Source: a virus | IMG/VR virus record: IMGVR_UViG_3300048672_000414 | Span: 1 to 56,763 of that record | Length of the DNA stretch: 56,763 bases | Strand: one strand, 5' to 3' | Part shown: positions 1-56,763 of the stretch, one piece after another | Position numbering within the stretch: position 1 is the first letter of the stretch | How the letters are laid out: every line of letters begins with the position of its first letter | Made by a program: the position numbers and the translations under genes | The notes under the pieces: generated by a model | Databases searched by the model: none | Told to the model about the DNA's origin: nothing | Seen by the model: the letters and a program-made list of their open reading frames with translations, nothing else

Positions 1-85
1 CGCCCCAGCACGCCCCAGCACGCCCCAGCACGCCCCAGCACGCCCCAGCACGCCCCAGCACGCCCCAGCACGCCCCAGCACGCCC
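1..85. repeat. 10-bp tandem repeat, eight copies
   Basis: Eight perfect head-to-tail copies of CGCCCCAGCA fill 1-80, and a ninth copy breaks off after CGCCC. The array starts at the first base of the window, so the true copy number may be larger. It is GC-rich and non-coding, and lies just left of DnaA boxes and the terminase genes. It could be a packaging or terminal repeat, an iteron array, or an assembly break at a repeat; the sequence alone does not decide. Confidence 0.95.
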
Positions 86-134
86 TATACCCCATAGGGT
101 ATAGCTTGAAAATACTTATACCCTGTGGGGTATA
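85..134. promoter_or_regulatory. Pair of TATACCC-N4-GGGTATA palindromes (operator-like)
   Basis: Two inverted repeats share the same core. The first has arms CTATACCC (85-92) and GGGTATAG (97-104) with spacer CATA. The second has arms TATACCC (117-123) and GGGTATA (128-134) with spacer TGTG. Their centres are 31 bp apart, about three helical turns, as expected for sites bound cooperatively by a dimeric regulator. A possible promoter (TTGAAA 106-111, TATACT 131-136, 19-nt spacer) would have the second palindrome over its spacer and -10. The repeat is seen directly; operator function is inferred. Confidence 0.55.
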
Positions 135-139
135 CTGGG

Positions 140-192
140 TTATCCACAATATCCACATTTAAGTCTTATATAAGACCGAAATCTGTGGATAA
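140..192. other. DnaA-box cluster, candidate replication origin
   Basis: TTATCCACA at 140-148 matches the strongest E. coli-type DnaA box. The next nine bases (149-157, ATATCCACA) differ from it at one position. TGTGGATAA at 184-192 is a perfect box in the opposite orientation. Between them is a 14-bp perfect palindrome, GTCTTATATAAGAC (163-176), which is AT-rich in the middle. Three boxes in 53 bp plus the neighbouring repeats suggest a host-DnaA-dependent origin, or a site that binds DnaA. No phage DnaA homologue is seen in the window. Confidence 0.55.
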
Positions 193-299
193 CTCTAATC
201 GCAGGCGGGATAACTTTTTTTGATGCCAAGGTATGCGCGCGAGCCAAAAGCGCCCAAAAGCCCGAAAAAGGCCCTTCCTAAGCCTTTTCACATAGTAAA

Positions 300-335
300 A
301 TGGCACGATATTTGCCTTAGCAAATATCGTGCCAT
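300..335. other. 16-bp hairpin in the left non-coding region
   Basis: A perfect 16-bp inverted repeat (arms 300-315 and 320-335, loop CTTA) lies in the gene-free stretch 193-522. It has no U-run, so it is not a classical terminator. The rest of 193-522 contains a short AT-rich block (about 391-412, including TATAAT at 397-402 without a matching -35) and GGGCC/CCGG-rich segments. No tRNA or convincing gene is seen there. The hairpin could be a packaging, origin or RNA-processing element. Confidence 0.6.
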
Positions 336-522
336 ACTGGGCCGGTTATCAGACTTATCATTTCGGGCCTAGGACCCGGCACCCCAACACGTAAATTATA
401 ATAATTATTTCATAACACCTCAGGTGCTCGTCCCGGTAAGCTGCTCAGCGTCCAAGATGCTTCAAAACTACTCCTATAGCTCAACGCTACCTAACCTGCC
501 CAACCGGCCCAAAATTTCCAAC

Positions 523-552
523 TTGACGCCCACCCCCCTCGTGGTGTATACT
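523..552 (+). promoter_or_regulatory. Promoter of the packaging/head operon
   Basis: TTGACG (523-528), an 18-nt spacer and TATACT (547-552), about 20 bp before the terminase start. The 3' part of the spacer, CCCTCGTGG, recurs just before the -10 of the promoters at 11205 and 23331, marking a family of rightward promoters. Confidence 0.7.
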
Positions 553-571
553 AGTAAAAAATGGAGCATAT

Positions 572-1066
572 ATGAACCAACTTACCCCAACCCAAGCCCC
601 CGCTGAGGGTCTAGTAATATCGCCAGAGGCCCTAGACATAGCTAACTGCTACTTGGTAACCCAAGATGCCCGCAAGGTATCCGAGGAGCTAGATATCCCA
701 CTAGCCACAGTATCCCACACCCTAGCCCGACGTGAGGTCAAGGCTTATGTTAATCAAGTATTTTTCGACACCGGCTTTAACAATCGCCATAAAATGCGTG
801 CGGCAATGGACGCTGTTATTCAGCGTAAATTTCAAGATATGCACGAGTCTGATACTGGAAGCAGTAAGGATATTGCCGAGTTGCTGGCACTATCCCATAA
901 AATGTCCCTGGAGCTGCTAGACCGCGAAATTCAACTAGAAAAGCTGCGTGCGGAAGGTGTGGGTGGTGTGAAGTCACAGGTTAACGTACAAATTAATAAT
1001 GCGCTAGATGACGGCACAAAGTATGGCTCCCTTATCTCGAAGCTGCTTAGTGGAGACGTTGTTTAA
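572..1066 (+). CDS. terS: Terminase small subunit (probable)
   Basis: 164-residue protein directly upstream of the large terminase, in the usual small-subunit position. Residues about 34-55 (RKVSEELDIPLATVSHTLAR) read as a helix-turn-helix of the kind used to bind packaging sites. The C-terminal half is helical and charged, suiting oligomerisation. The start at 572 has GGAG (563-566) upstream. The stop overlaps the large-subunit ATG by one base (TAATG), implying translational coupling. Its role would be to recognise phage DNA and feed it to the packaging motor. The assignment rests on position, size and the HTH; small subunits diverge fast in sequence. Confidence 0.75.
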   Translation: MNQLTPTQAPAEGLVISPEALDIANCYLVTQDARKVSEELDIPLATVSHTLARREVKAYVNQVFFDTGFNNRHKMRAAMDAVIQRKFQDMHESDTGSSKDIAELLALSHKMSLELLDREIQLEKLRAEGVGGVKSQVNVQINNALDDGTKYGSLISKLLSGDVV

Positions 1067-2352
1067 TGTTAACTATTAGCAGACCGGACATAGAACGTGA
1101 GGCTATTACTGAGTTTCCAGCCCACCAACGCTTTATTAAGTTACCTATTGCTAACTACTTAAAGCTCTTAGGTATTTGGGATACTATTAATGAGCCACAA
1201 ATTGCCTTAATCAATGCGGTTAATAGCCCCAAGTATCGTTTTGTATGCGCTGCACTCGCACGCCGACTTGGCAAAACTTATATTGCCAATGTTATTGCAC
1301 AACTAGTCACACTAATACCAGGTTCAAATGTACTTATTATCTCTCCAAATTATAACTTATCGAGTATTAGCTTTGAGCTTCAGCGACGCCTTATCAAGCA
1401 TTTTGACTTGGAAATTGCCCGCGACAATTTAAAGGATAAGATCATTGAGCTGTCGAACGGCTCGACTATTCGCATGGGCTCGTTATCTACTGTTGATAGT
1501 TGCGTTGGACGCAGTTATGATCTTATTATCTTTGACGAAGCTGCGCTTGGATCAGATGGCGAGGCCGCCTTTAACGTTGCGCTACGTCCTACCCTAGACA
1601 AGCCCGGAGCAAAGGCGATCTTTATCTCTACGCCTCGTGGTAAAGCTAACTGGTTTAGCCGCTTCTTTGATCGTGGCTTTAGTGCGGACTTTCCAGAGTG
1701 GTGCTCCATCACAGCTGACTGGACTGAGAACCCTCGCATGAGCGCCTCGGACGTGGACGAAGCCCGGAAGTCAATGTCGAAGGCTGAGTTCGAGCAAGAG
1801 TATATGGCCTCGTTTACTACGTTTGAGGGGCAAATCTATAATCTTAGCGAAGAACTAGTCTGTGACTATACTCCTCACGACGGCGACGAGTTCATTGCAG
1901 GTATAGACGTTGGCTATCGCGACCCTACCTCCTTTGTAGTTATCTGCTATAGCCAGCAGCACGATACTTATCATATTGTTGACGAGTATCTAAAGGCCGA
2001 GGCTACAACAGATAAGCACGCAGAGCAATTTCAAGAGCTGATTACCAAGTGGAATATTGATGCTATATTCATAGATAGCGCAGCGCCACAATTTGCTAGC
2101 GATTTAGCCTATCTTTATGATATTGCTACAATTAAAGCAAAAAAAGACGTCTTACCCGGTATTGCCTATGTGCAGAGTATTGTGGAGCAGGGCAGGCTAC
2201 GTGTATCACCACACTGTACTAATACACTAGAAATGTTTTCTCAGTACAGATGGGACACTAAAGATACCCTCACTAAGGAAAAACCTTTTCATGACCAATA
2301 TTCGCACATGGCAGATGCTATTCGGTACGCATTATACAGTTTGACTACTTAA
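1066..2352 (+). CDS. terL: Terminase large subunit
   Basis: 428-residue packaging motor. The N-terminal ATPase has a Walker A-like ARRLGKT (65-71) and Walker B YDLIIFDEAA (151-160, D157/E158). The C-terminal RNase H-like nuclease has metal-binding acidic residues in AGIDVGYRD (D281), IFIDSAA (D337) and HMADAIRYAL (D417). It would pump DNA into the prohead and cut it at the start and end of each packaging round. The last 21 bases are overlapped by a gene on the opposite strand. Length and motif order are typical of the family. Confidence 0.95.
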   Translation: MLTISRPDIEREAITEFPAHQRFIKLPIANYLKLLGIWDTINEPQIALINAVNSPKYRFVCAALARRLGKTYIANVIAQLVTLIPGSNVLIISPNYNLSSISFELQRRLIKHFDLEIARDNLKDKIIELSNGSTIRMGSLSTVDSCVGRSYDLIIFDEAALGSDGEAAFNVALRPTLDKPGAKAIFISTPRGKANWFSRFFDRGFSADFPEWCSITADWTENPRMSASDVDEARKSMSKAEFEQEYMASFTTFEGQIYNLSEELVCDYTPHDGDEFIAGIDVGYRDPTSFVVICYSQQHDTYHIVDEYLKAEATTDKHAEQFQELITKWNIDAIFIDSAAPQFASDLAYLYDIATIKAKKDVLPGIAYVQSIVEQGRLRVSPHCTNTLEMFSQYRWDTKDTLTKEKPFHDQYSHMADAIRYALYSLTT

Positions 2353-2880
2353 CTGCTGGAGTTTGCCCTGTTTGTAGTCAATGCCCAGGGTTAGCTCTAG
2401 GTCTTTGTTACTAACCAGTGAATCAATAATGCGCTGTTTAGTATTGCTGTCATAGGACTCTAACTGCTCAATAAATAGAGTCCAGCCGTAGCTGTTATAG
2501 TTACCTGGGTACACAATTTTAGGGTCGTGGAACCCAGGTGTGTACTCTGAGAAAACCTCTCCTGTAGATAGTGGTAGCAGATACCCTTGGGTACAGTAAT
2601 TTACCTGTATAAAATACGGTATACGTACTAGCTGAATACCTTCAATATCACAGTATTCAGCCAGTAAACGATCTCGTACTTGTGTCGCACTGCTAGTATA
2701 GTGCGTAGGTCCATCAAACTCAAAGTATAGTACTTGGCCTTCACACTTAACCTCGTAATCAATAATCATAGTCTTATCTAGTACTTTGATTCTACGCTGA
2801 CCCTTAATCGTAGCACCTAGATAAGTGTATTCCAGTACAGAACCAAGTACTTCTTCGCTTAGCTTAGTAATTATTAGCAT
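2332..2880 (-). CDS. Vsr/DUF559-like PD-(D/E)XK nuclease, leftward
   Basis: 182 residues, encoded leftward inside an otherwise rightward packaging module; its 3' end overlaps the terminase gene by 21 bp. Residues about 40-75 carry IIDYEV, then YFEFDGPTHY, then VRDRLLAEY and GIQLVRIPY. This D...E-x-D-G-x-x-H...R-D arrangement is that of Vsr, DUF559 and RAP-type restriction-like folds. It has its own promoter (2902-2930) and a strong ribosome site (AAGGAG, about 8 nt before ATG). Inserted orientation and autonomous expression suggest a mobile or homing-type nuclease. A DNA-repair or packaging role is also possible. Family membership is inferred by eye. Confidence 0.6.
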   Translation of the reverse strand: MLIITKLSEEVLGSVLEYTYLGATIKGQRRIKVLDKTMIIDYEVKCEGQVLYFEFDGPTHYTSSATQVRDRLLAEYCDIEGIQLVRIPYFIQVNYCTQGYLLPLSTGEVFSEYTPGFHDPKIVYPGNYNSYGWTLFIEQLESYDSNTKQRIIDSLVSNKDLELTLGIDYKQGKLQQLSSQTV

Positions 2881-2901
2881 AACTGCTCCTTATAAATAAC
2901 T

Positions 2902-2930
2902 ATTTTATCCTAATGTACCACGTTAGTCAA
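2902..2930 (-). promoter_or_regulatory. Leftward sigma70 promoter of the Vsr-like gene
   Basis: On the minus strand TTGACT (2930-2925), 17-nt spacer, TAAAAT (2907-2902). It lies just before the start at 2880 and is back-to-back with the rightward promoter at 2965. Confidence 0.7.
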
Positions 2931-2964
2931 GTCTGGAATACTAGTACCAAATAAAATTTTTGTG

Positions 2965-2993
2965 TTGACTTTTCGTACCCCAAGTGCTATAAT
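2965..2993 (+). promoter_or_regulatory. Rightward sigma70 promoter before the HNH gene
   Basis: TTGACT (2965-2970), 17-nt spacer, TATAAT (2988-2993) with an upstream TGC that could extend the -10. It restarts transcription into HNH, portal and capsid genes after the leftward insertion. Confidence 0.75.
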
Positions 2994-3031
2994 AAAGACA
3001 ATACACTCCACGTACCATTTATTTAAAGGTT

Positions 3032-3466
3032 ATGGCAAAAAATACAGGTAATAAGCGTATCGCCGTTAAATGGGTCCGAGATAAAGCTAAGGCTGCATAT
3101 GAAAAGCAAGGAACCTGCTATATATGTGGCACTACTCAAGACTTAGAACTTCACCATCTTCACTCAGTTACCCTACTGCTTGAAACCTGGGCCCTAAACC
3201 GTGGCTATGATATAAGTACTGATGAAGGCATTATTGCTGTTAGAGATGAATTCATTGCTGAGCACCATACTGAACTTTACGACTTAGTTTTTACTCTCTG
3301 TAATAAACATCACGTCAGTTTGCATAGCATATACGGTAAGACTCCACAACCGGGAAGCGAAGCAAAACAAGGGCGGTGGATTGAGGCTCAAAAAGCAAAG
3401 CACACCGGGAGTCCTCAGGAACCAAAAACGGGTGGCCATACTTCCTTTTTTAGTGCGTTTATATAA
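3032..3466 (+). CDS. HNH endonuclease next to terminase and portal
   Basis: 144 residues. CYICG (about 28-32) and LCNKHH (about 90-95) supply two CxxC-like metal-binding pairs, and LELHHLHS (about 38-45) is the HNH core. Small HNH proteins encoded beside terminase and portal genes in HK97-type phages assist DNA cleavage during packaging; that role is proposed here from position. ATG at 3032 follows AAAGG. The portal gene begins nine bases after its stop. A free-standing homing endonuclease is the alternative, made a little more likely by the neighbouring leftward nuclease. Confidence 0.85.
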   Translation: MAKNTGNKRIAVKWVRDKAKAAYEKQGTCYICGTTQDLELHHLHSVTLLLETWALNRGYDISTDEGIIAVRDEFIAEHHTELYDLVFTLCNKHHVSLHSIYGKTPQPGSEAKQGRWIEAQKAKHTGSPQEPKTGGHTSFFSAFI

Positions 3467-3474
3467 GGAATAAT

Positions 3475-4686
3475 ATGGCATGGTATAACCCAAAAGATTG
3501 GTTTGCAACTAGCGAAAAGCTAAACCCAGCGCAGCAGATGATCTCGCGCGAACAGGGTATGTTTATTAATACTGACTCGTACATTTCGTATAATCAGGCG
3601 TTTGATAAACTAGAGGCTGTTAATCGCGGAGTTAATATGATCGTGTCCGGCTGTACTAGCATGGATTATGACGTTAAAGACAAAAAGAATGATGGCGTAT
3701 CTAATGGTATGCGTCAAAAGTCTTTGGTTAACTTACTGAACTACGCCCCTAACCCTTACCAAAGTGCTCAAGAGTTTCGCACCAATATATTTACGGATTT
3801 CCTCTTAGAAGGTAATATCTTTATTTATTTTGATGGCGTACACCTATATCACTTACCAGCTTCTCGCGTACAAATTGAAACAGATCCCGTAACTTTTGTT
3901 GCAGCTTATCGTTACAATACAACTATTGTTTTCAAGCCAACAGAAGTTATCCATATCAAAGACCTTTCCAGTACTAGCATTTATCGCGGTACTAGTCGCC
4001 TTGCAAGTGCAGACAGGAACATGAAGATCCTGTATAAAATGCAGACTTTCCAAGAGCAGTTCTTTGAAAACGGAGCCGTTACCGGCTTAATCCTCACTAG
4101 TGATAATACTCTTTCGCAGAATGCTAAAGATCGTACTATTGCTAACTGGATGAGTAAATACTCTCCTAAAAACGGTGCACGCAAGCCGATGATTCTTGAT
4201 AGCGGCCTTAAGCCTTTTGCAGGCTTATCTGACTCCTTCAAGGAAATGGACTTTGATACTAGCATCAAGACTCATAATGCAAAGATTCTTATGAGTCTTG
4301 GAGTTCCTCCTATCCTACTAGATGGTGGTAATAATGCTAATATTGCTCCTAACCTACGCCTGTTCTACCTAGAAACAGTATTGCCTATTCTTAACAAGTT
4401 TGTAAGTGCCGTCGAGCGCTACTTTGGTTATGATGTAGAACCTATTACTTCTACGGTAAGTGCACTGCAACCAGATATGAAAGAAATCGCTAGCTACCAC
4501 GCAACGCTCGTGAATGGCGGCATTATTTCTCCAAACGAAGCTCGTCAAGAGCTACGATACGAACCTAAACCGGGGCATGATGACCTAAGAGTACCAGCCA
4601 ATATTGCTGGATCAGCCGTTAACCCCTCAATAGGTGGAGCGCCTAAGAAACCAGCCACAAAGCCGGCTGACCCAAGCGCCGCATAA
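3475..4686 (+). CDS. Portal protein, HK97 family
   Basis: 403 residues, the usual size of HK97-type portals, which form the dodecameric ring through which DNA enters and leaves the head. Family-typical segments include AVNRGVNMIVSGC near the N-terminus, a central FFENGAVTGLIL, and SLGVPPILLDGGNNAN followed by RLFYLETVLPIL. The C-terminal tail is rich in Ala, Pro and Lys and is probably flexible. AAGGAA precedes ATG 3475. It lies between HNH and the protease/capsid fusion, the standard order. Confidence 0.93.
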   Translation: MAWYNPKDWFATSEKLNPAQQMISREQGMFINTDSYISYNQAFDKLEAVNRGVNMIVSGCTSMDYDVKDKKNDGVSNGMRQKSLVNLLNYAPNPYQSAQEFRTNIFTDFLLEGNIFIYFDGVHLYHLPASRVQIETDPVTFVAAYRYNTTIVFKPTEVIHIKDLSSTSIYRGTSRLASADRNMKILYKMQTFQEQFFENGAVTGLILTSDNTLSQNAKDRTIANWMSKYSPKNGARKPMILDSGLKPFAGLSDSFKEMDFDTSIKTHNAKILMSLGVPPILLDGGNNANIAPNLRLFYLETVLPILNKFVSAVERYFGYDVEPITSTVSALQPDMKEIASYHATLVNGGIISPNEARQELRYEPKPGHDDLRVPANIAGSAVNPSIGGAPKKPATKPADPSAA

Positions 4687-4703
4687 TCCAAGTAAGGGAA
4701 AAC

Positions 4704-6662
4704 ATGGATAAAAATAAAGTACTACATTTAAATAGTGCTTTTACCGTGAATACGAAAGCCCTACCCTCAACCGGAGCAAGCGACATTGAGTCCTTGTTCA
4801 TCGAAGGCTACGCAAGTACCGTAGATATTGATCGCAGCGGAGACGTTGTGCCCAAGTCGGTCTGGGAAAAGGGTATTCAAAACTACCTTAAAAATCCAAT
4901 CATTCTAGCACAGCACGATTACGATGATCCAATCGGGCGAATGGTAGATTACCGAGTGGACGATAAGGGGCTATGGGTAAAAGCCCGTATTTCTTCAGCT
5001 GCTGAAGAAGTCTATGGTTTAATCAAAGATCAAGTTTTAACTGCATTTAGCATTGGCTTCCGTATCAAAGATGCTGAGTACAACAGTGCAGCAGAAGTAT
5101 TTATTATCAAAGAGCTAGAACTAGTGGAAATTTCCGTTGTTTCAGTTCCTTGTAATCAAAATACCTTATTCGATTTGTCTAAGGCGTTTAGTTCCGCCCA
5201 AGATTTTAAACAATTCAAAGAGCAATTTGCACCCAAAAGCGAGTCAGCTAAAGGGCTAGAGTCCACAGCGGCAGCAAATGGCACAACCACAAAGGAAATT
5301 CCTATGAACCAAGAAGAAATTCAAAAGATGCTTGCTGACGCTGCTAAGAGCGCTGCCGAAGAAGCTACCAAGGCTATGTTAGCTGCCCAAGCTGCTGAAA
5401 AAGCCAAGCAGGAGGCTGAAGCTAAGGCTCAAGCCGAGTTCGAAGCTAAGGTCAAGAGTGCAGTTGCCCAGCACGTTGAAGTTGGTCAAAGCGGTGCCGA
5501 AAAGCTACTTGCCGAAGTTACCAAGCGTTTTGAAGAGCAGGCCGAAGCTAGCAAGAGCGCTATCGCTGGTCTAGAAGCTACTCTCAAGGAAAAGGCTGAC
5601 GAAATCGCTAAGATTCAAGCTAGCAAGATGAATTTTAGCGACAAGGGTGGCGATGCCGGTAATTACGGTGACCGCGAAAAGGCCGTTCTGTTAGCCAAGA
5701 TCGCCGGTAAGAGCCTAGAAGGTACTCGTTTTGGTGCTGAGATGGTTCAAAAGTACGGTCAGCACTTGCCAAGCGCTACCTGGGAACTGGAAGTTTCTAC
5801 CAATATGGAAGCTGAAGTTCGTCGTCGTTTAGTCGTTGCTCCGCTAGTTCGCGCAGTTAACATGAAGACTAACGTGATGACCATGCCTGTTAACCCTGAA
5901 GCCGGTCTGGCCTCGTGGGTTGCTAACAGTGACTTTGGCGGTGCTAACAGCGCGGGCGGTACGTCGGCTACTACAGGTCAAACTCCTGGTAGTGGCAGCC
6001 CACATGCAATCAAGGAAATTACCCTGAATGCATATAAGGTAGCAACGAAGGAATATTTAAACTACGAAGAAGAAGAAGATTCGTTACTGGTTATTATGCC
6101 TATCGTGCGCGACGCTATGATCCGCCGCTTAGCCCGTAGTGTTGACCGCGCTTACCTGTTAGGTGCTGGCGATGCTACTACTCCAGTCAAGGGTATCAGC
6201 AAGTACGCCACCGCTAACGTTACTAGCGCCGTTGCTAACAGCGCCAGCATCGCTAACCTGCGTAACCTGCGTAAGAACCTGGGTGCTTGGGGTCTTGATC
6301 CTGCTGAAGTCGTTTATGTTGTTTCTACCGAAGTGTACTACGACCTGCTTGACGACAGCACCTTCCAGACTATGAACCAAGTCGGTCCTCAGGCTACCCT
6401 GTTGACTGGTCAAGTCGGCCAAATCGGTAACAGCCCAGTGCTCGTTTCCGCTGAGTTTGATAGCAAGGCTGCTGGTAAGACCGGTGCCATCGCTTTTGCT
6501 CCAGGTAACTTCCTGGCCGGTAATCAGCGTGGTCTGCGTTTCGATACCCAAGAGCTGGTTGAGACTCAGCGTCGTGTTCTAGTTGCCAGCCTGCGTTCTG
6601 GCCTGACACAAGTCACTACCAACCTTGGTAATGGCGTTAGCGCTTTCAACTGGACTGCTTAA
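4704..6662 (+). CDS. Prohead protease - scaffold - major capsid fusion
   Basis: 652 residues in three parts. Residues about 28-165 are an HK97-type (U35) prohead protease with likely catalytic H71 (ILAQHDYDDPIGR), S116 (AFSIGFR) and E142 (VEISVVSVP). Residues about 200-310 are Ala/Glu/Lys-rich predicted coiled coil, resembling the HK97 delta/scaffold region. Residues about 311-652 are an HK97-fold major capsid protein. Most relatives encode protease and capsid separately. Self-cleavage after assembly is expected. An in-frame ATG with a good ribosome site (5304) could supply extra scaffold-capsid chains without the protease. Codon use becomes strongly biased (AAG lysine, GCT/GCC alanine) after this point, as in highly expressed genes. 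Confidence 0.9.
   Translation: MDKNKVLHLNSAFTVNTKALPSTGASDIESLFIEGYASTVDIDRSGDVVPKSVWEKGIQNYLKNPIILAQHDYDDPIGRMVDYRVDDKGLWVKARISSAAEEVYGLIKDQVLTAFSIGFRIKDAEYNSAAEVFIIKELELVEISVVSVPCNQNTLFDLSKAFSSAQDFKQFKEQFAPKSESAKGLESTAAANGTTTKEIPMNQEEIQKMLADAAKSAAEEATKAMLAAQAAEKAKQEAEAKAQAEFEAKVKSAVAQHVEVGQSGAEKLLAEVTKRFEEQAEASKSAIAGLEATLKEKADEIAKIQASKMNFSDKGGDAGNYGDREKAVLLAKIAGKSLEGTRFGAEMVQKYGQHLPSATWELEVSTNMEAEVRRRLVVAPLVRAVNMKTNVMTMPVNPEAGLASWVANSDFGGANSAGGTSATTGQTPGSGSPHAIKEITLNAYKVATKEYLNYEEEEDSLLVIMPIVRDAMIRRLARSVDRAYLLGAGDATTPVKGISKYATANVTSAVANSASIANLRNLRKNLGAWGLDPAEVVYVVSTEVYYDLLDDSTFQTMNQVGPQATLLTGQVGQIGNSPVLVSAEFDSKAAGKTGAIAFAPGNFLAGNQRGLRFDTQELVETQRRVLVASLRSGLTQVTTNLGNGVSAFNWTA
5291..5306 (+). 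promoter_or_regulatory. Internal ribosome site and start for scaffold-capsid
   Basis: AAAGGAAA (5291-5298) is followed at a normal distance by ATG 5304, in frame with the fusion gene (codon 201). Translation from here would give a 452-residue scaffold plus capsid protein (MNQEEIQ...). This resolves how hundreds of capsid subunits could be made with only some protease copies. The signal is seen; its use is inferred. Confidence 0.6.
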
Positions 6663-6669
6663 GTCTTAT

Positions 6670-6732
6670 GATAGGAGCGAAAGCTCCTATCTTATAAAAG
6701 CGTACCGTATATGGTACGCTTTTATAAGATAG
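6670..6732 (+). terminator. Overlapping double hairpin after the capsid gene
   Basis: Hairpin 1 has 9-bp arms (6670-6678, 6683-6691) closed by a GAAA tetraloop. Hairpin 2 has perfect 20-bp arms (6687-6706, 6713-6732) with a 6-nt loop. The 3' arm of hairpin 1 shares 6687-6691 with the 5' arm of hairpin 2, so both cannot be fully formed together. Hairpin 2 ends one or two bases before the GAGG ribosome site of the next gene. It may act as a transcription attenuator, RNase III site or expression step-down after the capsid gene. Confidence 0.7.
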
Positions 6733-6743
6733 TGAGGTATATA

Positions 6744-7316
6744 ATGTCGGCAGATTTAATTACAATTAATGAGTATAAGGCCTATGCCGGTATTAATAGC
6801 ACAAACCAGGATACCGCAATAGCTACCTTAGTTACTAAAGCCAGTGAGTTAGTTAGACGTATCTGTAAGCGCACTTTTACTGACTGGGTAACTACCTCAA
6901 AAGTAGATACGTTTAGAAGTGGTACACATTTAATGCTACCAGAAACCCCGCTAATTGCAGTACAGGGTGTAGAGTTTAGTGAAGATTTTGGTAAAACTTA
7001 CGTAGACTTAGTAGAGTACGAGGATTACGTAGTTAATACCGACTTGAGTTCAGTAGAGTTAGTTGCAGGTAGTCTGCTTGATTATAATAAGGCCGGTGCT
7101 TTTAAAGTTACTTATACAGCTGGGTATACAGAAATACCTGAAGACTTAAAGCTAGCTATACTTGATTTAGTCACCTATTATTTGCGTAATGATGCTGCTA
7201 TTAAGTCGTCTAAGGCCGTAGGTGCAAATACTGTACAGATTGAGTATATTACTAATACAAATCTTCCAGCACATATTCGCAGAGTACTAGACTTGCATAC
7301 TGCATACTATGGCTAA
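6744..7316 (+). CDS. Head-tail connector (gp6-like)
   Basis: 190 residues. The N-terminus (ITINEYKAYAGINSTNQDTAIATLVTKAS split over residues 5-33) followed by ICKRTF matches the pattern of HK97 gp6-like head-tail connectors, which form a ring under the portal. An ATG 33 bases upstream is open but lies inside the hairpin stem; ATG 6744 follows GAGG and is preferred. The gene overlaps the next one by 8 bp and follows the capsid gene, the usual connector position. Confidence 0.75.
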   Translation: MSADLITINEYKAYAGINSTNQDTAIATLVTKASELVRRICKRTFTDWVTTSKVDTFRSGTHLMLPETPLIAVQGVEFSEDFGKTYVDLVEYEDYVVNTDLSSVELVAGSLLDYNKAGAFKVTYTAGYTEIPEDLKLAILDLVTYYLRNDAAIKSSKAVGANTVQIEYITNTNLPAHIRRVLDLHTAYYG

Positions 7317-8361
7317 ATTAGGTCAAATACTTATAGATAGGCTGAATGCTGTAGTGTCGCGGAGTTTGGAGTCGTTTTCTCGCAGGTTACATAATGTAAT
7401 ACACGTTATGGAGCTACCAGACCCCACTATTAAAACAAGTACTACTCTAGCAGAGGCTACGGCAAACTTAAGTGACCCTGACCCTAAACCAGTGCAGTTT
7501 GCACAAGAAGGATCAAAGGTATTTGTAGTAGCCCAAAACCGTAGTGATTTACTAGACTACTTAAATACTACCAGCACTGGCAATATTCGGGCAAAAGACG
7601 TAGTATACCCAACTACGTCCACCGAAAGTAAGTCACTAGTTGGTGAGCAGATAAAAACTTTATACAAGCAACTACCTGTTGGCATTGCTACTGCTGCCGT
7701 AAAACAAATTACAGGAAGCTTAGCTAGTTACAGCATCCAAGACACTAGTACAGCTAATTATGTACAAGTAAGCATACATGCCGAAGCCTCTAGAGCTCCC
7801 GTACTAGACAATCTGCGTAAAGATGTATTAAACTATGTAGGTAGTCGTGTGTTTACCGACACATTACTAGAATACACCGCCACAGAAGTAGGCAATAATG
7901 TGGTTGCTGCACTAACCAATAAGCAGCAAAAATCTAGCAGCAAGTCTAGCACAGGTAAGTCCAAGACGGCTAAGCAAACTACTAGCATAGAGAGGTCCAA
8001 GCCAAAGCAGTTACGAACCTTGCAAGGACGGTTTACTAGCCTTAGTACTTTACTAGGTATTATTAATAGAAACCTTCACGATACAATACATCAAAATATG
8101 GGTACTGGAGATCGTAAGGATATTCTTAATTATAGAACAGGGCGATTTGCACATAGTGCCGAGGTTACTAGGTTGACTCAAGGTCGCGAAGGTATGCTTA
8201 CCGCGTATTATACCTATATGAAGTACCCTTATCAAACCTTTGAGCCAGGGTTCGCGCAAGGTTCACCACGCACTCGCGACCCTAAACTGTTAATATCTAA
8301 GTCAATCCGAGAAATCGCTGGCCAGCAGGTCAGTAACCGAATGAGGGCAGTACTAGCATGA
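7309..8361 (+). CDS. Neck or tail-completion protein (probable)
   Basis: 350 residues between the gp6-like connector and the tail terminator, where head-closure or gp10-like proteins are normally encoded. The C-terminal third (RNLHDTIHQNMG, then LNYRTGRFAHSAEV and MKYPYQTFEPG) has the style of a virion assembly protein; the middle (about 205-235) is a Ser/Lys/Thr-rich linker. It overlaps both neighbours (8 bp upstream, ATGA downstream), so it is probably translationally coupled to them. It is longer than classical gp10-like proteins. Function is inferred from position, not from a recognised motif. Confidence 0.55.
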   Translation: MAKLGQILIDRLNAVVSRSLESFSRRLHNVIHVMELPDPTIKTSTTLAEATANLSDPDPKPVQFAQEGSKVFVVAQNRSDLLDYLNTTSTGNIRAKDVVYPTTSTESKSLVGEQIKTLYKQLPVGIATAAVKQITGSLASYSIQDTSTANYVQVSIHAEASRAPVLDNLRKDVLNYVGSRVFTDTLLEYTATEVGNNVVAALTNKQQKSSSKSSTGKSKTAKQTTSIERSKPKQLRTLQGRFTSLSTLLGIINRNLHDTIHQNMGTGDRKDILNYRTGRFAHSAEVTRLTQGREGMLTAYYTYMKYPYQTFEPGFAQGSPRTRDPKLLISKSIREIAGQQVSNRMRAVLA

Positions 8362-8795
8362 GTCGTAGAACGTCGATTGTTAAAGCACTAACAGAAAAAT
8401 TAAAAAGCATAGACGGCTCCACTGGGTATAAGTCAAATATCTTTGGTAACTCATTTCCCTTCTTAAAGTTCTGGGACGAAACCAACGATTTCCCATCCAT
8501 TTATGTTGTTGCTGGCAGCGAAGCACGAGAATACTTGCCAAGCGACTTTACCTGGGCATATCTAGGTATTACACTAAAGGTATACTGCAAGGGCGAAGAC
8601 TCCCAGCAGTTGCTCGAGGATTTACTAGAAGACGTAGAAAACGTAATACATGATAACCGGGTACTAGTCTACGATGCGGAACATGGCTACGAAACTACAG
8701 AAATCTTAATAAATTCTATAGTTACCGACGAAGGGCTTTTAGCTCCTTATAGTATCGGTGAAGTCAATTTACAAGTGCGCTATGCGCTGATGTAA
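8358..8795 (+). CDS. Tail terminator protein (probable)
   Basis: 145 residues. The start overlaps the previous stop (ATGA). Size, gene order (just before the major tail protein) and the pattern of a first helix (SIVKALTEKLKSI), beta strands (PSIYVV, LGITLKVYC) and a helix (LLEDLLEDVENVI) fit lambda gpU/HK97 tail-terminator proteins. These cap the tail tube and join it to the head. Assigned from order and secondary-structure style. Confidence 0.65.
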   Translation: MSRRTSIVKALTEKLKSIDGSTGYKSNIFGNSFPFLKFWDETNDFPSIYVVAGSEAREYLPSDFTWAYLGITLKVYCKGEDSQQLLEDLLEDVENVIHDNRVLVYDAEHGYETTEILINSIVTDEGLLAPYSIGEVNLQVRYALM

Positions 8796-8828
8796 TCTTT
8801 CTGTAGTAATACGTAGTACGGCAGGTAA

Positions 8829-8857
8829 TTGTCTAGCCAATACGTAGATGCTACTAA
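8829..8857 (+). promoter_or_regulatory. Possible weak promoter of the major tail gene
   Basis: TTGTCT (8829-8834), 17-nt spacer and TACTAA (8852-8857) with a TGC just before it, in the 82-bp gap before the major tail gene. The direct repeat AATACGTAG occurs twice in this gap. Matches are only partial. Confidence 0.35.
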
Positions 8858-8877
8858 ATAACCATAAAGGAAAAATT

Positions 8878-10323
8878 ATGGCATTAAATTTAGTCCGTAA
8901 TAGTAAAGTATTCTTTACAACAAACGTAGATACTAATGGTAAAGTAAACGCAACTGGATTTACCAACGCCAATACTTACGAAATACAGGTTCTAGATGGG
9001 TTTAGCTTCTCGCAAAATACCAATAGTGACACAGTTACTATTGCCGAAGCCGGCAGTGCCCCTGTTCGCGGGCAGCGTAGCTTCAACACTAGCTTAGCTC
9101 CTGTTGATTTCTCTTTCTCTAACTATATTCGTCCAAAGAACGCTACAACTGCAATTACCGCAGAAGAAAGTGTTTTATGGAATGCGTTGTTTAGTACAGT
9201 GAGTACTGATACTGCAGCGGTTACCATAGGCGGAACAATTAGTGGCGTTACTTATGCCTTCTCTAACGGTGTAGGTACTGTAACTATTGCAGGAACCTCA
9301 CTAACTGCAGTTGGTGTATCGGTTGGTGATATTGTTGTTATTGGTGGTATTACTGCTGCAACAGGTGCAGGTATTACAGCATTTAATGCTGCTGCTACGG
9401 TTGCTACAATTAGCGGTACAGCTATCACACTGGCCCTAGTAAGCCCAACTACCACAGCATCCACGATCACTACTCCAGCTAGTATTAAGCTGTATAAGAG
9501 TGCTTGGGCACCAGTTAGTACTACATACAGCTATGTAAGTGGTGCCGCAAGTGATAAGCACCAGTTACTAAAGTTTGGTATGATATTTATTGTTGACCAA
9601 GTTGCCTATGCTGTTGATAATGCTGCAATGGGTCAGGTAACAATTGATTTTGGTCTTGATGCTATTGCTACAGCACAGTGGACAGGACAGGGAACCGCAC
9701 TACGTCAACTTGGTACAGGGGTAACGGCATCTGCAGGCACCTTCGGTAACGGATTAACCGGCAACTATCTTGTTAAAGTTACGGATGCTAACTACATTAC
9801 CAATAAACTGAGTACAGTTACCCTTACCTTAGTTAATAGCTTAAAGGATTCCGCAGGAACATCCTACGGGGCTGCTGGAGATACTTATACTGTACCTATT
9901 ACTGGTGGATCATTCACTATTAATAACAATATTACGTATATTACTCCAGCTAACCTGGGTGTTGTTAATCTGCCTGTTACATATTATACTGGAACACGGT
10001 CTATTACTGGTACCTTAAACGCCTACTTACGTACCGGTGGCACTCGCGATACCGGTGAACTCCTGGCCGATATGCTAGCAGCCGCTAGTGGTACCATTGA
10101 GCCTATGGCGGCTATGAGCATCAATATTGGTGGTGCCAATACGGTTAAAGTTAACCTAGATATGCCGGCCACTGTTCTTACTATCCCTACGGTAGATGTG
10201 CAGCAGGTTGTATCTACAGCCATTAACTTTACTGCAGAAGGCTATGTACCAAGCTCTACTGCTGACGGTAATGCCTACGACTTGACTAAGGCAAACGATA
10301 TTGCTATTCGCTATTACGCTTAA
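8878..10323 (+). CDS. Major tail tube protein (probable)
   Basis: 481 residues from ATG 8878, which follows AAAGGAAAAATT; an upstream ATG at 8848 lacks a comparable site. The protein is Thr/Ala/Val-rich and almost wholly beta-strand in character. It opens with ALNLVRNSKVFFTTN, typical of large siphovirus tube proteins that carry extra Ig-like or decoration domains. Central segments (about 105-205) of low-complexity Thr/Ala/Ile look like an inserted surface domain. It is followed by a strong terminator and precedes the tail assembly chaperones. The order tail terminator, tube, chaperone, tape measure is canonical. Confidence 0.8.
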   Translation: MALNLVRNSKVFFTTNVDTNGKVNATGFTNANTYEIQVLDGFSFSQNTNSDTVTIAEAGSAPVRGQRSFNTSLAPVDFSFSNYIRPKNATTAITAEESVLWNALFSTVSTDTAAVTIGGTISGVTYAFSNGVGTVTIAGTSLTAVGVSVGDIVVIGGITAATGAGITAFNAAATVATISGTAITLALVSPTTTASTITTPASIKLYKSAWAPVSTTYSYVSGAASDKHQLLKFGMIFIVDQVAYAVDNAAMGQVTIDFGLDAIATAQWTGQGTALRQLGTGVTASAGTFGNGLTGNYLVKVTDANYITNKLSTVTLTLVNSLKDSAGTSYGAAGDTYTVPITGGSFTINNNITYITPANLGVVNLPVTYYTGTRSITGTLNAYLRTGGTRDTGELLADMLAAASGTIEPMAAMSINIGGANTVKVNLDMPATVLTIPTVDVQQVVSTAINFTAEGYVPSSTADGNAYDLTKANDIAIRYYA

Positions 10324-10336
10324 TTATTAAGCAACA

Positions 10337-10365
10337 GGGGAGGGTTGATCTCCTCCCCACTTTTT
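10337..10365 (+). terminator. Rho-independent terminator after the tube gene
   Basis: GGGGAGG (10337-10343) pairs with CCTCCCC (10352-10358) and is followed by AC and five T residues. It would cap abundant tube mRNA while allowing partial read-through. Confidence 0.8.
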
Positions 10366-10386
10366 AACTCTTGAGATTAAATAAAC

Positions 10387-10797
10387 ATGACAACTCTTTC
10401 TCTTAAAAACCTGCTTGTGCCTTCTAAGTCCCTAGAAGTTGAGTATCCCGGTATGCCTGAATTCAAAGTTCAAGTGGCATTTTTATCTCGTGAAACTCTG
10501 CAACAAATTCGCAAGAAGGCCACTAAGACCAGTTTCAAAAATCGCCAGCCAGTTGATGAGCTGAACGATGAACTTTTCCTTGAGCTATACGTCAAAGCCG
10601 CTATCAAAGGCTGGAGTGGCCTCAAGCTGAAGTACCTTGAGCAACTTGCTCCTGTTGACCTTAGTGGCCAGGACCTGGATGCTGAACTTGAGTACAGCGA
10701 AGAAAACGCACTGTACTTGATGAAGAACTCCACAAACTTTGACTCGTTTGTTAGCGAGCAGGTCACTGACCTGGGAAACTTTTCTACGAACAAGTAA
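10387..10797 (+). CDS. Tail assembly chaperone, gpG-like
   Basis: 136 residues, acidic and helical, between the tube and tape-measure genes. It is the zero-frame product of a lambda gpG/gpGT-type pair: a canonical slippery heptamer lies five codons before its stop, and an open -1 frame follows. Such chaperones coat the tape-measure protein during tail assembly and are absent from the virion. ATG 10387 is 22 bp after the terminator T-run. Confidence 0.85.
   Translation: MTTLSLKNLLVPSKSLEVEYPGMPEFKVQVAFLSRETLQQIRKKATKTSFKNRQPVDELNDELFLELYVKAAIKGWSGLKLKYLEQLAPVDLSGQDLDAELEYSEENALYLMKNSTNFDSFVSEQVTDLGNFSTNK
10773..10779 (+). promoter_or_regulatory. GGGAAAC -1 ribosomal frameshift site
   Basis: The heptamer G GGA AAC is exactly in register with the zero frame (GGA 10774-10776, AAC 10777-10779), the X-XXY-YYZ form; lambda uses the closely similar GGGAAAG. 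A -1 slip here continues into the frame of the 10779-11168 region without a stop. Confidence 0.9.
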
Positions 10798-11168
10798 ATA
10801 ACGTATATGTAGGCTTAGAAAGCTACCTACGCAACCGCGACGTAAGCATGACCAAGGAAGCTTACTTTGAAATGTGTGAGATGCTAGGTAGCGAACCACT
10901 AGAGTCGGAGATTCCACTAGAGCTTGAAGACTTCCCTGATCTAGTACAGCAAGCCTTTGTTATTTATAGCATGTTGTCGGATATCTGGGAAGGTATGAGT
11001 GGTACGTATTTAGGCAAAGACTATAGCTTATTATTTGACTTGTTCGAATTATATAGCATTGATACAAAGGAAGAAAAACTTCTTAGTACAGACTTTATTA
11101 AACATATAGACTCTGTGCGCTCAAAGCTATTAAGTGAAAAACAAAAAGCAACTAAGCCCGCCAGTTAA
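10779..11168 (+). CDS. Tail assembly chaperone, frameshifted T part (gpGT-like)
   Basis: Open in the -1 frame from the slippery site to 11168, adding 129 residues to give a fusion of about 260 residues with the upstream chaperone. The translation begins LFYEQVNNVYVGLESYLRNR. An ATG at 10848 exists but has no convincing ribosome site, so expression by frameshift is preferred. The T part of such proteins recruits the tube subunit to the tape-measure complex. The stop codon lies in the loop of the terminator hairpin. Confidence 0.85.
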   Translation, partial: LFYEQVNNVYVGLESYLRNRDVSMTKEAYFEMCEMLGSEPLESEIPLELEDFPDLVQQAFVIYSMLSDIWEGMSGTYLGKDYSLLFDLFELYSIDTKEEKLLSTDFIKHIDSVRSKLLSEKQKATKPAS

Positions 11169-11186
11169 AGCTGTGCGGGCTTTTTT
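11154..11186 (+). terminator. Rho-independent terminator overlapping the chaperone stop
   Basis: AAGCCCGC (11154-11161) pairs with GCGGGCTT (11175-11182), reinforced by an inner CAG/CTG pair and followed by a T-run (11181-11186). The left arm is inside the last codons of the chaperone gene. The promoter at 11205 restarts transcription. Confidence 0.85.
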
Positions 11187-11204
11187 ATACCCAAAATTTT
11201 ATAG

Positions 11205-11233
11205 TTGACACGGAGCTGCCCTCGTGGTATAAT
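11205..11233 (+). promoter_or_regulatory. Consensus promoter of the tape-measure gene
   Basis: TTGACA (11205-11210), 17-nt spacer ending CCCTCGTGG, TATAAT (11228-11233): both hexamers match the sigma70 consensus perfectly. It belongs to the same family as the promoters at 523 and 23331. Its leader is about 60 nt. Confidence 0.88.
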
Positions 11234-11299
11234 CGTGAGAAAGTGAAAAATCTACTTTAACATTTAAGGTAGCAAAGTGTTTTGCTATGAGGAGAACAA

Positions 11300-14200
11300 A
11301 TGGCTACACAAAATAACGTTGACATAAAAGTAAATGTAACGGACGGCGGCACGACCGCCAAAGCTACAAAAAGCGCAGAACAGTATAAGAAAACTTTAGA
11401 AGATGCAGGTAAAGCCGCCGCCAGTATTAGTACTGGTAGTGTTGGAGGTACTGCAGGTTCGCGTGCTGTAGCAGCCGCAGCCGCCGCCCCTGTAAAAACA
11501 GCCAAAACGGTATCGCAGCCTACTGGCTCTGCTGCTATAATGGATGATAGCTCTTATAATGCTGCTAGAGGGGCTGCAGGAGCTACTAAAGCTAGTGCTC
11601 GTGATTTTGCTAAACAGTCTCGTGATTTGGACGGATTAGTGCGCGTATACGCTACCTTTGCTGCAAATATTTATGCAGTAGGTGCAGCATTTAGAGCATT
11701 AAGCGACGCAGCAGCAACTGAGAATCTTGTAAAAGGCCTTGATAGCTTAGGTGCAGCAAGTGGTAAAAACCTAGGTTTCCTATCAAAACAATTAGTAGTG
11801 GCTACTGACGGAGCTATATCTTTAAAAGATGCAATGACTGCTGTAGCTACAGCAAGTAGTGCCGGAATGGGCAGCTCTCAGATAAAAGAAATTGCCGTAG
11901 TAGCATCGAAAGCATCTCAAGCTCTCGGGGTTAACATGGCAGACGCCATGAGCAGGCTAAGCAGAGGCATTACTAAACTTGAGCCCGAACTACTAGACGA
12001 GCTAGGAATTTTTACAAAGGTAGGCGAAGCAACCAGCAAGTATGCTCTGGCTGTTGGCAAAAGTGTAACTTCCCTATCTGATTTTGAAAAGCGTCAAGCT
12101 TTTGCTAATGCCGTAATTGCGGAAGGCAAGAAAAAGTTTGAAGAGCTGGATACTGTAACAAATCCGTACGATAAGCTACTAGCCAGCGTTACTAATCTTA
12201 GCACGGAAGGGCTAGGGTTAGTTAATAAGGTACTAGGTCCCATTATTAAATTGCTATCCGAATCGCCTACGGCTTTATTAGGCATATTTGCAGCGGTAGG
12301 TTCCGCACTGATAAAACAAGCAATCCCTGCTTTAGGGGCTTGGAGAGAGTCTCTTGCTAAAAGTGCAGAAGCCTCTGCAGCTTCGGCTGAAAGAATACAT
12401 ACTACATTCATGGAGTATTCTGTAGATAAAGATATTGCCGAATCGGCTAAGCGCTTAAAGCCAGCACAAGAAAAAGTCGCAAAAAATTTAGCAGAGGGGC
12501 AGGACCTCTTAGCAAGCACACTATCTAAGCGCTCAAAAATATTAGCTAGTGCTATGCTGCCTAATGTTAATGCTGAAGGCTTAGTAAAATCATTAGATAC
12601 GGAAATCTCCAAAAGAAACGTTGCTCTTGATATTACAGCCGCTAAACGAGATGCCGAGTATGCTAAAGGTGAAAAAGCCAATCAAACCTTATTAGGGGTA
12701 CTAGATAGACGTATAACTCGGCAGCACGAAGAATTGCTAAATCTAGGCGAAGCTCGTGATATTTATAAAGACACTGCTAATATAGTTAAGAAAATACAGG
12801 AAGATACGGAAAAGTTTGATAATAGAAATATAAAGCTATTTTCATTTGAGCGAGGATTTAAAGACTCTGGCGAATGGATGCGTAAAAGAATTGCCGACGC
12901 AGCCCAAGCTTCAGCTACTTCAAAGGGAATACTTTCAGCCGCAGGTTCAGATACAGCAACTAAAGGCACTATAGCGGCATTTAAAAATCTGTTTGATAGT
13001 ATAAAGAATGGCATACCAAAAGTAGACGAGTTTGGTGAGGCTATTGTTGGAGCAAATGGAAAAGTAGAGCGCATTGGTAAGGGTTTAACTGGCATACCTG
13101 CAATACTTACTAAAGTTACCGGCAGCTTACTCATAGCTGGGTCAGCTATAGGAACATTTCTGTCCTCTATTCAACCAATACTTATAGTACTTGAGTTGCT
13201 TGTTGTAGCTTATGGAGTATTTGATTCTGTAGCGTCAAAAGCTGCTAAACAGCAAGAAGCTTTTAATACTGCTACAGCAGGAGTTGAAAGCGCTACAAAA
13301 ACCGCTGCGGATACTCTAACGCTTTATACTCAAAAGAAAAAGGAAGCTTTCACTATTGACGCTATATCTGCGTATACTAATGCAATAAGTGGTGCCTCAG
13401 ATGCTCTACGTGACCAAATTATTGCTTTCCAAGACTACAAAAAGTCTGCAAATATATGGGACGACCTAAAAGACGGTATAGCTTCTGTATTTGGTAAAGG
13501 CAACTTGGATAAATTACAAAAAGGGGCGGTAGATAGCTTAAAGACCACTATGAATATGTTAGACTATAGTTCTAACAGTGGTGCCTCTAAAACTTCATTA
13601 ATAACCTCCATATTCGGGGACAAAGCCCAGTTTAAAGATCTAAACGCAAGTACCAAAGAACTTAATAAGGCTTTTGATGGTTTAACAGATGCTGAGCGCG
13701 AAGCAAAAATTAACAAAATTGCAGCTGCCGTTGAAAATGTACGTAAATCAGAGGAGTACGCTACTAATGCCGCAAAAGCTTTCTTAGAAAGTTTAAGCGC
13801 AGTAGACAAGGTAGTAGATCAAATAATTCAAGCAAACGCATTTAGTGATCTACAAGGTAAGTTGGGTATTGAACTCGTTCAAGCCGCCCAAAAGCTTGCT
13901 ATGGCATTATCTGACCCGCTAAAGGCTTTAACTGACTTAGCAGCTCTAGGAAAAGACCCTAAAGCGTTAGCAGCCTTAAATATTGCTCCAGATAGCTCAG
14001 CTATGTCTGCACTAAAGCAGGCTGTTACCTATGAGCGTCAGTTAAACGATCTTACTAAAGAGCGTAAACTAGCTGAAGATGCTAAAGTTTTGGCTGAAGC
14101 GGGTAAAGGTACTAGAGCTTCCGCACTTCAAAAGGCAGAAAGTAACGTCCCATTTTTCGGAGACCTAGGTGGCACCACTTCATCTACAGCAAGATTAAGA

Positions 14201-17200
14201 GGGGCAGCCGTCAAGGGTGATATACAGGACGCAAAAGCTAAACTAGACGAAATTGCTAAAAAGATAAAAGACGCTCAACGTGAGGCTACAAGTTTTGCTA
14301 GTAACCAGATAAGCTTGGTCACACAAATTGCACAAACTGGGTTCGATAGAATTCAGCTAGGTTTAAAGCGCGCACAAGAACAAGCACAAATTGGCGTAGC
14401 TCGTACAGCTTTAAATATTGCCGCCGGAGCAGGAGCTAATACTGCAGATAAAGAGTTTGCTCTAAAAATGCAGGAGCTTAAAATTCAAGAGAGCCTTATA
14501 GAAGCTAACTACAATGTACAGCTGGCTACTATTAAGAATACTCAAGAATTAGAAAAGTTAAACATTAATCTGCAACAAGGTGAAGCCGCTAGACTAAAGG
14601 CCAGCAGCCTGCCAGAAGAACAGATAGCGGGGCAAGCACTAGAAAAGTCACTAGCACAGCGTAAGCGTATAATTGATCTGGCGGAGGGTAAATCAAGTAA
14701 GCAGGATTTACTGAGCATGCGTGGAAGCTCAGTAGAAGCTCAAGCCGCTATTGCGCGTAGAAATGAGCTACTGATACCAGGAATGCAAAAAGATGCTGCA
14801 CTTGCAGCAACCCGAGGACAAGCACAGAGCGCCGAACTAGAGCGTCAAGCAAAAATAAACGCTGAAGAATTACGGAATAAAGAAGCTAAGCTTAATTTAG
14901 AAAATCAGATCCTTGCCACACAGCAAGAGCAAGTTAACCTAGCTAATCAACTAGGCATTAGCTCTACAGATCAGCTGATTGACCTTAAATACGCACTACA
15001 GTTTAAGCAGGCATCTAATGAAGCTGATGCAAAACGTGCTGCTGTAGAAGCAAAAATTAAGGATCTAAAAGTGGCCGGTATAACAAGTGGTCCTGAGTAT
15101 GAAAGACTTGCTGGAGAACAAGGGATATATACCCAAACCCTTAAACAGATCACCGCAGAAGAAACCTTAAAGAAACTAAAGCTAGAGTATAGTAAGCTTG
15201 ACGAAAAGGGTGCTGAGTATAAGAAGCGTATTAATAAAGAGTATGAGCTAACGCTAGAAGATCTGCGCATTGAAAACTCGTTGCTATCATCTAATATAGT
15301 ATTAGAGCAGCTATCTATTGATGCTAAGAGTCAGCTAGGAGCTATCGACGCACAATCCGCTATTATTGCTAAAGCCAACTTGGAGTTACGCAAAGAAGAT
15401 ATTAGGTACGCTGAGGATGCTTTAAAGTTAGAAAATGATGTAGCTAACAAAAAGCGAGATGCAGCCGATGCCGCTGCAAAAACAGCACTAGCCTTAAATG
15501 CTACGCAAGGAAAAGGTCTTGATAGTCCAGAAATGCAGGCTTTCCGTCAAGCACAAGACTCGCAGGATGCCGCTGAACGTGCATACCAAACTGCACTTAA
15601 AAACCAAAGTGCAGCAAAAACATTAAGCGATATCAATAAGCAGGGTATCAATGATACTAAAGCTTTAAATCTTGAACTTGAACGCCAAAAGCAGCTATTT
15701 GCAGATATTACTGCAGCTACTGAGTCTCTTGCTGCAATATTTGGCACTGTGGGTGAAAGCGTTGGCAAATTCGCGGAAACTTTAGCTAAAGTCAGCCTAC
15801 AAAATGAAGCCAATAAAAAAGGAATGGCAGATAATAAAAAGCTACAAACAGATCTATTGGAAAAGCAGAAACAAGGTGTAGACATAACTCAGGCATTAAG
15901 TGATGCTAAAGAAGAAGAGTCTAGGCTCACTAAGAAATCACAAAAAGACGAGTTAAACGGTAACATAGCTGTGGTAGCCTCTGCTAAGAAAATGTTTGGC
16001 GAAAAAACCGCCGCTGCAAAAGCTTTAGGCGATATAGAGAAAGTGCTACATGTACAGCGTATAGCTATGGACTTAAAAGAAATGGTTCAAAAGCTATTTA
16101 CGGATACCGCAGAGACTAATTCTAAACTTACCGCCGAAGCCACGCAAACAGGGGCAACTGAGGCAGGATTTTTAGCCCGTACTGGAACTTATATAAGTGA
16201 AATTTTTGCTAAGTTTACTGCCACAATGGGTCCGTGGGGCTGGGCAGCTGCAGCAGCTGTAGTTGCCGCCATATTTGGCGGGGGTGGTGGAAGTTCCGCA
16301 CCTTTTGTAGCGACTGCAGAACAACAGCAAAAGGTACAAGGTACTGCTATGAGTTATAACTCTACTGGTAGCTTAGTGCAAACTAACCGTGGAGTATTTG
16401 GAGATACTACAGCAAAATCAGAAAGCATTGCAAAGTCGCTAGACATTATTGAGAGTACCTCAGTGGAGGGATTAAGCTACTATAATGGGATGCTTGACGC
16501 CTTAAAGCAGATACGCGATAATACAGGAACCGCAGCTAAAAACCTATACAATATACCAGGCCTTCGTGCGGGTAGTTTAAGCGGCACCATTGAGGGAACT
16601 AATACTAGTGGTGGTTTACTTGGTATTGGTGGGCTATTTAGTAAGTCAGTAACTAAAGACATTATTGATAGTGGTATAAAGCTAAGCGGCACCTTTGGAG
16701 AATTAGTACGAGGGATATCATCAACCATTCAAACTTTTGAAACAGTATCTACCACTGTTAAAAAGAGTGGGTTCCTAGGTATAGGAGGTAGTACTAGTAC
16801 TAGTGTAGATACTACTTATCAAGACCTCTTGGGCCTCGACCCTAAATCGTTTAAAGCTTTAGTAGATAGTTTAAACAATGCTAATAACTTAGTTATGAGC
16901 ATTGCAAAAACAGCTGACTTAGACTTAACAGCAGTGCAATCTACGCTTGACGCACTATCCGTTGACAAAACCATTAGTCTACGCGGCCTAAAGGGTGAGG
17001 ACTTTACCAAAGAACTATCTTCAGTTATTGGTCAAATCTTAGACGACGCTAGTTCTGCCATATTTACACAGTTTGAGCAATTTGCTCAATTTGGTGAAGG
17101 CATGTTGGAAACTGTAGTCAGAGTAATTGATGCCAATACAAAAGTAAAACAGTCTCTTGAGAATTCGTTCATTAGTATTAGTAATATACTAGGTGAAAAT

Positions 17201-18298
17201 GGGTATAAAGTAACCGAAGCTTTGGTAAACCTAGCCGGCGGACTACAAAACTTTATCGACGGTACTACGTTCTATCAAGAAAACTTCTTAACTGAACGTG
17301 AGCGTCTAGCTCCAGTACTTAAATCGACCGGAGATGAGTTAGGTAGAATAGTAAAAATGCTTGGCTATACAGTACCAGATGGGGCTATAGATACCCGTGA
17401 AGAGTTTACTAAGCTTGTAAAAAGCTTAGACTTAACTACTGATACAGGGCAAAAAGCGTATACTGCCTTAATGAATGTTGCACCAGGATTCGACAAGCTA
17501 ATGGATTACGTAGATCAGTTTACTTCTGATGCCATTAGCAAGATGAGTGACTTGGCAAAAACATTTAAGGACTTCGCTAAGCAGATATCAGATTTTAGAA
17601 GTGGACTGCTGCTAGGTAGTTTATCTACAGCTACCCCGCTAGAAAAACTATCTGCGGCAAAAACTGACTACTCTAAAACGCTGGCTGCAGCAATGGGTGG
17701 AGATAAGGATGCCTTAGGAAAGCTTACTTCCAGTGCAAGTACGTATCTTGAGCAGGCTAAGTCTATGTATGCTAGTAGCTCTACTTATACGGATATTTTT
17801 AATCAGGTTAATCAGCAGTTAGCAGATGCAGAAAAATATGCAGGAGACACAGCGGATTTAGCCCAACAGCAAGTAGATGCATTAAATGCACATACTCAAA
17901 TTTTAGCTAATATTGATGCAGGAATATCCAAACTAGCAGGAATCGACCCTATTCAAGCAGCCGCGACGGGCGGTTGGAGGCAGGGCTTAACACTTGTTGG
18001 GGAAAAAGGTCCTGAAATAGTGGACTTCCAAACGCCAGGTAGAGTTTATACCGCCGATCAAACCCGCGGGATGTTCTCTGCACCTGTCGGTGGAAACCAG
18101 CAGGCAGTTGTAGCAGAACTACAGGCACTACGCAAAGAAGTTGCACAGCTACGCCAAGATCAGCAGCAACAAACCGGCGACTTGATTAATACTAATTATG
18201 ACGCCACAAATACGCTAGCCGCCCACGTTGTAGACGCAGTAGCTAAGTCTACTGTAGACGCAAACTGGCAGTCTAGAACACAGGTAACACTTAAGTAA
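11300..18298 (+). CDS. Tail tape measure protein
   Basis: 2332 residues, the largest gene in the window. Long Ala/Lys/Glu/Gln-rich predicted coiled coils (about 330-560 and 1000-1560) and hydrophobic stretches near residues 600-640 and 1640-1660 (GWAAAAAVVAAIFGGGG) are typical of tape measures, which set tail length and help DNA delivery. The C-terminus carries GGWRQGLTLVGEKGPEIVDF, a segment common in this family. At about 0.15 nm per helical residue it predicts a tail near 350 nm. ATG 11300 follows AGGAGAAC. It has its own promoter and ends in a double hairpin. Confidence 0.95.
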   Translation: MATQNNVDIKVNVTDGGTTAKATKSAEQYKKTLEDAGKAAASISTGSVGGTAGSRAVAAAAAAPVKTAKTVSQPTGSAAIMDDSSYNAARGAAGATKASARDFAKQSRDLDGLVRVYATFAANIYAVGAAFRALSDAAATENLVKGLDSLGAASGKNLGFLSKQLVVATDGAISLKDAMTAVATASSAGMGSSQIKEIAVVASKASQALGVNMADAMSRLSRGITKLEPELLDELGIFTKVGEATSKYALAVGKSVTSLSDFEKRQAFANAVIAEGKKKFEELDTVTNPYDKLLASVTNLSTEGLGLVNKVLGPIIKLLSESPTALLGIFAAVGSALIKQAIPALGAWRESLAKSAEASAASAERIHTTFMEYSVDKDIAESAKRLKPAQEKVAKNLAEGQDLLASTLSKRSKILASAMLPNVNAEGLVKSLDTEISKRNVALDITAAKRDAEYAKGEKANQTLLGVLDRRITRQHEELLNLGEARDIYKDTANIVKKIQEDTEKFDNRNIKLFSFERGFKDSGEWMRKRIADAAQASATSKGILSAAGSDTATKGTIAAFKNLFDSIKNGIPKVDEFGEAIVGANGKVERIGKGLTGIPAILTKVTGSLLIAGSAIGTFLSSIQPILIVLELLVVAYGVFDSVASKAAKQQEAFNTATAGVESATKTAADTLTLYTQKKKEAFTIDAISAYTNAISGASDALRDQIIAFQDYKKSANIWDDLKDGIASVFGKGNLDKLQKGAVDSLKTTMNMLDYSSNSGASKTSLITSIFGDKAQFKDLNASTKELNKAFDGLTDAEREAKINKIAAAVENVRKSEEYATNAAKAFLESLSAVDKVVDQIIQANAFSDLQGKLGIELVQAAQKLAMALSDPLKALTDLAALGKDPKALAALNIAPDSSAMSALKQAVTYERQLNDLTKERKLAEDAKVLAEAGKGTRASALQKAESNVPFFGDLGGTTSSTARLRGAAVKGDIQDAKAKLDEIAKKIKDAQREATSFASNQISLVTQIAQTGFDRIQLGLKRAQEQAQIGVARTALNIAAGAGANTADKEFALKMQELKIQESLIEANYNVQLATIKNTQELEKLNINLQQGEAARLKASSLPEEQIAGQALEKSLAQRKRIIDLAEGKSSKQDLLSMRGSSVEAQAAIARRNELLIPGMQKDAALAATRGQAQSAELERQAKINAEELRNKEAKLNLENQILATQQEQVNLANQLGISSTDQLIDLKYALQFKQASNEADAKRAAVEAKIKDLKVAGITSGPEYERLAGEQGIYTQTLKQITAEETLKKLKLEYSKLDEKGAEYKKRINKEYELTLEDLRIENSLLSSNIVLEQLSIDAKSQLGAIDAQSAIIAKANLELRKEDIRYAEDALKLENDVANKKRDAADAAAKTALALNATQGKGLDSPEMQAFRQAQDSQDAAERAYQTALKNQSAAKTLSDINKQGINDTKALNLELERQKQLFADITAATESLAAIFGTVGESVGKFAETLAKVSLQNEANKKGMADNKKLQTDLLEKQKQGVDITQALSDAKEEESRLTKKSQKDELNGNIAVVASAKKMFGEKTAAAKALGDIEKVLHVQRIAMDLKEMVQKLFTDTAETNSKLTAEATQTGATEAGFLARTGTYISEIFAKFTATMGPWGWAAAAAVVAAIFGGGGGSSAPFVATAEQQQKVQGTAMSYNSTGSLVQTNRGVFGDTTAKSESIAKSLDIIESTSVEGLSYYNGMLDALKQIRDNTGTAAKNLYNIPGLRAGSLSGTIEGTNTSGGLLGIGGLFSKSVTKDIIDSGIKLSGTFGELVRGISSTIQTFETVSTTVKKSGFLGIGGSTSTSVDTTYQDLLGLDPKSFKALVDSLNNANNLVMSIAKTADLDLTAVQSTLDALSVDKTISLRGLKGEDFTKELSSVIGQILDDASSAIFTQFEQFAQFGEGMLETVVRVIDANTKVKQSLENSFISISNILGENGYKVTEALVNLAGGLQNFIDGTTFYQENFLTERERLAPVLKSTGDELGRIVKMLGYTVPDGAIDTREEFTKLVKSLDLTTDTGQKAYTALMNVAPGFDKLMDYVDQFTSDAISKMSDLAKTFKDFAKQISDFRSGLLLGSLSTATPLEKLSAAKTDYSKTLAAAMGGDKDALGKLTSSASTYLEQAKSMYASSSTYTDIFNQVNQQLADAEKYAGDTADLAQQQVDALNAHTQILANIDAGISKLAGIDPIQAAATGGWRQGLTLVGEKGPEIVDFQTPGRVYTADQTRGMFSAPVGGNQQAVVAELQALRKEVAQLRQDQQQQTGDLINTNYDATNTLAAHVVDAVAKSTVDANWQSRTQVTLK

Positions 18299-18300
18299 TA

Positions 18301-18361
18301 AAATAGGGCTATAACTTAGCCCTATTTTTAAAGTAAGCATATATGCTTACTTTAAAAATAG
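18301..18361 (+). terminator. Terminator overlapped by a 40-bp perfect palindrome
   Basis: Hairpin 1 has 11-bp arms (18301-18311, 18317-18327) and a 5-nt loop, ending in a short T-run. A 40-bp perfect palindrome covers 18322-18361 (centre ATATAT at 18339-18344). The two share 18322-18327. The palindrome ends one to three bases before the AAGGAG ribosome site of the next gene. The arrangement repeats that at 6670-6732. The sequence is certain; the regulatory role is inferred. Confidence 0.75.
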
Positions 18362-18372
18362 AAAGGAGCATT

Positions 18373-19893
18373 ATGCTTAACTATCAAACTTGGCTTGAGA
18401 AACAGAATACTATACGAATTTTGTTAGTACAGGTGGACGTGCTATACAACGGTACAACTACTACTAAATACTTTAGTACCCACGGCGTAACTGTGGACGG
18501 TATAGAATATCCAGCGATTATGCGTAACGGGTTTTCGTTAACTGAAAGTATTAGCTTAGAGTATACCGCTAATATTAGTTATGGGGATATAGAGGTAATT
18601 AATGGAAATGGAGAACTAGATATTTGGATTACTTCGCAATATGTATGGGTAAATAAACCTATCCGAGTATATGTAGGTGAACTGCCCCAAGCCGGAGCTA
18701 CTTCTACTATCGGAGACTTTGAGCAGATATTTAATGGGGTAGTTTCCGATATTGACTCAAAAGATAGGTATACCCTAAACCTAAAAGTGCGCGATAAGCT
18801 AGAGAAGTTAAATACCAGTATTAGTGAAGCCCTGTTAGGTAACTACTATAATGGCGTAGATAACGTAGATACTAGCGTATACGTAAACCAAAATAATAAT
18901 AGCATTAGGCCAGTTTGTTTTGGGGAAGTATTTAATATAACTCCGCTATTGAGTGACCCCGTAAACTTACACTACATGGTTAATACCATAGACGTAGAGC
19001 GTATTATTGAAGTACGAGATAACGGAGTGCCTGTTTTATTTACTCAAACTAGCCCAGTACCTGCAGGCAGTTTCCAGCTATTAAAATCTCCAGTAGGTAT
19101 AGTTACTTGCTCAGTGCAAGGTACAAAGCAAGTAGTAAGTACCTCAACCGGAGCAGTTACTGCAGGATACAGTGACTCTGGAAGTAATACAATTTTAACC
19201 ATATTACGACTATACGGCAAAGCTTTAGACTCTACGGAAATAGACTTAGCAAGTTTTACTACTCTAGGAACATATAGTGTAGGCGTATATTTATCCGAGC
19301 GTGCAAATGTACTAAAAGTATGTCAAGATATTGCTCGAGACTGTGGACACGTACTTACTATTACACGCCAGGGTAAGGTTCGTTTAGTCGATTTAAAGAT
19401 ACCTAATACCTATGTAGCTTCTATTACAGAATCCGATATTCTGTTAAATACTCTGTCTATAAGTAAAAAATTAGATGTAATTGCAGGTGTAAAGTTAGGA
19501 TACAGTAAAAACTATACTCAACAGCCAAACCTACTTACCGCAATACCACAGCAACATAAAGACTTTTATGCCTCAGACTATACTGAAAGCGTAAAGCAGG
19601 ACTTAAGTGTAAAATCAGCCTATAGTATTACTGTAGAACCGGCCCTGCAGGAAACATATCTAATTGATGGTAATGAAACGGATGTTGTAAGTTTATCTAT
19701 GTTAAACTTATTCAAAGTACCTCGTATAGTGTATAAATTTACAGGTACGGCAAGGTTACTAAGCGTGCAGTTAGGGGATGGCATACAATTGTCCAATATT
19801 AGTAGGTTTGGACTTAGTTCAAGTATTGGTTTAGTTATAAGTACCTCTCCAAACTGGACGCGTGGTACTATTGATTTAGAGGTATTAGTATAA
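18373..19893 (+). CDS. Tail tip / baseplate hub-like protein
   Basis: 506 residues from ATG 18373, which follows AAGGAG. The open frame extends to 18343, but that start lies inside the palindrome. The protein is rich in beta strands. It lies directly after the tape measure, where distal tail and hub proteins are encoded. Segments such as VDVLYNGTTTTKYFSTHGVT, YGDIEVINGNGELD and IFNGVVSDIDSKD suggest a distal-tail or hub fold that measures and defines surfaces at the tail tip. No catalytic motif was recognised. The tail fibre gene begins two bases after its stop. Confidence 0.6.
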   Translation: MLNYQTWLEKQNTIRILLVQVDVLYNGTTTTKYFSTHGVTVDGIEYPAIMRNGFSLTESISLEYTANISYGDIEVINGNGELDIWITSQYVWVNKPIRVYVGELPQAGATSTIGDFEQIFNGVVSDIDSKDRYTLNLKVRDKLEKLNTSISEALLGNYYNGVDNVDTSVYVNQNNNSIRPVCFGEVFNITPLLSDPVNLHYMVNTIDVERIIEVRDNGVPVLFTQTSPVPAGSFQLLKSPVGIVTCSVQGTKQVVSTSTGAVTAGYSDSGSNTILTILRLYGKALDSTEIDLASFTTLGTYSVGVYLSERANVLKVCQDIARDCGHVLTITRQGKVRLVDLKIPNTYVASITESDILLNTLSISKKLDVIAGVKLGYSKNYTQQPNLLTAIPQQHKDFYASDYTESVKQDLSVKSAYSITVEPALQETYLIDGNETDVVSLSMLNLFKVPRIVYKFTGTARLLSVQLGDGIQLSNISRFGLSSSIGLVISTSPNWTRGTIDLEVLV

Positions 19894-19894
19894 G

Positions 19895-22558
19895 ATGGCT
19901 ACACTGATAAAAAATACTAGAAACAAACTACTTGCTGAAGCTAGTACAAGAATATTGGGTACCGGCGTTGCTATTACTTCTAATAATATGAGTAGTATTA
20001 CGGTACCAAAAAATGCTACTATACCTACCCCGGCAGCCTTTGTTCTAGACGCTATAGCTTTAGGTTTTTTACAGCCTACCTATGTTTGGCAGTATAAGTT
20101 TAGTAGTCAAACAGCATGGACTAGTATTCCTGATACAACTAGCTCTATATCAGTAACCTTAGATAGTGCCTGGCTTACCTCAGCAGGTACAGATACTATT
20201 GTGCAATATATGGTTACAGTATCCGAGAGTGCGTCAGGGTATACCTCGTCAGTACCTCCAGCCTCATTTACTCTGTATACCCCCATACTTCGTGAGGGGG
20301 TACGCGGGCCAAGTACTGTGCTATTAACCTTATTTAAACGCACTAGTACTAGTACTGCGCCAAGCGTTACGTACACCCAGATAAACTCCACATATAACTA
20401 CGTAGATGGCACTATTACAGGTCAGCCGGATGGGTGGACCTTAACCGCACCTAATAATACTAATGATCAGTACCTATGGTGTATTCAGTTATCTATAAAC
20501 AGTACCTTGGATAGCTATACTTTTCCTAATACGCTATGGCCAACTACTGCTGTATTATACACTAAAAGTGGAACAAATGGCCCTTATGTAGAAATTAGTG
20601 GGCTAACAACTATTTATAAAAATAGTGGGGGAGCACTTACTCCAGCTACGCTTAGTTTAAGTGCCTCTACTACTAATATAGATAGTCCGGGTCATACGTG
20701 GACGGTTACAGGGGCCACTCCTACTTCCGGCACAGGGCCTACAATTACTATTACTCCTAGCGGTACAGCGCCCGTAGGAGTAACTATGACTACTACGGGT
20801 ACTAATATTACAGGTAGTATAACTGTGTCTAGAACTATGGCTATAGTAGATCAGGGAACCCCTGGTCAAGCTGGGGCCAATGGAGTAATGTCCGCCTACC
20901 CATCTATATATAGATGGGTAGCTGGAACTACGGCTCCAGCTAGGCCTATAACAACTAGTACATACACTTGGAGCACTGGCGCTTATACGGCCCCAACAAA
21001 CTGGAGTACGGTAGCACCATCAAACACTAATAGTAATTATACTCTATGGCAAATTACAGTCCCATTATCAGTAACAGCTACTACCACCACTAGTACTTTA
21101 GACTGGACCAATACAGCATATACCATACGCGCTATTGCGTATAACGGGGCTGATGGGTCTAGTGGGGTAGATGGGCTTAACGGTACAGCTATGTACCTAA
21201 TAGATAGAGGTACTAGTACTATTAGTACCTCACCTACTGCTAGCGAAGTATATGCAAAGCTAGGTAGGTATGCTGTTGCTGGGGATATTGCCACTACCTT
21301 ATATAGTAGCGGCACAGCCTCAAAAACATGGCAGGCTACTGGTACAGGATCAGGAGCTACCTGGGCACTAGTTACAACCTATCTATCAGGGTCTTTAATA
21401 GTACAGAACACAATTACTGGTGATAAACTAACTGCAAATACAATTACTGCATCCAAGCTATCCAGCTCCAGTACTGTTGGGGCAGACGGAACATTTAATT
21501 TAGATACTTCTAGTATTCCCGTAAACGGTAAATATGCAACCGGACAATTTTATACCAGTGGGGCTGCTAAGTACGGCGTCTCCGGACTATCTACTAATGC
21601 CTCCTCTTCTGCTGGCGGCGTACTGGGCGGTGGGTGCTCAGCAGGTATGGGAGTTGGAGCATTTAATGCAAAAACCAGCGCTTTTAGTACTTTTAATACC
21701 GCATGTGCTTTAGGCACTACTAGTTCGGCAGGCTACTATAAATTCCATAGAAGCGCGGGAGACCAATTAGCAATTCCGAATACGGAAATTAATATATGTA
21801 CCTCGGGAGACGGCATACAGGGTAATTACTATAGTGAAACTGAAAGTTACCAGCGATTAAGTTTTTATTTAAATAACAATGTTACCATGTACGCCGGTGT
21901 ATTCCGTTACCATAATACCAGCGGGACTATAGTAACAGAAGCAAGTCTAGGTGGAGCTACATACGCAGTAAATGTACCTACTGGAAAGGGCTCTTCTTAC
22001 TTTGGCGGAGTAGTAGTACCTTTTACGGCCGCACACGATGGCATCATATCTGACTATGCTGATGTAGTTCCGGGTGATATTATTGTAGATATTGAAGTAC
22101 TTAAACGAGTAGATATATCTAATAGTATAGTAAGGATGGAAGCCTCAACCTTTACCAACCAAAAAGGTGTTGTTGGTGTTTGTAATGAAATATTTGAAAA
22201 ACCCCCACAAGATTGGCTACCTAGTTCTGCTCAGCAAGAATATGTATATGCTATGGATGAGGATATTTCGCAGCGCCCAGCACCGGATACCTATACTAAC
22301 CCAGGGTATTACCCAGTACCCGAAGGCATGCGAGTACTGCATGTAAATGCAATAGGAGAAGGTTTAATTAACGTATGCGGTGAAGGCGGGGATATTGAGC
22401 GAGGAGATTTAATAGTTACAAGCTCTATACGTGGAAAAGGTATGCGGCAACAAGATGATATTGTACGTAATACTACAGTAGCCAAAGCCAGGGAGTCCGT
22501 TACCTTCGATTCTACTACTCAAGTTAAGCAGATAGCCTGTATTTATATGTGCGGCTAA
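19895..22558 (+). CDS. Tail fibre / host-specificity protein
   Basis: 887 residues, Thr/Ser/Gly-rich. Repeated modules with PTSGTGPTI, QGTPGQAGANG and NGADGSSGVDG mix Ig-like and short collagen-like turns, then a fibre of low complexity. The segment IVQNTITGDKLTANTITASK resembles triple-stranded stalk repeats. The C-terminal 130 residues (GDIIVDIEVL, INVCGEGGDIERGDLIVTSS, RQQDDIVRNTTVAKARESV) look like a compact folding or receptor domain found on phage fibres. It is probably the central tail fibre that contacts the host. It follows the hub-like gene with almost no gap. Confidence 0.75.
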   Translation: MATLIKNTRNKLLAEASTRILGTGVAITSNNMSSITVPKNATIPTPAAFVLDAIALGFLQPTYVWQYKFSSQTAWTSIPDTTSSISVTLDSAWLTSAGTDTIVQYMVTVSESASGYTSSVPPASFTLYTPILREGVRGPSTVLLTLFKRTSTSTAPSVTYTQINSTYNYVDGTITGQPDGWTLTAPNNTNDQYLWCIQLSINSTLDSYTFPNTLWPTTAVLYTKSGTNGPYVEISGLTTIYKNSGGALTPATLSLSASTTNIDSPGHTWTVTGATPTSGTGPTITITPSGTAPVGVTMTTTGTNITGSITVSRTMAIVDQGTPGQAGANGVMSAYPSIYRWVAGTTAPARPITTSTYTWSTGAYTAPTNWSTVAPSNTNSNYTLWQITVPLSVTATTTTSTLDWTNTAYTIRAIAYNGADGSSGVDGLNGTAMYLIDRGTSTISTSPTASEVYAKLGRYAVAGDIATTLYSSGTASKTWQATGTGSGATWALVTTYLSGSLIVQNTITGDKLTANTITASKLSSSSTVGADGTFNLDTSSIPVNGKYATGQFYTSGAAKYGVSGLSTNASSSAGGVLGGGCSAGMGVGAFNAKTSAFSTFNTACALGTTSSAGYYKFHRSAGDQLAIPNTEINICTSGDGIQGNYYSETESYQRLSFYLNNNVTMYAGVFRYHNTSGTIVTEASLGGATYAVNVPTGKGSSYFGGVVVPFTAAHDGIISDYADVVPGDIIVDIEVLKRVDISNSIVRMEASTFTNQKGVVGVCNEIFEKPPQDWLPSSAQQEYVYAMDEDISQRPAPDTYTNPGYYPVPEGMRVLHVNAIGEGLINVCGEGGDIERGDLIVTSSIRGKGMRQQDDIVRNTTVAKARESVTFDSTTQVKQIACIYMCG

Positions 22559-22571
22559 CCTAAGGAACGCT

Positions 22572-23297
22572 ATGGCCAATAAATTACGTATACTATATAA
22601 AAATTTACTAACAGCCGCAACAGCCGGGGGCGTATCCGCCCCAAACCTGTTGACGGATACTAAGTCCCAAACAGCCAGCGGCACTACGTTTGTACTTACA
22701 ACTACTAGCGTAATAGGTCCGGTTGCCGTTATCGCTGTGCTAGCAGAAAATCCTGGTTCGGTAACTATGACGGTTACAGGACAAACAGCCTTAACAGAGG
22801 CAACTACCACAGAGGCTAGTGGTAACGCTAGTGGGTACGGTGGGGTCAAGTACGTTGCTAAGTACTTTACGCTTGCAAGCGGCACTACTAGTTTTACAGT
22901 CACTTTTAACCAAAGTGTAAAAGTAAGCAGGTTCATAGTAGGTAATTACTGGGAACCTAAATATAATACTAGCTTTGGTATTTCTGTTGGTTATGAGGAT
23001 GCTACGCAGTTTGAGCGCCTTCAAAGCGGAGACTTATACGCTACACTGGCTCCTAGGTATAAAACCCTGAGCTTTGAGCTTCAGTACGTCGATGCTAGTG
23101 AAAAGTTTAAGCTGTACGAAATCCTGCGAGGTATAGGTAAAACAAAGCCCATATTTATATCCGCATTTCCTGACCAGCTGAGTGACCAAGAGCAAGAACA
23201 AATGTACTCGATATATGGTAGACTAACCAGTCTACCTCCAATAAGTTACAGAATATTTACCATATACAGCTCTCAGTTTGAAGTACAAGAATTTTAA
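22572..23297 (+). CDS. Minor tail protein of unknown function
   Basis: 241 residues, last gene of the tail operon, ended by a strong terminator at 23301. The N-terminal 115 residues are Thr/Val/Ala-rich beta strand (SVTMTVTGQTALTEATTT), like a decoration domain. The C-terminal part (NTSFGISVGYEDATQF, FELQYVDASEKFKLYEIL, KPIFISAFPDQLSDQEQEQ) resembles small tail-tip proteins that follow the fibre gene in related phages. AAGGA lies before ATG 22572. The structural role is inferred from place. Confidence 0.55.
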   Translation: MANKLRILYKNLLTAATAGGVSAPNLLTDTKSQTASGTTFVLTTTSVIGPVAVIAVLAENPGSVTMTVTGQTALTEATTTEASGNASGYGGVKYVAKYFTLASGTTSFTVTFNQSVKVSRFIVGNYWEPKYNTSFGISVGYEDATQFERLQSGDLYATLAPRYKTLSFELQYVDASEKFKLYEILRGIGKTKPIFISAFPDQLSDQEQEQMYSIYGRLTSLPPISYRIFTIYSSQFEVQEF

Positions 23298-23300
23298 CTC

Positions 23301-23327
23301 TACCAGCCGCAAGGCTGGTATTTTTTT
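23301..23327 (+). terminator. Rho-independent terminator after the tail operon
   Basis: TACCAGCC (23301-23308), GCAA loop, GGCTGGTA (23313-23320) and seven T residues (23321-23327). The lysis promoter begins four bases later. Confidence 0.92.
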
Positions 23328-23330
23328 ATA

Positions 23331-23359
23331 TTGACAACCACATGCCCTCATGGTATAAT
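23331..23359 (+). promoter_or_regulatory. Consensus promoter of the lysis cassette
   Basis: TTGACA (23331-23336), 17-nt spacer ending CCCTCATGG, TATAAT (23354-23359). Third and clearest member of the CCCTCRTGG rightward promoter family. Confidence 0.88.
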
Positions 23360-23419
23360 AGTACAAAATTAGAGGGTAATTTTAAAATGCCCGTACTTTA
23401 ACCTAGTAGAAAGACCACT

Positions 23420-23749
23420 ATGCTACCAGAAGATATTTCTACGCTCACTGGCGGAGTCATTGCTAGCGTTTTTGCCACCTTATTTCTCCTGCAAAAATTC
23501 TTTATGGGATGGAAATCGGACAAGGCCGAAAACTCGATTATTACCCTAATGCACACCGAACTGGAGCGTTTAAGTGATCAAAACGCCAAACTAAGTGTAG
23601 AGCTTGGTAAATTGCAAGAAGAAATTATTGCACTAAATACAGAATTACGCGCCTTAACCGCAGAGAACCAGCGCCTACACAGCGAAGTAAATTTGCTAAC
23701 AGATGAGGTATCGCGTCTGCACGGAATGTTAAAAGGAGAGGCTAAATGA
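23420..23749 (+). CDS. Membrane-anchored coiled-coil protein, spanin-like
   Basis: 109 residues. A single N-terminal membrane segment (about 9-27, TGGVIASVFATLFLLQKFF) is followed by a nearly continuous heptad coiled coil (about 40-104). This layout resembles inner-membrane spanins, which disrupt the outer membrane in Gram-negative lysis. It is the first gene after the lysis promoter. No obvious outer-membrane spanin partner was found nearby. Its stop overlaps the next start (ATGA). A holin-associated role is the alternative. Confidence 0.5.
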   Translation: MLPEDISTLTGGVIASVFATLFLLQKFFMGWKSDKAENSIITLMHTELERLSDQNAKLSVELGKLQEEIIALNTELRALTAENQRLHSEVNLLTDEVSRLHGMLKGEAK

Positions 23750-23883
23750 CTCCAGCAAAAATTAATTATAAAATCTACCAAGGCAGTACCTTTCAGGAGG
23801 CTTATCGTTGGGAGTCAGAAACAAAAACATACCTTCATATTACTAATATAGCTAAAAGTGCTCCGTGTATAATTACTACCTGA
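23746..23883 (+). pseudogene. Truncated 45-residue phage protein remnant
   Basis: Starts at ATG 23746 (ATGA overlap) with a very strong site (AGGAGAG). The 45 residues (MTPAKINYKIYQGSTFQEAY, then RWESETKTYL and CIITT) resemble only the N-terminus of a family of longer virion-associated phage proteins, as far as I can judge from recall. The frame stops where the family would continue into a second half, and the next codons also contain a stop. It could be a decayed gene or a functional short form. Confidence 0.45.
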
Positions 23884-23893
23884 GTACACTAAC

Positions 23894-24031
23894 ATGACCC
23901 TAAACTATAGCAAACTATTGAAAAAAGCAGGCGAAACAGCAACAGGAGCCGGCTCGGCCCTTGTCGCCGTTGCTATCACCTTTCACGCAACTCTAGAACT
24001 AGTAGGTATATTATGCTCGAAACTCTTTTAG
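23894..24031 (+). CDS. Small hydrophobic protein in the lysis cassette
   Basis: 45 residues (ATG 23894 to TAG 24031), overlapping the next gene by 19 bp in another frame. A basic N-terminus (YSKLLKKAGE) precedes one hydrophobic stretch of about 22 residues (GAGSALVAVAITFHATLELV). It could be a small holin or antiholin, but the ribosome site is weak and no family was recognised. Confidence 0.35.
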   Translation: MTLNYSKLLKKAGETATGAGSALVAVAITFHATLELVGILCSKLF

Positions 24032-24483
24032 GCGGTGTATTTGGCGGAGCACTACGCCTAGCTCCAGAAGTAATGAAGCTTTGGGATCGCCGCGACGAAC
24101 GCAAGCACGAACTCCAGATGCTGGATCGGGAGTTTGAGTTTGCCAAAGCACGAGCAGAAACCACACTACGACAAGTAGATGCTGACGTGCAGGTATCGCA
24201 ATTTGAGGCACTTACCTCAGCCTTTCAAGAGCAGTCACAAACCGCCCAAGCCGCGGGCAAATTTGTAGCTGCCGTCAGCGCACTAGTACGACCACTAGTT
24301 ACGTATATCTTTATTACCCTATATGCACTAGTAAAGCTAGCTGCATACATTCTAGCACTACAGCAAGGTGGTGCATGGGCCCCTGTGTTGGTAGCTATGT
24401 GGGGTGTGGACGATATGGCTGTGCTAAACATGATTCTGGGCTTCTGGTTTGTAGGCAGAGTATATGAGCGCAGCAACAAGTAA
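24013..24483 (+). CDS. Holin, GTA three-TM type (probable)
   Basis: 156 residues. The N-terminus (LGGVFGGALRLAPEVMKLWD) and a charged helical linker (RRDERKHELQMLDREFEFAK) are followed by hydrophobic segments at about 86-110 (VSALVRPLVTYIFITLYALV), 108-122 and 129-148. This pattern resembles holins of gene-transfer-agent and tailed-phage type, with three membrane segments. It lies directly before the lysozyme and overlaps it by 20 bp, the classical holin-endolysin pairing. It would form the lesions that release the lysozyme. Confidence 0.75.
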   Translation: MLETLLGGVFGGALRLAPEVMKLWDRRDERKHELQMLDREFEFAKARAETTLRQVDADVQVSQFEALTSAFQEQSQTAQAAGKFVAAVSALVRPLVTYIFITLYALVKLAAYILALQQGGAWAPVLVAMWGVDDMAVLNMILGFWFVGRVYERSNK

Positions 24484-24928
24484 AGCTTTAGTAGTAGCCT
24501 CAGACTTATGCAGGCTGTTCGAAGGCTTCTCTAGCAAGCCTTATATATGTCCAGCAGGGTACGCTACTATAGGCTATGGCACTGTATATAAACCAGACGG
24601 CTCGCAGGTAACCATGCAACATAATCCCATTAGTCGGGAGCTAGCAGAAAGCTGGCTACTACACGAGCTAGAACATAACTATATGAGCGGAGTACTAGCC
24701 GCTAGCCCAACCCTGGTAGAAAATCCACTAGTGTTGGCTGCGATGACCGACTTTGCATATAACCTGGGCGTAGCACGCTACAGGGCAAGTACCCTGCGAC
24801 GATGTGTGGATGCTAAAAACTGGGTTGGCGCACGTCAAGAATTATTGCGGTGGATACGCGGAGCCGGTAAGGTACTACCAGGCTTAGTAAAGCGGCGTGA
24901 GGCAGAAGCCCACCTACTACCAAATTAA
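24464..24928 (+). CDS. Endolysin, GH24 lysozyme
   Basis: 154 residues. The motif LFEGFSSKPY (catalytic E20) is followed by C29 and T35 in AGYATIGYGT, exactly at the spacing of the T4 lysozyme triad E11-D20-T26, with Cys in the Asp position. Cys there is seen in other active GH24 lysozymes. There is no convincing N-terminal signal, so it should rely on the upstream holin. It cleaves the NAM-NAG bond of peptidoglycan. Confidence 0.9.
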   Translation: MSAATSKALVVASDLCRLFEGFSSKPYICPAGYATIGYGTVYKPDGSQVTMQHNPISRELAESWLLHELEHNYMSGVLAASPTLVENPLVLAAMTDFAYNLGVARYRASTLRRCVDAKNWVGARQELLRWIRGAGKVLPGLVKRREAEAHLLPN

Positions 24929-24948
24929 ATTTTATAAAGAGGTAAATT

Positions 24949-25392
24949 ATGCCTAATATTACAAGAATGCAAGACAGTGTTCCACAACGCTATAAGGACT
25001 TAGGAGATAATACCTACGCCCAAGTCGTGGCTTTAGACGGCAGCGTCACTATTAGCAGCGTTACAGTTAGCGATGTGGAAATCTCCAATGATATAGGCAA
25101 CCCTATCCCAATTAGTGCTACTCCACGTCTATGTGTAGGACGTCAAACCATTAGTGTAACTACCGGTAGTGTAACTACACTTACAGTTCCGTCTGGTGCC
25201 GCTGCTGCTGCAATACAAGCAGACGGCAGTGCTATAAGTATCACTCTGGATGGGACTACACCTACAGCTACAGTTGGTTCCCGTATCGATGATGGAGTGT
25301 TTTATTATGTAGATACTACGCTAGCTAATGTAAAACTAATTGCGCGTACTTCGACTACTAATGTACAGGTTGTGTACTTTAATAAGGCATAA
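24949..25392 (+). CDS. Small beta-rich structural protein
   Basis: 147 residues from ATG 24949, preceded by AGAGG. It begins MPNITRMQDSVPQRYKDL, a start I associate with small phage virion proteins near fibre genes. The rest is short beta strands rich in Thr/Ser/Val (RQTISVTTGSVTTLTVPSGA). It is probably a tail or head decoration protein or fibre adaptor. It sits two bases before the fibre-like gene 25395. No motif defines its function. Confidence 0.5.
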   Translation: MPNITRMQDSVPQRYKDLGDNTYAQVVALDGSVTISSVTVSDVEISNDIGNPIPISATPRLCVGRQTISVTTGSVTTLTVPSGAAAAAIQADGSAISITLDGTTPTATVGSRIDDGVFYYVDTTLANVKLIARTSTTNVQVVYFNKA

Positions 25393-25394
25393 GT

Positions 25395-26996
25395 ATGCGC
25401 GCCTTAGATAGAATATTTAATAGGGGGCGAATAGCCCAAGCAATAGCTAAATGGGTACCTAGTAGTTTATTTAAAAGCGGCGAACCCGGCGCATGGTACG
25501 ACCCGAGCGACCTGACGGCGCTGTTCCAAGACTCGGCAGGCACCACGCCTGTCACGGCTGTTGAGCAGCCTGTGGGGCTGATGCTGGATAAGTCGAAGGG
25601 TTTGGTGCTTGGGCCGGAGTTGGTCTACACCAGCAACATATCTGGTTTACCGGCTGGCGGCGGGACTCAGTTTTACCCCGTCAACATGATTAGCCTATCG
25701 GCAGGAAAAGCATACCGCATAACGTTCACCGTGTCTGGGTATGCCGGTACGGGTAACGTTGGCCTTGCGGGAGCGGCTCCCGCTGGTGTTGTGCAAATAA
25801 ATTGCACTGGCAACGGTACGTACTCGTGCGTTCAATTTCCAACGGCATCGGGCGGTGTGATTTTTTTCACCTCAAACACAAATACTGCAAATTTCGACAA
25901 CATCTCCGTCCGAGAACTCCCCGGCAACCACGCCTTCCAGTCAACCTGGGCAAACCGGCCTGTGCTGAGTGCTAGGGTGAATTTGCTGACGAAGACTGAG
26001 GATTTCAGTGATGCTGCTTGGAGCAAAACTGCTGGTGCTACAGTTATTACAAACACAACTATTGCCCCGGACGGAACATTGACAGCAGATACGATATCAT
26101 TTTCAACAGGAAGTGATTATTTGTATCAATCAATTGCTAATTATCCAGCAGTAACAGGACAGGGACTAACTTTAACATATCATTCTAAAATAACTTCGCG
26201 CTTGGTCATATTCGGGGGAGCTACCCCATCTGGAACAGATGTTCATTCATATGTTGATATAGGAAATGGATGGTATAGACATACAACGACAAGAACATTT
26301 ACGACAACTACAACAGCATTAACTGCTCAAGTGTTACCATCCCCGAATATTGTTGGTATTGGTGCCTATGCATTATGGGGATTAGACCTCCGTCCAACTA
26401 ACACCGGCGTAAACCTACCCGCGTACCAGCGCGTCAACACTAGCACAGACTACGACACCACTGGCTTCCCGCTGTACCTGAAGTGCAACGGCACGAATAC
26501 GTCAATGCAGACGAACTCGATTGACTTCAGCTCCACCGACAAGATGACCGTTGTGACGGGGGTGAGGAAGTTGAGTGATGCTGCGCGTGGAATGTTGATG
26601 GAGCTTTCTAACTCTGGTTCCACCAACTTGTTCAACATTGAAGCGCCCGACGCAAACGCTGCAATCACTTACAAGTTGCGATCTTCTGGCTCAACGATTA
26701 GAGATTTGATTGCTAGCGGGTATGCCGCTCCCATAACCAATGTACTGACAGGCATCAGCAACATTTCTGCACCAGAGGCAACGTTACGCGTAAATGGCTC
26801 TCAAGTGGCCACCACCAATCAATCTCAAGGCACCGGAACCTACGGAAATTACCCACTATATCTTTTTGCTAGAGCCGGTACAAGCCTATTCTTCAACGGC
26901 AACTTCTACGGCGCAATCATCCGTGGCGCACAGTCCAGCGCACAGCAGATTGCCGATGCTGAGAAGTGGATGAACAAGAAAACCCTTGCCTACTAA
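25395..26996 (+). CDS. Fibre-like protein with LamG/carbohydrate-binding style domains
   Basis: 533 residues. The N-terminus (ALDRIFNRGRIAQAIAKWVP, then PGAWYDPSDLTALFQDSAG) is an adaptor often seen before phage fibre domains. Residues about 80-175 and 205-330 read as jelly-roll carbohydrate-binding domains, and residues about 355-530 as a concanavalin/LamG-like domain. Its GC content and codon use differ from the tail genes, and an AT-rich block lies at about 26040-26390. This suggests modular exchange of receptor-binding parts. Probably recognises host surface glycans; the domains are judged by strand pattern and composition. Confidence 0.6.
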   Translation: MRALDRIFNRGRIAQAIAKWVPSSLFKSGEPGAWYDPSDLTALFQDSAGTTPVTAVEQPVGLMLDKSKGLVLGPELVYTSNISGLPAGGGTQFYPVNMISLSAGKAYRITFTVSGYAGTGNVGLAGAAPAGVVQINCTGNGTYSCVQFPTASGGVIFFTSNTNTANFDNISVRELPGNHAFQSTWANRPVLSARVNLLTKTEDFSDAAWSKTAGATVITNTTIAPDGTLTADTISFSTGSDYLYQSIANYPAVTGQGLTLTYHSKITSRLVIFGGATPSGTDVHSYVDIGNGWYRHTTTRTFTTTTTALTAQVLPSPNIVGIGAYALWGLDLRPTNTGVNLPAYQRVNTSTDYDTTGFPLYLKCNGTNTSMQTNSIDFSSTDKMTVVTGVRKLSDAARGMLMELSNSGSTNLFNIEAPDANAAITYKLRSSGSTIRDLIASGYAAPITNVLTGISNISAPEATLRVNGSQVATTNQSQGTGTYGNYPLYLFARAGTSLFFNGNFYGAIIRGAQSSAQQIADAEKWMNKKTLAY

Positions 26997-27006
26997 GGAA
27001 CCCACC

Positions 27007-27282
27007 ATGTCGAATTACACTTTCGCCACAGTGGCTGTGGCAGCATCAGATCAGGCCGCAGCGCAAGCCAGCTACCCGGAATACTTCCACACTGGTGCGT
27101 CCGAAACCGGCGAAGCACCGGCTACGCACTACGTCACCTCTGGGCCTTTCGACAACGTTGAGCTGGCGGCAATTCTGAACTCACAAGACTGGCCCAAGCG
27201 TGTAGCTTTTGGGCAGGATGCTCAGGCCGGGCTGGCGCAACTGGGGCTGGTGCTGGTGAGCGAGCCTACTTCGCAACAATAA
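27007..27282 (+). CDS. Small protein following the fibre gene
   Basis: 91 residues from ATG 27007, which follows AAGGAACCC; an in-frame ATG at 26986 overlaps the fibre gene and has no site. Begins MSNYTFATVAVAASDQAAAQ. Composition matches the GC-rich fibre gene, so the two probably moved together. It could be a fibre-assembly chaperone or a minor virion protein, but no family was recognised. Confidence 0.5.
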   Translation: MSNYTFATVAVAASDQAAAQASYPEYFHTGASETGEAPATHYVTSGPFDNVELAAILNSQDWPKRVAFGQDAQAGLAQLGLVLVSEPTSQQ

Positions 27283-27288
27283 CTAGAT

Positions 27289-27343
27289 AGGGTCAACCAT
27301 AAGTAAAATTTGAGTTGACCCTAAACCGCTGCAATGTTATAAT
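27289..27343 (+). promoter_or_regulatory. PhoH promoter with an inverted repeat over the -35
   Basis: TTGACC (27315-27320), 17-nt spacer, TATAAT (27338-27343). AGGGTCAAC (27289-27297) is the inverse of GTTGACCCT (27314-27322), so the -35 lies in a 9-bp inverted repeat. Over 29 bp from the -35 to the -10 it differs at only three positions (all transitions) from the leftward promoter at 54633-54661, suggesting one regulon. Confidence 0.75.
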
Positions 27344-27387
27344 GTTTGCATGCACCAAAATTTTCATTAACTAACCTATAAACACCT

Positions 27388-28092
27388 ATGGGAAATTCAT
27401 CCGGTAAAAAAGCTCGTCGTGTAACTAACTCAGGAATGGTAATAGGAAGTTTCCCTGCGCTACATCCTCAAACGTATACGCAGCAAGACTATATAGACGC
27501 AATAAAGTCTAAGGATATTGTATTTGCGCTAGGAAGTGCTGGAAGCGGTAAGAGCTATGTGGCTACGCATTACGCGGCGGAACAATTATACTACAAAAAG
27601 ATTGATAAAATCATTCTTACGCGCCCTGCCGTAGAAGCAGCTGGTGAGGAATTGGGTTTTTTACCCGGAGAGCTAGTAGAAGGCAAAATGCTTCCGTATC
27701 TCACCCCCTATATGGAGACCTTAAATGACTTGCTAGGAAAGAGCTTTGTAGAGTATTGTTTAAAGGTAGGTACTATAGAACCAGTACCTTTAGCCTATAT
27801 GCGAGGACGTAGCTTTGGTAGCTTAAACAATGGGTGCTTAATACTTGCTGATGAGATGCAGTCTGCCACACCTATGCAAATGAAACTACTATTAACGCGA
27901 ATAGGTAATAATACTAAGATGCTAATTAACGGCGACATTGAGCAACGAGATAAGCACGACGCTACAGGCCTAGAGGACGCCATCGGAAGATTGCACCACC
28001 TAGATGAAGTAGGTATCGTAAAGTTTACGTCGGATGACTGTGTGCGTAGTGGTATTTGTAAAAAGGTGCTTAGGGCATATAGTAATAGGTAA
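27388..28092 (+). CDS. phoH: PhoH-like ATPase
   Basis: 234 residues. Walker A GSAGSGKS (49-56) and Walker B LILADEMQ (151-158, D155/E156) with the family-typical LTRPAVEAAGEELGFLPG and MRGRSFGS segments. PhoH-like proteins are common auxiliary phage ATPases, suspected of an RNA role; the substrate in phages is unknown. It begins a short rightward transcript from the 27315 promoter and is followed by a hairpin. Confidence 0.92.
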   Translation: MGNSSGKKARRVTNSGMVIGSFPALHPQTYTQQDYIDAIKSKDIVFALGSAGSGKSYVATHYAAEQLYYKKIDKIILTRPAVEAAGEELGFLPGELVEGKMLPYLTPYMETLNDLLGKSFVEYCLKVGTIEPVPLAYMRGRSFGSLNNGCLILADEMQSATPMQMKLLLTRIGNNTKMLINGDIEQRDKHDATGLEDAIGRLHHLDEVGIVKFTSDDCVRSGICKKVLRAYSNR

Positions 28093-28096
28093 GTAT

Positions 28097-28135
28097 CTAC
28101 GTTCAGGGCTGATTACCCTGAACGTAGTGGGTAAT
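28097..28135 (+). terminator. Hairpin pair after phoH
   Basis: CTACGTTCAGGG (28097-28108) pairs perfectly with 28116-28127 (loop of 7). A second, shorter pair, ATTACCC (28112-28118) with GGGTAAT (28129-28135), overlaps the first stem's right arm. The T-run is weak. It separates phoH from the convergent homing endonuclease gene. Confidence 0.55.
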
Positions 28136-28166
28136 ATCGGGATGTAGATAGCAGACATATACTGCC

Positions 28167-29051
28167 CTAGTATACAGAAACTAGCTCCCAGCCTTGATAG
28201 TTGCTACCTATTTTAGCCCCATCTAGAAAGTCTGATAGGTTTTTTCTATTCGTAAGCCCGTACTCAGTAAAGAATTTCAACTTACTGTACACCTCTACTA
28301 TTTCACCAGTAGAGGTGTACTTCAGGATATACCTTTTCTTTTTTGGTAAGCGACTACGTGGTTTAGGTACTTTAAGTTTCCATTTATTGAATAAGTGCTG
28401 GGCCTGCCCTGACACAAAAGATACTGCGCTTGTATAAGCACACCCAGTTAAATCTTGTATTTCTTTATAGGATTTAACTACATACTCTTCCTCTGTATCG
28501 GTATCTATTATGTAAAGAAGGCCAAATTCTTTATGGCCAGATTTCTTGGTATTAATTAGCTTATTGTACTCGTCCGGATATTTATTAGCCAACCACTTAT
28601 GTCCAGATCCGCAGGCTATATGCCCAACAGCCTGTAAGGATACCTTAGTAATACTACTAATTTCCTTGTATGTTAAATTAGTAGTTATCAGTAGTTGGAA
28701 GGCATTTTCGATCTGCTCGTTACTATATTTCGATCTACCGTTATTTTCACCGGAAATACCTATCCCCCCTCCAATAGCTCCGCCGTCCCTGGAATTAAAA
28801 CCATTAGCTATGCTATCGTAAATTTGAATGGCTTCTCGCTCCAACTGGTCCAGCTCTTCCTTATTACACTCACACAGCACTTCCAGTATGGGAAGTCCGT
28901 ATGTATTAAAGGCTTCTTGCAATTTGGGGGAACAAGTACCTTTTGTTAAGTTATGCTTATGTCCTGACCACCTACGTTCTATATTGTCAGACATACCAAT
29001 ATATACTTTATCGGTCCCACTAAATTTTAATACATATATACCACAAGTCAT
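28167..29051 (-). CDS. GIY-YIG homing endonuclease 1
   Basis: 294 residues, leftward between two rightward genes, so likely an insertion. The GIY-YIG core is CGIYVLKFSGTDKVYIGMSD (residues 3-22), followed by the conserved Arg (ERRWSGH) and Glu (LEREAIQIYDS) and a GFNSRDGG turn. Next is one HTH-type module (TYKEISSITKVSLQAV, IACGSGHKWLANKYPDEY), then a NUMOD-like tail (TGEIVEVYSKLKFFTEYGL, LSDFLDGAK, GWELV). It would cut and invade unoccupied alleles of this locus. The intact frame suggests recent activity. Confidence 0.88.
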   Translation of the reverse strand: MTCGIYVLKFSGTDKVYIGMSDNIERRWSGHKHNLTKGTCSPKLQEAFNTYGLPILEVLCECNKEELDQLEREAIQIYDSIANGFNSRDGGAIGGGIGISGENNGRSKYSNEQIENAFQLLITTNLTYKEISSITKVSLQAVGHIACGSGHKWLANKYPDEYNKLINTKKSGHKEFGLLYIIDTDTEEEYVVKSYKEIQDLTGCAYTSAVSFVSGQAQHLFNKWKLKVPKPRSRLPKKKRYILKYTSTGEIVEVYSKLKFFTEYGLTNRKNLSDFLDGAKIGSNYQGWELVSVY

Positions 29052-29076
29052 ATAATTTCTCCAAGGTTATAATTAT

Positions 29077-29097
29077 ATTATAGCATTCGAATGTCAA
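29077..29097 (-). promoter_or_regulatory. Possible promoter elements of homing endonuclease 1
   Basis: On the minus strand TTGACA (29097-29092) and TGCTATAAT, an extended -10 (TATAAT 29082-29077), are both present. They are only 9 bp apart, so they cannot form one promoter. Either the extended -10 acts alone, or TTGACA uses the AT-rich sequence at 29069-29075. Confidence 0.35.
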
Positions 29098-29118
29098 AAT
29101 TTTTTATTGGTAAATAAA

Positions 29119-29916
29119 ATGACAACAACATATAAGCCCACAGAGGGTATGGCAAGTGCCGCCAGGCGTGCCTTAAAGTGGAAAGAGGAAGGCAAACCCG
29201 GCGGAACAGCCGTAGGTCTTGCACGCGCTAATCAGCTAAAAGATCTGGAGCCTCTATCGGAGTCTACCGTACTACGTATGTACGGCTTTTTCTCACGTCA
29301 TGCTGTAGATAAGCAGGCTACGGGGTTTAGTAGCGGAGAAGAAGGCTACCCTAGTCCTGGACGAGTTGCTTGGGACTTATGGGGCGGAGATAGTGGTGAG
29401 TCTTGGAGTGCCACTAAGCGAGATCAAATTATGCGTGCTCGTGAGGGCAAGCAGCTTACAAAATCAGAGATTAATATGACAGAACTACAGCAGACGGTTA
29501 CTACCGCATTTAATGCAACCTTTGTGTTTTACCTAAAAGCACATAGTTTCCACTGGAACGTGGAGGGTCGCGACTTTCAAGAATATCATGATCTTTTTGG
29601 CGATATTTATGAGGAAGTTTATGATAGCATCGACAGCTTTGCTGAGCGTATTCGTACTACACAAGCCTATGCGCCTTACTGCCTAGAAGATATTGTTGGC
29701 GGCAGTCCAGTACTAGAAGAAAATACACTAGTTACCACTAACCGCGACATGGTTAGTAAGCTGCTGGTGGACAACGAGCAGCTTATTATACTCTTACGCA
29801 GCGCATATAATGTGTGCGACCTAGCAGGTGAGTTTGGCTTTGCTAACTTCCTTGCTGATCGTATTGATGCACATCGCAAACATGGCTGGAAGCTTCGCGC
29901 CTCTCAAAAGCTATAA
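29119..29916 (+). CDS. Dps-like miniferritin with an N-terminal phage domain
   Basis: 265 residues from ATG 29119 (an upstream TTG at 29107 is possible). Residues 1-105 form a separate domain (EGMASAARRALKWKEEG, GGTAVGLARANQL, GYPSPGRVAWDLWGGDSG) of a type found in other phage proteins, often attached to virion or DNA proteins. Residues about 115-265 are a Dps domain with ferroxidase ligands H145, H157, D172 and E176, at the 12-15-4 spacing of known Dps proteins. It would bind and oxidise iron, protecting DNA. ATG at codon 120 could yield a Dps-only form of 146 residues. Confidence 0.82.
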   Translation: MTTTYKPTEGMASAARRALKWKEEGKPGGTAVGLARANQLKDLEPLSESTVLRMYGFFSRHAVDKQATGFSSGEEGYPSPGRVAWDLWGGDSGESWSATKRDQIMRAREGKQLTKSEINMTELQQTVTTAFNATFVFYLKAHSFHWNVEGRDFQEYHDLFGDIYEEVYDSIDSFAERIRTTQAYAPYCLEDIVGGSPVLEENTLVTTNRDMVSKLLVDNEQLIILLRSAYNVCDLAGEFGFANFLADRIDAHRKHGWKLRASQKL

Positions 29917-29920
29917 ATAG

Positions 29921-29957
29921 AAAAAGCCCCTAAACTGCAACAGTTTAGGGGCTTTTT
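29921..29957. terminator. Bidirectional terminator between the convergent arms
   Basis: Perfect 17-bp arms (29921-29937, 29941-29957) with loop CAA and A/T-runs on both sides, so it can stop transcripts from either strand. It marks the point where the rightward and leftward halves meet, between two Dps genes. Confidence 0.95.
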
Positions 29958-29961
29958 GTTT

Positions 29962-30405
29962 TTAGGGCTTATTAGCACTTACTAACAAGTACTCGGCCTT
30001 ATTTAAGTTTTTAGAAAGGTGTCCTAGAAGATGATACATACCATGCTCACCTGCAACTTCCAGAGCCTTGCAAGTACTGGAAACCAGTGAGTTTAGTATT
30101 CTGCAGTCATTTAGTAAGATTGCTAACATCTCACGGTTACTAGGCACATTACGTGTATCTTGTATTGCACTAAGAACTTTTAAGTCTTCAAAGTTTGCTG
30201 CAACGTACATACCCATATTGCGTAAACCTTCGGCAATACAGTCTAGCTGCTTGTACGCCTTATGTGACAGCTTATCAAATAGTTTGTGGTACTCTACAAA
30301 GTTTTGGCCCTCTACATTCCAGTGGAAGTTTTGCGCTTTTAGTCCAAACGCAAGTAAGGTAGCAAAAACTTTACTAACTTGTACTTGTAAATTTTCGTCA
30401 GCCAT
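29962..30405 (-). CDS. Second Dps-like miniferritin
   Basis: 147 residues, a stand-alone Dps domain convergent with the Dps fusion. Ferroxidase ligands H28, H40, D55 and E59 keep the canonical 12-15-4 spacing (KAQNFHWNVEGQNFVEYHKLF, split here, then DCIAEGLR). Only about one third similarity to the other domain is evident by eye, so the pair is an old duplication or came from separate sources. It may be expressed with the upstream collagen-like gene. Likely role: iron sequestration and protection from oxidative damage, or a virion/DNA-binding function. Confidence 0.82.
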   Translation of the reverse strand: MADENLQVQVSKVFATLLAFGLKAQNFHWNVEGQNFVEYHKLFDKLSHKAYKQLDCIAEGLRNMGMYVAANFEDLKVLSAIQDTRNVPSNREMLAILLNDCRILNSLVSSTCKALEVAGEHGMYHLLGHLSKNLNKAEYLLVSANKP

Positions 30406-30421
30406 GGGGCACTCCTTGTTA

Positions 30422-31914
<1,493 letters not shown>

Positions 31915-31976
31915 AAAATGGCTCCTCTTTTATTTTTTATTATCGGTAGCCATGTACTTTTTCGAGTACAAATACA

Positions 31977-32005
31977 ATTATACTCTTAAATGGCATAATT
32001 GTCAA
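31977..32005 (-). promoter_or_regulatory. Perfect consensus leftward promoter
   Basis: Minus strand TTGACA (32005-32000), 17-nt spacer, TATAAT (31982-31977). Both hexamers match the consensus exactly; it should be among the strongest promoters on this strand. It drives the Q-rich, collagen-like and second Dps genes. Confidence 0.9.
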
Positions 32006-32065
32006 ACTAAAAATTTATATTAGCCACCAGCTATAAATCAGCGTTTCAAAAAGTATTGATGATAT

Positions 32066-32106
32066 AAAAAAGCCTCTATAGCTTTTATGGCTATAGGGGC
32101 TTTTGT
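32066..32106 (-). terminator. Terminator after the ribonucleotide reductase gene
   Basis: A stem pairing 32068-32082 with 32090-32104 (one G-T pair) with T-rich flanks on both strands. It lies 20 bp after the reductase stop. It would insulate the strong promoter at 31977 from the upstream operon. Confidence 0.85.
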
Positions 32107-32125
32107 TTAGGTAGATTTTACACTA

Positions 32126-34165
32126 TCACCGTACTGGGCAGGCACCAGTTGCGCAGTCTGCATCGCTAAGCTCGTCGAAGCTATTAGCATCGTCGATATT
32201 AACAGGCATCAAGCGATTAACATACGCCTCGTACTCTTCCCGAGTAGTGACCTCTTGTGGTAGGTAAGGATACCCGAGGTCCGCGGCAGTTTTGCTAGGA
32301 TCATTCCTGAACAAGAAACTAACTGCAACATAGCTATCCCAGTTTTGGTACAGCCAGTCAACAATCTCTTGGGTTTCGTCCACGCTATAACTAATAGTGC
32401 AACTTACATTTTGCTGGCAGTAGTTATCCATCAGCATTTTGTATGTATTCAGCTGACTAACCGCTGACTCTAGGTTAACCTCTTTACCCTCAACTACATC
32501 AAATTCAACACCATCGTTTTTGACCGGGAACGTAATAAGCGTAGCCGAGTCGTCGTACGGGTGATTAAATACATTATAGTTAGCCGCACGTAGCTTAGAT
32601 ACAAGCGGGTCGTATTTACTAAATGCCACGTTGTTGAAGATATACCTACCAAGAGGCTTATGCATACCCTCCAGTGAGTCGTAGCACTTAGACTGCGTAC
32701 CCTCAGGTTTGATTGCCGTGATATTCTTGGGATAGGGCAAATCTAGCTCGTTTGCCATTGCGTAGGCGGCAGCAGTAACAACGCGCTCAAGCCTACGGTA
32801 GTCATACGCCTTCAGGTCTGGGCGTCCGGCAATACCCATCATAGAGACACCACACAAGCGCAGGTGCTCATTATTAAGGTGCCAGGCTTCTTGCAAGATA
32901 CCGTCACGGAAATCAACCACTGTTTGTCGGTAGTTAGCGCGAGCAGCAATTTTAGCTGCTCGCAACATTCCCAACGTGTCGCCCTTGAACTTGAGAACGT
33001 CAAGGCTCACAAGATTGCAAAACCCTTTATTCGGCAAAAGAATTTCTGCGCAGGGGTTCATACCCACTGCCCACGGAGCCCTGGCACGAAGCTGCTGGCC
33101 GTTAATAAGTCCTGGTTCACCATTACCACCGCGATTGATTTTTTCAAACCACTGCAGCAGTTCACTATATTCAGGCTTCTTCCAGAAAATAATGGAGTTA
33201 TTGCTTTGTGAGCGATGCTGAAGTCCGTTCTCCCAGATGCCAACTTTAGCATCTGCAAAGTCACCAACTACAGTACTGTAGTCGTCCATAACTGCAATCT
33301 GTGCACTACGACGAGTACTCAATACAGTGCCTAGCAGGTTAACAATATCAAGAATATCCAGCTCGCTAAGCAAGGTATCCGCCTTGGCATTTAAAAGGTT
33401 AAATACCGAGGTATACGCTTTGGTAAGTCCCACGTCGCCCTGCGATAGCCAGCCATAATTCTTAAGACGTACGCCAGGCTTACGAATCTGTGAGAAATCT
33501 AGTACGAGGGTTTGTGCAGGATACTTACCAGCAAGCAGTTTGCCAATAGACTTTGCCCATGCTTCTGCACTATCACCAATACTCAGCGTCCAAGTTTTGG
33601 TTACGGCATCCCAAGTCTCTTCATTAGTCTCTCGGCCCTTTGTGGTAGAGTTTTGACTACGTACAATCTCTAGGTTAGGGATTGTTTTGCGAAAGCCAGT
33701 AAGCGACCCGCTAACGGGGCGGAAGCCGGTGCCACAACCTTGAAGCAGTAGCCAGAAGATATCAACTACGTCGTATACTGTCTCTACGTTAGTAAATGAG
33801 CAGTTAAACATAGACGCTTCACGGCGACGAGCAATATCGGTACCACCGAGCCATAAGGTACGACCTGCAACTGCTACTTTACGATCCTCAAGCAGGCCAC
33901 GTAGCTCTTCTAGCTCGTCTTGCTCATGCTGGGTAAGCGTTTGCCACTCTTGCAGGTCCGGAGTAATGTCGTGAAGTGGAGTATCTTCCAGTACCTTAGC
34001 GGTTTTAGCGCGCTCCCACAAAAATTGCTGGTGCTTGATAACGCGTGCTACGGTTTGGGGCCAAGTCTCAAATTCAGTACCATCATCATTAAGTGGACGA
34101 TTATAGGTACGACGGGTAATAACTTGTGCGCGAGTGCTAACGTTCATATTATTGGTTTCTTTCAT
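32126..34165 (-). CDS. nrdJ: B12-dependent ribonucleotide reductase (class II)
   Basis: 679 residues, monomeric adenosylcobalamin-dependent type. Active-site residues are visible: C122 (NCSFTN), C372 and E374 (NPCAEILLP), C383 (GFCNLVSLD), and C-terminal redox cysteines C671 and C676 (CATGACPVR). The C372-C383 spacing of 11 equals C408-C419 of the Lactobacillus enzyme. It reduces ribonucleoside triphosphates to deoxynucleotides for phage replication, without an NrdB-like subunit or oxygen. A second ATG (codon 7, 34147), just after the previous stop, is an equally good start. It lies in an operon with dUTPase and the 5' exonuclease. Confidence 0.93.
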   Translation of the reverse strand: MKETNNMNVSTRAQVITRRTYNRPLNDDGTEFETWPQTVARVIKHQQFLWERAKTAKVLEDTPLHDITPDLQEWQTLTQHEQDELEELRGLLEDRKVAVAGRTLWLGGTDIARRREASMFNCSFTNVETVYDVVDIFWLLLQGCGTGFRPVSGSLTGFRKTIPNLEIVRSQNSTTKGRETNEETWDAVTKTWTLSIGDSAEAWAKSIGKLLAGKYPAQTLVLDFSQIRKPGVRLKNYGWLSQGDVGLTKAYTSVFNLLNAKADTLLSELDILDIVNLLGTVLSTRRSAQIAVMDDYSTVVGDFADAKVGIWENGLQHRSQSNNSIIFWKKPEYSELLQWFEKINRGGNGEPGLINGQQLRARAPWAVGMNPCAEILLPNKGFCNLVSLDVLKFKGDTLGMLRAAKIAARANYRQTVVDFRDGILQEAWHLNNEHLRLCGVSMMGIAGRPDLKAYDYRRLERVVTAAAYAMANELDLPYPKNITAIKPEGTQSKCYDSLEGMHKPLGRYIFNNVAFSKYDPLVSKLRAANYNVFNHPYDDSATLITFPVKNDGVEFDVVEGKEVNLESAVSQLNTYKMLMDNYCQQNVSCTISYSVDETQEIVDWLYQNWDSYVAVSFLFRNDPSKTAADLGYPYLPQEVTTREEYEAYVNRLMPVNIDDANSFDELSDADCATGACPVR

Positions 34166-34460
34166 TAAAAAGTTTTTGTTGCAGCAGGTAGCCTTCTAGC
34201 TGCCATACCTTATCGCGGGCATTTTCGTAGCTGATCTTTCTGCCGATCTCGTGATTAAAGTTCTCGCGGCTTACTGTTGCAGCCTCGCCTCGCACACTAA
34301 ATCCGTTTTCAAGAACCAGCTCGCATACCATGACCTTACCGCTAGGTAACACAGTATAGGTACTATGCACGATCTTTGCATCAATATTTTCTGGAGTCAG
34401 GCGTGGAGCATTAAGCTTTAGCTCTTGAATACGTTGCTCGATATGCTTTTCGTTGTTCAT
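34149..34460 (-). CDS. N4 gp49 / Sf6 gp66 family protein
   Basis: 103 residues. LTPENIDAKIVHSTYTVLPS, VCELVLENGFSVRGE, VSRENFNHEIGRKISYENAR and KVWQLEGYLLQ are the hallmark segments of this widespread phage family, whose function is unknown. It overlaps dUTPase (ATGA) and the reductase gene, so it belongs to the nucleotide-metabolism operon. Confidence 0.88.
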   Translation of the reverse strand: MNNEKHIEQRIQELKLNAPRLTPENIDAKIVHSTYTVLPSGKVMVCELVLENGFSVRGEAATVSRENFNHEIGRKISYENARDKVWQLEGYLLQQKLFNERNQ

Positions 34461-34915
34461 CAGTTAGTGCTACCAAAGCCGCCAGTACCGCGCTCGGTAT
34501 CGTTCCACACATCCACAAACTCAGCAAGAATCACAGGCGATATAACAAGCTGAGCAATTCGGGTAACTCCGCGCTCGATCTTGTAAGGGTCTTCGCCATT
34601 ATTCTTGAGAATAACTTTGATATTACCACGGTAATCACTATCAACCACCCCAACACTGTGCGGAATAGTAATGCCGATCTTACCTTGCGAACTACGATTA
34701 AATACATAACCTACGTAGCCGACGGGAATCTTTACAGCCGCCCCGGTATCAATCATTTTTTGCTCACCGGGATAAATTTCATAGTCCCCACTAGCAAACA
34801 AGTCAGCGCCTGCGTCAGTTGCGTGCTGGCGTTGGGGCAGCAGTTTAGGGTCGCTGATAAGGCACTGGATCTGGGGCTTAAGCGAACCTGCATTGGGGGT
34901 ATAGTAATTATTCAT
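34460..34915 (-). CDS. dut: dUTPase, trimeric
   Basis: 151 residues with all five motifs: DAGADLFA (motif 1), RSSQGKIGI (2), GVVDSDYRGNIKV (3), RIAQLVI (4) and RGTGGFGSTN (5). It hydrolyses dUTP to dUMP, keeping uracil out of phage DNA and feeding dTMP synthesis. It begins in an ATGA overlap with the exonuclease gene and ends in another with the gp49-like gene. Confidence 0.95.
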   Translation of the reverse strand: MNNYYTPNAGSLKPQIQCLISDPKLLPQRQHATDAGADLFASGDYEIYPGEQKMIDTGAAVKIPVGYVGYVFNRSSQGKIGITIPHSVGVVDSDYRGNIKVILKNNGEDPYKIERGVTRIAQLVISPVILAEFVDVWNDTERGTGGFGSTN

Positions 34916-35754
34916 ACGAGGATTGTGTCCAGAATGTTATCAATTTGTTCGGTATTGTCGCCAAGGGCATCGTGACAAAAAGTCACTAGATCCATTAGCT
35001 GGTAATTAAGCATGATACGATCTCCGCTTTTATTAAGCGCCTGAACGTACTTTAGCTTACTATTAATAGGTAAGGCGGCTACAATATCAAGAGCAGTACC
35101 ATATTCTTGTACTAGCTGATGAGCACGTTTTGGCCCAATGCCTTCAACGCCAGGAACGTTGTCTCCAGTATCCCCCATTAAGCACTTAATGGAAATATAT
35201 TCGTCTTGGGTAAAGTCATAGTGAGTATGCCAGTTATTAGCAGTAACCTCCTTACGGGTTACATACGAGAAGCGGCTAACTTTATCACTAATCAGCAGGT
35301 CCCAATCCTTGTCTGACGATACTAGCCAGATGTGGTCAACAGGCAGCTTATCTTGCAGTGAGCAGATATACGCGGCAATATCATCAGCTTCAGTACCTTT
35401 AAACTGGATAACCGGATAGCTAGTATTCTCACGAATATAATCTAAGGTCTTTTGATAGTCCTCAAAGAATAGCTCGAAAGCAGCCTTTTCAGCATCAGTT
35501 TGCTCTGCGTACTTATCTTTGCGATTTTGCTTGTATTCGGGGTAGATAGCCTTGCGGTAGCTGGAACTACCTTGATCTGTAGCAATAACTACCCATTTTG
35601 CTTTGTAGGACTTTTTAAGCGACTCAATAGTTCGTAAGCAATCGACTGCGAAGTCTGTAGCACCAGAGTGCTTCCACCTGAAACATAGATTGAGCTGGTC
35701 CACTACCAGTAGTACGTTCTCTTGTTCTTGCAAGGTTGCAAATGTTTTAGCCAT
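34912..35754 (-). CDS. 5'-3' exonuclease / flap endonuclease, T5 D15-like
   Basis: 280 residues. Acidic motifs of the FEN family: LLVVDQLNLCFRW, GTEADDIAAYI, VSSDKDWDLLI and MGDTGDNVPGVEGIGPKRA (helix-3-turn-helix) in order. It removes flaps and RNA primers, the activity missing from the family A polymerase of this phage. AAGGAACC precedes ATG 35754, and it has its own promoter. Confidence 0.92.
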   Translation of the reverse strand: MAKTFATLQEQENVLLVVDQLNLCFRWKHSGATDFAVDCLRTIESLKKSYKAKWVVIATDQGSSSYRKAIYPEYKQNRKDKYAEQTDAEKAAFELFFEDYQKTLDYIRENTSYPVIQFKGTEADDIAAYICSLQDKLPVDHIWLVSSDKDWDLLISDKVSRFSYVTRKEVTANNWHTHYDFTQDEYISIKCLMGDTGDNVPGVEGIGPKRAHQLVQEYGTALDIVAALPINSKLKYVQALNKSGDRIMLNYQLMDLVTFCHDALGDNTEQIDNILDTILV

Positions 35755-35781
35755 TGGTTCCTTTATTTTGAAAGAACATCT

Positions 35782-35810
35782 ATTATATCAAATAATAGAT
35801 TGTACGTCAA
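35782..35810 (-). promoter_or_regulatory. Promoter of the exonuclease-dut-nrdJ operon
   Basis: Minus strand TTGACG (35810-35805), 17-nt spacer, TATAAT (35787-35782). The -35 overlaps the stop of the upstream gene. Confidence 0.82.
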
Positions 35811-36268
35811 ACCACAAATTTCACAGCTTCATGCTGAAGCCAATCTTCTAGTAAGGCTACAAAGAACTCGTGGTCGTCTCTGTGAACGTAAAAGAAGGGG
35901 TAGCTTCCATCAGGAAGGCACACATCCGTACCAAAAGCTACAAAAAGCTTACTACGATCATATTTAAAGATCAGAAGGGGCTTTCGTTTTACCTGCTTAC
36001 CCTGACGAACAGCTTGGGTCCAAAACTCCAGTAGTTGAGGACTTTTAGAAGATAGGACTGCGCTAGTAAGGTGATCATCTGCGTAGCCCTTAACTTCTAC
36101 GCAAAATTCATTATTTGCATTTGGTATATACAAATCGCCTTTTAGTCCATGCTTCTCGTCTAGTGCCCCGCTGCCGGGAGTACGCTCCCACTGTAGTCCA
36201 GTGTGTTTACGGAGCGCATCCCTGACTTGGGTTTCTACTCTAGCGCCTTTTGCTCTAGAGTCCACCAT
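35807..36268 (-). CDS. PD-(D/E)XK nuclease, Holliday-junction resolvase-like
   Basis: 153 residues. SRAKGARVETQVRDALRKHTG, then GDLYIPNANNEFCVEVKGY, form the E...D...ExK pattern of archaeal Hjc-type and phage resolvases. The basic N-terminus suits DNA binding. It would resolve or cut branched DNA before packaging. One-base TAATG overlap with the upstream gene. The alternative is a nuclease acting on other structures. Confidence 0.6.
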   Translation of the reverse strand: MVDSRAKGARVETQVRDALRKHTGLQWERTPGSGALDEKHGLKGDLYIPNANNEFCVEVKGYADDHLTSAVLSSKSPQLLEFWTQAVRQGKQVKRKPLLIFKYDRSKLFVAFGTDVCLPDGSYPFFYVHRDDHEFFVALLEDWLQHEAVKFVV

Positions 36269-36549
36269 TACTCAGCAGCAGGAGTAGGTGATACTTCTTG
36301 AGGTACTGGCTCAACTACAGGAGCTGCTTCTGTGGCAGGAGCTGGCTCTTTACCAACAGTAGGATTCACTGTTTCGCCCGCTGTAAATACCTCGCCAGTA
36401 GTATCATTCCAGTAAACTAGAGTACCAGACACTTCCAGTGTAGGCATTTCTTCAGGATAGAAGAAGTCTCCAATTTCTAGTTTGATACGATTAGCTACGG
36501 CCCGCGTAATATACGCTGTACCTTGAATTTCTTTAACTCTAAAATGCAT
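36268..36549 (-). CDS. Small protein with Pro/Ala/Glu-rich tail
   Basis: 93 residues. An ordered first half (HFRVKEIQGTAYITRAVANR) is followed by a low-complexity acidic tail (about 65-93, PAPATEAAPVVEPVPQEVSP). The tail may be disordered or a protein-contact segment. It sits between SbcC and the resolvase-like gene, overlapping the latter by one base. Function unknown. Confidence 0.55.
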   Translation of the reverse strand: MHFRVKEIQGTAYITRAVANRIKLEIGDFFYPEEMPTLEVSGTLVYWNDTTGEVFTAGETVNPTVGKEPAPATEAAPVVEPVPQEVSPTPAAE

Positions 36550-36550
36550 A

Positions 36551-38347
36551 TTAAACCTCTATGTGAGATATGTTATTATGTTTAACTACGTAAACCTTTT
36601 CTAGTAAGGCATGAGTAAAACCATGACTTACTAGCACCGTATTCAAGTTATCCTCGGCTAGTAGAACCTCTATCAGCTTCTCCTTACCATCAACATCTAG
36701 TGCTTCCACTGTTTCGTCCAAGATCAACAAGTTGATTCTGCTCTGAGACAGGGATTGCATAAGGCGTCTGATGGCTAGTAGTGTAGCCACGTTTACTCTA
36801 GCGCGCTCCCCGCCGCTTAGGGCCGCTATATCAATGTCAGTCCCATTATCCGTAATAACAACATTAAGTTTGTCACTACCACTAATCTGGAACCCAATTT
36901 GGAATCTGCCACCACTCAGTTCGCCTAAGTACTGATTGCTAAGTTCTTCCAAATCTTTCACTAAATTCTCAATCTTGTAGGCAACAAGGCCAGTTGTCGA
37001 GAATGTTTTAACCAAAGTTGCTAGTACCGATAACCTGTTTTGCAACTCTGCTAGTTTTGACTTATGCTGGCTTAGGTCGGCCTGCATTTCGGCTACCTGA
37101 CCCTCAATCAAGGCAAGCTTAGCATTTTCTGCGTTAGCTTGCTTGTTGTGGTATTCAGCGCGAGAAATATCTTCGGCAGTAGCTAATATTAGCTGCTGGA
37201 GTTTACCTGCGCTTGCTTTAAGCGTGGCCTCATCAAGTAAAACATCTGGCAGCGAGGTATCAATAAGCTGATGATACTTTTCCCAGTCTTCTTGGGATTT
37301 TTGAGCAGCCGTCCATGCAGTGCGTGCAGCAAGTATGCGCTTAACTTCCGCCATAGCAGAGCTTTCTAGTGCGGAGGCTTCTGCCATTAATTGCTCCTGT
37401 TCGGCTACTAGCGCAGTGGTTTTACACTCGTCTATTTCGCTTAAACAGGTTGGGCACGTACCATGTAACTTACCCATCTTATCTCTAATAGCTTTAGCTG
37501 CCGCGTATTGCCCCGCAGCATTTGCAGCAGCTTTAGTATACGGTTCTTCAAGTTCTTTAGGCTCAGGCGGAAGCGGCAGTACTTTTATCTTGGACTGTAG
37601 CTCCTTATACTTGTTGTTTTGTACTATGCGCTTATTAGTTGCTGTTAGAGTACTGAGTTGTGCTTCGATTTGGGCAAGCTGCTGACGTTCAGTATCGGGC
37701 TGTTGCGGAACTACTACTAGGGGTTTACGCGTAAAGTCTGTACTAGCATACTTCTGAATCCAGCTAGTAGTAGTTGCAACTTTGGCTTCGGCTGCGGCAA
37801 CTTCCTTGGCAAGCTCACCATGAGCAGCTTTGAAAACCTCACCGGCCTGAGTATACCTGCCTAAGTTTAGGATTTCAATAAGGAACTTTTTACGTGCAGT
37901 GTCAGGGCTTGTAAGAAACTCAAGACTACTAGCATGACTTTGATATACAATCTGAGAGAAAGTCTTGTGGTCCATGCCGAGGACTTCCTCAATCTGCTTG
38001 TATGTTTGAGTTGCAGTGTGAGAACTAATGTCTTGGTTCTCTCTAGTGAACTTAACTGTCTGTGTACTGCCGCGACGAGTCTCGATTTTGTAATTGCATC
38101 CATCTTTTTGGAACTCTAGCTCTATACTGTAGTGCTTGGCCTTGCTGTAGCGATTAAGTATATCGCCTTTTTTGATACCTTTTGAGTTCTTATTAAATAA
38201 GACTTCTTCAAGAATAAGTGCAATTGAACTCTTACCATGCCCATTCTTACCTACTAGCTGCACTAGCGGGCTACGAGTAAAGTCAATCTCGTTGTTTTCG
38301 CCATACGAGAAGGCATTACTGAATTTAAGCGTTTTAAGTACGATCAA
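36551..38347 (-). CDS. SbcC-like recombination ATPase (T4 gp46 / T5 D13-like)
   Basis: 598 residues. Walker A GKNGHGKS (33-40), a long coiled coil broken by a zinc hook CPTC (298-301), an ABC signature LSGGE (510-514) and Walker B LLILDET with D544/E545. With the SbcD-like nuclease it forms an Mre11-Rad50 type complex that processes DNA ends and hairpins. ATGA overlap with the glutaredoxin gene. Confidence 0.9.
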   Translation of the reverse strand: MIVLKTLKFSNAFSYGENNEIDFTRSPLVQLVGKNGHGKSSIALILEEVLFNKNSKGIKKGDILNRYSKAKHYSIELEFQKDGCNYKIETRRGSTQTVKFTRENQDISSHTATQTYKQIEEVLGMDHKTFSQIVYQSHASSLEFLTSPDTARKKFLIEILNLGRYTQAGEVFKAAHGELAKEVAAAEAKVATTTSWIQKYASTDFTRKPLVVVPQQPDTERQQLAQIEAQLSTLTATNKRIVQNNKYKELQSKIKVLPLPPEPKELEEPYTKAAANAAGQYAAAKAIRDKMGKLHGTCPTCLSEIDECKTTALVAEQEQLMAEASALESSAMAEVKRILAARTAWTAAQKSQEDWEKYHQLIDTSLPDVLLDEATLKASAGKLQQLILATAEDISRAEYHNKQANAENAKLALIEGQVAEMQADLSQHKSKLAELQNRLSVLATLVKTFSTTGLVAYKIENLVKDLEELSNQYLGELSGGRFQIGFQISGSDKLNVVITDNGTDIDIAALSGGERARVNVATLLAIRRLMQSLSQSRINLLILDETVEALDVDGKEKLIEVLLAEDNLNTVLVSHGFTHALLEKVYVVKHNNISHIEV

Positions 38348-38589
38348 GTCAGCACCGCCTTCAACTGATCAAATCCGCCCACAAGCTGGCCATCAAGCCA
38401 AACTTGTGGAACTGTGCGAGCACCAGGATTAGCCTCAAAGAACATTTCCTTGGTAACGCCGTCTACACCAATCTGTTTAACCACATACGGGATGCCCTTA
38501 GAGTCTAAGAGAGCCTTAGCACGCTCACACCAGGGGCAGTTTTGTCCAGACCATACCAGGGCTTTAGTGGGATTCGATTTTGTCTGCAT
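38344..38589 (-). CDS. grx: Glutaredoxin
   Basis: 81 residues with a CPWC active site (18-21) and TVPQVWLDGQLVGGFDQL, the cis-Pro and glutathione-binding region. It probably supplies electrons to the ribonucleotide reductase. It is wedged between the SbcD and SbcC genes, overlapping them by 26 and 4 bp. Confidence 0.92.
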   Translation of the reverse strand: MQTKSNPTKALVWSGQNCPWCERAKALLDSKGIPYVVKQIGVDGVTKEMFFEANPGARTVPQVWLDGQLVGGFDQLKAVLT

Positions 38590-39535
38590 AAGTATAGTAT
38601 TCCTTTAGGGTTTGTGCGATTGTATCTTCTGGCAGTTCTAGGATATAGGTTAAGTACTCTCGTACTTCTTCAGCCAGCGTCAGGTTAGGGTCGAGAATAA
38701 GTTGGGTGTCTTGACTACGCTTAACAACCTTTTTAGCAACTAGCTCGTTATCTTGTAGGGCACCTAGTTCTTGTAGGTCCCCCTCTAGCTCATATACTGT
38801 ATGATGGAAGCTAGTAGGTACTGGTATATCGCCCGCAGCAATAGTTTTCTTGAGCAGCTGTGGTAGATTAAACTTTAGCCATACATGCGATAGTGTATCC
38901 ACGTCAAGCAAGATAGCACCGGTATCCACAAGATTGCGATGAAAGCTAGTGGTATAAGGACTACCAGGGTAAAGAATATTCCTTTGAGAGTTTTCATAAC
39001 TGTGTAAGTCTCCAGCTAGTACTACCTGCCAGCGGTTAAACAGGTCAAGATTTACTTCTGGACGAACATGTGGTGGTATCTCAGCTCGGAAGTGGCTAAC
39101 GCAGATTCTGCCATTGAAGTCGTAATCTTGGTAATTTTCCGCCCACGTTTTTAGTTTATTGTAAGGAATAATATCAATATCACCCCCAAGCAGAGTGCTG
39201 TCAATGTCATCAATAATCCTTACTAGCTTGTTAAGGCGGTTAGTAGCACGTTTCAGAAATGTAAGAAAGGTAGTATCCTTCTTTATCATTTCGTGATTAC
39301 CTGGAATAATAACTGTAGGCTTCTTCATGCTAGCTACTAGGTCAAAGTAAAGTTCTACTTCGTCCATAGTTGGCAATCTATCAAAAACGTCGCCTCCAAT
39401 GATAACTAGGTCTGCTTGAGACTGCATCTCGGCAAACTGGTCAATGAACATCTGGAAGCGATTACGTGCCCACTCGTGTGGAACGTTCTTTTGACCCAGC
39501 TTGATGTGTATATCCGCCGTGAAAAGTATTTTCAT
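38564..39535 (-). CDS. SbcD-like nuclease (T4 gp47 / T5 D12-like)
   Basis: 323 residues. Calcineurin-type phosphoesterase motifs TADIH (D8, H10), GGDVFDR (D49), IIPGNHE (N80, H81) and later histidine motifs (VSHFRAE, LAGDLHSYE). It partners the SbcC-like ATPase encoded two genes downstream. Starts at ATG 39535, 15 nt after the terminator stem. Confidence 0.92.
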   Translation of the reverse strand: MKILFTADIHIKLGQKNVPHEWARNRFQMFIDQFAEMQSQADLVIIGGDVFDRLPTMDEVELYFDLVASMKKPTVIIPGNHEMIKKDTTFLTFLKRATNRLNKLVRIIDDIDSTLLGGDIDIIPYNKLKTWAENYQDYDFNGRICVSHFRAEIPPHVRPEVNLDLFNRWQVVLAGDLHSYENSQRNILYPGSPYTTSFHRNLVDTGAILLDVDTLSHVWLKFNLPQLLKKTIAAGDIPVPTSFHHTVYELEGDLQELGALQDNELVAKKVVKRSQDTQLILDPNLTLAEEVREYLTYILELPEDTIAQTLKEYYTYADKIESH

Positions 39536-39549
39536 ATTCTATAGGCAAT

Positions 39550-39583
39550 AAAGCCCGCTAGGCACAGGGACGTAGCGGGCTTT
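39550..39583 (-). terminator. Terminator between the SSB and SbcD genes
   Basis: Perfect 11-bp arms AAAGCCCGCTA (39550-39560) and TAGCGGGCTTT (39573-39583). It lies 6 bp after the SSB stop on the minus strand. Confidence 0.85.
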
Positions 39584-39589
39584 GATTAA

Positions 39590-40228
39590 TTAACCGAGGT
39601 CTTTAACAGCTTCCTGTTCGGCTTCGCTTTGAGCTTCTTCCGAGATGCCATCAGCCAGCTTTTGCAATAGTGCAAGCTGCTCCTCAGGCGTAGCACGCGG
39701 ATACTTGCTGTCAATATCTACAGCAGCATCGGCGGCAGCCCGTTCTTCATCAGTCAATGCTCGCGGCTTGCAGCGCAGGACGTTAAGATCGTAGGCCACC
39801 TGAAATGCCAAGGGTCCGGTCTTGCTGCGCTTAAAGACAACATCCCAACCAGTATCATACGAGGTGGGGTCTCCCAGGTCTTCTGCCGCTTGAAGAATCT
39901 GCTCAAACAGCTTTTTCTTCAGATTCAGCACTTTAACCTTACCGTCTGCGGGGTCAATTACATTGACTGCATAGCTCCACGAGCACTTCAGGTCCGGGTA
40001 AAAGTCAGGAACGTGATCTTTTTGGATATTGTCAAACTTTTCTTTTTCGCGGCTGAAGGCCAGGCACTCAATAGGAATATCCTTGTTGTTAGTACCTTTC
40101 ACCCAGTAAACGTAGCGGGGAAGCACACCACCAACCAGTCGAACGCGATTTTCGCCGTCCTTGTAGGTGTAGCTTTCAACGCTAGACTTTTGAGCTTTGC
40201 CTTTGGTGTTCTTGAATGCGATTGCCAT
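39590..40228 (-). CDS. Single-stranded DNA-binding protein, gp32-like
   Basis: 212 residues. ENRVRLVGGVLPRYVYWV, FYPDLKCSWSYAVNVIDP and KVLNLKKKLFEQI match the core of gp32-like SSBs in phages with T4/T5-type replication. The C-terminus (EEAQSEAEQEAVKDLG) is strongly acidic, as in SSBs that recruit partner proteins. Second gene of a two-gene transcript from tandem promoters, with its own terminator, suiting high expression. Confidence 0.75.
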   Translation of the reverse strand: MAIAFKNTKGKAQKSSVESYTYKDGENRVRLVGGVLPRYVYWVKGTNNKDIPIECLAFSREKEKFDNIQKDHVPDFYPDLKCSWSYAVNVIDPADGKVKVLNLKKKLFEQILQAAEDLGDPTSYDTGWDVVFKRSKTGPLAFQVAYDLNVLRCKPRALTDEERAAADAAVDIDSKYPRATPEEQLALLQKLADGISEEAQSEAEQEAVKDLG

Positions 40229-40233
40229 GTTGT

Positions 40234-40614
40234 TTATCTTTCGTATTTAAAGTAGATTTGCTTGTTTGCGATGTGGAGAAGCGGATTTGACTCGATAGCT
40301 TTAATATCTAAGTCAGGATACAGGGTTAAGTCAAGAGATTTGAGTCCGTGCGTTTTGTAAAGTGAAAAGTTACGTCTGCCGGCTAATCTAATGTACTGAG
40401 CCTTGTAAGTATAATCCGTACTGCGATCAGTGAAAAAAGGTTCAGGATTTAGTAAAAACGCACTGCCTGGCTTCATATTAGGCAGAGGTTTATACTTTTC
40501 GTAGGGGTTCTTGGGAAATTGCTGCCCACGCCAAAACTTGTATAGCGCTAGTACTAGCCATTGTGGGTCACATCCTGTAGACTCCTCAAGAATTGTAAGG
40601 TCAAAGAATAACAT
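40234..40614 (-). CDS. Conserved-looking phage protein, unknown function
   Basis: 126 residues encoded five bases before the SSB gene and co-transcribed with it. LFFDLTILEESTGCDPQWLV and LAGRRNFSLYKTHG are the most regular parts. No catalytic motif was recognised. Co-transcription with SSB suggests a replication or recombination accessory. Confidence 0.5.
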   Translation of the reverse strand: MLFFDLTILEESTGCDPQWLVLALYKFWRGQQFPKNPYEKYKPLPNMKPGSAFLLNPEPFFTDRSTDYTYKAQYIRLAGRRNFSLYKTHGLKSLDLTLYPDLDIKAIESNPLLHIANKQIYFKYER

Positions 40615-40635
40615 AAAATCCCTAACACAGACTAT

Positions 40636-40664
40636 ATTATATCAAACTTAGGCACAGTGTTCAA
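40636..40664 (-). promoter_or_regulatory. SSB operon promoter, proximal
   Basis: Minus strand TTGAAC (40664-40659), 17-nt spacer, TATAAT (40641-40636). Confidence 0.82.
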
Positions 40665-40719
40665 GTCTAAATTTTAGATGGTTGCCATGCTTTTGATATA
40701 ACTGCCGTGCTAAGACTAT

Positions 40720-40748
40720 ATTATACTTGAAACAGTCTACGGATTCAA
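40720..40748 (-). promoter_or_regulatory. SSB operon promoter, distal
   Basis: Minus strand TTGAAT (40748-40743), 17-nt spacer, TATAAT (40725-40720). With the proximal one, 84 bp closer to the gene, it makes tandem promoters; both have TATAATATAGTCT-like -10 contexts. Confidence 0.8.
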
Positions 40749-40756
40749 GTCAGTAT

Positions 40757-42052
40757 TTATACTGTCTCTACCGACCAGCCTTTACGAAGGTAAAACCCTA
40801 GACGGTCATTATTCTGCTTTTTATCTGCCCAACCACTAAATTGCATATCCAGCACTAGTGGATCGAGCTTATTCTCATGCAGCCGTTGTACTCGACCAAT
40901 GATCTGCTCTAGCAAGGAGTCATTGCTCATAGGCACCGCTAGGATAACACAGCTTAGTGAGTTGATGGAGATACCTTCGGCAAAGATTTGCCGGCTCCCA
41001 GCAATACACATTTTTTCGCCGCTGAGAAGTTGCTGTTTGGCAGCTTGACGACCCTCGAAGTCTGTTTCGCCTGTAACAAGTACGCAAGTTTCACCAACAT
41101 ATTCACTAACCTTTCGTAAGAATTCCACTCTGTCTGCAATAACCAGCACCTGATGCCCACGATCAATTTGACGTAATGCAAGTGCTGCAATTATGCGCTG
41201 ATAGTTATCATCACTAGCTAACTCATTAATCTTTTCAACCCAAGTAGCCCCAGGCTTTAAGGTAATGCCAGTTTTTACTAGCTTTACCTTTGGCACTAGT
41301 GTGTTACTTTGTGGTGGTTGATGTACCACACTACCAAAGTAGTCTTGAAACATGGCATGTTTCCCGTCCTTACGCTGCATAGTGCCACTAAGCCCTATTC
41401 GATAGCGTGCCTTAAACTTATCAAGAGTTTCTGTAAAGGTAGTAGCAGGTGTATGATGGCTTTCGTCAATTATAACTGTGCCAAACTCGGAGGCAAGCCG
41501 TTCTGCATGTTTAACTAGCGTCTGCACATTGGCTACGGTAATAGCGTGATCCTCATAGTCTAGTGCACCTCCTCCAATTACGCCAGCCTCCATTCCAAAT
41601 AGATTCTTTACGTCTTCGCGCCACTGGTCTCGAAGCGCAGCCGTATGTGTTACCACCAGAGTCTTCTGGCCCCACTTGTGCACTATGTATAGTGCCGTGT
41701 AACTTTTACCCCAGCCCACTAGTGCGTTAATAAAGCACGTGTCTGTGGCAGCCTCATACACAGGGACCTGGCTATCTCGCAGTGGAAATAGCGGGTCCGG
41801 AAATGGAACTGGTACTAGCACTCGCTTGTCTACAATCTCGTAGTTTGGAGGAATTAGGTCTGTACGTGTTTGCGGTATAGATAAAATTCCGTTAACTAGG
41901 GTTTTGTAGTTCTTGATAGTTTCCACACTAGCAAATTGCTTACTACCAGTATTCTTGTTAAACTTGTATGTAAGAGCCTTCATAATTTCTTTGGTCGGCT
42001 CTACCCCTGGGTTATCCATGTATATTCGGTTTGAAATAATTGCTTTAGGCAT
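40757..42052 (-). CDS. SF2 DNA helicase (T5 D10 / UvsW-like)
   Basis: 431 residues. Motif I ALVGWGKSYTAL, motif Ia VVTHTAALRDQW, motif II VIIDESHHT (DEAH-like DESH), motif III LSGTMQRKD and motif VI QIIGRVQRLHE in order. Branch migration or repair of stalled forks is likely. Last gene of the polymerase operon, overlapping the Lar-like gene by 8 bp. Confidence 0.9.
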   Translation of the reverse strand: MPKAIISNRIYMDNPGVEPTKEIMKALTYKFNKNTGSKQFASVETIKNYKTLVNGILSIPQTRTDLIPPNYEIVDKRVLVPVPFPDPLFPLRDSQVPVYEAATDTCFINALVGWGKSYTALYIVHKWGQKTLVVTHTAALRDQWREDVKNLFGMEAGVIGGGALDYEDHAITVANVQTLVKHAERLASEFGTVIIDESHHTPATTFTETLDKFKARYRIGLSGTMQRKDGKHAMFQDYFGSVVHQPPQSNTLVPKVKLVKTGITLKPGATWVEKINELASDDNYQRIIAALALRQIDRGHQVLVIADRVEFLRKVSEYVGETCVLVTGETDFEGRQAAKQQLLSGEKMCIAGSRQIFAEGISINSLSCVILAVPMSNDSLLEQIIGRVQRLHENKLDPLVLDMQFSGWADKKQNNDRLGFYLRKGWSVETV

Positions 42053-42296
42053 TTAGTCTAGTATTCCATACCTCAAGTGGATGTTTTGGATATGTGTCTT
42101 CTGCACCAGCAGATAGTCCACAGCCATTGCAAATTACAAAACTAGGTCCAATTTGTCTATAGCCTTTTTTCTCTAAGAAGGTGTACTCCACATCCTTAGA
42201 CCCGCAACAAGGGCAGGCTAGCAAACCCTCACTAGTTGATTCTCCATCCTCTAACATACTATACTTTTCTGTAGCTTGGTTTGCCGGGTTGTTCAT
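42045..42296 (-). CDS. Lar-like zinc-ribbon protein (restriction alleviation type)
   Basis: 83 residues from ATG 42296; the frame is open to 42428, but that would overlap the upstream gene by 170 bp. LACPCCGSKDVEYTF and VICNGCGLSA supply four cysteines, and EVWNTRL ends the domain: the layout of the Lar/restriction alleviation family. Lar modulates type I restriction in enterobacteria. Many phage members are uncharacterised zinc ribbons, so function is tentative. Overlaps the neighbouring frames on both sides. Confidence 0.6.
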   Translation of the reverse strand: MNNPANQATEKYSMLEDGESTSEGLLACPCCGSKDVEYTFLEKKGYRQIGPSFVICNGCGLSAGAEDTYPKHPLEVWNTRLNA

Positions 42297-42795
42297 ATAA
42301 TCCATAGATAATGTACCCAAGACCCCATCGGAGTACTCCTGCGTAGTCTTGATCTGGCGTTGGTCTAAAAAGACATTTGAAGCGTTGGGGTATACCTTCA
42401 ACTTCGATGATACACCCCATACCCTCAACCGGAAAAACTTTTTTAAGTTTGTGATAAGTCAGCTTGGCGCGAGTGGATTTTCTATACTGAAATACCACTC
42501 CACGGCTATCAATAAACCAGGTGGTCTGCTTTGCTATCTTTATCAAGTCCTGTAAGAAGTACAAGGCTAGTCTAATTTTAAACAAGTTTACCTCCTCTAG
42601 CATAGCTAAGCGCATCCTGCGCTGTCCAAGGGTTTCCCCCTGAACTGTGGTGTCGTCCACCACGCGCAAGCTTTGTTTAGACTGCACGTTATCTAGGGTT
42701 ACGTACTCCTGCGAGTAGAACGTAACTCCGTCTAGCTGATGCGGCTTATGCTCACCTAGCCTGAATACGGGCCAGCTTATACTAGCAAGATTCAT
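42259..42795 (-). CDS. Conserved phage protein of unknown function
   Basis: 178 residues. SISWPVFRLGEHKPHQLDG, RMRLAMLEEVNLFKIRL, WFIDSRGVVFQYRKSTRAKL and IIEVEGIPQRFKCLFRP give it the look of a widely shared lytic-phage protein. Begins in an ATGA overlap with homing endonuclease 2, which separates it from the polymerase gene. It may be a replication accessory; no catalytic residues were recognised. Confidence 0.6.
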   Translation of the reverse strand: MNLASISWPVFRLGEHKPHQLDGVTFYSQEYVTLDNVQSKQSLRVVDDTTVQGETLGQRRMRLAMLEEVNLFKIRLALYFLQDLIKIAKQTTWFIDSRGVVFQYRKSTRAKLTYHKLKKVFPVEGMGCIIEVEGIPQRFKCLFRPTPDQDYAGVLRWGLGYIIYGLYEQPGKPSYRKV

Positions 42796-43688
42796 GCCAA
42801 TACCCAGCCTTTGGTACTTTTTTGGTGCCCGTTTAGAAGCCTAGAAAAACCGCCGGTGTCTAGTCCGTGTATTCTAGCAAATTCTGCGCTATTTATTACA
42901 TCATACACTTCCCCGGTAGGGGAGCGTACAGCAGGCCAAATATTACGGGTTCTAATAAGCTTACCCCGATTAGCCTTAATTCTTTCAAACAATTCTGGAA
43001 ATTTTGCGTGCAGGTATTTATGTGATTGACCCTTATTAATATCTGCGACAACACTTAAGGTAACAGAATACTTATCTGCTATATCTTGCATAGGGGCAGC
43101 AGTTGTAGCTAGCTCGCGGAAAATATTCTCGTATACCTCAGCAGGCTGTACTAGCCTACCCCCCACACGTCGGGTTCCTATCTGAGAAATCATTTTCTGA
43201 TAAAGCCCAGGGAACTTGTCCTGCAGGTATAAGTGGCTATGTCCAGTAGCTATACAAGTTACAACGTCGTAAGAGACGCCCAAGTTTTTAGACACGTTTA
43301 TTATAGAAGAATTAGGTTCGGCCAGGCCAGTAAGTATTGCTACGTATGTTTCTTCGGAGTATATTGCTGCGGGGTGCTTTTCGCCAGGGGCTGAACCCTC
43401 TCCGCCTACGGTGAGATTGAAACCACTAGTATAGGCATCTAGCTTCTGTATCCAGAATATTTCCCGTGAGTCTATTAAATTAGGGTCCAGGCATTCTTCT
43501 AGGATATATAGGTTAGGCGGTACCCCCAACCTATTATACTCTTTTTGTAGTAAGTAATTTACGTGTCTATTGCCGGCTAAATTGCTCTTGTGCCTGACAT
43601 ACCTGCCTTCAATGCCGGAAGAAGATTTACCTACATAATATCTGCCGTCATCAGTATCAAAGTAAAGACAATAAATGCCTTGGGTCAT
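42792..43688 (-). CDS. GIY-YIG homing endonuclease 2
   Basis: 298 residues. Core GIYCLYFDTDDGRYYVGKSS, EGRYVRH, DSREIFWIQKLD and FNLTVGGEG. Then two HTH-type modules, each ending HxYLxxKFPxLxxxI (HLYLQDKFPGLYQKM; HKYLHAKFPELFERI), and one NUMOD-like tail (SPTGEVYDVINSAEFARIHG, FSRLLNGHQKSTKGW). It is bounded by ATGA overlaps on both sides (43685-43688 and 42792-42795), so it sits in the operon without breaking coupling. Confidence 0.92.
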   Translation of the reverse strand: MTQGIYCLYFDTDDGRYYVGKSSSGIEGRYVRHKSNLAGNRHVNYLLQKEYNRLGVPPNLYILEECLDPNLIDSREIFWIQKLDAYTSGFNLTVGGEGSAPGEKHPAAIYSEETYVAILTGLAEPNSSIINVSKNLGVSYDVVTCIATGHSHLYLQDKFPGLYQKMISQIGTRRVGGRLVQPAEVYENIFRELATTAAPMQDIADKYSVTLSVVADINKGQSHKYLHAKFPELFERIKANRGKLIRTRNIWPAVRSPTGEVYDVINSAEFARIHGLDTGGFSRLLNGHQKSTKGWVLA

Positions 43689-45976
43689 TCCTTTAACCTG
43701 TAAATTACTCCATCCCTAACCTCATACTGCTTCTGGAACTTGCCCATACTATAATCCTGTGCAACCTCTACATCAATACCAACAGGGCACCCAGGAATAG
43801 ATACCCCCCTATCCCGCTGAGTACACTCTTTAAGAATTTCACAGTACCTATCTACATCCTCGTCTTTTACTAGAGCCACAATAGAGTCGTGCACTAGCAT
43901 AAATATGTTGGCATCAAGCCCCTGCTTTTTTACCTCGGTAGCAGTATCCATAGCGGCTAAAAGGTTAATATCGCTCGCGACTGATTGGATAAGACTATTC
44001 GTGCCGCTTCGAACCTCGTGAGCAACAATGCCCTTGTCCGCGCTGTACACATTGGGCAACCTACGTTTACGTCCAAACGCGCTATAAACATATCCATTGG
44101 CTCGAATAAAGGCATCCTGTTCGTTCAACCACTTCTTCAAGCGACTGAACTTAGTAAAGTATGCCTTAATATCCTCTTTAGCCCTATCAATGCTGTAGTA
44201 CTCGCCCGTAGCCTTACTAACTGTTTCGGATACCTTTGCCGGCCCTGACCCGTACAAAATGCCAAATGTAATAGCTTTACTGCTTTGACGGAGTCCTGGA
44301 TATAATTTCTTGACATCTTCCACTGCACAGTCTAAGTCAAAAACTGACTTGGCAATAGTAGAGTGGAAGTCTCCCTTACTTGTAAAAACTTTTTGAAGGT
44401 TTTTGTCCCCGCTCAATACTGCTGCGAAATATGACTCAGCAGTAGCTAAATCTTGGCTAACAATCTTATAGCCTTCAGGAGCCACGATACATGATTTTAC
44501 AAGGCTGTCATCCCGTGGCAACTGTTGAGCATTAAACTTACCACTACTAGACAAGCGTCCGCTAGTAGTAAAGATTAGGTTAAAGTTAGTACGTATACGT
44601 CCGTCACGATCCAGTTCCGGTAGAATCTTGTTGATATAGGTATTTTGAATCTTACTGAGCTGGCGAACTGTCAAAATTGCGCCGGGAAGTGGATGCACCT
44701 CGGCAAGTTGCTTTAGCACCTCGGCATCCGTTGAAATCGCGCCAGTTCCAGTCTTTTTACCAGTAGGCTCTAAGCCTGCGTAGTCAAATAACACCTGACG
44801 CAGCTGCATAACACTGCCAGGGTTAAAGATTTTGCCACTATCCTTTTCAAAATTCTTAACCGCGTCAAAGCTAAACACAACTTCTTTAGCCTTTTGAATT
44901 TCTTCGTCTAGGTATAGTTTAGCTGCAAGCATACGCTCAGCACTAATAGGAATACCAACCTCCTCCATGTCCATAAGGAACAAGGTTCCAGCAATCATTA
45001 GCTCGCGGTACACCCAGGCAAACTTATCGTTTTTCTGGATAATAGGCCAGAACTTTTGAAACAGCTCGTAGGTAACGCCGGTATCTTTTGCGGCGTAATC
45101 GCTGATAACGTCAAACGGAATCAGGTCGTAAGTAAACTCCTCTTGCAGAATACCGTGTTGTGCACAGTATTCGCGCTTGAATTCGTCTAGCGGAGTATCG
45201 TAGTCACCGTAGTCAGTGTATTTGAGTGCAAGCGGCTTTAGACCATGCGAATCGTTCTCGTCCAACACATAGTGCATACACATAGTATCGTGTATGCGGT
45301 CACGAGGGAAGTCGATGCCAAGATGGTATTTAAGCATCTTGAAGTCGAACTTCATATTATGAAAGATCGTTTCAAATGTGTTTGCAATCTTTTGCAGCAG
45401 GTCAATACATACATCATCTAGGCAGTCGGTAAGAATGTACCTGCCCTGCTTGGGCTTGTATGTCATGGATACACCCAGCACATAACCGTCGCGAGGGTAC
45501 AGTGCAGTTGTTTCCGTGTCCCATGCAACGCGACCTTGAGCGTTCTCCAGCACTTCCCGCAGAAAGCGTTTAGCCTCCTTGGTATCGTTAATACCAGCAA
45601 AGTCGCCACTAGCTACTGGCTTGGTTTCGCCAGCATAAATCTTTAGAATCTTGTCTAGTGCGCGCTGAAAGTCGGGCTTGCCTTCAGGCTTAAATGCCAA
45701 CATAGCTGGGTTGGTAATGCACACGAACTTGTCGTTAACAAGCTGTCCCGCCATGTTAGTTACCGACGTAACTTTAGCGTATTCTTTAGCAGCTTCAGCG
45801 CCTACTAGGATCACCAAGTCATAATGTTCCGCGTCAAATTCCAACGTAACGTCCTTTTTCAGGAGTTTGGTGATCGGAACTTGACTCATATGGAAATGGT
45901 CAAACTCAAACGGAAAGTAATCACTGTACCGAGTCTTGTTCGGAGCTTTGTCGATAAGTGCCACTCGTTTCGTCAT
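43685..45976 (-). CDS. polA: DNA polymerase, family A (T5-like)
   Basis: 763 residues. The 3'-5' exonuclease has D153 and E155 (AWDTETTAL), D211 (HNMKFDFKML) and YAAKDTGVTYE (D297). The polymerase has motif A QDLATAES (D509), motif B RQSSKAITFGILYG (R563, K567, Y575) and motif C LVHDSIV (H696, D697). The 5' nuclease domain is absent and is encoded separately at 34912-35754. This is the replicative polymerase. It overlaps the upstream small gene by 56 bp. Confidence 0.95.
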   Translation of the reverse strand: MTKRVALIDKAPNKTRYSDYFPFEFDHFHMSQVPITKLLKKDVTLEFDAEHYDLVILVGAEAAKEYAKVTSVTNMAGQLVNDKFVCITNPAMLAFKPEGKPDFQRALDKILKIYAGETKPVASGDFAGINDTKEAKRFLREVLENAQGRVAWDTETTALYPRDGYVLGVSMTYKPKQGRYILTDCLDDVCIDLLQKIANTFETIFHNMKFDFKMLKYHLGIDFPRDRIHDTMCMHYVLDENDSHGLKPLALKYTDYGDYDTPLDEFKREYCAQHGILQEEFTYDLIPFDVISDYAAKDTGVTYELFQKFWPIIQKNDKFAWVYRELMIAGTLFLMDMEEVGIPISAERMLAAKLYLDEEIQKAKEVVFSFDAVKNFEKDSGKIFNPGSVMQLRQVLFDYAGLEPTGKKTGTGAISTDAEVLKQLAEVHPLPGAILTVRQLSKIQNTYINKILPELDRDGRIRTNFNLIFTTSGRLSSSGKFNAQQLPRDDSLVKSCIVAPEGYKIVSQDLATAESYFAAVLSGDKNLQKVFTSKGDFHSTIAKSVFDLDCAVEDVKKLYPGLRQSSKAITFGILYGSGPAKVSETVSKATGEYYSIDRAKEDIKAYFTKFSRLKKWLNEQDAFIRANGYVYSAFGRKRRLPNVYSADKGIVAHEVRSGTNSLIQSVASDINLLAAMDTATEVKKQGLDANIFMLVHDSIVALVKDEDVDRYCEILKECTQRDRGVSIPGCPVGIDVEVAQDYSMGKFQKQYEVRDGVIYRLKE

Positions 45977-46166
45977 ATTGGTATACCTTTGGTTTTTCGC
46001 CGATCTTTTCTAGGGCGTCGCGCGCAATAGCCCATGTAATAACAGCTTTACCTGCTATCCTAGCTTGTCTGGCGTTGGGGCACCCGCAATCACAGGTTTC
46101 GTAACTGCCGATTGCCTCCAGTGCTTCTAACATTATACTAAACTTCTCTTCAAGAGTCAAGTTCAT
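45921..46166 (-). CDS. Small protein with a Cys cluster
   Basis: 81 residues between primase and polymerase, starting in an ATGA overlap with primase and overlapping polymerase by 56 bp. The helical protein has a CDCGC cluster (SYETCDCGCPNARQAR) that could bind metal. Tight coupling suggests a replisome accessory. No family recognised. Confidence 0.5.
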   Translation of the reverse strand: MNLTLEEKFSIMLEALEAIGSYETCDCGCPNARQARIAGKAVITWAIARDALEKIGEKPKVYQYDETSGTYRQSSEQDSVQ

Positions 46167-47014
46167 TTTTTAACATATTCTCTGATGGAGTCTACATCTT
46201 CTTGACCAAGCTCGCCGGGGTCTGTACCTTCAGGCAAGTTAACGATTTCTACTACAAACCCGCAATCTTCTACTAGCGGCTTGAGAGTGTGCGCTGCCTT
46301 TTCGCCTGCATCGTCTCCGTCAAATAGGATGAATACGTGCGTAACACCTTGAGCTTTGTAGGCCAGGAGCTTATCCTTGGTATTAGCTTGTAGGGTATTT
46401 GTGCCAAAGCAGCAAGCTACATTATGTAAACCCTTATCGTAAAGGTTCAGCATATCAAAGATACCCTCAACTAGCACAAGGCTACGGTGACCTTGTGGGA
46501 CTTGGGGCGGGTACAGTGGCATAGTAACGCCGCGAGGATAGTTAATATACCGGGGATTACCGCTGCTCAGGGTATGTCGGGCAACATATACTTGTGTTTT
46601 CCCAGTAATGTCTTTAATAGGAAAACAGATGCGGTCTTCCAGTTTCTCGACTTGCGTGGTATAAAACGCCTCGAAGCGCTTTAGGGTCTGGGCAGAAATA
46701 CCACGATAACTACGTGTGTAAGGTGTAGCACCTTTGGGAAGTTCCAGACCTGTACCCATACTTTTTAGCTCGTCCAGCTTCTCTTTTAGTTTTGCAATTT
46801 TAAGTGGGATAGGGTTAGTAAAAACCCCGTAATACTTAAAGATGTTTCCACGGTAGCCACAGGAAAAACAATTAAATAATCCTGTAACTTTATCTACTCG
46901 CATGGAGGGATTGGAGTCTGGGTGTTCTGGGTTAAGGCACTTTACTAAGTAATCCCTGCCAGAGGGTATATATGACACACCACTGTTATTAAGTAAGGTA
47001 CTTACTGGATCCAT
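46163..47014 (-). CDS. DNA primase, DnaG type
   Basis: 283 residues. A CHC2 zinc ribbon (C26, H31, C49, C52) followed by a Toprim domain: LVLVEGIFDML (E183, D187) and ILFDGDDAGEKAA (D232, D234). It makes RNA primers for lagging-strand synthesis. Shorter than bacterial DnaG, lacking a helicase-interaction domain; the separate DnaB-type helicase is encoded at 48191-49591. It overlaps homing endonuclease 3 by 26 bp. Confidence 0.92.
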   Translation of the reverse strand: MDPVSTLLNNSGVSYIPSGRDYLVKCLNPEHPDSNPSMRVDKVTGLFNCFSCGYRGNIFKYYGVFTNPIPLKIAKLKEKLDELKSMGTGLELPKGATPYTRSYRGISAQTLKRFEAFYTTQVEKLEDRICFPIKDITGKTQVYVARHTLSSGNPRYINYPRGVTMPLYPPQVPQGHRSLVLVEGIFDMLNLYDKGLHNVACCFGTNTLQANTKDKLLAYKAQGVTHVFILFDGDDAGEKAAHTLKPLVEDCGFVVEIVNLPEGTDPGELGQEDVDSIREYVKK

Positions 47015-47750
47015 TTCCTCGCTTCCTATATTTCATCCTGGAATACTCTTCTGGGTATAGTTCCTGTAAGTATTTGTGGGTTACTCCACAAGCAATACTT
47101 CTAACAGTATTGTAAGATACCCCTGTGCTATCGGAAATACCCTTCATGTTTAAGTTGCCAGTAGCTAAACACCTGAGGACTTCCAGGTACTTATGATCTT
47201 CTTCTTTATGGGTGTACCGATTACCGGTATTACTAAGTACTAACAAATAATCATTAAGAGCATACTTGCTTATCCAAGTGCATGATTTACCAGCACATAT
47301 ATCTCTGGCACTATCATAGGGGATATCTGCTATAGCAGCTGCTTGCTTTATAGTCCTGTACTTTCCGGAGGCTAACAGCCTTACGAAATCTATATAGTTA
47401 GCTTTATCTTTTAGCAAGTGAGGGCTGTACTCACCAGAGTACCCCTCTCCACCAAGTGAGTTATTAAATCCATGCTTAAATGCATCCAACTCTGCAATCC
47501 AAAATATTTCTCTTTCAGATAGAGCTGAATCAGTAGCAGTACTCATTTCTTCTAGCACATAAAGACTAGGGAGCTTACCTATAACATTAAATGCATTAAG
47601 TAATTTAGTATTACTGTGTGTTCCGCATTTTAGTTTTGATAAATGTGCCCGGTACCTAGCTAATATGTCAAAGGACTTACCTACATAGTATCTGTTATCG
47701 TCTAGCTCAAAAAATAACGCATATATGCCTATTATAGGAGTACTACTCAT
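46989..47750 (-). CDS. GIY-YIG homing endonuclease 3
   Basis: 253 residues from ATG 47750, which is in an ATGA overlap with the upstream gene; an upstream start at 47771 is open but less likely. Core IGIYALFFELDDNRYYVGKS, LSEREIFWIAELD and FNNSLGGEG. Two HTH-type modules follow (IKQAAAIADIPYDSARDI; KGISDSTGVSYNTVRSIA, ending HKYLQELYPEEYSRM). No NUMOD-like tail. Its 3' end reaches 26 bp into the primase gene. Confidence 0.88.
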   Translation of the reverse strand: MSSTPIIGIYALFFELDDNRYYVGKSFDILARYRAHLSKLKCGTHSNTKLLNAFNVIGKLPSLYVLEEMSTATDSALSEREIFWIAELDAFKHGFNNSLGGEGYSGEYSPHLLKDKANYIDFVRLLASGKYRTIKQAAAIADIPYDSARDICAGKSCTWISKYALNDYLLVLSNTGNRYTHKEEDHKYLEVLRCLATGNLNMKGISDSTGVSYNTVRSIACGVTHKYLQELYPEEYSRMKYRKRGNGSSKYLT

Positions 47751-47956
47751 CAGTAGTACCCTCCACCACAATAGCCAAGAATATAGTTAGTTACTGAGGT
47801 AACTCCGCCAGGAACTTCCTTGTACACGCTTTTAGGAGTATTACAATCAAACGCCTTATTAGGCGTATTCCACCAGGCGTCTACAAGCTCTTGCCTACCA
47901 ACTAAGCTTAGCAAGCAAGTGTTTAGGTACTCTGCGGTAAAGTTTTCTGTTTTCAT
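47750..47956 (-). CDS. Small protein starting the polymerase operon
   Basis: 68 residues from ATG 47956, about 8 nt downstream of the -10 at 47964-47969, so nearly leaderless; the start at 47992 would be upstream of transcription and is rejected. MKTENFTAEYLNTCLLSLVG is followed by a Gly/Tyr-rich end (GYCGGGYY). No family recognised. Confidence 0.5.
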   Translation of the reverse strand: MKTENFTAEYLNTCLLSLVGRQELVDAWWNTPNKAFDCNTPKSVYKEVPGGVTSVTNYILGYCGGGYY

Positions 47957-47963
47957 AGATTCT

Positions 47964-47992
47964 ATTATAGCACTAATAGCCCGACAATTCAA
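47964..47992 (-). promoter_or_regulatory. Promoter of the primase-polymerase operon
   Basis: Minus strand TTGAAT (47992-47987), 17-nt spacer, TATAAT (47969-47964) with an upstream TGC. The predicted start of transcription is at or within a few bases of ATG 47956. Confidence 0.85.
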
Positions 47993-47993
47993 G

Positions 47994-48191
47994 CTAGTCT
48001 TTTATCGCGTAAAATTCTTTACAACGTGCCCAGCCCCACTGAAAAGCACGTAGTTCAGCCCAAATTGGGCTGTTGGGGTCTACGTCGTTAAAGCGAGGAG
48101 GGTCTTGGTGTTGAAACCAGAAATCTGCGCTAACGTGTGCTAGTTCGCCATCTTGCAGAGTGTTTACGAGCTTTTCTAGGCTAACAATCAT
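47994..48191 (-). CDS. Small acidic/aromatic phage protein
   Basis: 65 residues from ATG 48191, which overlaps the helicase stop by one base (TAATG). LEKLVNTLQDGELAHVSADF and WAELRAFQWGWARCKEF have many Trp/Phe residues. Ends directly over the -35 of the next promoter. No recognised family. Confidence 0.5.
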   Translation of the reverse strand: MIVSLEKLVNTLQDGELAHVSADFWFQHQDPPRFNDVDPNSPIWAELRAFQWGWARCKEFYAIKD

Positions 48192-49591
48192 TATGCGTTC
48201 CAAGGTAGGTCTGTGGGGGCTTCTTGAGGACCAGTATCTACTTGTTGGTCGTCAGACTTTTTCTTTCCAGCTTTTTTAACTGTTTCTTTAGACTGAGGCT
48301 TATCAATAGACTGTGGCGAGATGCGTAAGGTATCCCAATCAATTGGGCAGGTAAATGACATCTCCTTACCTCCACGAATCTTTGTAGTCTCAAAGGATAC
48401 CGCTTCACAATCTTTTTCGTGAGCTTCCATGACGAGGGCAATATCCGCTGCATCGAGGATGCCTTTAGCGAACCGAGCCTCGCCGCTCGCGTCAATTTGA
48501 TAAGGTGAGACCATGACCACTTCGTACTTGCGAGCAAGGTTTTTAAGTTTTTTGGAGACTTCAATCTGAGGTTTCCAATCATACTGGTCTGCTCCTTCTA
48601 GGACAATCTGGTTAATATAGTCTACAACTACAACTGCCAGTTTGTCGCCAAACTTGGCCTTCATCTTACCAATGTGCAAGTCAATAGCACTAAGAGTAAG
48701 ATCGCGGTCGTCCACAATAACCATCTGGTTATCTGGCTTTAGCTTAAAGTTACGTACAAGGTACTCTTCAAACTTAAACCGATCACGATGCCTCAGGAAC
48801 TCGCCCACCATTTCATCCGCCCCATCAAACATACTTGCACGAGCCTTGACAACTCGCAAGATCTCGTCATCTGTGAGCTTGTTCTGCTTTAGGTTCTGCA
48901 AGTTAACGTTCGCTAAGATAGCTAGGTTACGCTGCATAGTTTCCATTGCAGTCATTTCAATAGAGAAGTACAAGCAACTATTGCCGCTCTCATACTGGTT
49001 AATAAAAATGTTGCTACTAGTAATAGATTTACCGCTGCCACGCTTACCACCAATAAGAATAAGCTCCTGTCTAGCCACACCACCCAGTGCCGCATCAAAG
49101 CCGTTGTTAAGGCCGAGGTACACTCGCTCTTTTTCCAAGTCCTCCTGATGCTGAAACATCATCATGTCAGACATGGTAAAGACCTTTTCGCTAGTATGAG
49201 TCTTTTCCTCAATGGTTAGCGCAATCTGCGCTAAGTTTTCCTTAATCTCGTCTGTGTCGTAGAGTGGTAGCTTGTCTACAAACTTATCTAATAGTTTTAC
49301 AGTTTCCTGTTGCGTATACTGGTCAATTAGGGCGTCAAGGGCCACCTCAGCGCTTACGTCAGGTACTTCGGTAAGCTTTAGGGTAGCTAGAGTTTTACCT
49401 GCCTGCCCTTCGCGCAAGGTCAGGTCTAGGTCATCAAAGCTAGGAATAGCACTATACTTCTCATAGTGCTTATTGATAACGGTATAGATCGAGCTATACG
49501 CCGGGTCTAGAAATACGAGTTTTAGCTTGGCCCATATATCAAGGCTCTGCTCAGAAAGTAGCTTATTTAAAACGACTGCGGAAACGTCCAT
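48191..49591 (-). CDS. dnaB: Replicative DNA helicase, DnaB-like
   Basis: 466 residues. Walker A GGKRGSGKS (181-189), SIEMTAMETMQRNLA (DnaB-type motif 1a), Walker B LAVVVVDYINQ, and a C-terminal Arg/Lys motif (ETTKIRGGKEM). A hexameric 5'-3' helicase for fork unwinding, working with the primase. The C-terminal 35 residues are a charged tail (KAGKKKSDDQQVD). Confidence 0.92.
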   Translation of the reverse strand: MDVSAVVLNKLLSEQSLDIWAKLKLVFLDPAYSSIYTVINKHYEKYSAIPSFDDLDLTLREGQAGKTLATLKLTEVPDVSAEVALDALIDQYTQQETVKLLDKFVDKLPLYDTDEIKENLAQIALTIEEKTHTSEKVFTMSDMMMFQHQEDLEKERVYLGLNNGFDAALGGVARQELILIGGKRGSGKSITSSNIFINQYESGNSCLYFSIEMTAMETMQRNLAILANVNLQNLKQNKLTDDEILRVVKARASMFDGADEMVGEFLRHRDRFKFEEYLVRNFKLKPDNQMVIVDDRDLTLSAIDLHIGKMKAKFGDKLAVVVVDYINQIVLEGADQYDWKPQIEVSKKLKNLARKYEVVMVSPYQIDASGEARFAKGILDAADIALVMEAHEKDCEAVSFETTKIRGGKEMSFTCPIDWDTLRISPQSIDKPQSKETVKKAGKKKSDDQQVDTGPQEAPTDLPWNA

Positions 49592-49620
49592 GTATACACC
49601 TTACTAGTGTAAGGCAACAC

Positions 49621-49923
49621 TTAGGACGCTGCCTTACTTTCATTGTCAATAATTACCTGATGCAGAATCTCTGTTACTTTATAAAGTACCTGATCTCTTA
49701 GGGCCTGAACCTCTTTTTGATAGTTGCTACCCTTGTCAAATAAAAGGGATAGCTGCTCATGAGTTACTAGCTGCTGTAGTCCAAAATAGATATAATCATA
49801 TGCTAGAGTTGATTCTGGCATAATCTCGATTTGAGCCTGCTTGCCATAGTTTGCTACGGCTTGGCGTACTACCTCTTCAACAGTAAATGAGTCGTTGTCG
49901 TGATATGTAATTGTTACTTTCAT
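49621..49923 (-). CDS. Small protein between methyltransferase and helicase
   Basis: 100 residues, one-base overlap with the methyltransferase. KVTITYHDNDSFTVEEVVRQ starts a small alpha/beta domain; the rest is helical. No recognised family. Confidence 0.5.
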   Translation of the reverse strand: MKVTITYHDNDSFTVEEVVRQAVANYGKQAQIEIMPESTLAYDYIYFGLQQLVTHEQLSLLFDKGSNYQKEVQALRDQVLYKVTEILHQVIIDNESKAAS

Positions 49924-50666
49924 TATACTGAGTCCAAGTGCTTAGAAATACGTTCGTTAGCAACATTCACGTAGCCGGCATCCCTCTCTATACCAATAAA
50001 GTGTCTGTTAGTATTCATACATGCTATAGCAGTTGTACCCGAACCGATGCAGTTATCTAGTACAGTGTCAAACTCATTAGAGTATGTCCGGACTAGAAAC
50101 TCGCATAACGCTAGAGGCTTTTGGGTAGGGTGAAGGTTACTTTTGAGTATATCTCTCTGAAATCTCAGTACTTGAGTAGGGTAACGTAATCCAGTATCAG
50201 TATACTCTTTTACTCTCATACTATTGCTACTAATAATGGCCCCCTGCTTACTTCTGTCGGATACTCTATTAGTGCGCTTTGGTCCGTTATGCTCCTGCAT
50301 CTGAGGGTTATACGTACACTGCTTAGTATAGAAAACACTAATAGTTTCTACAGTCTTACCAGCCCTGCGCTTTACCTGAGCTACGTTCGTAAGCCTCTCT
50401 TTTTCCCAATACCAATCGTATCTAAAGTTTTTAATATTAGATAGTCTAAGGTAGGAGGTAAAGGGCTCTTGACCAAATAGAACCACTGCAGCATCAGGTT
50501 TACATACTCTAGAATACTGCCCCCATAGTTTATCAAAGGGTATTACTGTATCCCAGGCACATGTAGTTGTACCGTAAGGAAGATCGCACAGTACCATATC
50601 AACTGTGCCTGAAGGTATGTCTTGCATTATCTCTAGGCAATCACCTAAAATGATTTTATCTATCAA
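49923..50666 (-). CDS. DNA methyltransferase, beta class (N6A or N4C)
   Basis: 247 residues. Catalytic motif CDLPYGTTT (DPPY variant, about 27-35) comes before the AdoMet-binding motif DNCIGSGTTAIACM (about 205-218), the beta order. TQKPLALCEFLVRTYS is the typical linker. It probably modifies phage DNA to evade restriction or to mark it; the target base and site cannot be read from sequence. No cognate nuclease gene lies beside it. Confidence 0.9.
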   Translation of the reverse strand: MIDKIILGDCLEIMQDIPSGTVDMVLCDLPYGTTTCAWDTVIPFDKLWGQYSRVCKPDAAVVLFGQEPFTSYLRLSNIKNFRYDWYWEKERLTNVAQVKRRAGKTVETISVFYTKQCTYNPQMQEHNGPKRTNRVSDRSKQGAIISSNSMRVKEYTDTGLRYPTQVLRFQRDILKSNLHPTQKPLALCEFLVRTYSNEFDTVLDNCIGSGTTAIACMNTNRHFIGIERDAGYVNVANERISKHLDSV

Positions 50667-50685
50667 TTACTACTCCAAAAACAAA

Positions 50686-50715
50686 AGGCCGGGAGCCTTT
50701 TATGTCTCCCGGCCT
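50686..50715 (-). terminator. Rho-independent terminator after the HTH-rich gene
   Basis: AGGCCGGGAG (50686-50695) pairs with CTCCCGGCCT (50706-50715); on the minus strand it is followed by TTTGTTTTT. Confidence 0.92.
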
Positions 50716-50729
50716 AATTGCCTAGTTAA

Positions 50730-51482
50730 TTAGGCGGCAGCTTTTGCTTCAGCCTTAGCTTTCTTGTCAGCGCCCTTGTAGTCGGCAACGTTGATACCAC
50801 GACGCGTCAAGAGAGTTTTAAGGCCCCTCTCAGTTTTGTTAACGGCAGCAGCAATCTCTGCAACAGTCATTTCCGCGATTGCATCGCCCAGAGCAACGAT
50901 GGGGTCTACTTGATCCTTAGCGTGGGACTCCTTTTGAGCAGGAATCTTAGCAATTTGGCCCTTACGGGTCAGGCTCAGAGCCTTACCACGGACGCTAGCA
51001 ACAGTCTTACCTAGAGCGTCAGCGATTTCTTCGATGAACTTGCCAGCATCAGCCATTGCAACAAACTTAGCCTCTTCAGCTTCAGTATAGGTACGAGCAA
51101 CTTCGATCTTCTCAGCAGGCTTGACCGAACCAGTCAGTTCCATAGCAAGCAGCTTACCTTGGATTTGCTTTGCATTGAACTTGCCATTAGCAAAAATTTC
51201 GGCGATTTCTTTGTAAGTATAAACGCCAGCATTAGCGTGAACGAAGTCAGCAAGTGCGTCGCCTTCGTCTTCAGTAAATGCGCTAGTCTTTTCCTTTGCC
51301 ATAGAGGCAACTTCACGATCCAGTTGACGCAGCTTAGCAGCAACAGAGCGAGTAGAGACTTCGAGAGCTTCAGCAGCAGCTTCAACCTTAGCAACTGACA
51401 CAGGGGATTCGTTTCCAACGATTTCCAGCAGTTGGGCAATAGCTTCGTCGTTCCACTTCTTGTTGGTGTTAGTAGTAGTCAT
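50730..51482 (-). CDS. HTH-rich DNA-binding protein (T5 D5-like?)
   Basis: 250 residues with four spaced helix-turn-helix-like segments: VAKVEAAAEALEVSTRSVAA (about 30-49), YKEIAEIFANGKFNAKQIQG (about 90-109), IEEIADALGKTVASVRGKA (about 150-168) and VAEIAAAVNKTERGLKTLL (about 210-228). Ends in a Lys/Ala-rich tail. An abundant regulator or DNA-coating protein of replication is suggested; T5 D5 has this size and place. The codon bias (GCA/GCT Ala) and strong terminator suggest high expression. Function inferred. Confidence 0.6.
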   Translation of the reverse strand: MTTTNTNKKWNDEAIAQLLEIVGNESPVSVAKVEAAAEALEVSTRSVAAKLRQLDREVASMAKEKTSAFTEDEGDALADFVHANAGVYTYKEIAEIFANGKFNAKQIQGKLLAMELTGSVKPAEKIEVARTYTEAEEAKFVAMADAGKFIEEIADALGKTVASVRGKALSLTRKGQIAKIPAQKESHAKDQVDPIVALGDAIAEMTVAEIAAAVNKTERGLKTLLTRRGINVADYKGADKKAKAEAKAAA

Positions 51483-51484
51483 GT

Positions 51485-52240
51485 TTAGATTTCTTTCAAA
51501 AATTGATTGAGGTTTTGGATAATTTCAATACCGAGCTGATCGGCTTTTGTACGTTTAGAACTGCCTTTGTTATCCTCGTCGACCAAGTAGTTAGTGGTTT
51601 TTGTAACACTTTCTACAGGGCGGAAGCCGGCGGCTGTCAATGCGGCATATGCTTCTGCTTTAGTCTTAAAGGACTGTAGTTTGCCAGTAATACAGACGGA
51701 TTTAGCATCTGTAAGAGGAGTCTGGACTTGTCGAGAAACTTTGAAGGAGAAGGGCAAAAACTCCCTCATTTCTTGGAAATCTGTTTCTAGCCACGAGATA
51801 AGGTTTTCTGAGACTTTATCGCCTAGGCCAGCTTCTTTGCATTTATCGAACGTAATATCGTCGATAGTTTGTACAACGGTACACAGCTTAGCTGCTGCTG
51901 TCGCACCGAATAGTGGGATACTAAAAGCAGGAAGAATCTGTTGAAGGTCTGCACTGCGAGACTTATCAATCTCCGCCAAGAGCTTAGTAGCGATCCTGTC
52001 ACTACCAATAGCGTCGGCAAGCTGATCGTGCTCCAGATAGTAAAGCTCAGTAATGTCCGACAACTGTAGCTTTTCAACAGCCTTAGGACCCATGCCCTTA
52101 ATACCAAGAGTTTTGCAAAAGTGCTCAATTTTCTGATCTAGCCGAGCACTGCAGGCAGTATTTCTGCAAAATAGCTGTGAGTTAACTAACTCTAGCCTAT
52201 ACCCACACGCAGGGCACTTATCGGGAATGGTGATCTTCAT
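51485..52240 (-). CDS. NAD+-dependent DNA ligase, C-terminal subunit
   Basis: 251 residues. Zinc finger C9-x2-C12-x12-C25-x4-C30, then helix-hairpin-helix repeats (GIKGMGPKAVEKLQL, FSIPLFGATAAAKLC, AGLGDKVSENLI), and a C-terminal BRCT domain (AKSVCITGKLQSFKTKAEAY, VTKTTNYLVDED). These are exactly the domains that follow the OB fold in bacterial LigA, and they begin at the usual boundary. The catalytic half is at 53487-54449. It has two promoters of its own. Two-gene NAD ligases are annotated in T5-like phages. Confidence 0.92.
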   Translation of the reverse strand: MKITIPDKCPACGYRLELVNSQLFCRNTACSARLDQKIEHFCKTLGIKGMGPKAVEKLQLSDITELYYLEHDQLADAIGSDRIATKLLAEIDKSRSADLQQILPAFSIPLFGATAAAKLCTVVQTIDDITFDKCKEAGLGDKVSENLISWLETDFQEMREFLPFSFKVSRQVQTPLTDAKSVCITGKLQSFKTKAEAYAALTAAGFRPVESVTKTTNYLVDEDNKGSSKRTKADQLGIEIIQNLNQFLKEI

Positions 52241-52265
52241 AGTGCTTTTCTGATTTAATATAAGT

Positions 52266-52294
52266 ATTATACCGTATTAAGCTGTAGGGATCAA
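52266..52294 (-). promoter_or_regulatory. Ligase C-subunit promoter, proximal copy
   Basis: Minus strand TTGATC (52294-52289), 17-nt spacer, TATAAT (52271-52266). Part of a duplicated segment of about 57 bp; see 52358. Confidence 0.85.
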
Positions 52295-52357
52295 GCCGAT
52301 ATTTTTAATGCTTTGCGTCATACTTTGTCTTTGGGTGTTTTTTGACTCGATATAAGT

Positions 52358-52386
52358 ATTATACCAAATTAGATTGTCGAGATCAA
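52358..52386 (-). promoter_or_regulatory. Ligase C-subunit promoter, distal copy
   Basis: Minus strand TTGATC (52386-52381), 17-nt spacer, TATAAT (52363-52358). It lies 92 bp from the proximal copy. Both share ATAAGTATTATACC around the -10, GATCAAG at the -35 and the ATATTTTT-AATGCT flank, so the promoter was duplicated. 52295-52357 and 52241-52265 hold nothing else visible. Confidence 0.85.
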
Positions 52387-52408
52387 GTGGATATTTTTTA
52401 ATGCTCAA

Positions 52409-52564
52409 CTAAATAAAGTTTAGCTTGACCAAGACTTGCTCAACTAGGGTATACCAGGCCCACGGCGGCAGGATAAATGCAAAGAAAGAACTCCAGAACC
52501 CTTTAGCTAGTACAAGTCCTGCTAGCCAAGTTACGATTAAAACATATTTGTATACATATTGCAT
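52409..52564 (-). CDS. 51-residue membrane protein
   Basis: ATG 52564 overlaps the endonuclease stop by one base (TAATG). About 51 residues: VYKYVLIVTWLAGLVLAKGF and FFAFILPPWAWYTLVEQVLV give one or two hydrophobic segments. The pattern LAKGFWSSFFAFILPPWAWY resembles small phage membrane proteins of unknown role. It lies between the two ligase halves. Confidence 0.6.
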   Translation of the reverse strand: MQYVYKYVLIVTWLAGLVLAKGFWSSFFAFILPPWAWYTLVEQVLVKLNFI

Positions 52565-53421
52565 TAAGCATCCGCCTTATACCGTGTCCAGCCTTTGTGC
52601 GACGCTGATCTACCGGATAAAACATCATGTAGGCTACTCTTAGTAAGCCCATGTTTTTCGGCAAAAGGCGACACCCCCCTATACGGTATAGTGTAAACTA
52701 TATTATCGGGAGACACTATTTTTGTGGTATGTAGCTCAGTACCTGGTCTAGTCCAGCCCTTGCAGGATTTAGTTTTACCAGACAACAGCGCGGATAGTGG
52801 TCCAGATGAAAGTCCGTGTTCTTTGGCAAATCTAGTAATATTAGATACTTCAAATAGCTCTCCAGTCGGAGAGACTACACTTTGTGATATTTTTTTATTT
52901 CCAAGAGCCCTCCTGTTCCCTACAGATGCTTTGGCTTCTAGTTTTGAATAGAGTACAGGGTAGGCTTCTGCTAGCCAGAAGTGCCTAGTTAGGGACGATA
53001 TGTGCATTATAACGGAATTGGAAACTCCGGTTATTTCTTCTATTTCTTTGTAAGACATATTTGTCTCTGCTAGGTAAAATAATACCTCGTGGTAGTCTTC
53101 TTCCTTAAACTTACTGTTTGTATTATATATGCCATAGGCTCCGCCGTGCCCGCCCTGTACAGCATTAAATCCATTATCTATCGAGTCATACTGCTTAATG
53201 TAGTAACACTCGGTGGAGTCCAGTTCTTCTAGCGAACATTCTGCTAGTCTAACAAGAGTGGGCTCACCATACGTAGTATATGCCCCTTGTAGTTTAATAG
53301 AAGAATCTCCTGCACGCAACTCACTAACATGATTATTGTACCTTTTTTCTATACATCCGGACTGGCCTACATATACCTTATTGGTCCCATTAAATACTAA
53401 CTTATATATACCTATTGTCAT
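52564..53421 (-). CDS. GIY-YIG homing endonuclease 4, between the ligase halves
   Basis: 285 residues from ATG 53421 (GGAG eight bases upstream); the frame is open to 53475, but that lies over the promoter. Core IGIYKLVFNGTNKVYVGQSG, STECYYIKQYDS, GFNAVQGGHGG. One HTH-type module (YKEIEEITGVSNSVIMHIS, FWLAEAYPVLYSKLE) and two NUMOD-like repeats (SPTGELFEVSNITRFAKEHG ... LSGKTKSCKGW; VSPDNIVYTIPYRGVSPFAE ... LSGRSASHKGW). An active invader of the ligase locus is likely. Confidence 0.92.
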   Translation of the reverse strand: MTIGIYKLVFNGTNKVYVGQSGCIEKRYNNHVSELRAGDSSIKLQGAYTTYGEPTLVRLAECSLEELDSTECYYIKQYDSIDNGFNAVQGGHGGAYGIYNTNSKFKEEDYHEVLFYLAETNMSYKEIEEITGVSNSVIMHISSLTRHFWLAEAYPVLYSKLEAKASVGNRRALGNKKISQSVVSPTGELFEVSNITRFAKEHGLSSGPLSALLSGKTKSCKGWTRPGTELHTTKIVSPDNIVYTIPYRGVSPFAEKHGLTKSSLHDVLSGRSASHKGWTRYKADA

Positions 53422-53446
53422 AAAATTCTCCGACTCTATAAAGTAT

Positions 53447-53475
53447 ATTATACTCTCAAAGTCCGAGAATTTCAA
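53447..53475 (-). promoter_or_regulatory. Promoter of homing endonuclease 4
   Basis: Minus strand TTGAAA (53475-53470), 17-nt spacer, TATAAT (53452-53447); start of transcription about 20 bp before ATG 53421. Confidence 0.85.
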
Positions 53476-53486
53476 GTATATTTTTA

Positions 53487-54449
53487 TTAACCCTCTACTT
53501 TATGTAGGATACAGGGAATCACTGAGCCTGCCCTAATAACTGCTAAGGTATCTCCAATCTCGATGCCAAGGGCCTCTATAAAGCCCGGATTATTGAGAGT
53601 AGCGCGACTGACAATAGCGTCTTCTATCATAACAGGCTCAAGGATAGCTACAGGGGTCACCTTGCCGTTACGAGATACTTGCCACTCTACATCTAGTAGC
53701 TTGGTTTCTACGTGTTCAGCACGCAGCTTTAATGCGTATGCACCTTTTGGTGCCTTAGCTGTGTACCCCATTTCGTCAAACAACTCGTTGCTGTTAACGC
53801 GGAAAACCATACCGTCGCTAGGAAAGATTTTTTCCAGGTTCAGCTCGTTGCAGACCCCAAAGCCAAGTGCGCGGAGAGCAGCCATATCAGTACTGTGCTT
53901 AGGGGTAAGATATGGGTACACACCGTAAGCAATAAAGCTGAGAACTCGTTCCTTAAACTCCTCCGCGGACTTCAGGTTAAGAGCACCAGCAGCATAGTTA
54001 CGAGCATTAGGAATGTTGATGGGAGCCACGACCTCGCCAGTAATTTGTAGTACCGGCGGCACATTGATGCGATCCGGGTTGAGTGTGTGTGGCACCAACT
54101 TACTAGCCAAGACCTTATCGGTAATGTCTGTACCCTCAATGCCGTCACCACGAGTAAGGGCACGCACTAGCTCACCATCAACATAAAGCAGGCTAATCGC
54201 AGCACCGTCCAGTTTAACACTAGACGATACATCTCCCATACCCTCAAGCGGACGATTACGGCCTTCGTCTTCATAAAACTTTTGCAGCGAGTACATCTGC
54301 TTGTAGTGCTTGACGGTACCCTCAACCGCACCTACTTTATTGTAGCCGCAACTATCGGCCAGTCTATCAAACTGCTCGTCAGTAATGATAGGAGTACCGC
54401 GGTAGTATGCCTGGGCGGCAGTGTCAAGAAAATCGGTGAGCTTTGTCAT
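53487..54449 (-). CDS. ligA: NAD+-dependent DNA ligase, N-terminal catalytic subunit
   Basis: 320 residues from ATG 54449 (AAGGAAAATA upstream, one-base overlap with the previous stop). AYYRGTPIITDEQFDRL (13-29) is the NAD-binding Ia motif. SVKLDG contains the nucleotidyl-accepting K79. ITGEVVAP, LALRALGFG-type and YALKLRAEHVETKLLDVEW segments complete the adenylation domain. VSRNGKVTPVAILEPV and ATLNNPGFIE begin the OB fold. It ends at RAGSVIPCILHKVEG, where intact LigA continues into the zinc finger found at 51485-52240. It must act with that subunit to seal nicks. Confidence 0.93.
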   Translation of the reverse strand: MTKLTDFLDTAAQAYYRGTPIITDEQFDRLADSCGYNKVGAVEGTVKHYKQMYSLQKFYEDEGRNRPLEGMGDVSSSVKLDGAAISLLYVDGELVRALTRGDGIEGTDITDKVLASKLVPHTLNPDRINVPPVLQITGEVVAPINIPNARNYAAGALNLKSAEEFKERVLSFIAYGVYPYLTPKHSTDMAALRALGFGVCNELNLEKIFPSDGMVFRVNSNELFDEMGYTAKAPKGAYALKLRAEHVETKLLDVEWQVSRNGKVTPVAILEPVMIEDAIVSRATLNNPGFIEALGIEIGDTLAVIRAGSVIPCILHKVEG

Positions 54450-54625
54450 TATTTTCCTTCCCCAATAAAGTATACAATACGCAGTACAGCACCACACACT
54501 AGAGCAATGAAGCTCATAGCAAACAGCGAGTGAGGGCTAATAACCGCCAACACCAACACTAGGAACACCAAGAGGATTGCAGAGGCAATTACAGTGAGTG
54601 GAATTTGTTTAATTTTCTGAATCAT
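54449..54625 (-). CDS. Small two-helix membrane protein, probably leaderless
   Basis: 58 residues from ATG 54625 (60 from ATG 54631). Two hydrophobic segments: LTVIASAILLVFLVLVLAVI and FAMSFIALVCGAVLRIVYFI. The promoter's -10 (54633-54638) puts the transcription start at or next to ATG 54625, so the mRNA would be leaderless; ATG 54631 would lie upstream of the start. Followed by ligA with a one-base overlap. Confidence 0.6.
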   Translation of the reverse strand: MIQKIKQIPLTVIASAILLVFLVLVLAVISPHSLFAMSFIALVCGAVLRIVYFIGEGK

Positions 54626-54632
54626 AGACATT

Positions 54633-54661
54633 ATTATAGCACTGCGGCGGTTTAGGGTCAA
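54633..54661 (-). promoter_or_regulatory. Promoter of the membrane protein-ligase operon
   Basis: Minus strand TTGACC (54661-54656), 17-nt spacer CTAAACCGCCGCAGTGC, TATAAT (54638-54633). 26 of 29 positions equal the phoH promoter at 27315-27343, including most of the spacer, so the two genes are likely co-regulated. Confidence 0.85.
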
Positions 54662-54672
54662 GCCAGTAATTT

Positions 54673-54885
54673 TTAAGCTGTGTACCAGTCATCTGACATA
54701 ATATCGGACTGTTTAGGCATCCAGTAGTCGTACTCGCCATCCTCGAAAATGTGAATTTCCGGAGAGCCATAAAAATCATGTACGCGCATTTCTAGGAAAG
54801 GTGTACAGCTGGCTTTTTCGGTCCACTCTAGCTTATAGACGCGCGAGCCTTGCTTGAGCTGCTTGAGTGCTTTACTAAAGTTCAT
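54673..54885 (-). CDS. DUF2829 / Tad2-like protein A (candidate anti-Thoeris)
   Basis: 70 residues. NFSKALKQLKQGSRVYKLEW (2-21), then a middle with PEIHIF, and MPKQSDIMSDDWY (56-68) match the DUF2829 pattern: N-terminal helix, conserved Trp (W21) and P-x-Q-x-D...DW ending. DUF2829 includes Tad2, which sequesters the gcADPR signal of the bacterial Thoeris system. Tandem with a related gene (54905-55105). The ligand and activity cannot be read from sequence. Confidence 0.8.
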   Translation of the reverse strand: MNFSKALKQLKQGSRVYKLEWTEKASCTPFLEMRVHDFYGSPEIHIFEDGEYDYWMPKQSDIMSDDWYTA

Positions 54886-54904
54886 ATTATGTCCTCACGT
54901 ACAA

Positions 54905-55105
54905 TTAAAAAGTCTGCCAGTCGCCAGCTATGATATCGTCATGTACCAGGGCGTACCTGAAACCATTACGAAATACTACTAAATTTAGGTCATCTGGGTG
55001 GCTGTTGTCTATGGATGCTACACCAAGCGATCCGTCAGCTAACCAGCTCTCGCGGCAACCAAAGCTACCTTCTTTTAGCTTAGGCACTAATTCATCAAGG
55101 TACAC
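54905..55105 (-). CDS. DUF2829 / Tad2-like protein B, GTG start
   Basis: 66 residues, starting at GTG 55105 after AAAGGAA. YLDELVPKLKEGSFGCRESW (2-21) and VHDDIIAGDWQ (54-64) align with paralogue A (W21, D...GDW), but the middle is different. Together they suggest duplication and divergence, possibly with different signal ligands. The start codon and ribosome site are inside one arm of an 18-bp inverted repeat (55107-55163). Confidence 0.65.
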   Translation of the reverse strand: MYLDELVPKLKEGSFGCRESWLADGSLGVASIDNSHPDDLNLVVFRNGFRYALVHDDIIAGDWQTF

Positions 55106-55106
55106 T

Positions 55107-55188
55107 TTGTTTCCTTTATATTGCTGTCTAAGTAATTATTATACCGCAATATAAAGGAAACAACAAGACTGTAAATCTTGTTGTTTCC
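55107..55188 (-). terminator. Overlapping terminator and RBS-covering hairpin
   Basis: In transcript order (minus strand): hairpin 1 has 13-bp arms (55188-55176, 55168-55156), after the SPFH gene. An 18-bp perfect inverted repeat follows (55163-55146 and 55124-55107, 21-nt spacer). The 3' arm of hairpin 1 and the 5' arm of hairpin 2 share 55156-55163. The 3' arm of hairpin 2 contains AAAGGAA, the ribosome site of the next gene. Same design as 6670-6732 and 18301-18361. Confidence 0.75.
55138..55166 (-). promoter_or_regulatory. Promoter of the twin Tad2-like genes
   Basis: Minus strand TTGTTG (55166-55161), 17-nt spacer, TATAAT (55143-55138). The -35 is inside the terminator hairpin and the -10 lies in the spacer of the inverted repeat. 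A transcript from here contains only the right arm, so its ribosome site would be free; read-through mRNA would have it covered. Confidence 0.7.
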
Positions 55189-55195
55189 TGTAGGG

Positions 55196-55993
55196 TTACT
55201 TAATATTCACCATACCCTTGAAGTCAACCGGCACAACAATAGTCTGCACCTTACCTGCTGCAATGCCTTCAGCAATCTTCATCTGTGCTTGGGCCTGCAT
55301 ATAGGCGATGCTTTGGCCACTGTTCTGTGCCAGGGCGGACATACGTTCGGCTTCCAGCTTAGCTAGCTTGACCTCGTTTTCCTTGATCTTCAGCTCGTTT
55401 TGAGACTTAACAAACTCTGTTGCACTGCGCAGGATCTCTGCGTTAGGGGCAACGTTACGAATCTGGACCACGTTAAGTGTGATGCTGGTATCCAGCTTTT
55501 CTTCACGCAGCTGTTCATTTACAATGATGCGAATCTGCTCTTCGATCTTAGCTCGATTATCCGCAACCTCTAGTGCCTTATATTGGCGAATGGCTTTGTA
55601 GGCCGCGTTATTAACCAGCGTAGACACATAGTTGTACATCAGGTAGATGCCTTCCTTGTCTTCTGCATGGAAGCTACGGGATTTAGTGCTGTAAAGTTCG
55701 GACACCGAGCTAGGGTTGATGGCATAGACTACTGTAATATCGAAGTCTGCCAACGCCGAGTTATCTGCCGTCATAGGAGTTTTATTTTCCAGCGAGACAG
55801 TAATGTCTTTGACCGGAAACTCCAGCACGGAGCCAATCAGCGTTTGATTCCAGGAGCCCGGCTGAAGCTCTTTGCCTTCAATTTCACGAGAGGCGTTAAC
55901 TCGAACACCCACCTCGCCAGTTTCAATGCGAGTACAAGCAGTGGTAGCAACAATAGCAGCAACAATGGTAGCAAGTTTGAGAAAGTTAGTCAT
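55196..55993 (-). CDS. SPFH/Band 7 (prohibitin-like) lipoprotein
   Basis: 265 residues from ATG 55993. N-terminal signal LKLATIVAAIVATTACT with a lipobox-like TTAC (Cys about 20), then RIETGEVGVRVNASREIEGK, the beginning of an SPFH domain (about 23-200), and an acidic-basic coiled coil (NELKIKENEVKLAKLEAERM, about 205-240). SPFH proteins form ring-shaped membrane scaffolds. A lipoprotein form anchored in the cell envelope could block superinfection or protect the host membrane; this is inference. Confidence 0.82.
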   Translation of the reverse strand: MTNFLKLATIVAAIVATTACTRIETGEVGVRVNASREIEGKELQPGSWNQTLIGSVLEFPVKDITVSLENKTPMTADNSALADFDITVVYAINPSSVSELYSTKSRSFHAEDKEGIYLMYNYVSTLVNNAAYKAIRQYKALEVADNRAKIEEQIRIIVNEQLREEKLDTSITLNVVQIRNVAPNAEILRSATEFVKSQNELKIKENEVKLAKLEAERMSALAQNSGQSIAYMQAQAQMKIAEGIAAGKVQTIVVPVDFKGMVNIK

Positions 55994-55994
55994 A

Positions 55995-56177
55995 TTAAAA
56001 TAGTGCAATTATGGTTGTGGTAAAAATAGCGGACAGCAATATTACTACGGTAGTAATAAGCATCTGCCTTACTAGGCGTTTACGAAACTCGCGGCTATAC
56101 AAGTATTTTTCTGCTATAAGCACAAGCAGTGTCATAGCAGACAAAATTGCTGTAGCGGCAAATATAAGCTTAATCAT
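55995..56177 (-). CDS. Small two-helix membrane protein
   Basis: 60 residues with two membrane segments (LIFAATAILSAMTLLVLIAE; RQMLITTVVILLSAIFTTTI) separated by a basic loop (KYLYSREFRKRLV). Overlaps the PC4-like gene by 8 bp, and the SPFH start follows one base after its stop. It may work with the SPFH protein at the membrane. Confidence 0.6.
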   Translation of the reverse strand: MIKLIFAATAILSAMTLLVLIAEKYLYSREFRKRLVRQMLITTVVILLSAIFTTTIIALF

Positions 56178-56454
56178 TTGCTAAAAGTTGTGTAGCATAC
56201 TTACGTATGATTTCTTCGCCCTCAGCCTGAGCACAAATATCTAGTAGTCCGTCTAGCACAGCATATATGTTCTCTAGTGAAGCGGGTATAGATACCCCTT
56301 CACGCGATGGTATCCAATCCCCGGAGTAGGACAAAAAGTACTTTCGTAGCTGAAAGTAGGTAGTTTCTCGGAAGTCATTTACTACGAGTCGAACTTGGAA
56401 ACCTTTTTCCATATTCTCGTCAATGACCTTACTGTAATGAATGTTGTCGTCCAC
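56170..56454 (-). CDS. PC4-like single-stranded DNA-binding protein
   Basis: 94 residues. FQVRLVVNDFRETTYFQLRK, then YFLSYSGDWIPSREGVSIP, is the PC4/Sub1 signature (beta-sheet binding ssDNA, W-x-P-(S/G)-R-x-G). PC4 proteins occur in T5-like and other phages and bind melted DNA in transcription or repair. It could regulate phage promoters or protect ssDNA. Located near the right end, among the first leftward genes. Confidence 0.8.
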   Translation of the reverse strand: MDDNIHYSKVIDENMEKGFQVRLVVNDFRETTYFQLRKYFLSYSGDWIPSREGVSIPASLENIYAVLDGLLDICAQAEGEEIIRKYATQLLAND

Positions 56455-56464
56455 ACGTAATCCT

Positions 56465-56740
56465 TTAAGCGGCGGAATTATCGGGGTTTGGCGCCGGGGA
56501 AATTATCTTGGCAAGCTCGCCTTGGGTGGCTTCCACGGCCCAATTAACTACACAGAAGTCATCTACGCACATATCATGCATAATCTCCAAGCTATTCTCC
56601 AAGAAACGACCCTTAGCTCGCATACGCTGCGACCAGTGGTCCCAGTACGCGCCTTCTGTAATTCCCTTTTCACTAATAATAGTCCACACAGGTTCGCTGC
56701 TGTTAGCACCAGCCGGATCACAGTACATAAAATACCTCAT
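56465..56740 (-). CDS. Small protein at the right end
   Basis: 91 residues from ATG 56740, preceded by AGGAG; ATG 56728 is another possible start. RYFMYCDPAGANSSEPVWTI and DHWSQRMRAKGRFLENSLE suggest a small alpha/beta protein. Its promoter would lie beyond the right edge (or, in a circle, in the 1-571 region). 56741-56763 holds only the ribosome site. No family recognised. Confidence 0.55.
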   Translation of the reverse strand: MRYFMYCDPAGANSSEPVWTIISEKGITEGAYWDHWSQRMRAKGRFLENSLEIMHDMCVDDFCVVNWAVEATQGELAKIISPAPNPDNSAA

Positions 56741-56763
56741 ACCCTAACTCCTAGTTCTCGCAA

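Follow-up and report, generated by a model that had tools for sequence, protein, structure and literature searches.

The stretch of DNA analysed here (the window) comprises all 56,763 bases of an IMG/VR virus record derived from environmental DNA. The DNA polymerase that it encodes shares 48% identity with that of T5-like phages, and its gene order resembles T5-like genomes, with terminase, portal, capsid and tape measure genes followed by replication genes on the opposite strand. At the contig start there is a tandem repeat of CGCCCCAGCA (1-85), and palindromes come after it at 86-134 and 300-335. The NAD-dependent DNA ligase is split in two genes that are separated by one for a GIY-YIG endonuclease (51485-54449, minus strand), and some relatives have an endonuclease at this same place. 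The locus under study, termed site 3, sits in a 1.7-kb segment between the pc4 and ligA genes. Its features are as follows.

55196..55993, minus strand: SPFH/Band 7 protein gene, upstream of tad_a (PF01145, E = 3.5e-17)
55176..55189, minus strand: arm 1, the 5' arm of terminator hairpin A, with 14 perfect pairs to 55155-55168
55155..55168, minus strand: upper part of arm 2, the 3' arm of terminator hairpin A, with the tail TTTATATT after it
55155..55163, minus strand: shared strand, which pairs with arm 1 (hairpin A) or arm 3 (hairpin B), never both
55148..55175, minus strand: second, overlapping promoter candidate TTTACA-N16-TATATT (10/12 matches; equalled by 2.9% of shuffles)
55138..55166, minus strand: candidate promoter TTGTTG-N17-TATAAT (-35 matches 3/6, -10 matches 6/6; start expected near 55131-55129)
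55139..55163, minus strand: arm 2 of hairpin B (5' arm, 25 nt), including the base of A's 3' arm and the U-tract, 92% complementary to 55107-55131
55107..55131, minus strand: arm 3 of hairpin B (3' arm), which holds the Shine-Dalgarno (SD), as read from the sequence
55112..55116, minus strand: SD AAGGA of Tad2-like gene a, inside B's 3' arm, with 6-nt spacing to the GTG start
54905..55105, minus strand: Tad2-like gene a (tad_a), 66 aa, GTG start (PF11195, E = 0.024, 15.6 bits)
54673..54885, minus strand: Tad2-like gene b (tad_b), 70 aa, next after tad_a (PF11195, E = 5.9e-13)

The designation Tad2-like, given to the GTG-started gene by an earlier sequence-only reading, is weak for tad_a, which falls below the curated PF11195 cut-off (15.6 bits versus 25), but is good for the next gene tad_b, which lies above this cut-off at 49.6 bits and also matches Tad2 Gp34.65 in the PDB (E = 2e-5). 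A single-sequence structure prediction for tad_a is of low confidence (pLDDT 57) and shows helices followed by strands, and a BLASTP alignment of tad_a with tad_b covers 11 residues only. No relatives of tad_a or tad_b were found in IMG/VR, and no phage isolate gave a DNA match to the 2.2-kb stretch around site 3; nor did sequenced isolates yield a close relative of the window.

The minus strand of site 3 does contain an overlapping terminator and inverted repeat, as the sequence-only reading had recognized. Arm 1 of hairpin A starts 6 nt past the Band 7 stop codon (55198-55196), and the arms at 55189-55176 and 55168-55155 form 14 perfect pairs, or 16 pairs if the loop is taken as 3 nt. With 14-16 pairs, a loop of 3-7 nt and the tail TTTATATT, hairpin A has the stable stem and subsequent U-tract of an intrinsic terminator; the stem is GC-poor and the U-tract is interrupted. 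Hairpin B has 25-nt arms (55163-55139 and 55131-55107) that are 92% complementary, and its inner 18 pairs are perfect. The overlap was likewise seen correctly, although the shared stretch is 9 nt (55163-55155) and not the 8 nt first given (55156-55163). The ribosome site of the GTG-started gene was also placed correctly in the 3' arm of the repeat, with the SD (55116-55112) located 10 nt inside hairpin B. The 107-nt region folds with a z of -5.7, with none of 200 shuffles as good, and simple-pattern terminator-like matches around site 3 show no excess over chance. The architecture at site 3 is real and non-random.

A promoter had also been proposed to lie inside this structure, and the TTGTTG-N17-TATAAT candidate is plausible in that it has the spacing and exact -10 of a phage promoter class, although its -35 is weak (3/6). 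Specifically, the window has 15 matches to the strict class TTGA-N19-TATAAT versus 0.25 expected, with many of these sites directly before genes. When the fourth -35 base is relaxed (TTG-N20-TATAAT) there are 16 sites versus 0.91 expected, and the sole addition is the site 3 candidate, which does not have the TTGA A found in the other 15. The start expected from this candidate, at about 55131, is the first base of arm 3. Two of the 15 strict promoters, at 27315 (+) and 54661 (-), hardly differ across all 29 bases. Note also that some hairpins straddle other phage promoters, by a rough estimate no more than expected by chance.

Folding predictions indicate that accessibility of the SD depends on where the RNA begins. 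The mean unpaired probability of the SD is 0.20 with both A and B present versus 0.89 if the RNA starts at arm 3, values that depend on the sequence end chosen, with one fold in which the SD's two G are base-paired to the beginning of the coding region. The claim that the source of transcription gates the SD is thus in line with its predicted burial on read-through RNA and its predicted freedom on RNA starting at arm 3. What is not supported is the accompanying claim that a free site would be confined to locally started transcripts. The A-complete and B-complete folds are nearly equal in energy (-29.6 and -29.1 kcal/mol, about 0.5 apart), and the A-complete fold leaves lower arm 3, together with most of the SD, unpaired. 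Since A is made first and its completion uncovers most of the SD, read-through would yield RNA that is closed only in part, and a restriction to locally started transcripts is therefore too strong.

This type of control is known in phages, so the statement that such logic is not usually described was wrong for phages generally. In the case of T4 e, soc, 49, I-TevI and segB, and of Aeh1 mobE, the SD is hidden on read-through transcripts only, and a promoter in or beside the 5' strand of the hairpin yields an RNA with a free SD (PMC3014915, PMC2988022). Site 3 is like these leaders in that a hairpin is predicted to mask the SD on RNA initiated upstream, as judged by the predicted unpaired value of 0.20. 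There are also several differences. The masking hairpin at site 3 shares a strand with an upstream terminator, its promoter candidate is of a sigma-70-like phage class and is not a T4 late promoter, and its gene is Tad2-like and not one for lysis or homing. For an anti-defence gene, no report of this SD-masking logic was found in the limited set of open-access papers searched. We regard the logic proposed for site 3 as known T4 logic on an unusual gene, with a lock that is leaky and not absolute. Classical attenuators also have two mutually exclusive hairpins with a common strand, but in the A/B pair the polymerase makes the competing strand only once it has passed the terminator. Thus, B cannot antiterminate for the polymerase that made it, and this order of synthesis rules out a role of B as an antiterminator.

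Site 3 had been called the third pair of its kind, and this is correct. The other two pairs are on the opposite strand, as follows.

4704-6662: capsid gene, which precedes site 1
6670..6732, plus strand: site 1, A/B pair between the capsid and head-adaptor genes (A spans 6670-6691 and B 6687-6732; the SD lies immediately beyond B)
18300..18361, plus strand: site 2, A/B pair between the tape-measure and tail-hub genes (A spans 18300-18328 and B 18322-18361; the SD lies immediately beyond B)

Scanning the window with a program written to detect overlapping hairpin pairs yields these three sites versus a mean of 0.025 per dinucleotide-shuffled genome, and additionally gives the mirror image of site 3 and a weak fourth candidate at the score threshold (50735-50686). 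The A/B arms of the three sites are unrelated in sequence, and at all three the order on the coding strand is terminator, B, SD and start codon.

The arrangement at site 1 is also found in many relatives. For the capsid gene, 194 relatives were confirmed in IMG/VR, and among the contigs of the best 80 of these 194 an overlapping A/B pair follows the capsid gene in 71, with most of the remaining contigs interrupted by contig ends. In an alignment (A1) of 26 distinct capsid-junction sequences, 95.9% of hairpin B cells are paired and 12 of 14 pairs show compensatory changes; the covariation score is 0.65, compared with 0.21 after shuffling and a maximum of 0.14 after sliding. Hairpin A of these elements covaries too. 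G-U pairs outnumber C-A pairs in hairpin B by 21 to 3, an excess that is expected for coding-strand RNA. Hairpin B is a near-perfect 15-23 bp stem in all capsid-junction elements, and the A- and B-complete folds are no more than 2 kcal/mol apart in 22 of 25 family members. The distance from stop codon to arm 1 ranges in this class from about 0 to 27 nt. Among the homologous capsid/head-adaptor junctions (L098-L177), the covarying pair is present in at least 71 contigs. A pair between the tape-measure and hub genes, as at site 2, is also present in G001, G015, G017 and G018, and the minus strand of G018 has an A/B pair at about 67684-67622 (L227) in which the two boxes of a TTGATT-N17-TATAAT promoter are spaced by B's 3' arm. 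Rfam gave no match in the window at gathering score and no match in 12 relatives at E <= 1, and in the literature searched we found no description of a terminator that shares a strand with a second covarying pre-SD hairpin. The larger finding is a conserved, covarying overlapping-hairpin element at late-gene junctions that is apparently uncatalogued.

Several characterized phages have parts of this arrangement. The T5-like Demerecviridae isolates (SmurfNell, JSF10, pVp-1 and others) have the same gene order and an intrinsic terminator at the same junction after the major head gene, but this junction has A only, with no B, and the U-tract runs directly to the SD. The seg43(25) leader of Aeromonas phage 25 has a very stable hairpin that ends right before the RBS and leaves it uncovered (PMC2988022). 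This resembles the capsid-junction class, where the hairpin also abuts the RBS without covering it, although PMC2988022 mentions neither an overlapping terminator nor a conserved shared strand for it. Vibrio phage pVp-1 (L245) also has two A/B pairs (18222-18288 and 18686-18754) beside its pre-early A1/A2 genes; both contain one repeated palindrome (AATTTACAGTGTAAATT...AGTTTACACTGTAAATT), and they lie on either side of a small gene located between A2 and A1.

The position of the SD sets site 3 apart from this class. The SD starts mostly 0-4 nt past B's foot in the 25 capsid-junction elements of relatives, and it is outside B in nearly all of these as well as at window sites 1 and 2. Its mean unpaired probability is 0.60 versus 0.52 with arm 3 shuffled (Wilcoxon p = 0.004; 27 elements, comprising the 25 relatives and sites 1 and 2), a small gain that is absent at sites 1 and 2 themselves. 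A role of B as a general SD lock is thereby ruled out for the class. Promoters are also at chance, with 1 in 26 A/B elements versus 1.66 expected, which rules out a promoter as a feature of the whole class. Gating is therefore not supported as a general logic at these junctions. Sites 1 and 2 have A, an overlapping B and an SD a few nt outside B's foot, whereas site 3 has the A/B overlap with the SD inside B and also has a promoter candidate in the shared strand, inside the element. Structurally, site 3 belongs to this phage group's conserved class of overlapping terminator and pre-SD hairpins.

The surroundings of site 3 in relatives are different. The pc4 and ligA genes are nearly adjacent in many relatives, and others have different or longer inserts there. 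No Tad2 match was found in 24 relative records, no hairpin pair before a Tad2 gene was found at 40 Band 7 relative loci (there was one unrelated-looking scanner match, L023), and 54 ligA relative loci had neither such a pair nor a Tad2-like match by tblastn. As judged from these comparisons, the Tad2 copy is a variant specific to this lineage, located in a 1.7-kb insert and having its SD shifted inside B, and for this reason no covariation test of the site 3 copy is possible.

The reading that we favor, with a probability of about one half, is that site 3 is a compressed transcription-unit boundary that combines terminator A, an embedded promoter and leaky closure of the SD on read-through. 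Hairpin A would end the Band 7 transcript, and a phage-type promoter in the shared strand would start a tad_a-tad_b RNA whose first base coincides with that of arm 3 or lies close to it, probably near 55131. This locally started RNA would not contain B's 5' arm, leaving the SD open. Read-through RNA would have both hairpins, with the 9-nt shared strand pairing with either arm 1 or arm 3. Pairing with arm 1 would complete A, mostly release arm 3 and largely uncover the SD, and pairing with arm 3 would complete B and close the SD. Given these alternatives, read-through RNA would provide a second, leaky barrier to translation and not a lock. Against this reading stand the weak -35 of the promoter candidate, the GC-poor stem and interrupted U-tract of A, the chance frequency of simple terminator-like patterns around site 3, the restriction of the site to one lineage and the SD left uncovered by B in the conserved class.

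Other explanations have to be weighed against this reading. One that we hold to be rather doubtful is that the pair insulates the RBS or serves in RNA processing. B would then form solely in RNA extending past terminator A, where it would hold the SD apart from the U-tract and the base of A and might act as a site of double-strand cleavage. Once cut, the upstream mRNA could have a re-formed A at its 3' end. The Tad2 copy would act alike, with its promoter being secondary. This would fit the near-perfect B stem throughout the class, the SD placement just past B's foot in the 25 relatives, the slightly higher SD accessibility over arm-3 shuffles and the chance level of promoters. However, the accessibility gain is small and is not seen at window sites 1 and 2, and the SD of the Tad2 site is inside B, a placement that an insulator would avoid.

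It is improbable that the 25-nt inverted repeat is instead a DNA operator bound by a repressor of the tad promoter, with the RNA fold being incidental. The repeat has its center at about 55135, with the -10 to one side and the expected start to the other, and does straddle the -10 and start region, but its arms exceed the usual operator length and are unrelated in sequence among sites 1, 2 and 3. Covariation in the class, the excess of G-U over C-A pairs and the identical polarity of terminator, B and SD at the three window sites also speak against an operator. A ribosome-linked switch, in which a ribosome ending Band 7 translation covers arm 1 and blocks A, giving read-through with the SD closed via B, while absence of the ribosome allows A to form and the SD to open, would take advantage of the stop codon 6 nt before arm 1 and of the isoenergetic A- and B-complete folds. 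We consider it quite improbable, as the distance from stop codon to arm 1 in the class is past the ribosome footprint in many members.

Returning to the compressed boundary that we favor at site 3, a broader proposal can be made tentatively, and we view it as possible at best. The A/B pair may be a dedicated three-strand RNA element, absent from Rfam and conserved at late-gene junctions of a large uncultured T5-related phage group, with A and B held at equal energy for strand exchange. The Tad2 locus would then be a recruited variant with its SD on the exchanging strand, such that termination, read-through and anti-defence translation would compete for nine bases. Gating, insulation and RNA processing each may be the function of the element. 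The presence of an A/B element at one junction across many divergent phages offers a simple, testable model of expression control from gene to gene in long late operons. Gating at site 3 would be, to our knowledge, the first known hint of such control on a Tad2-like gene.
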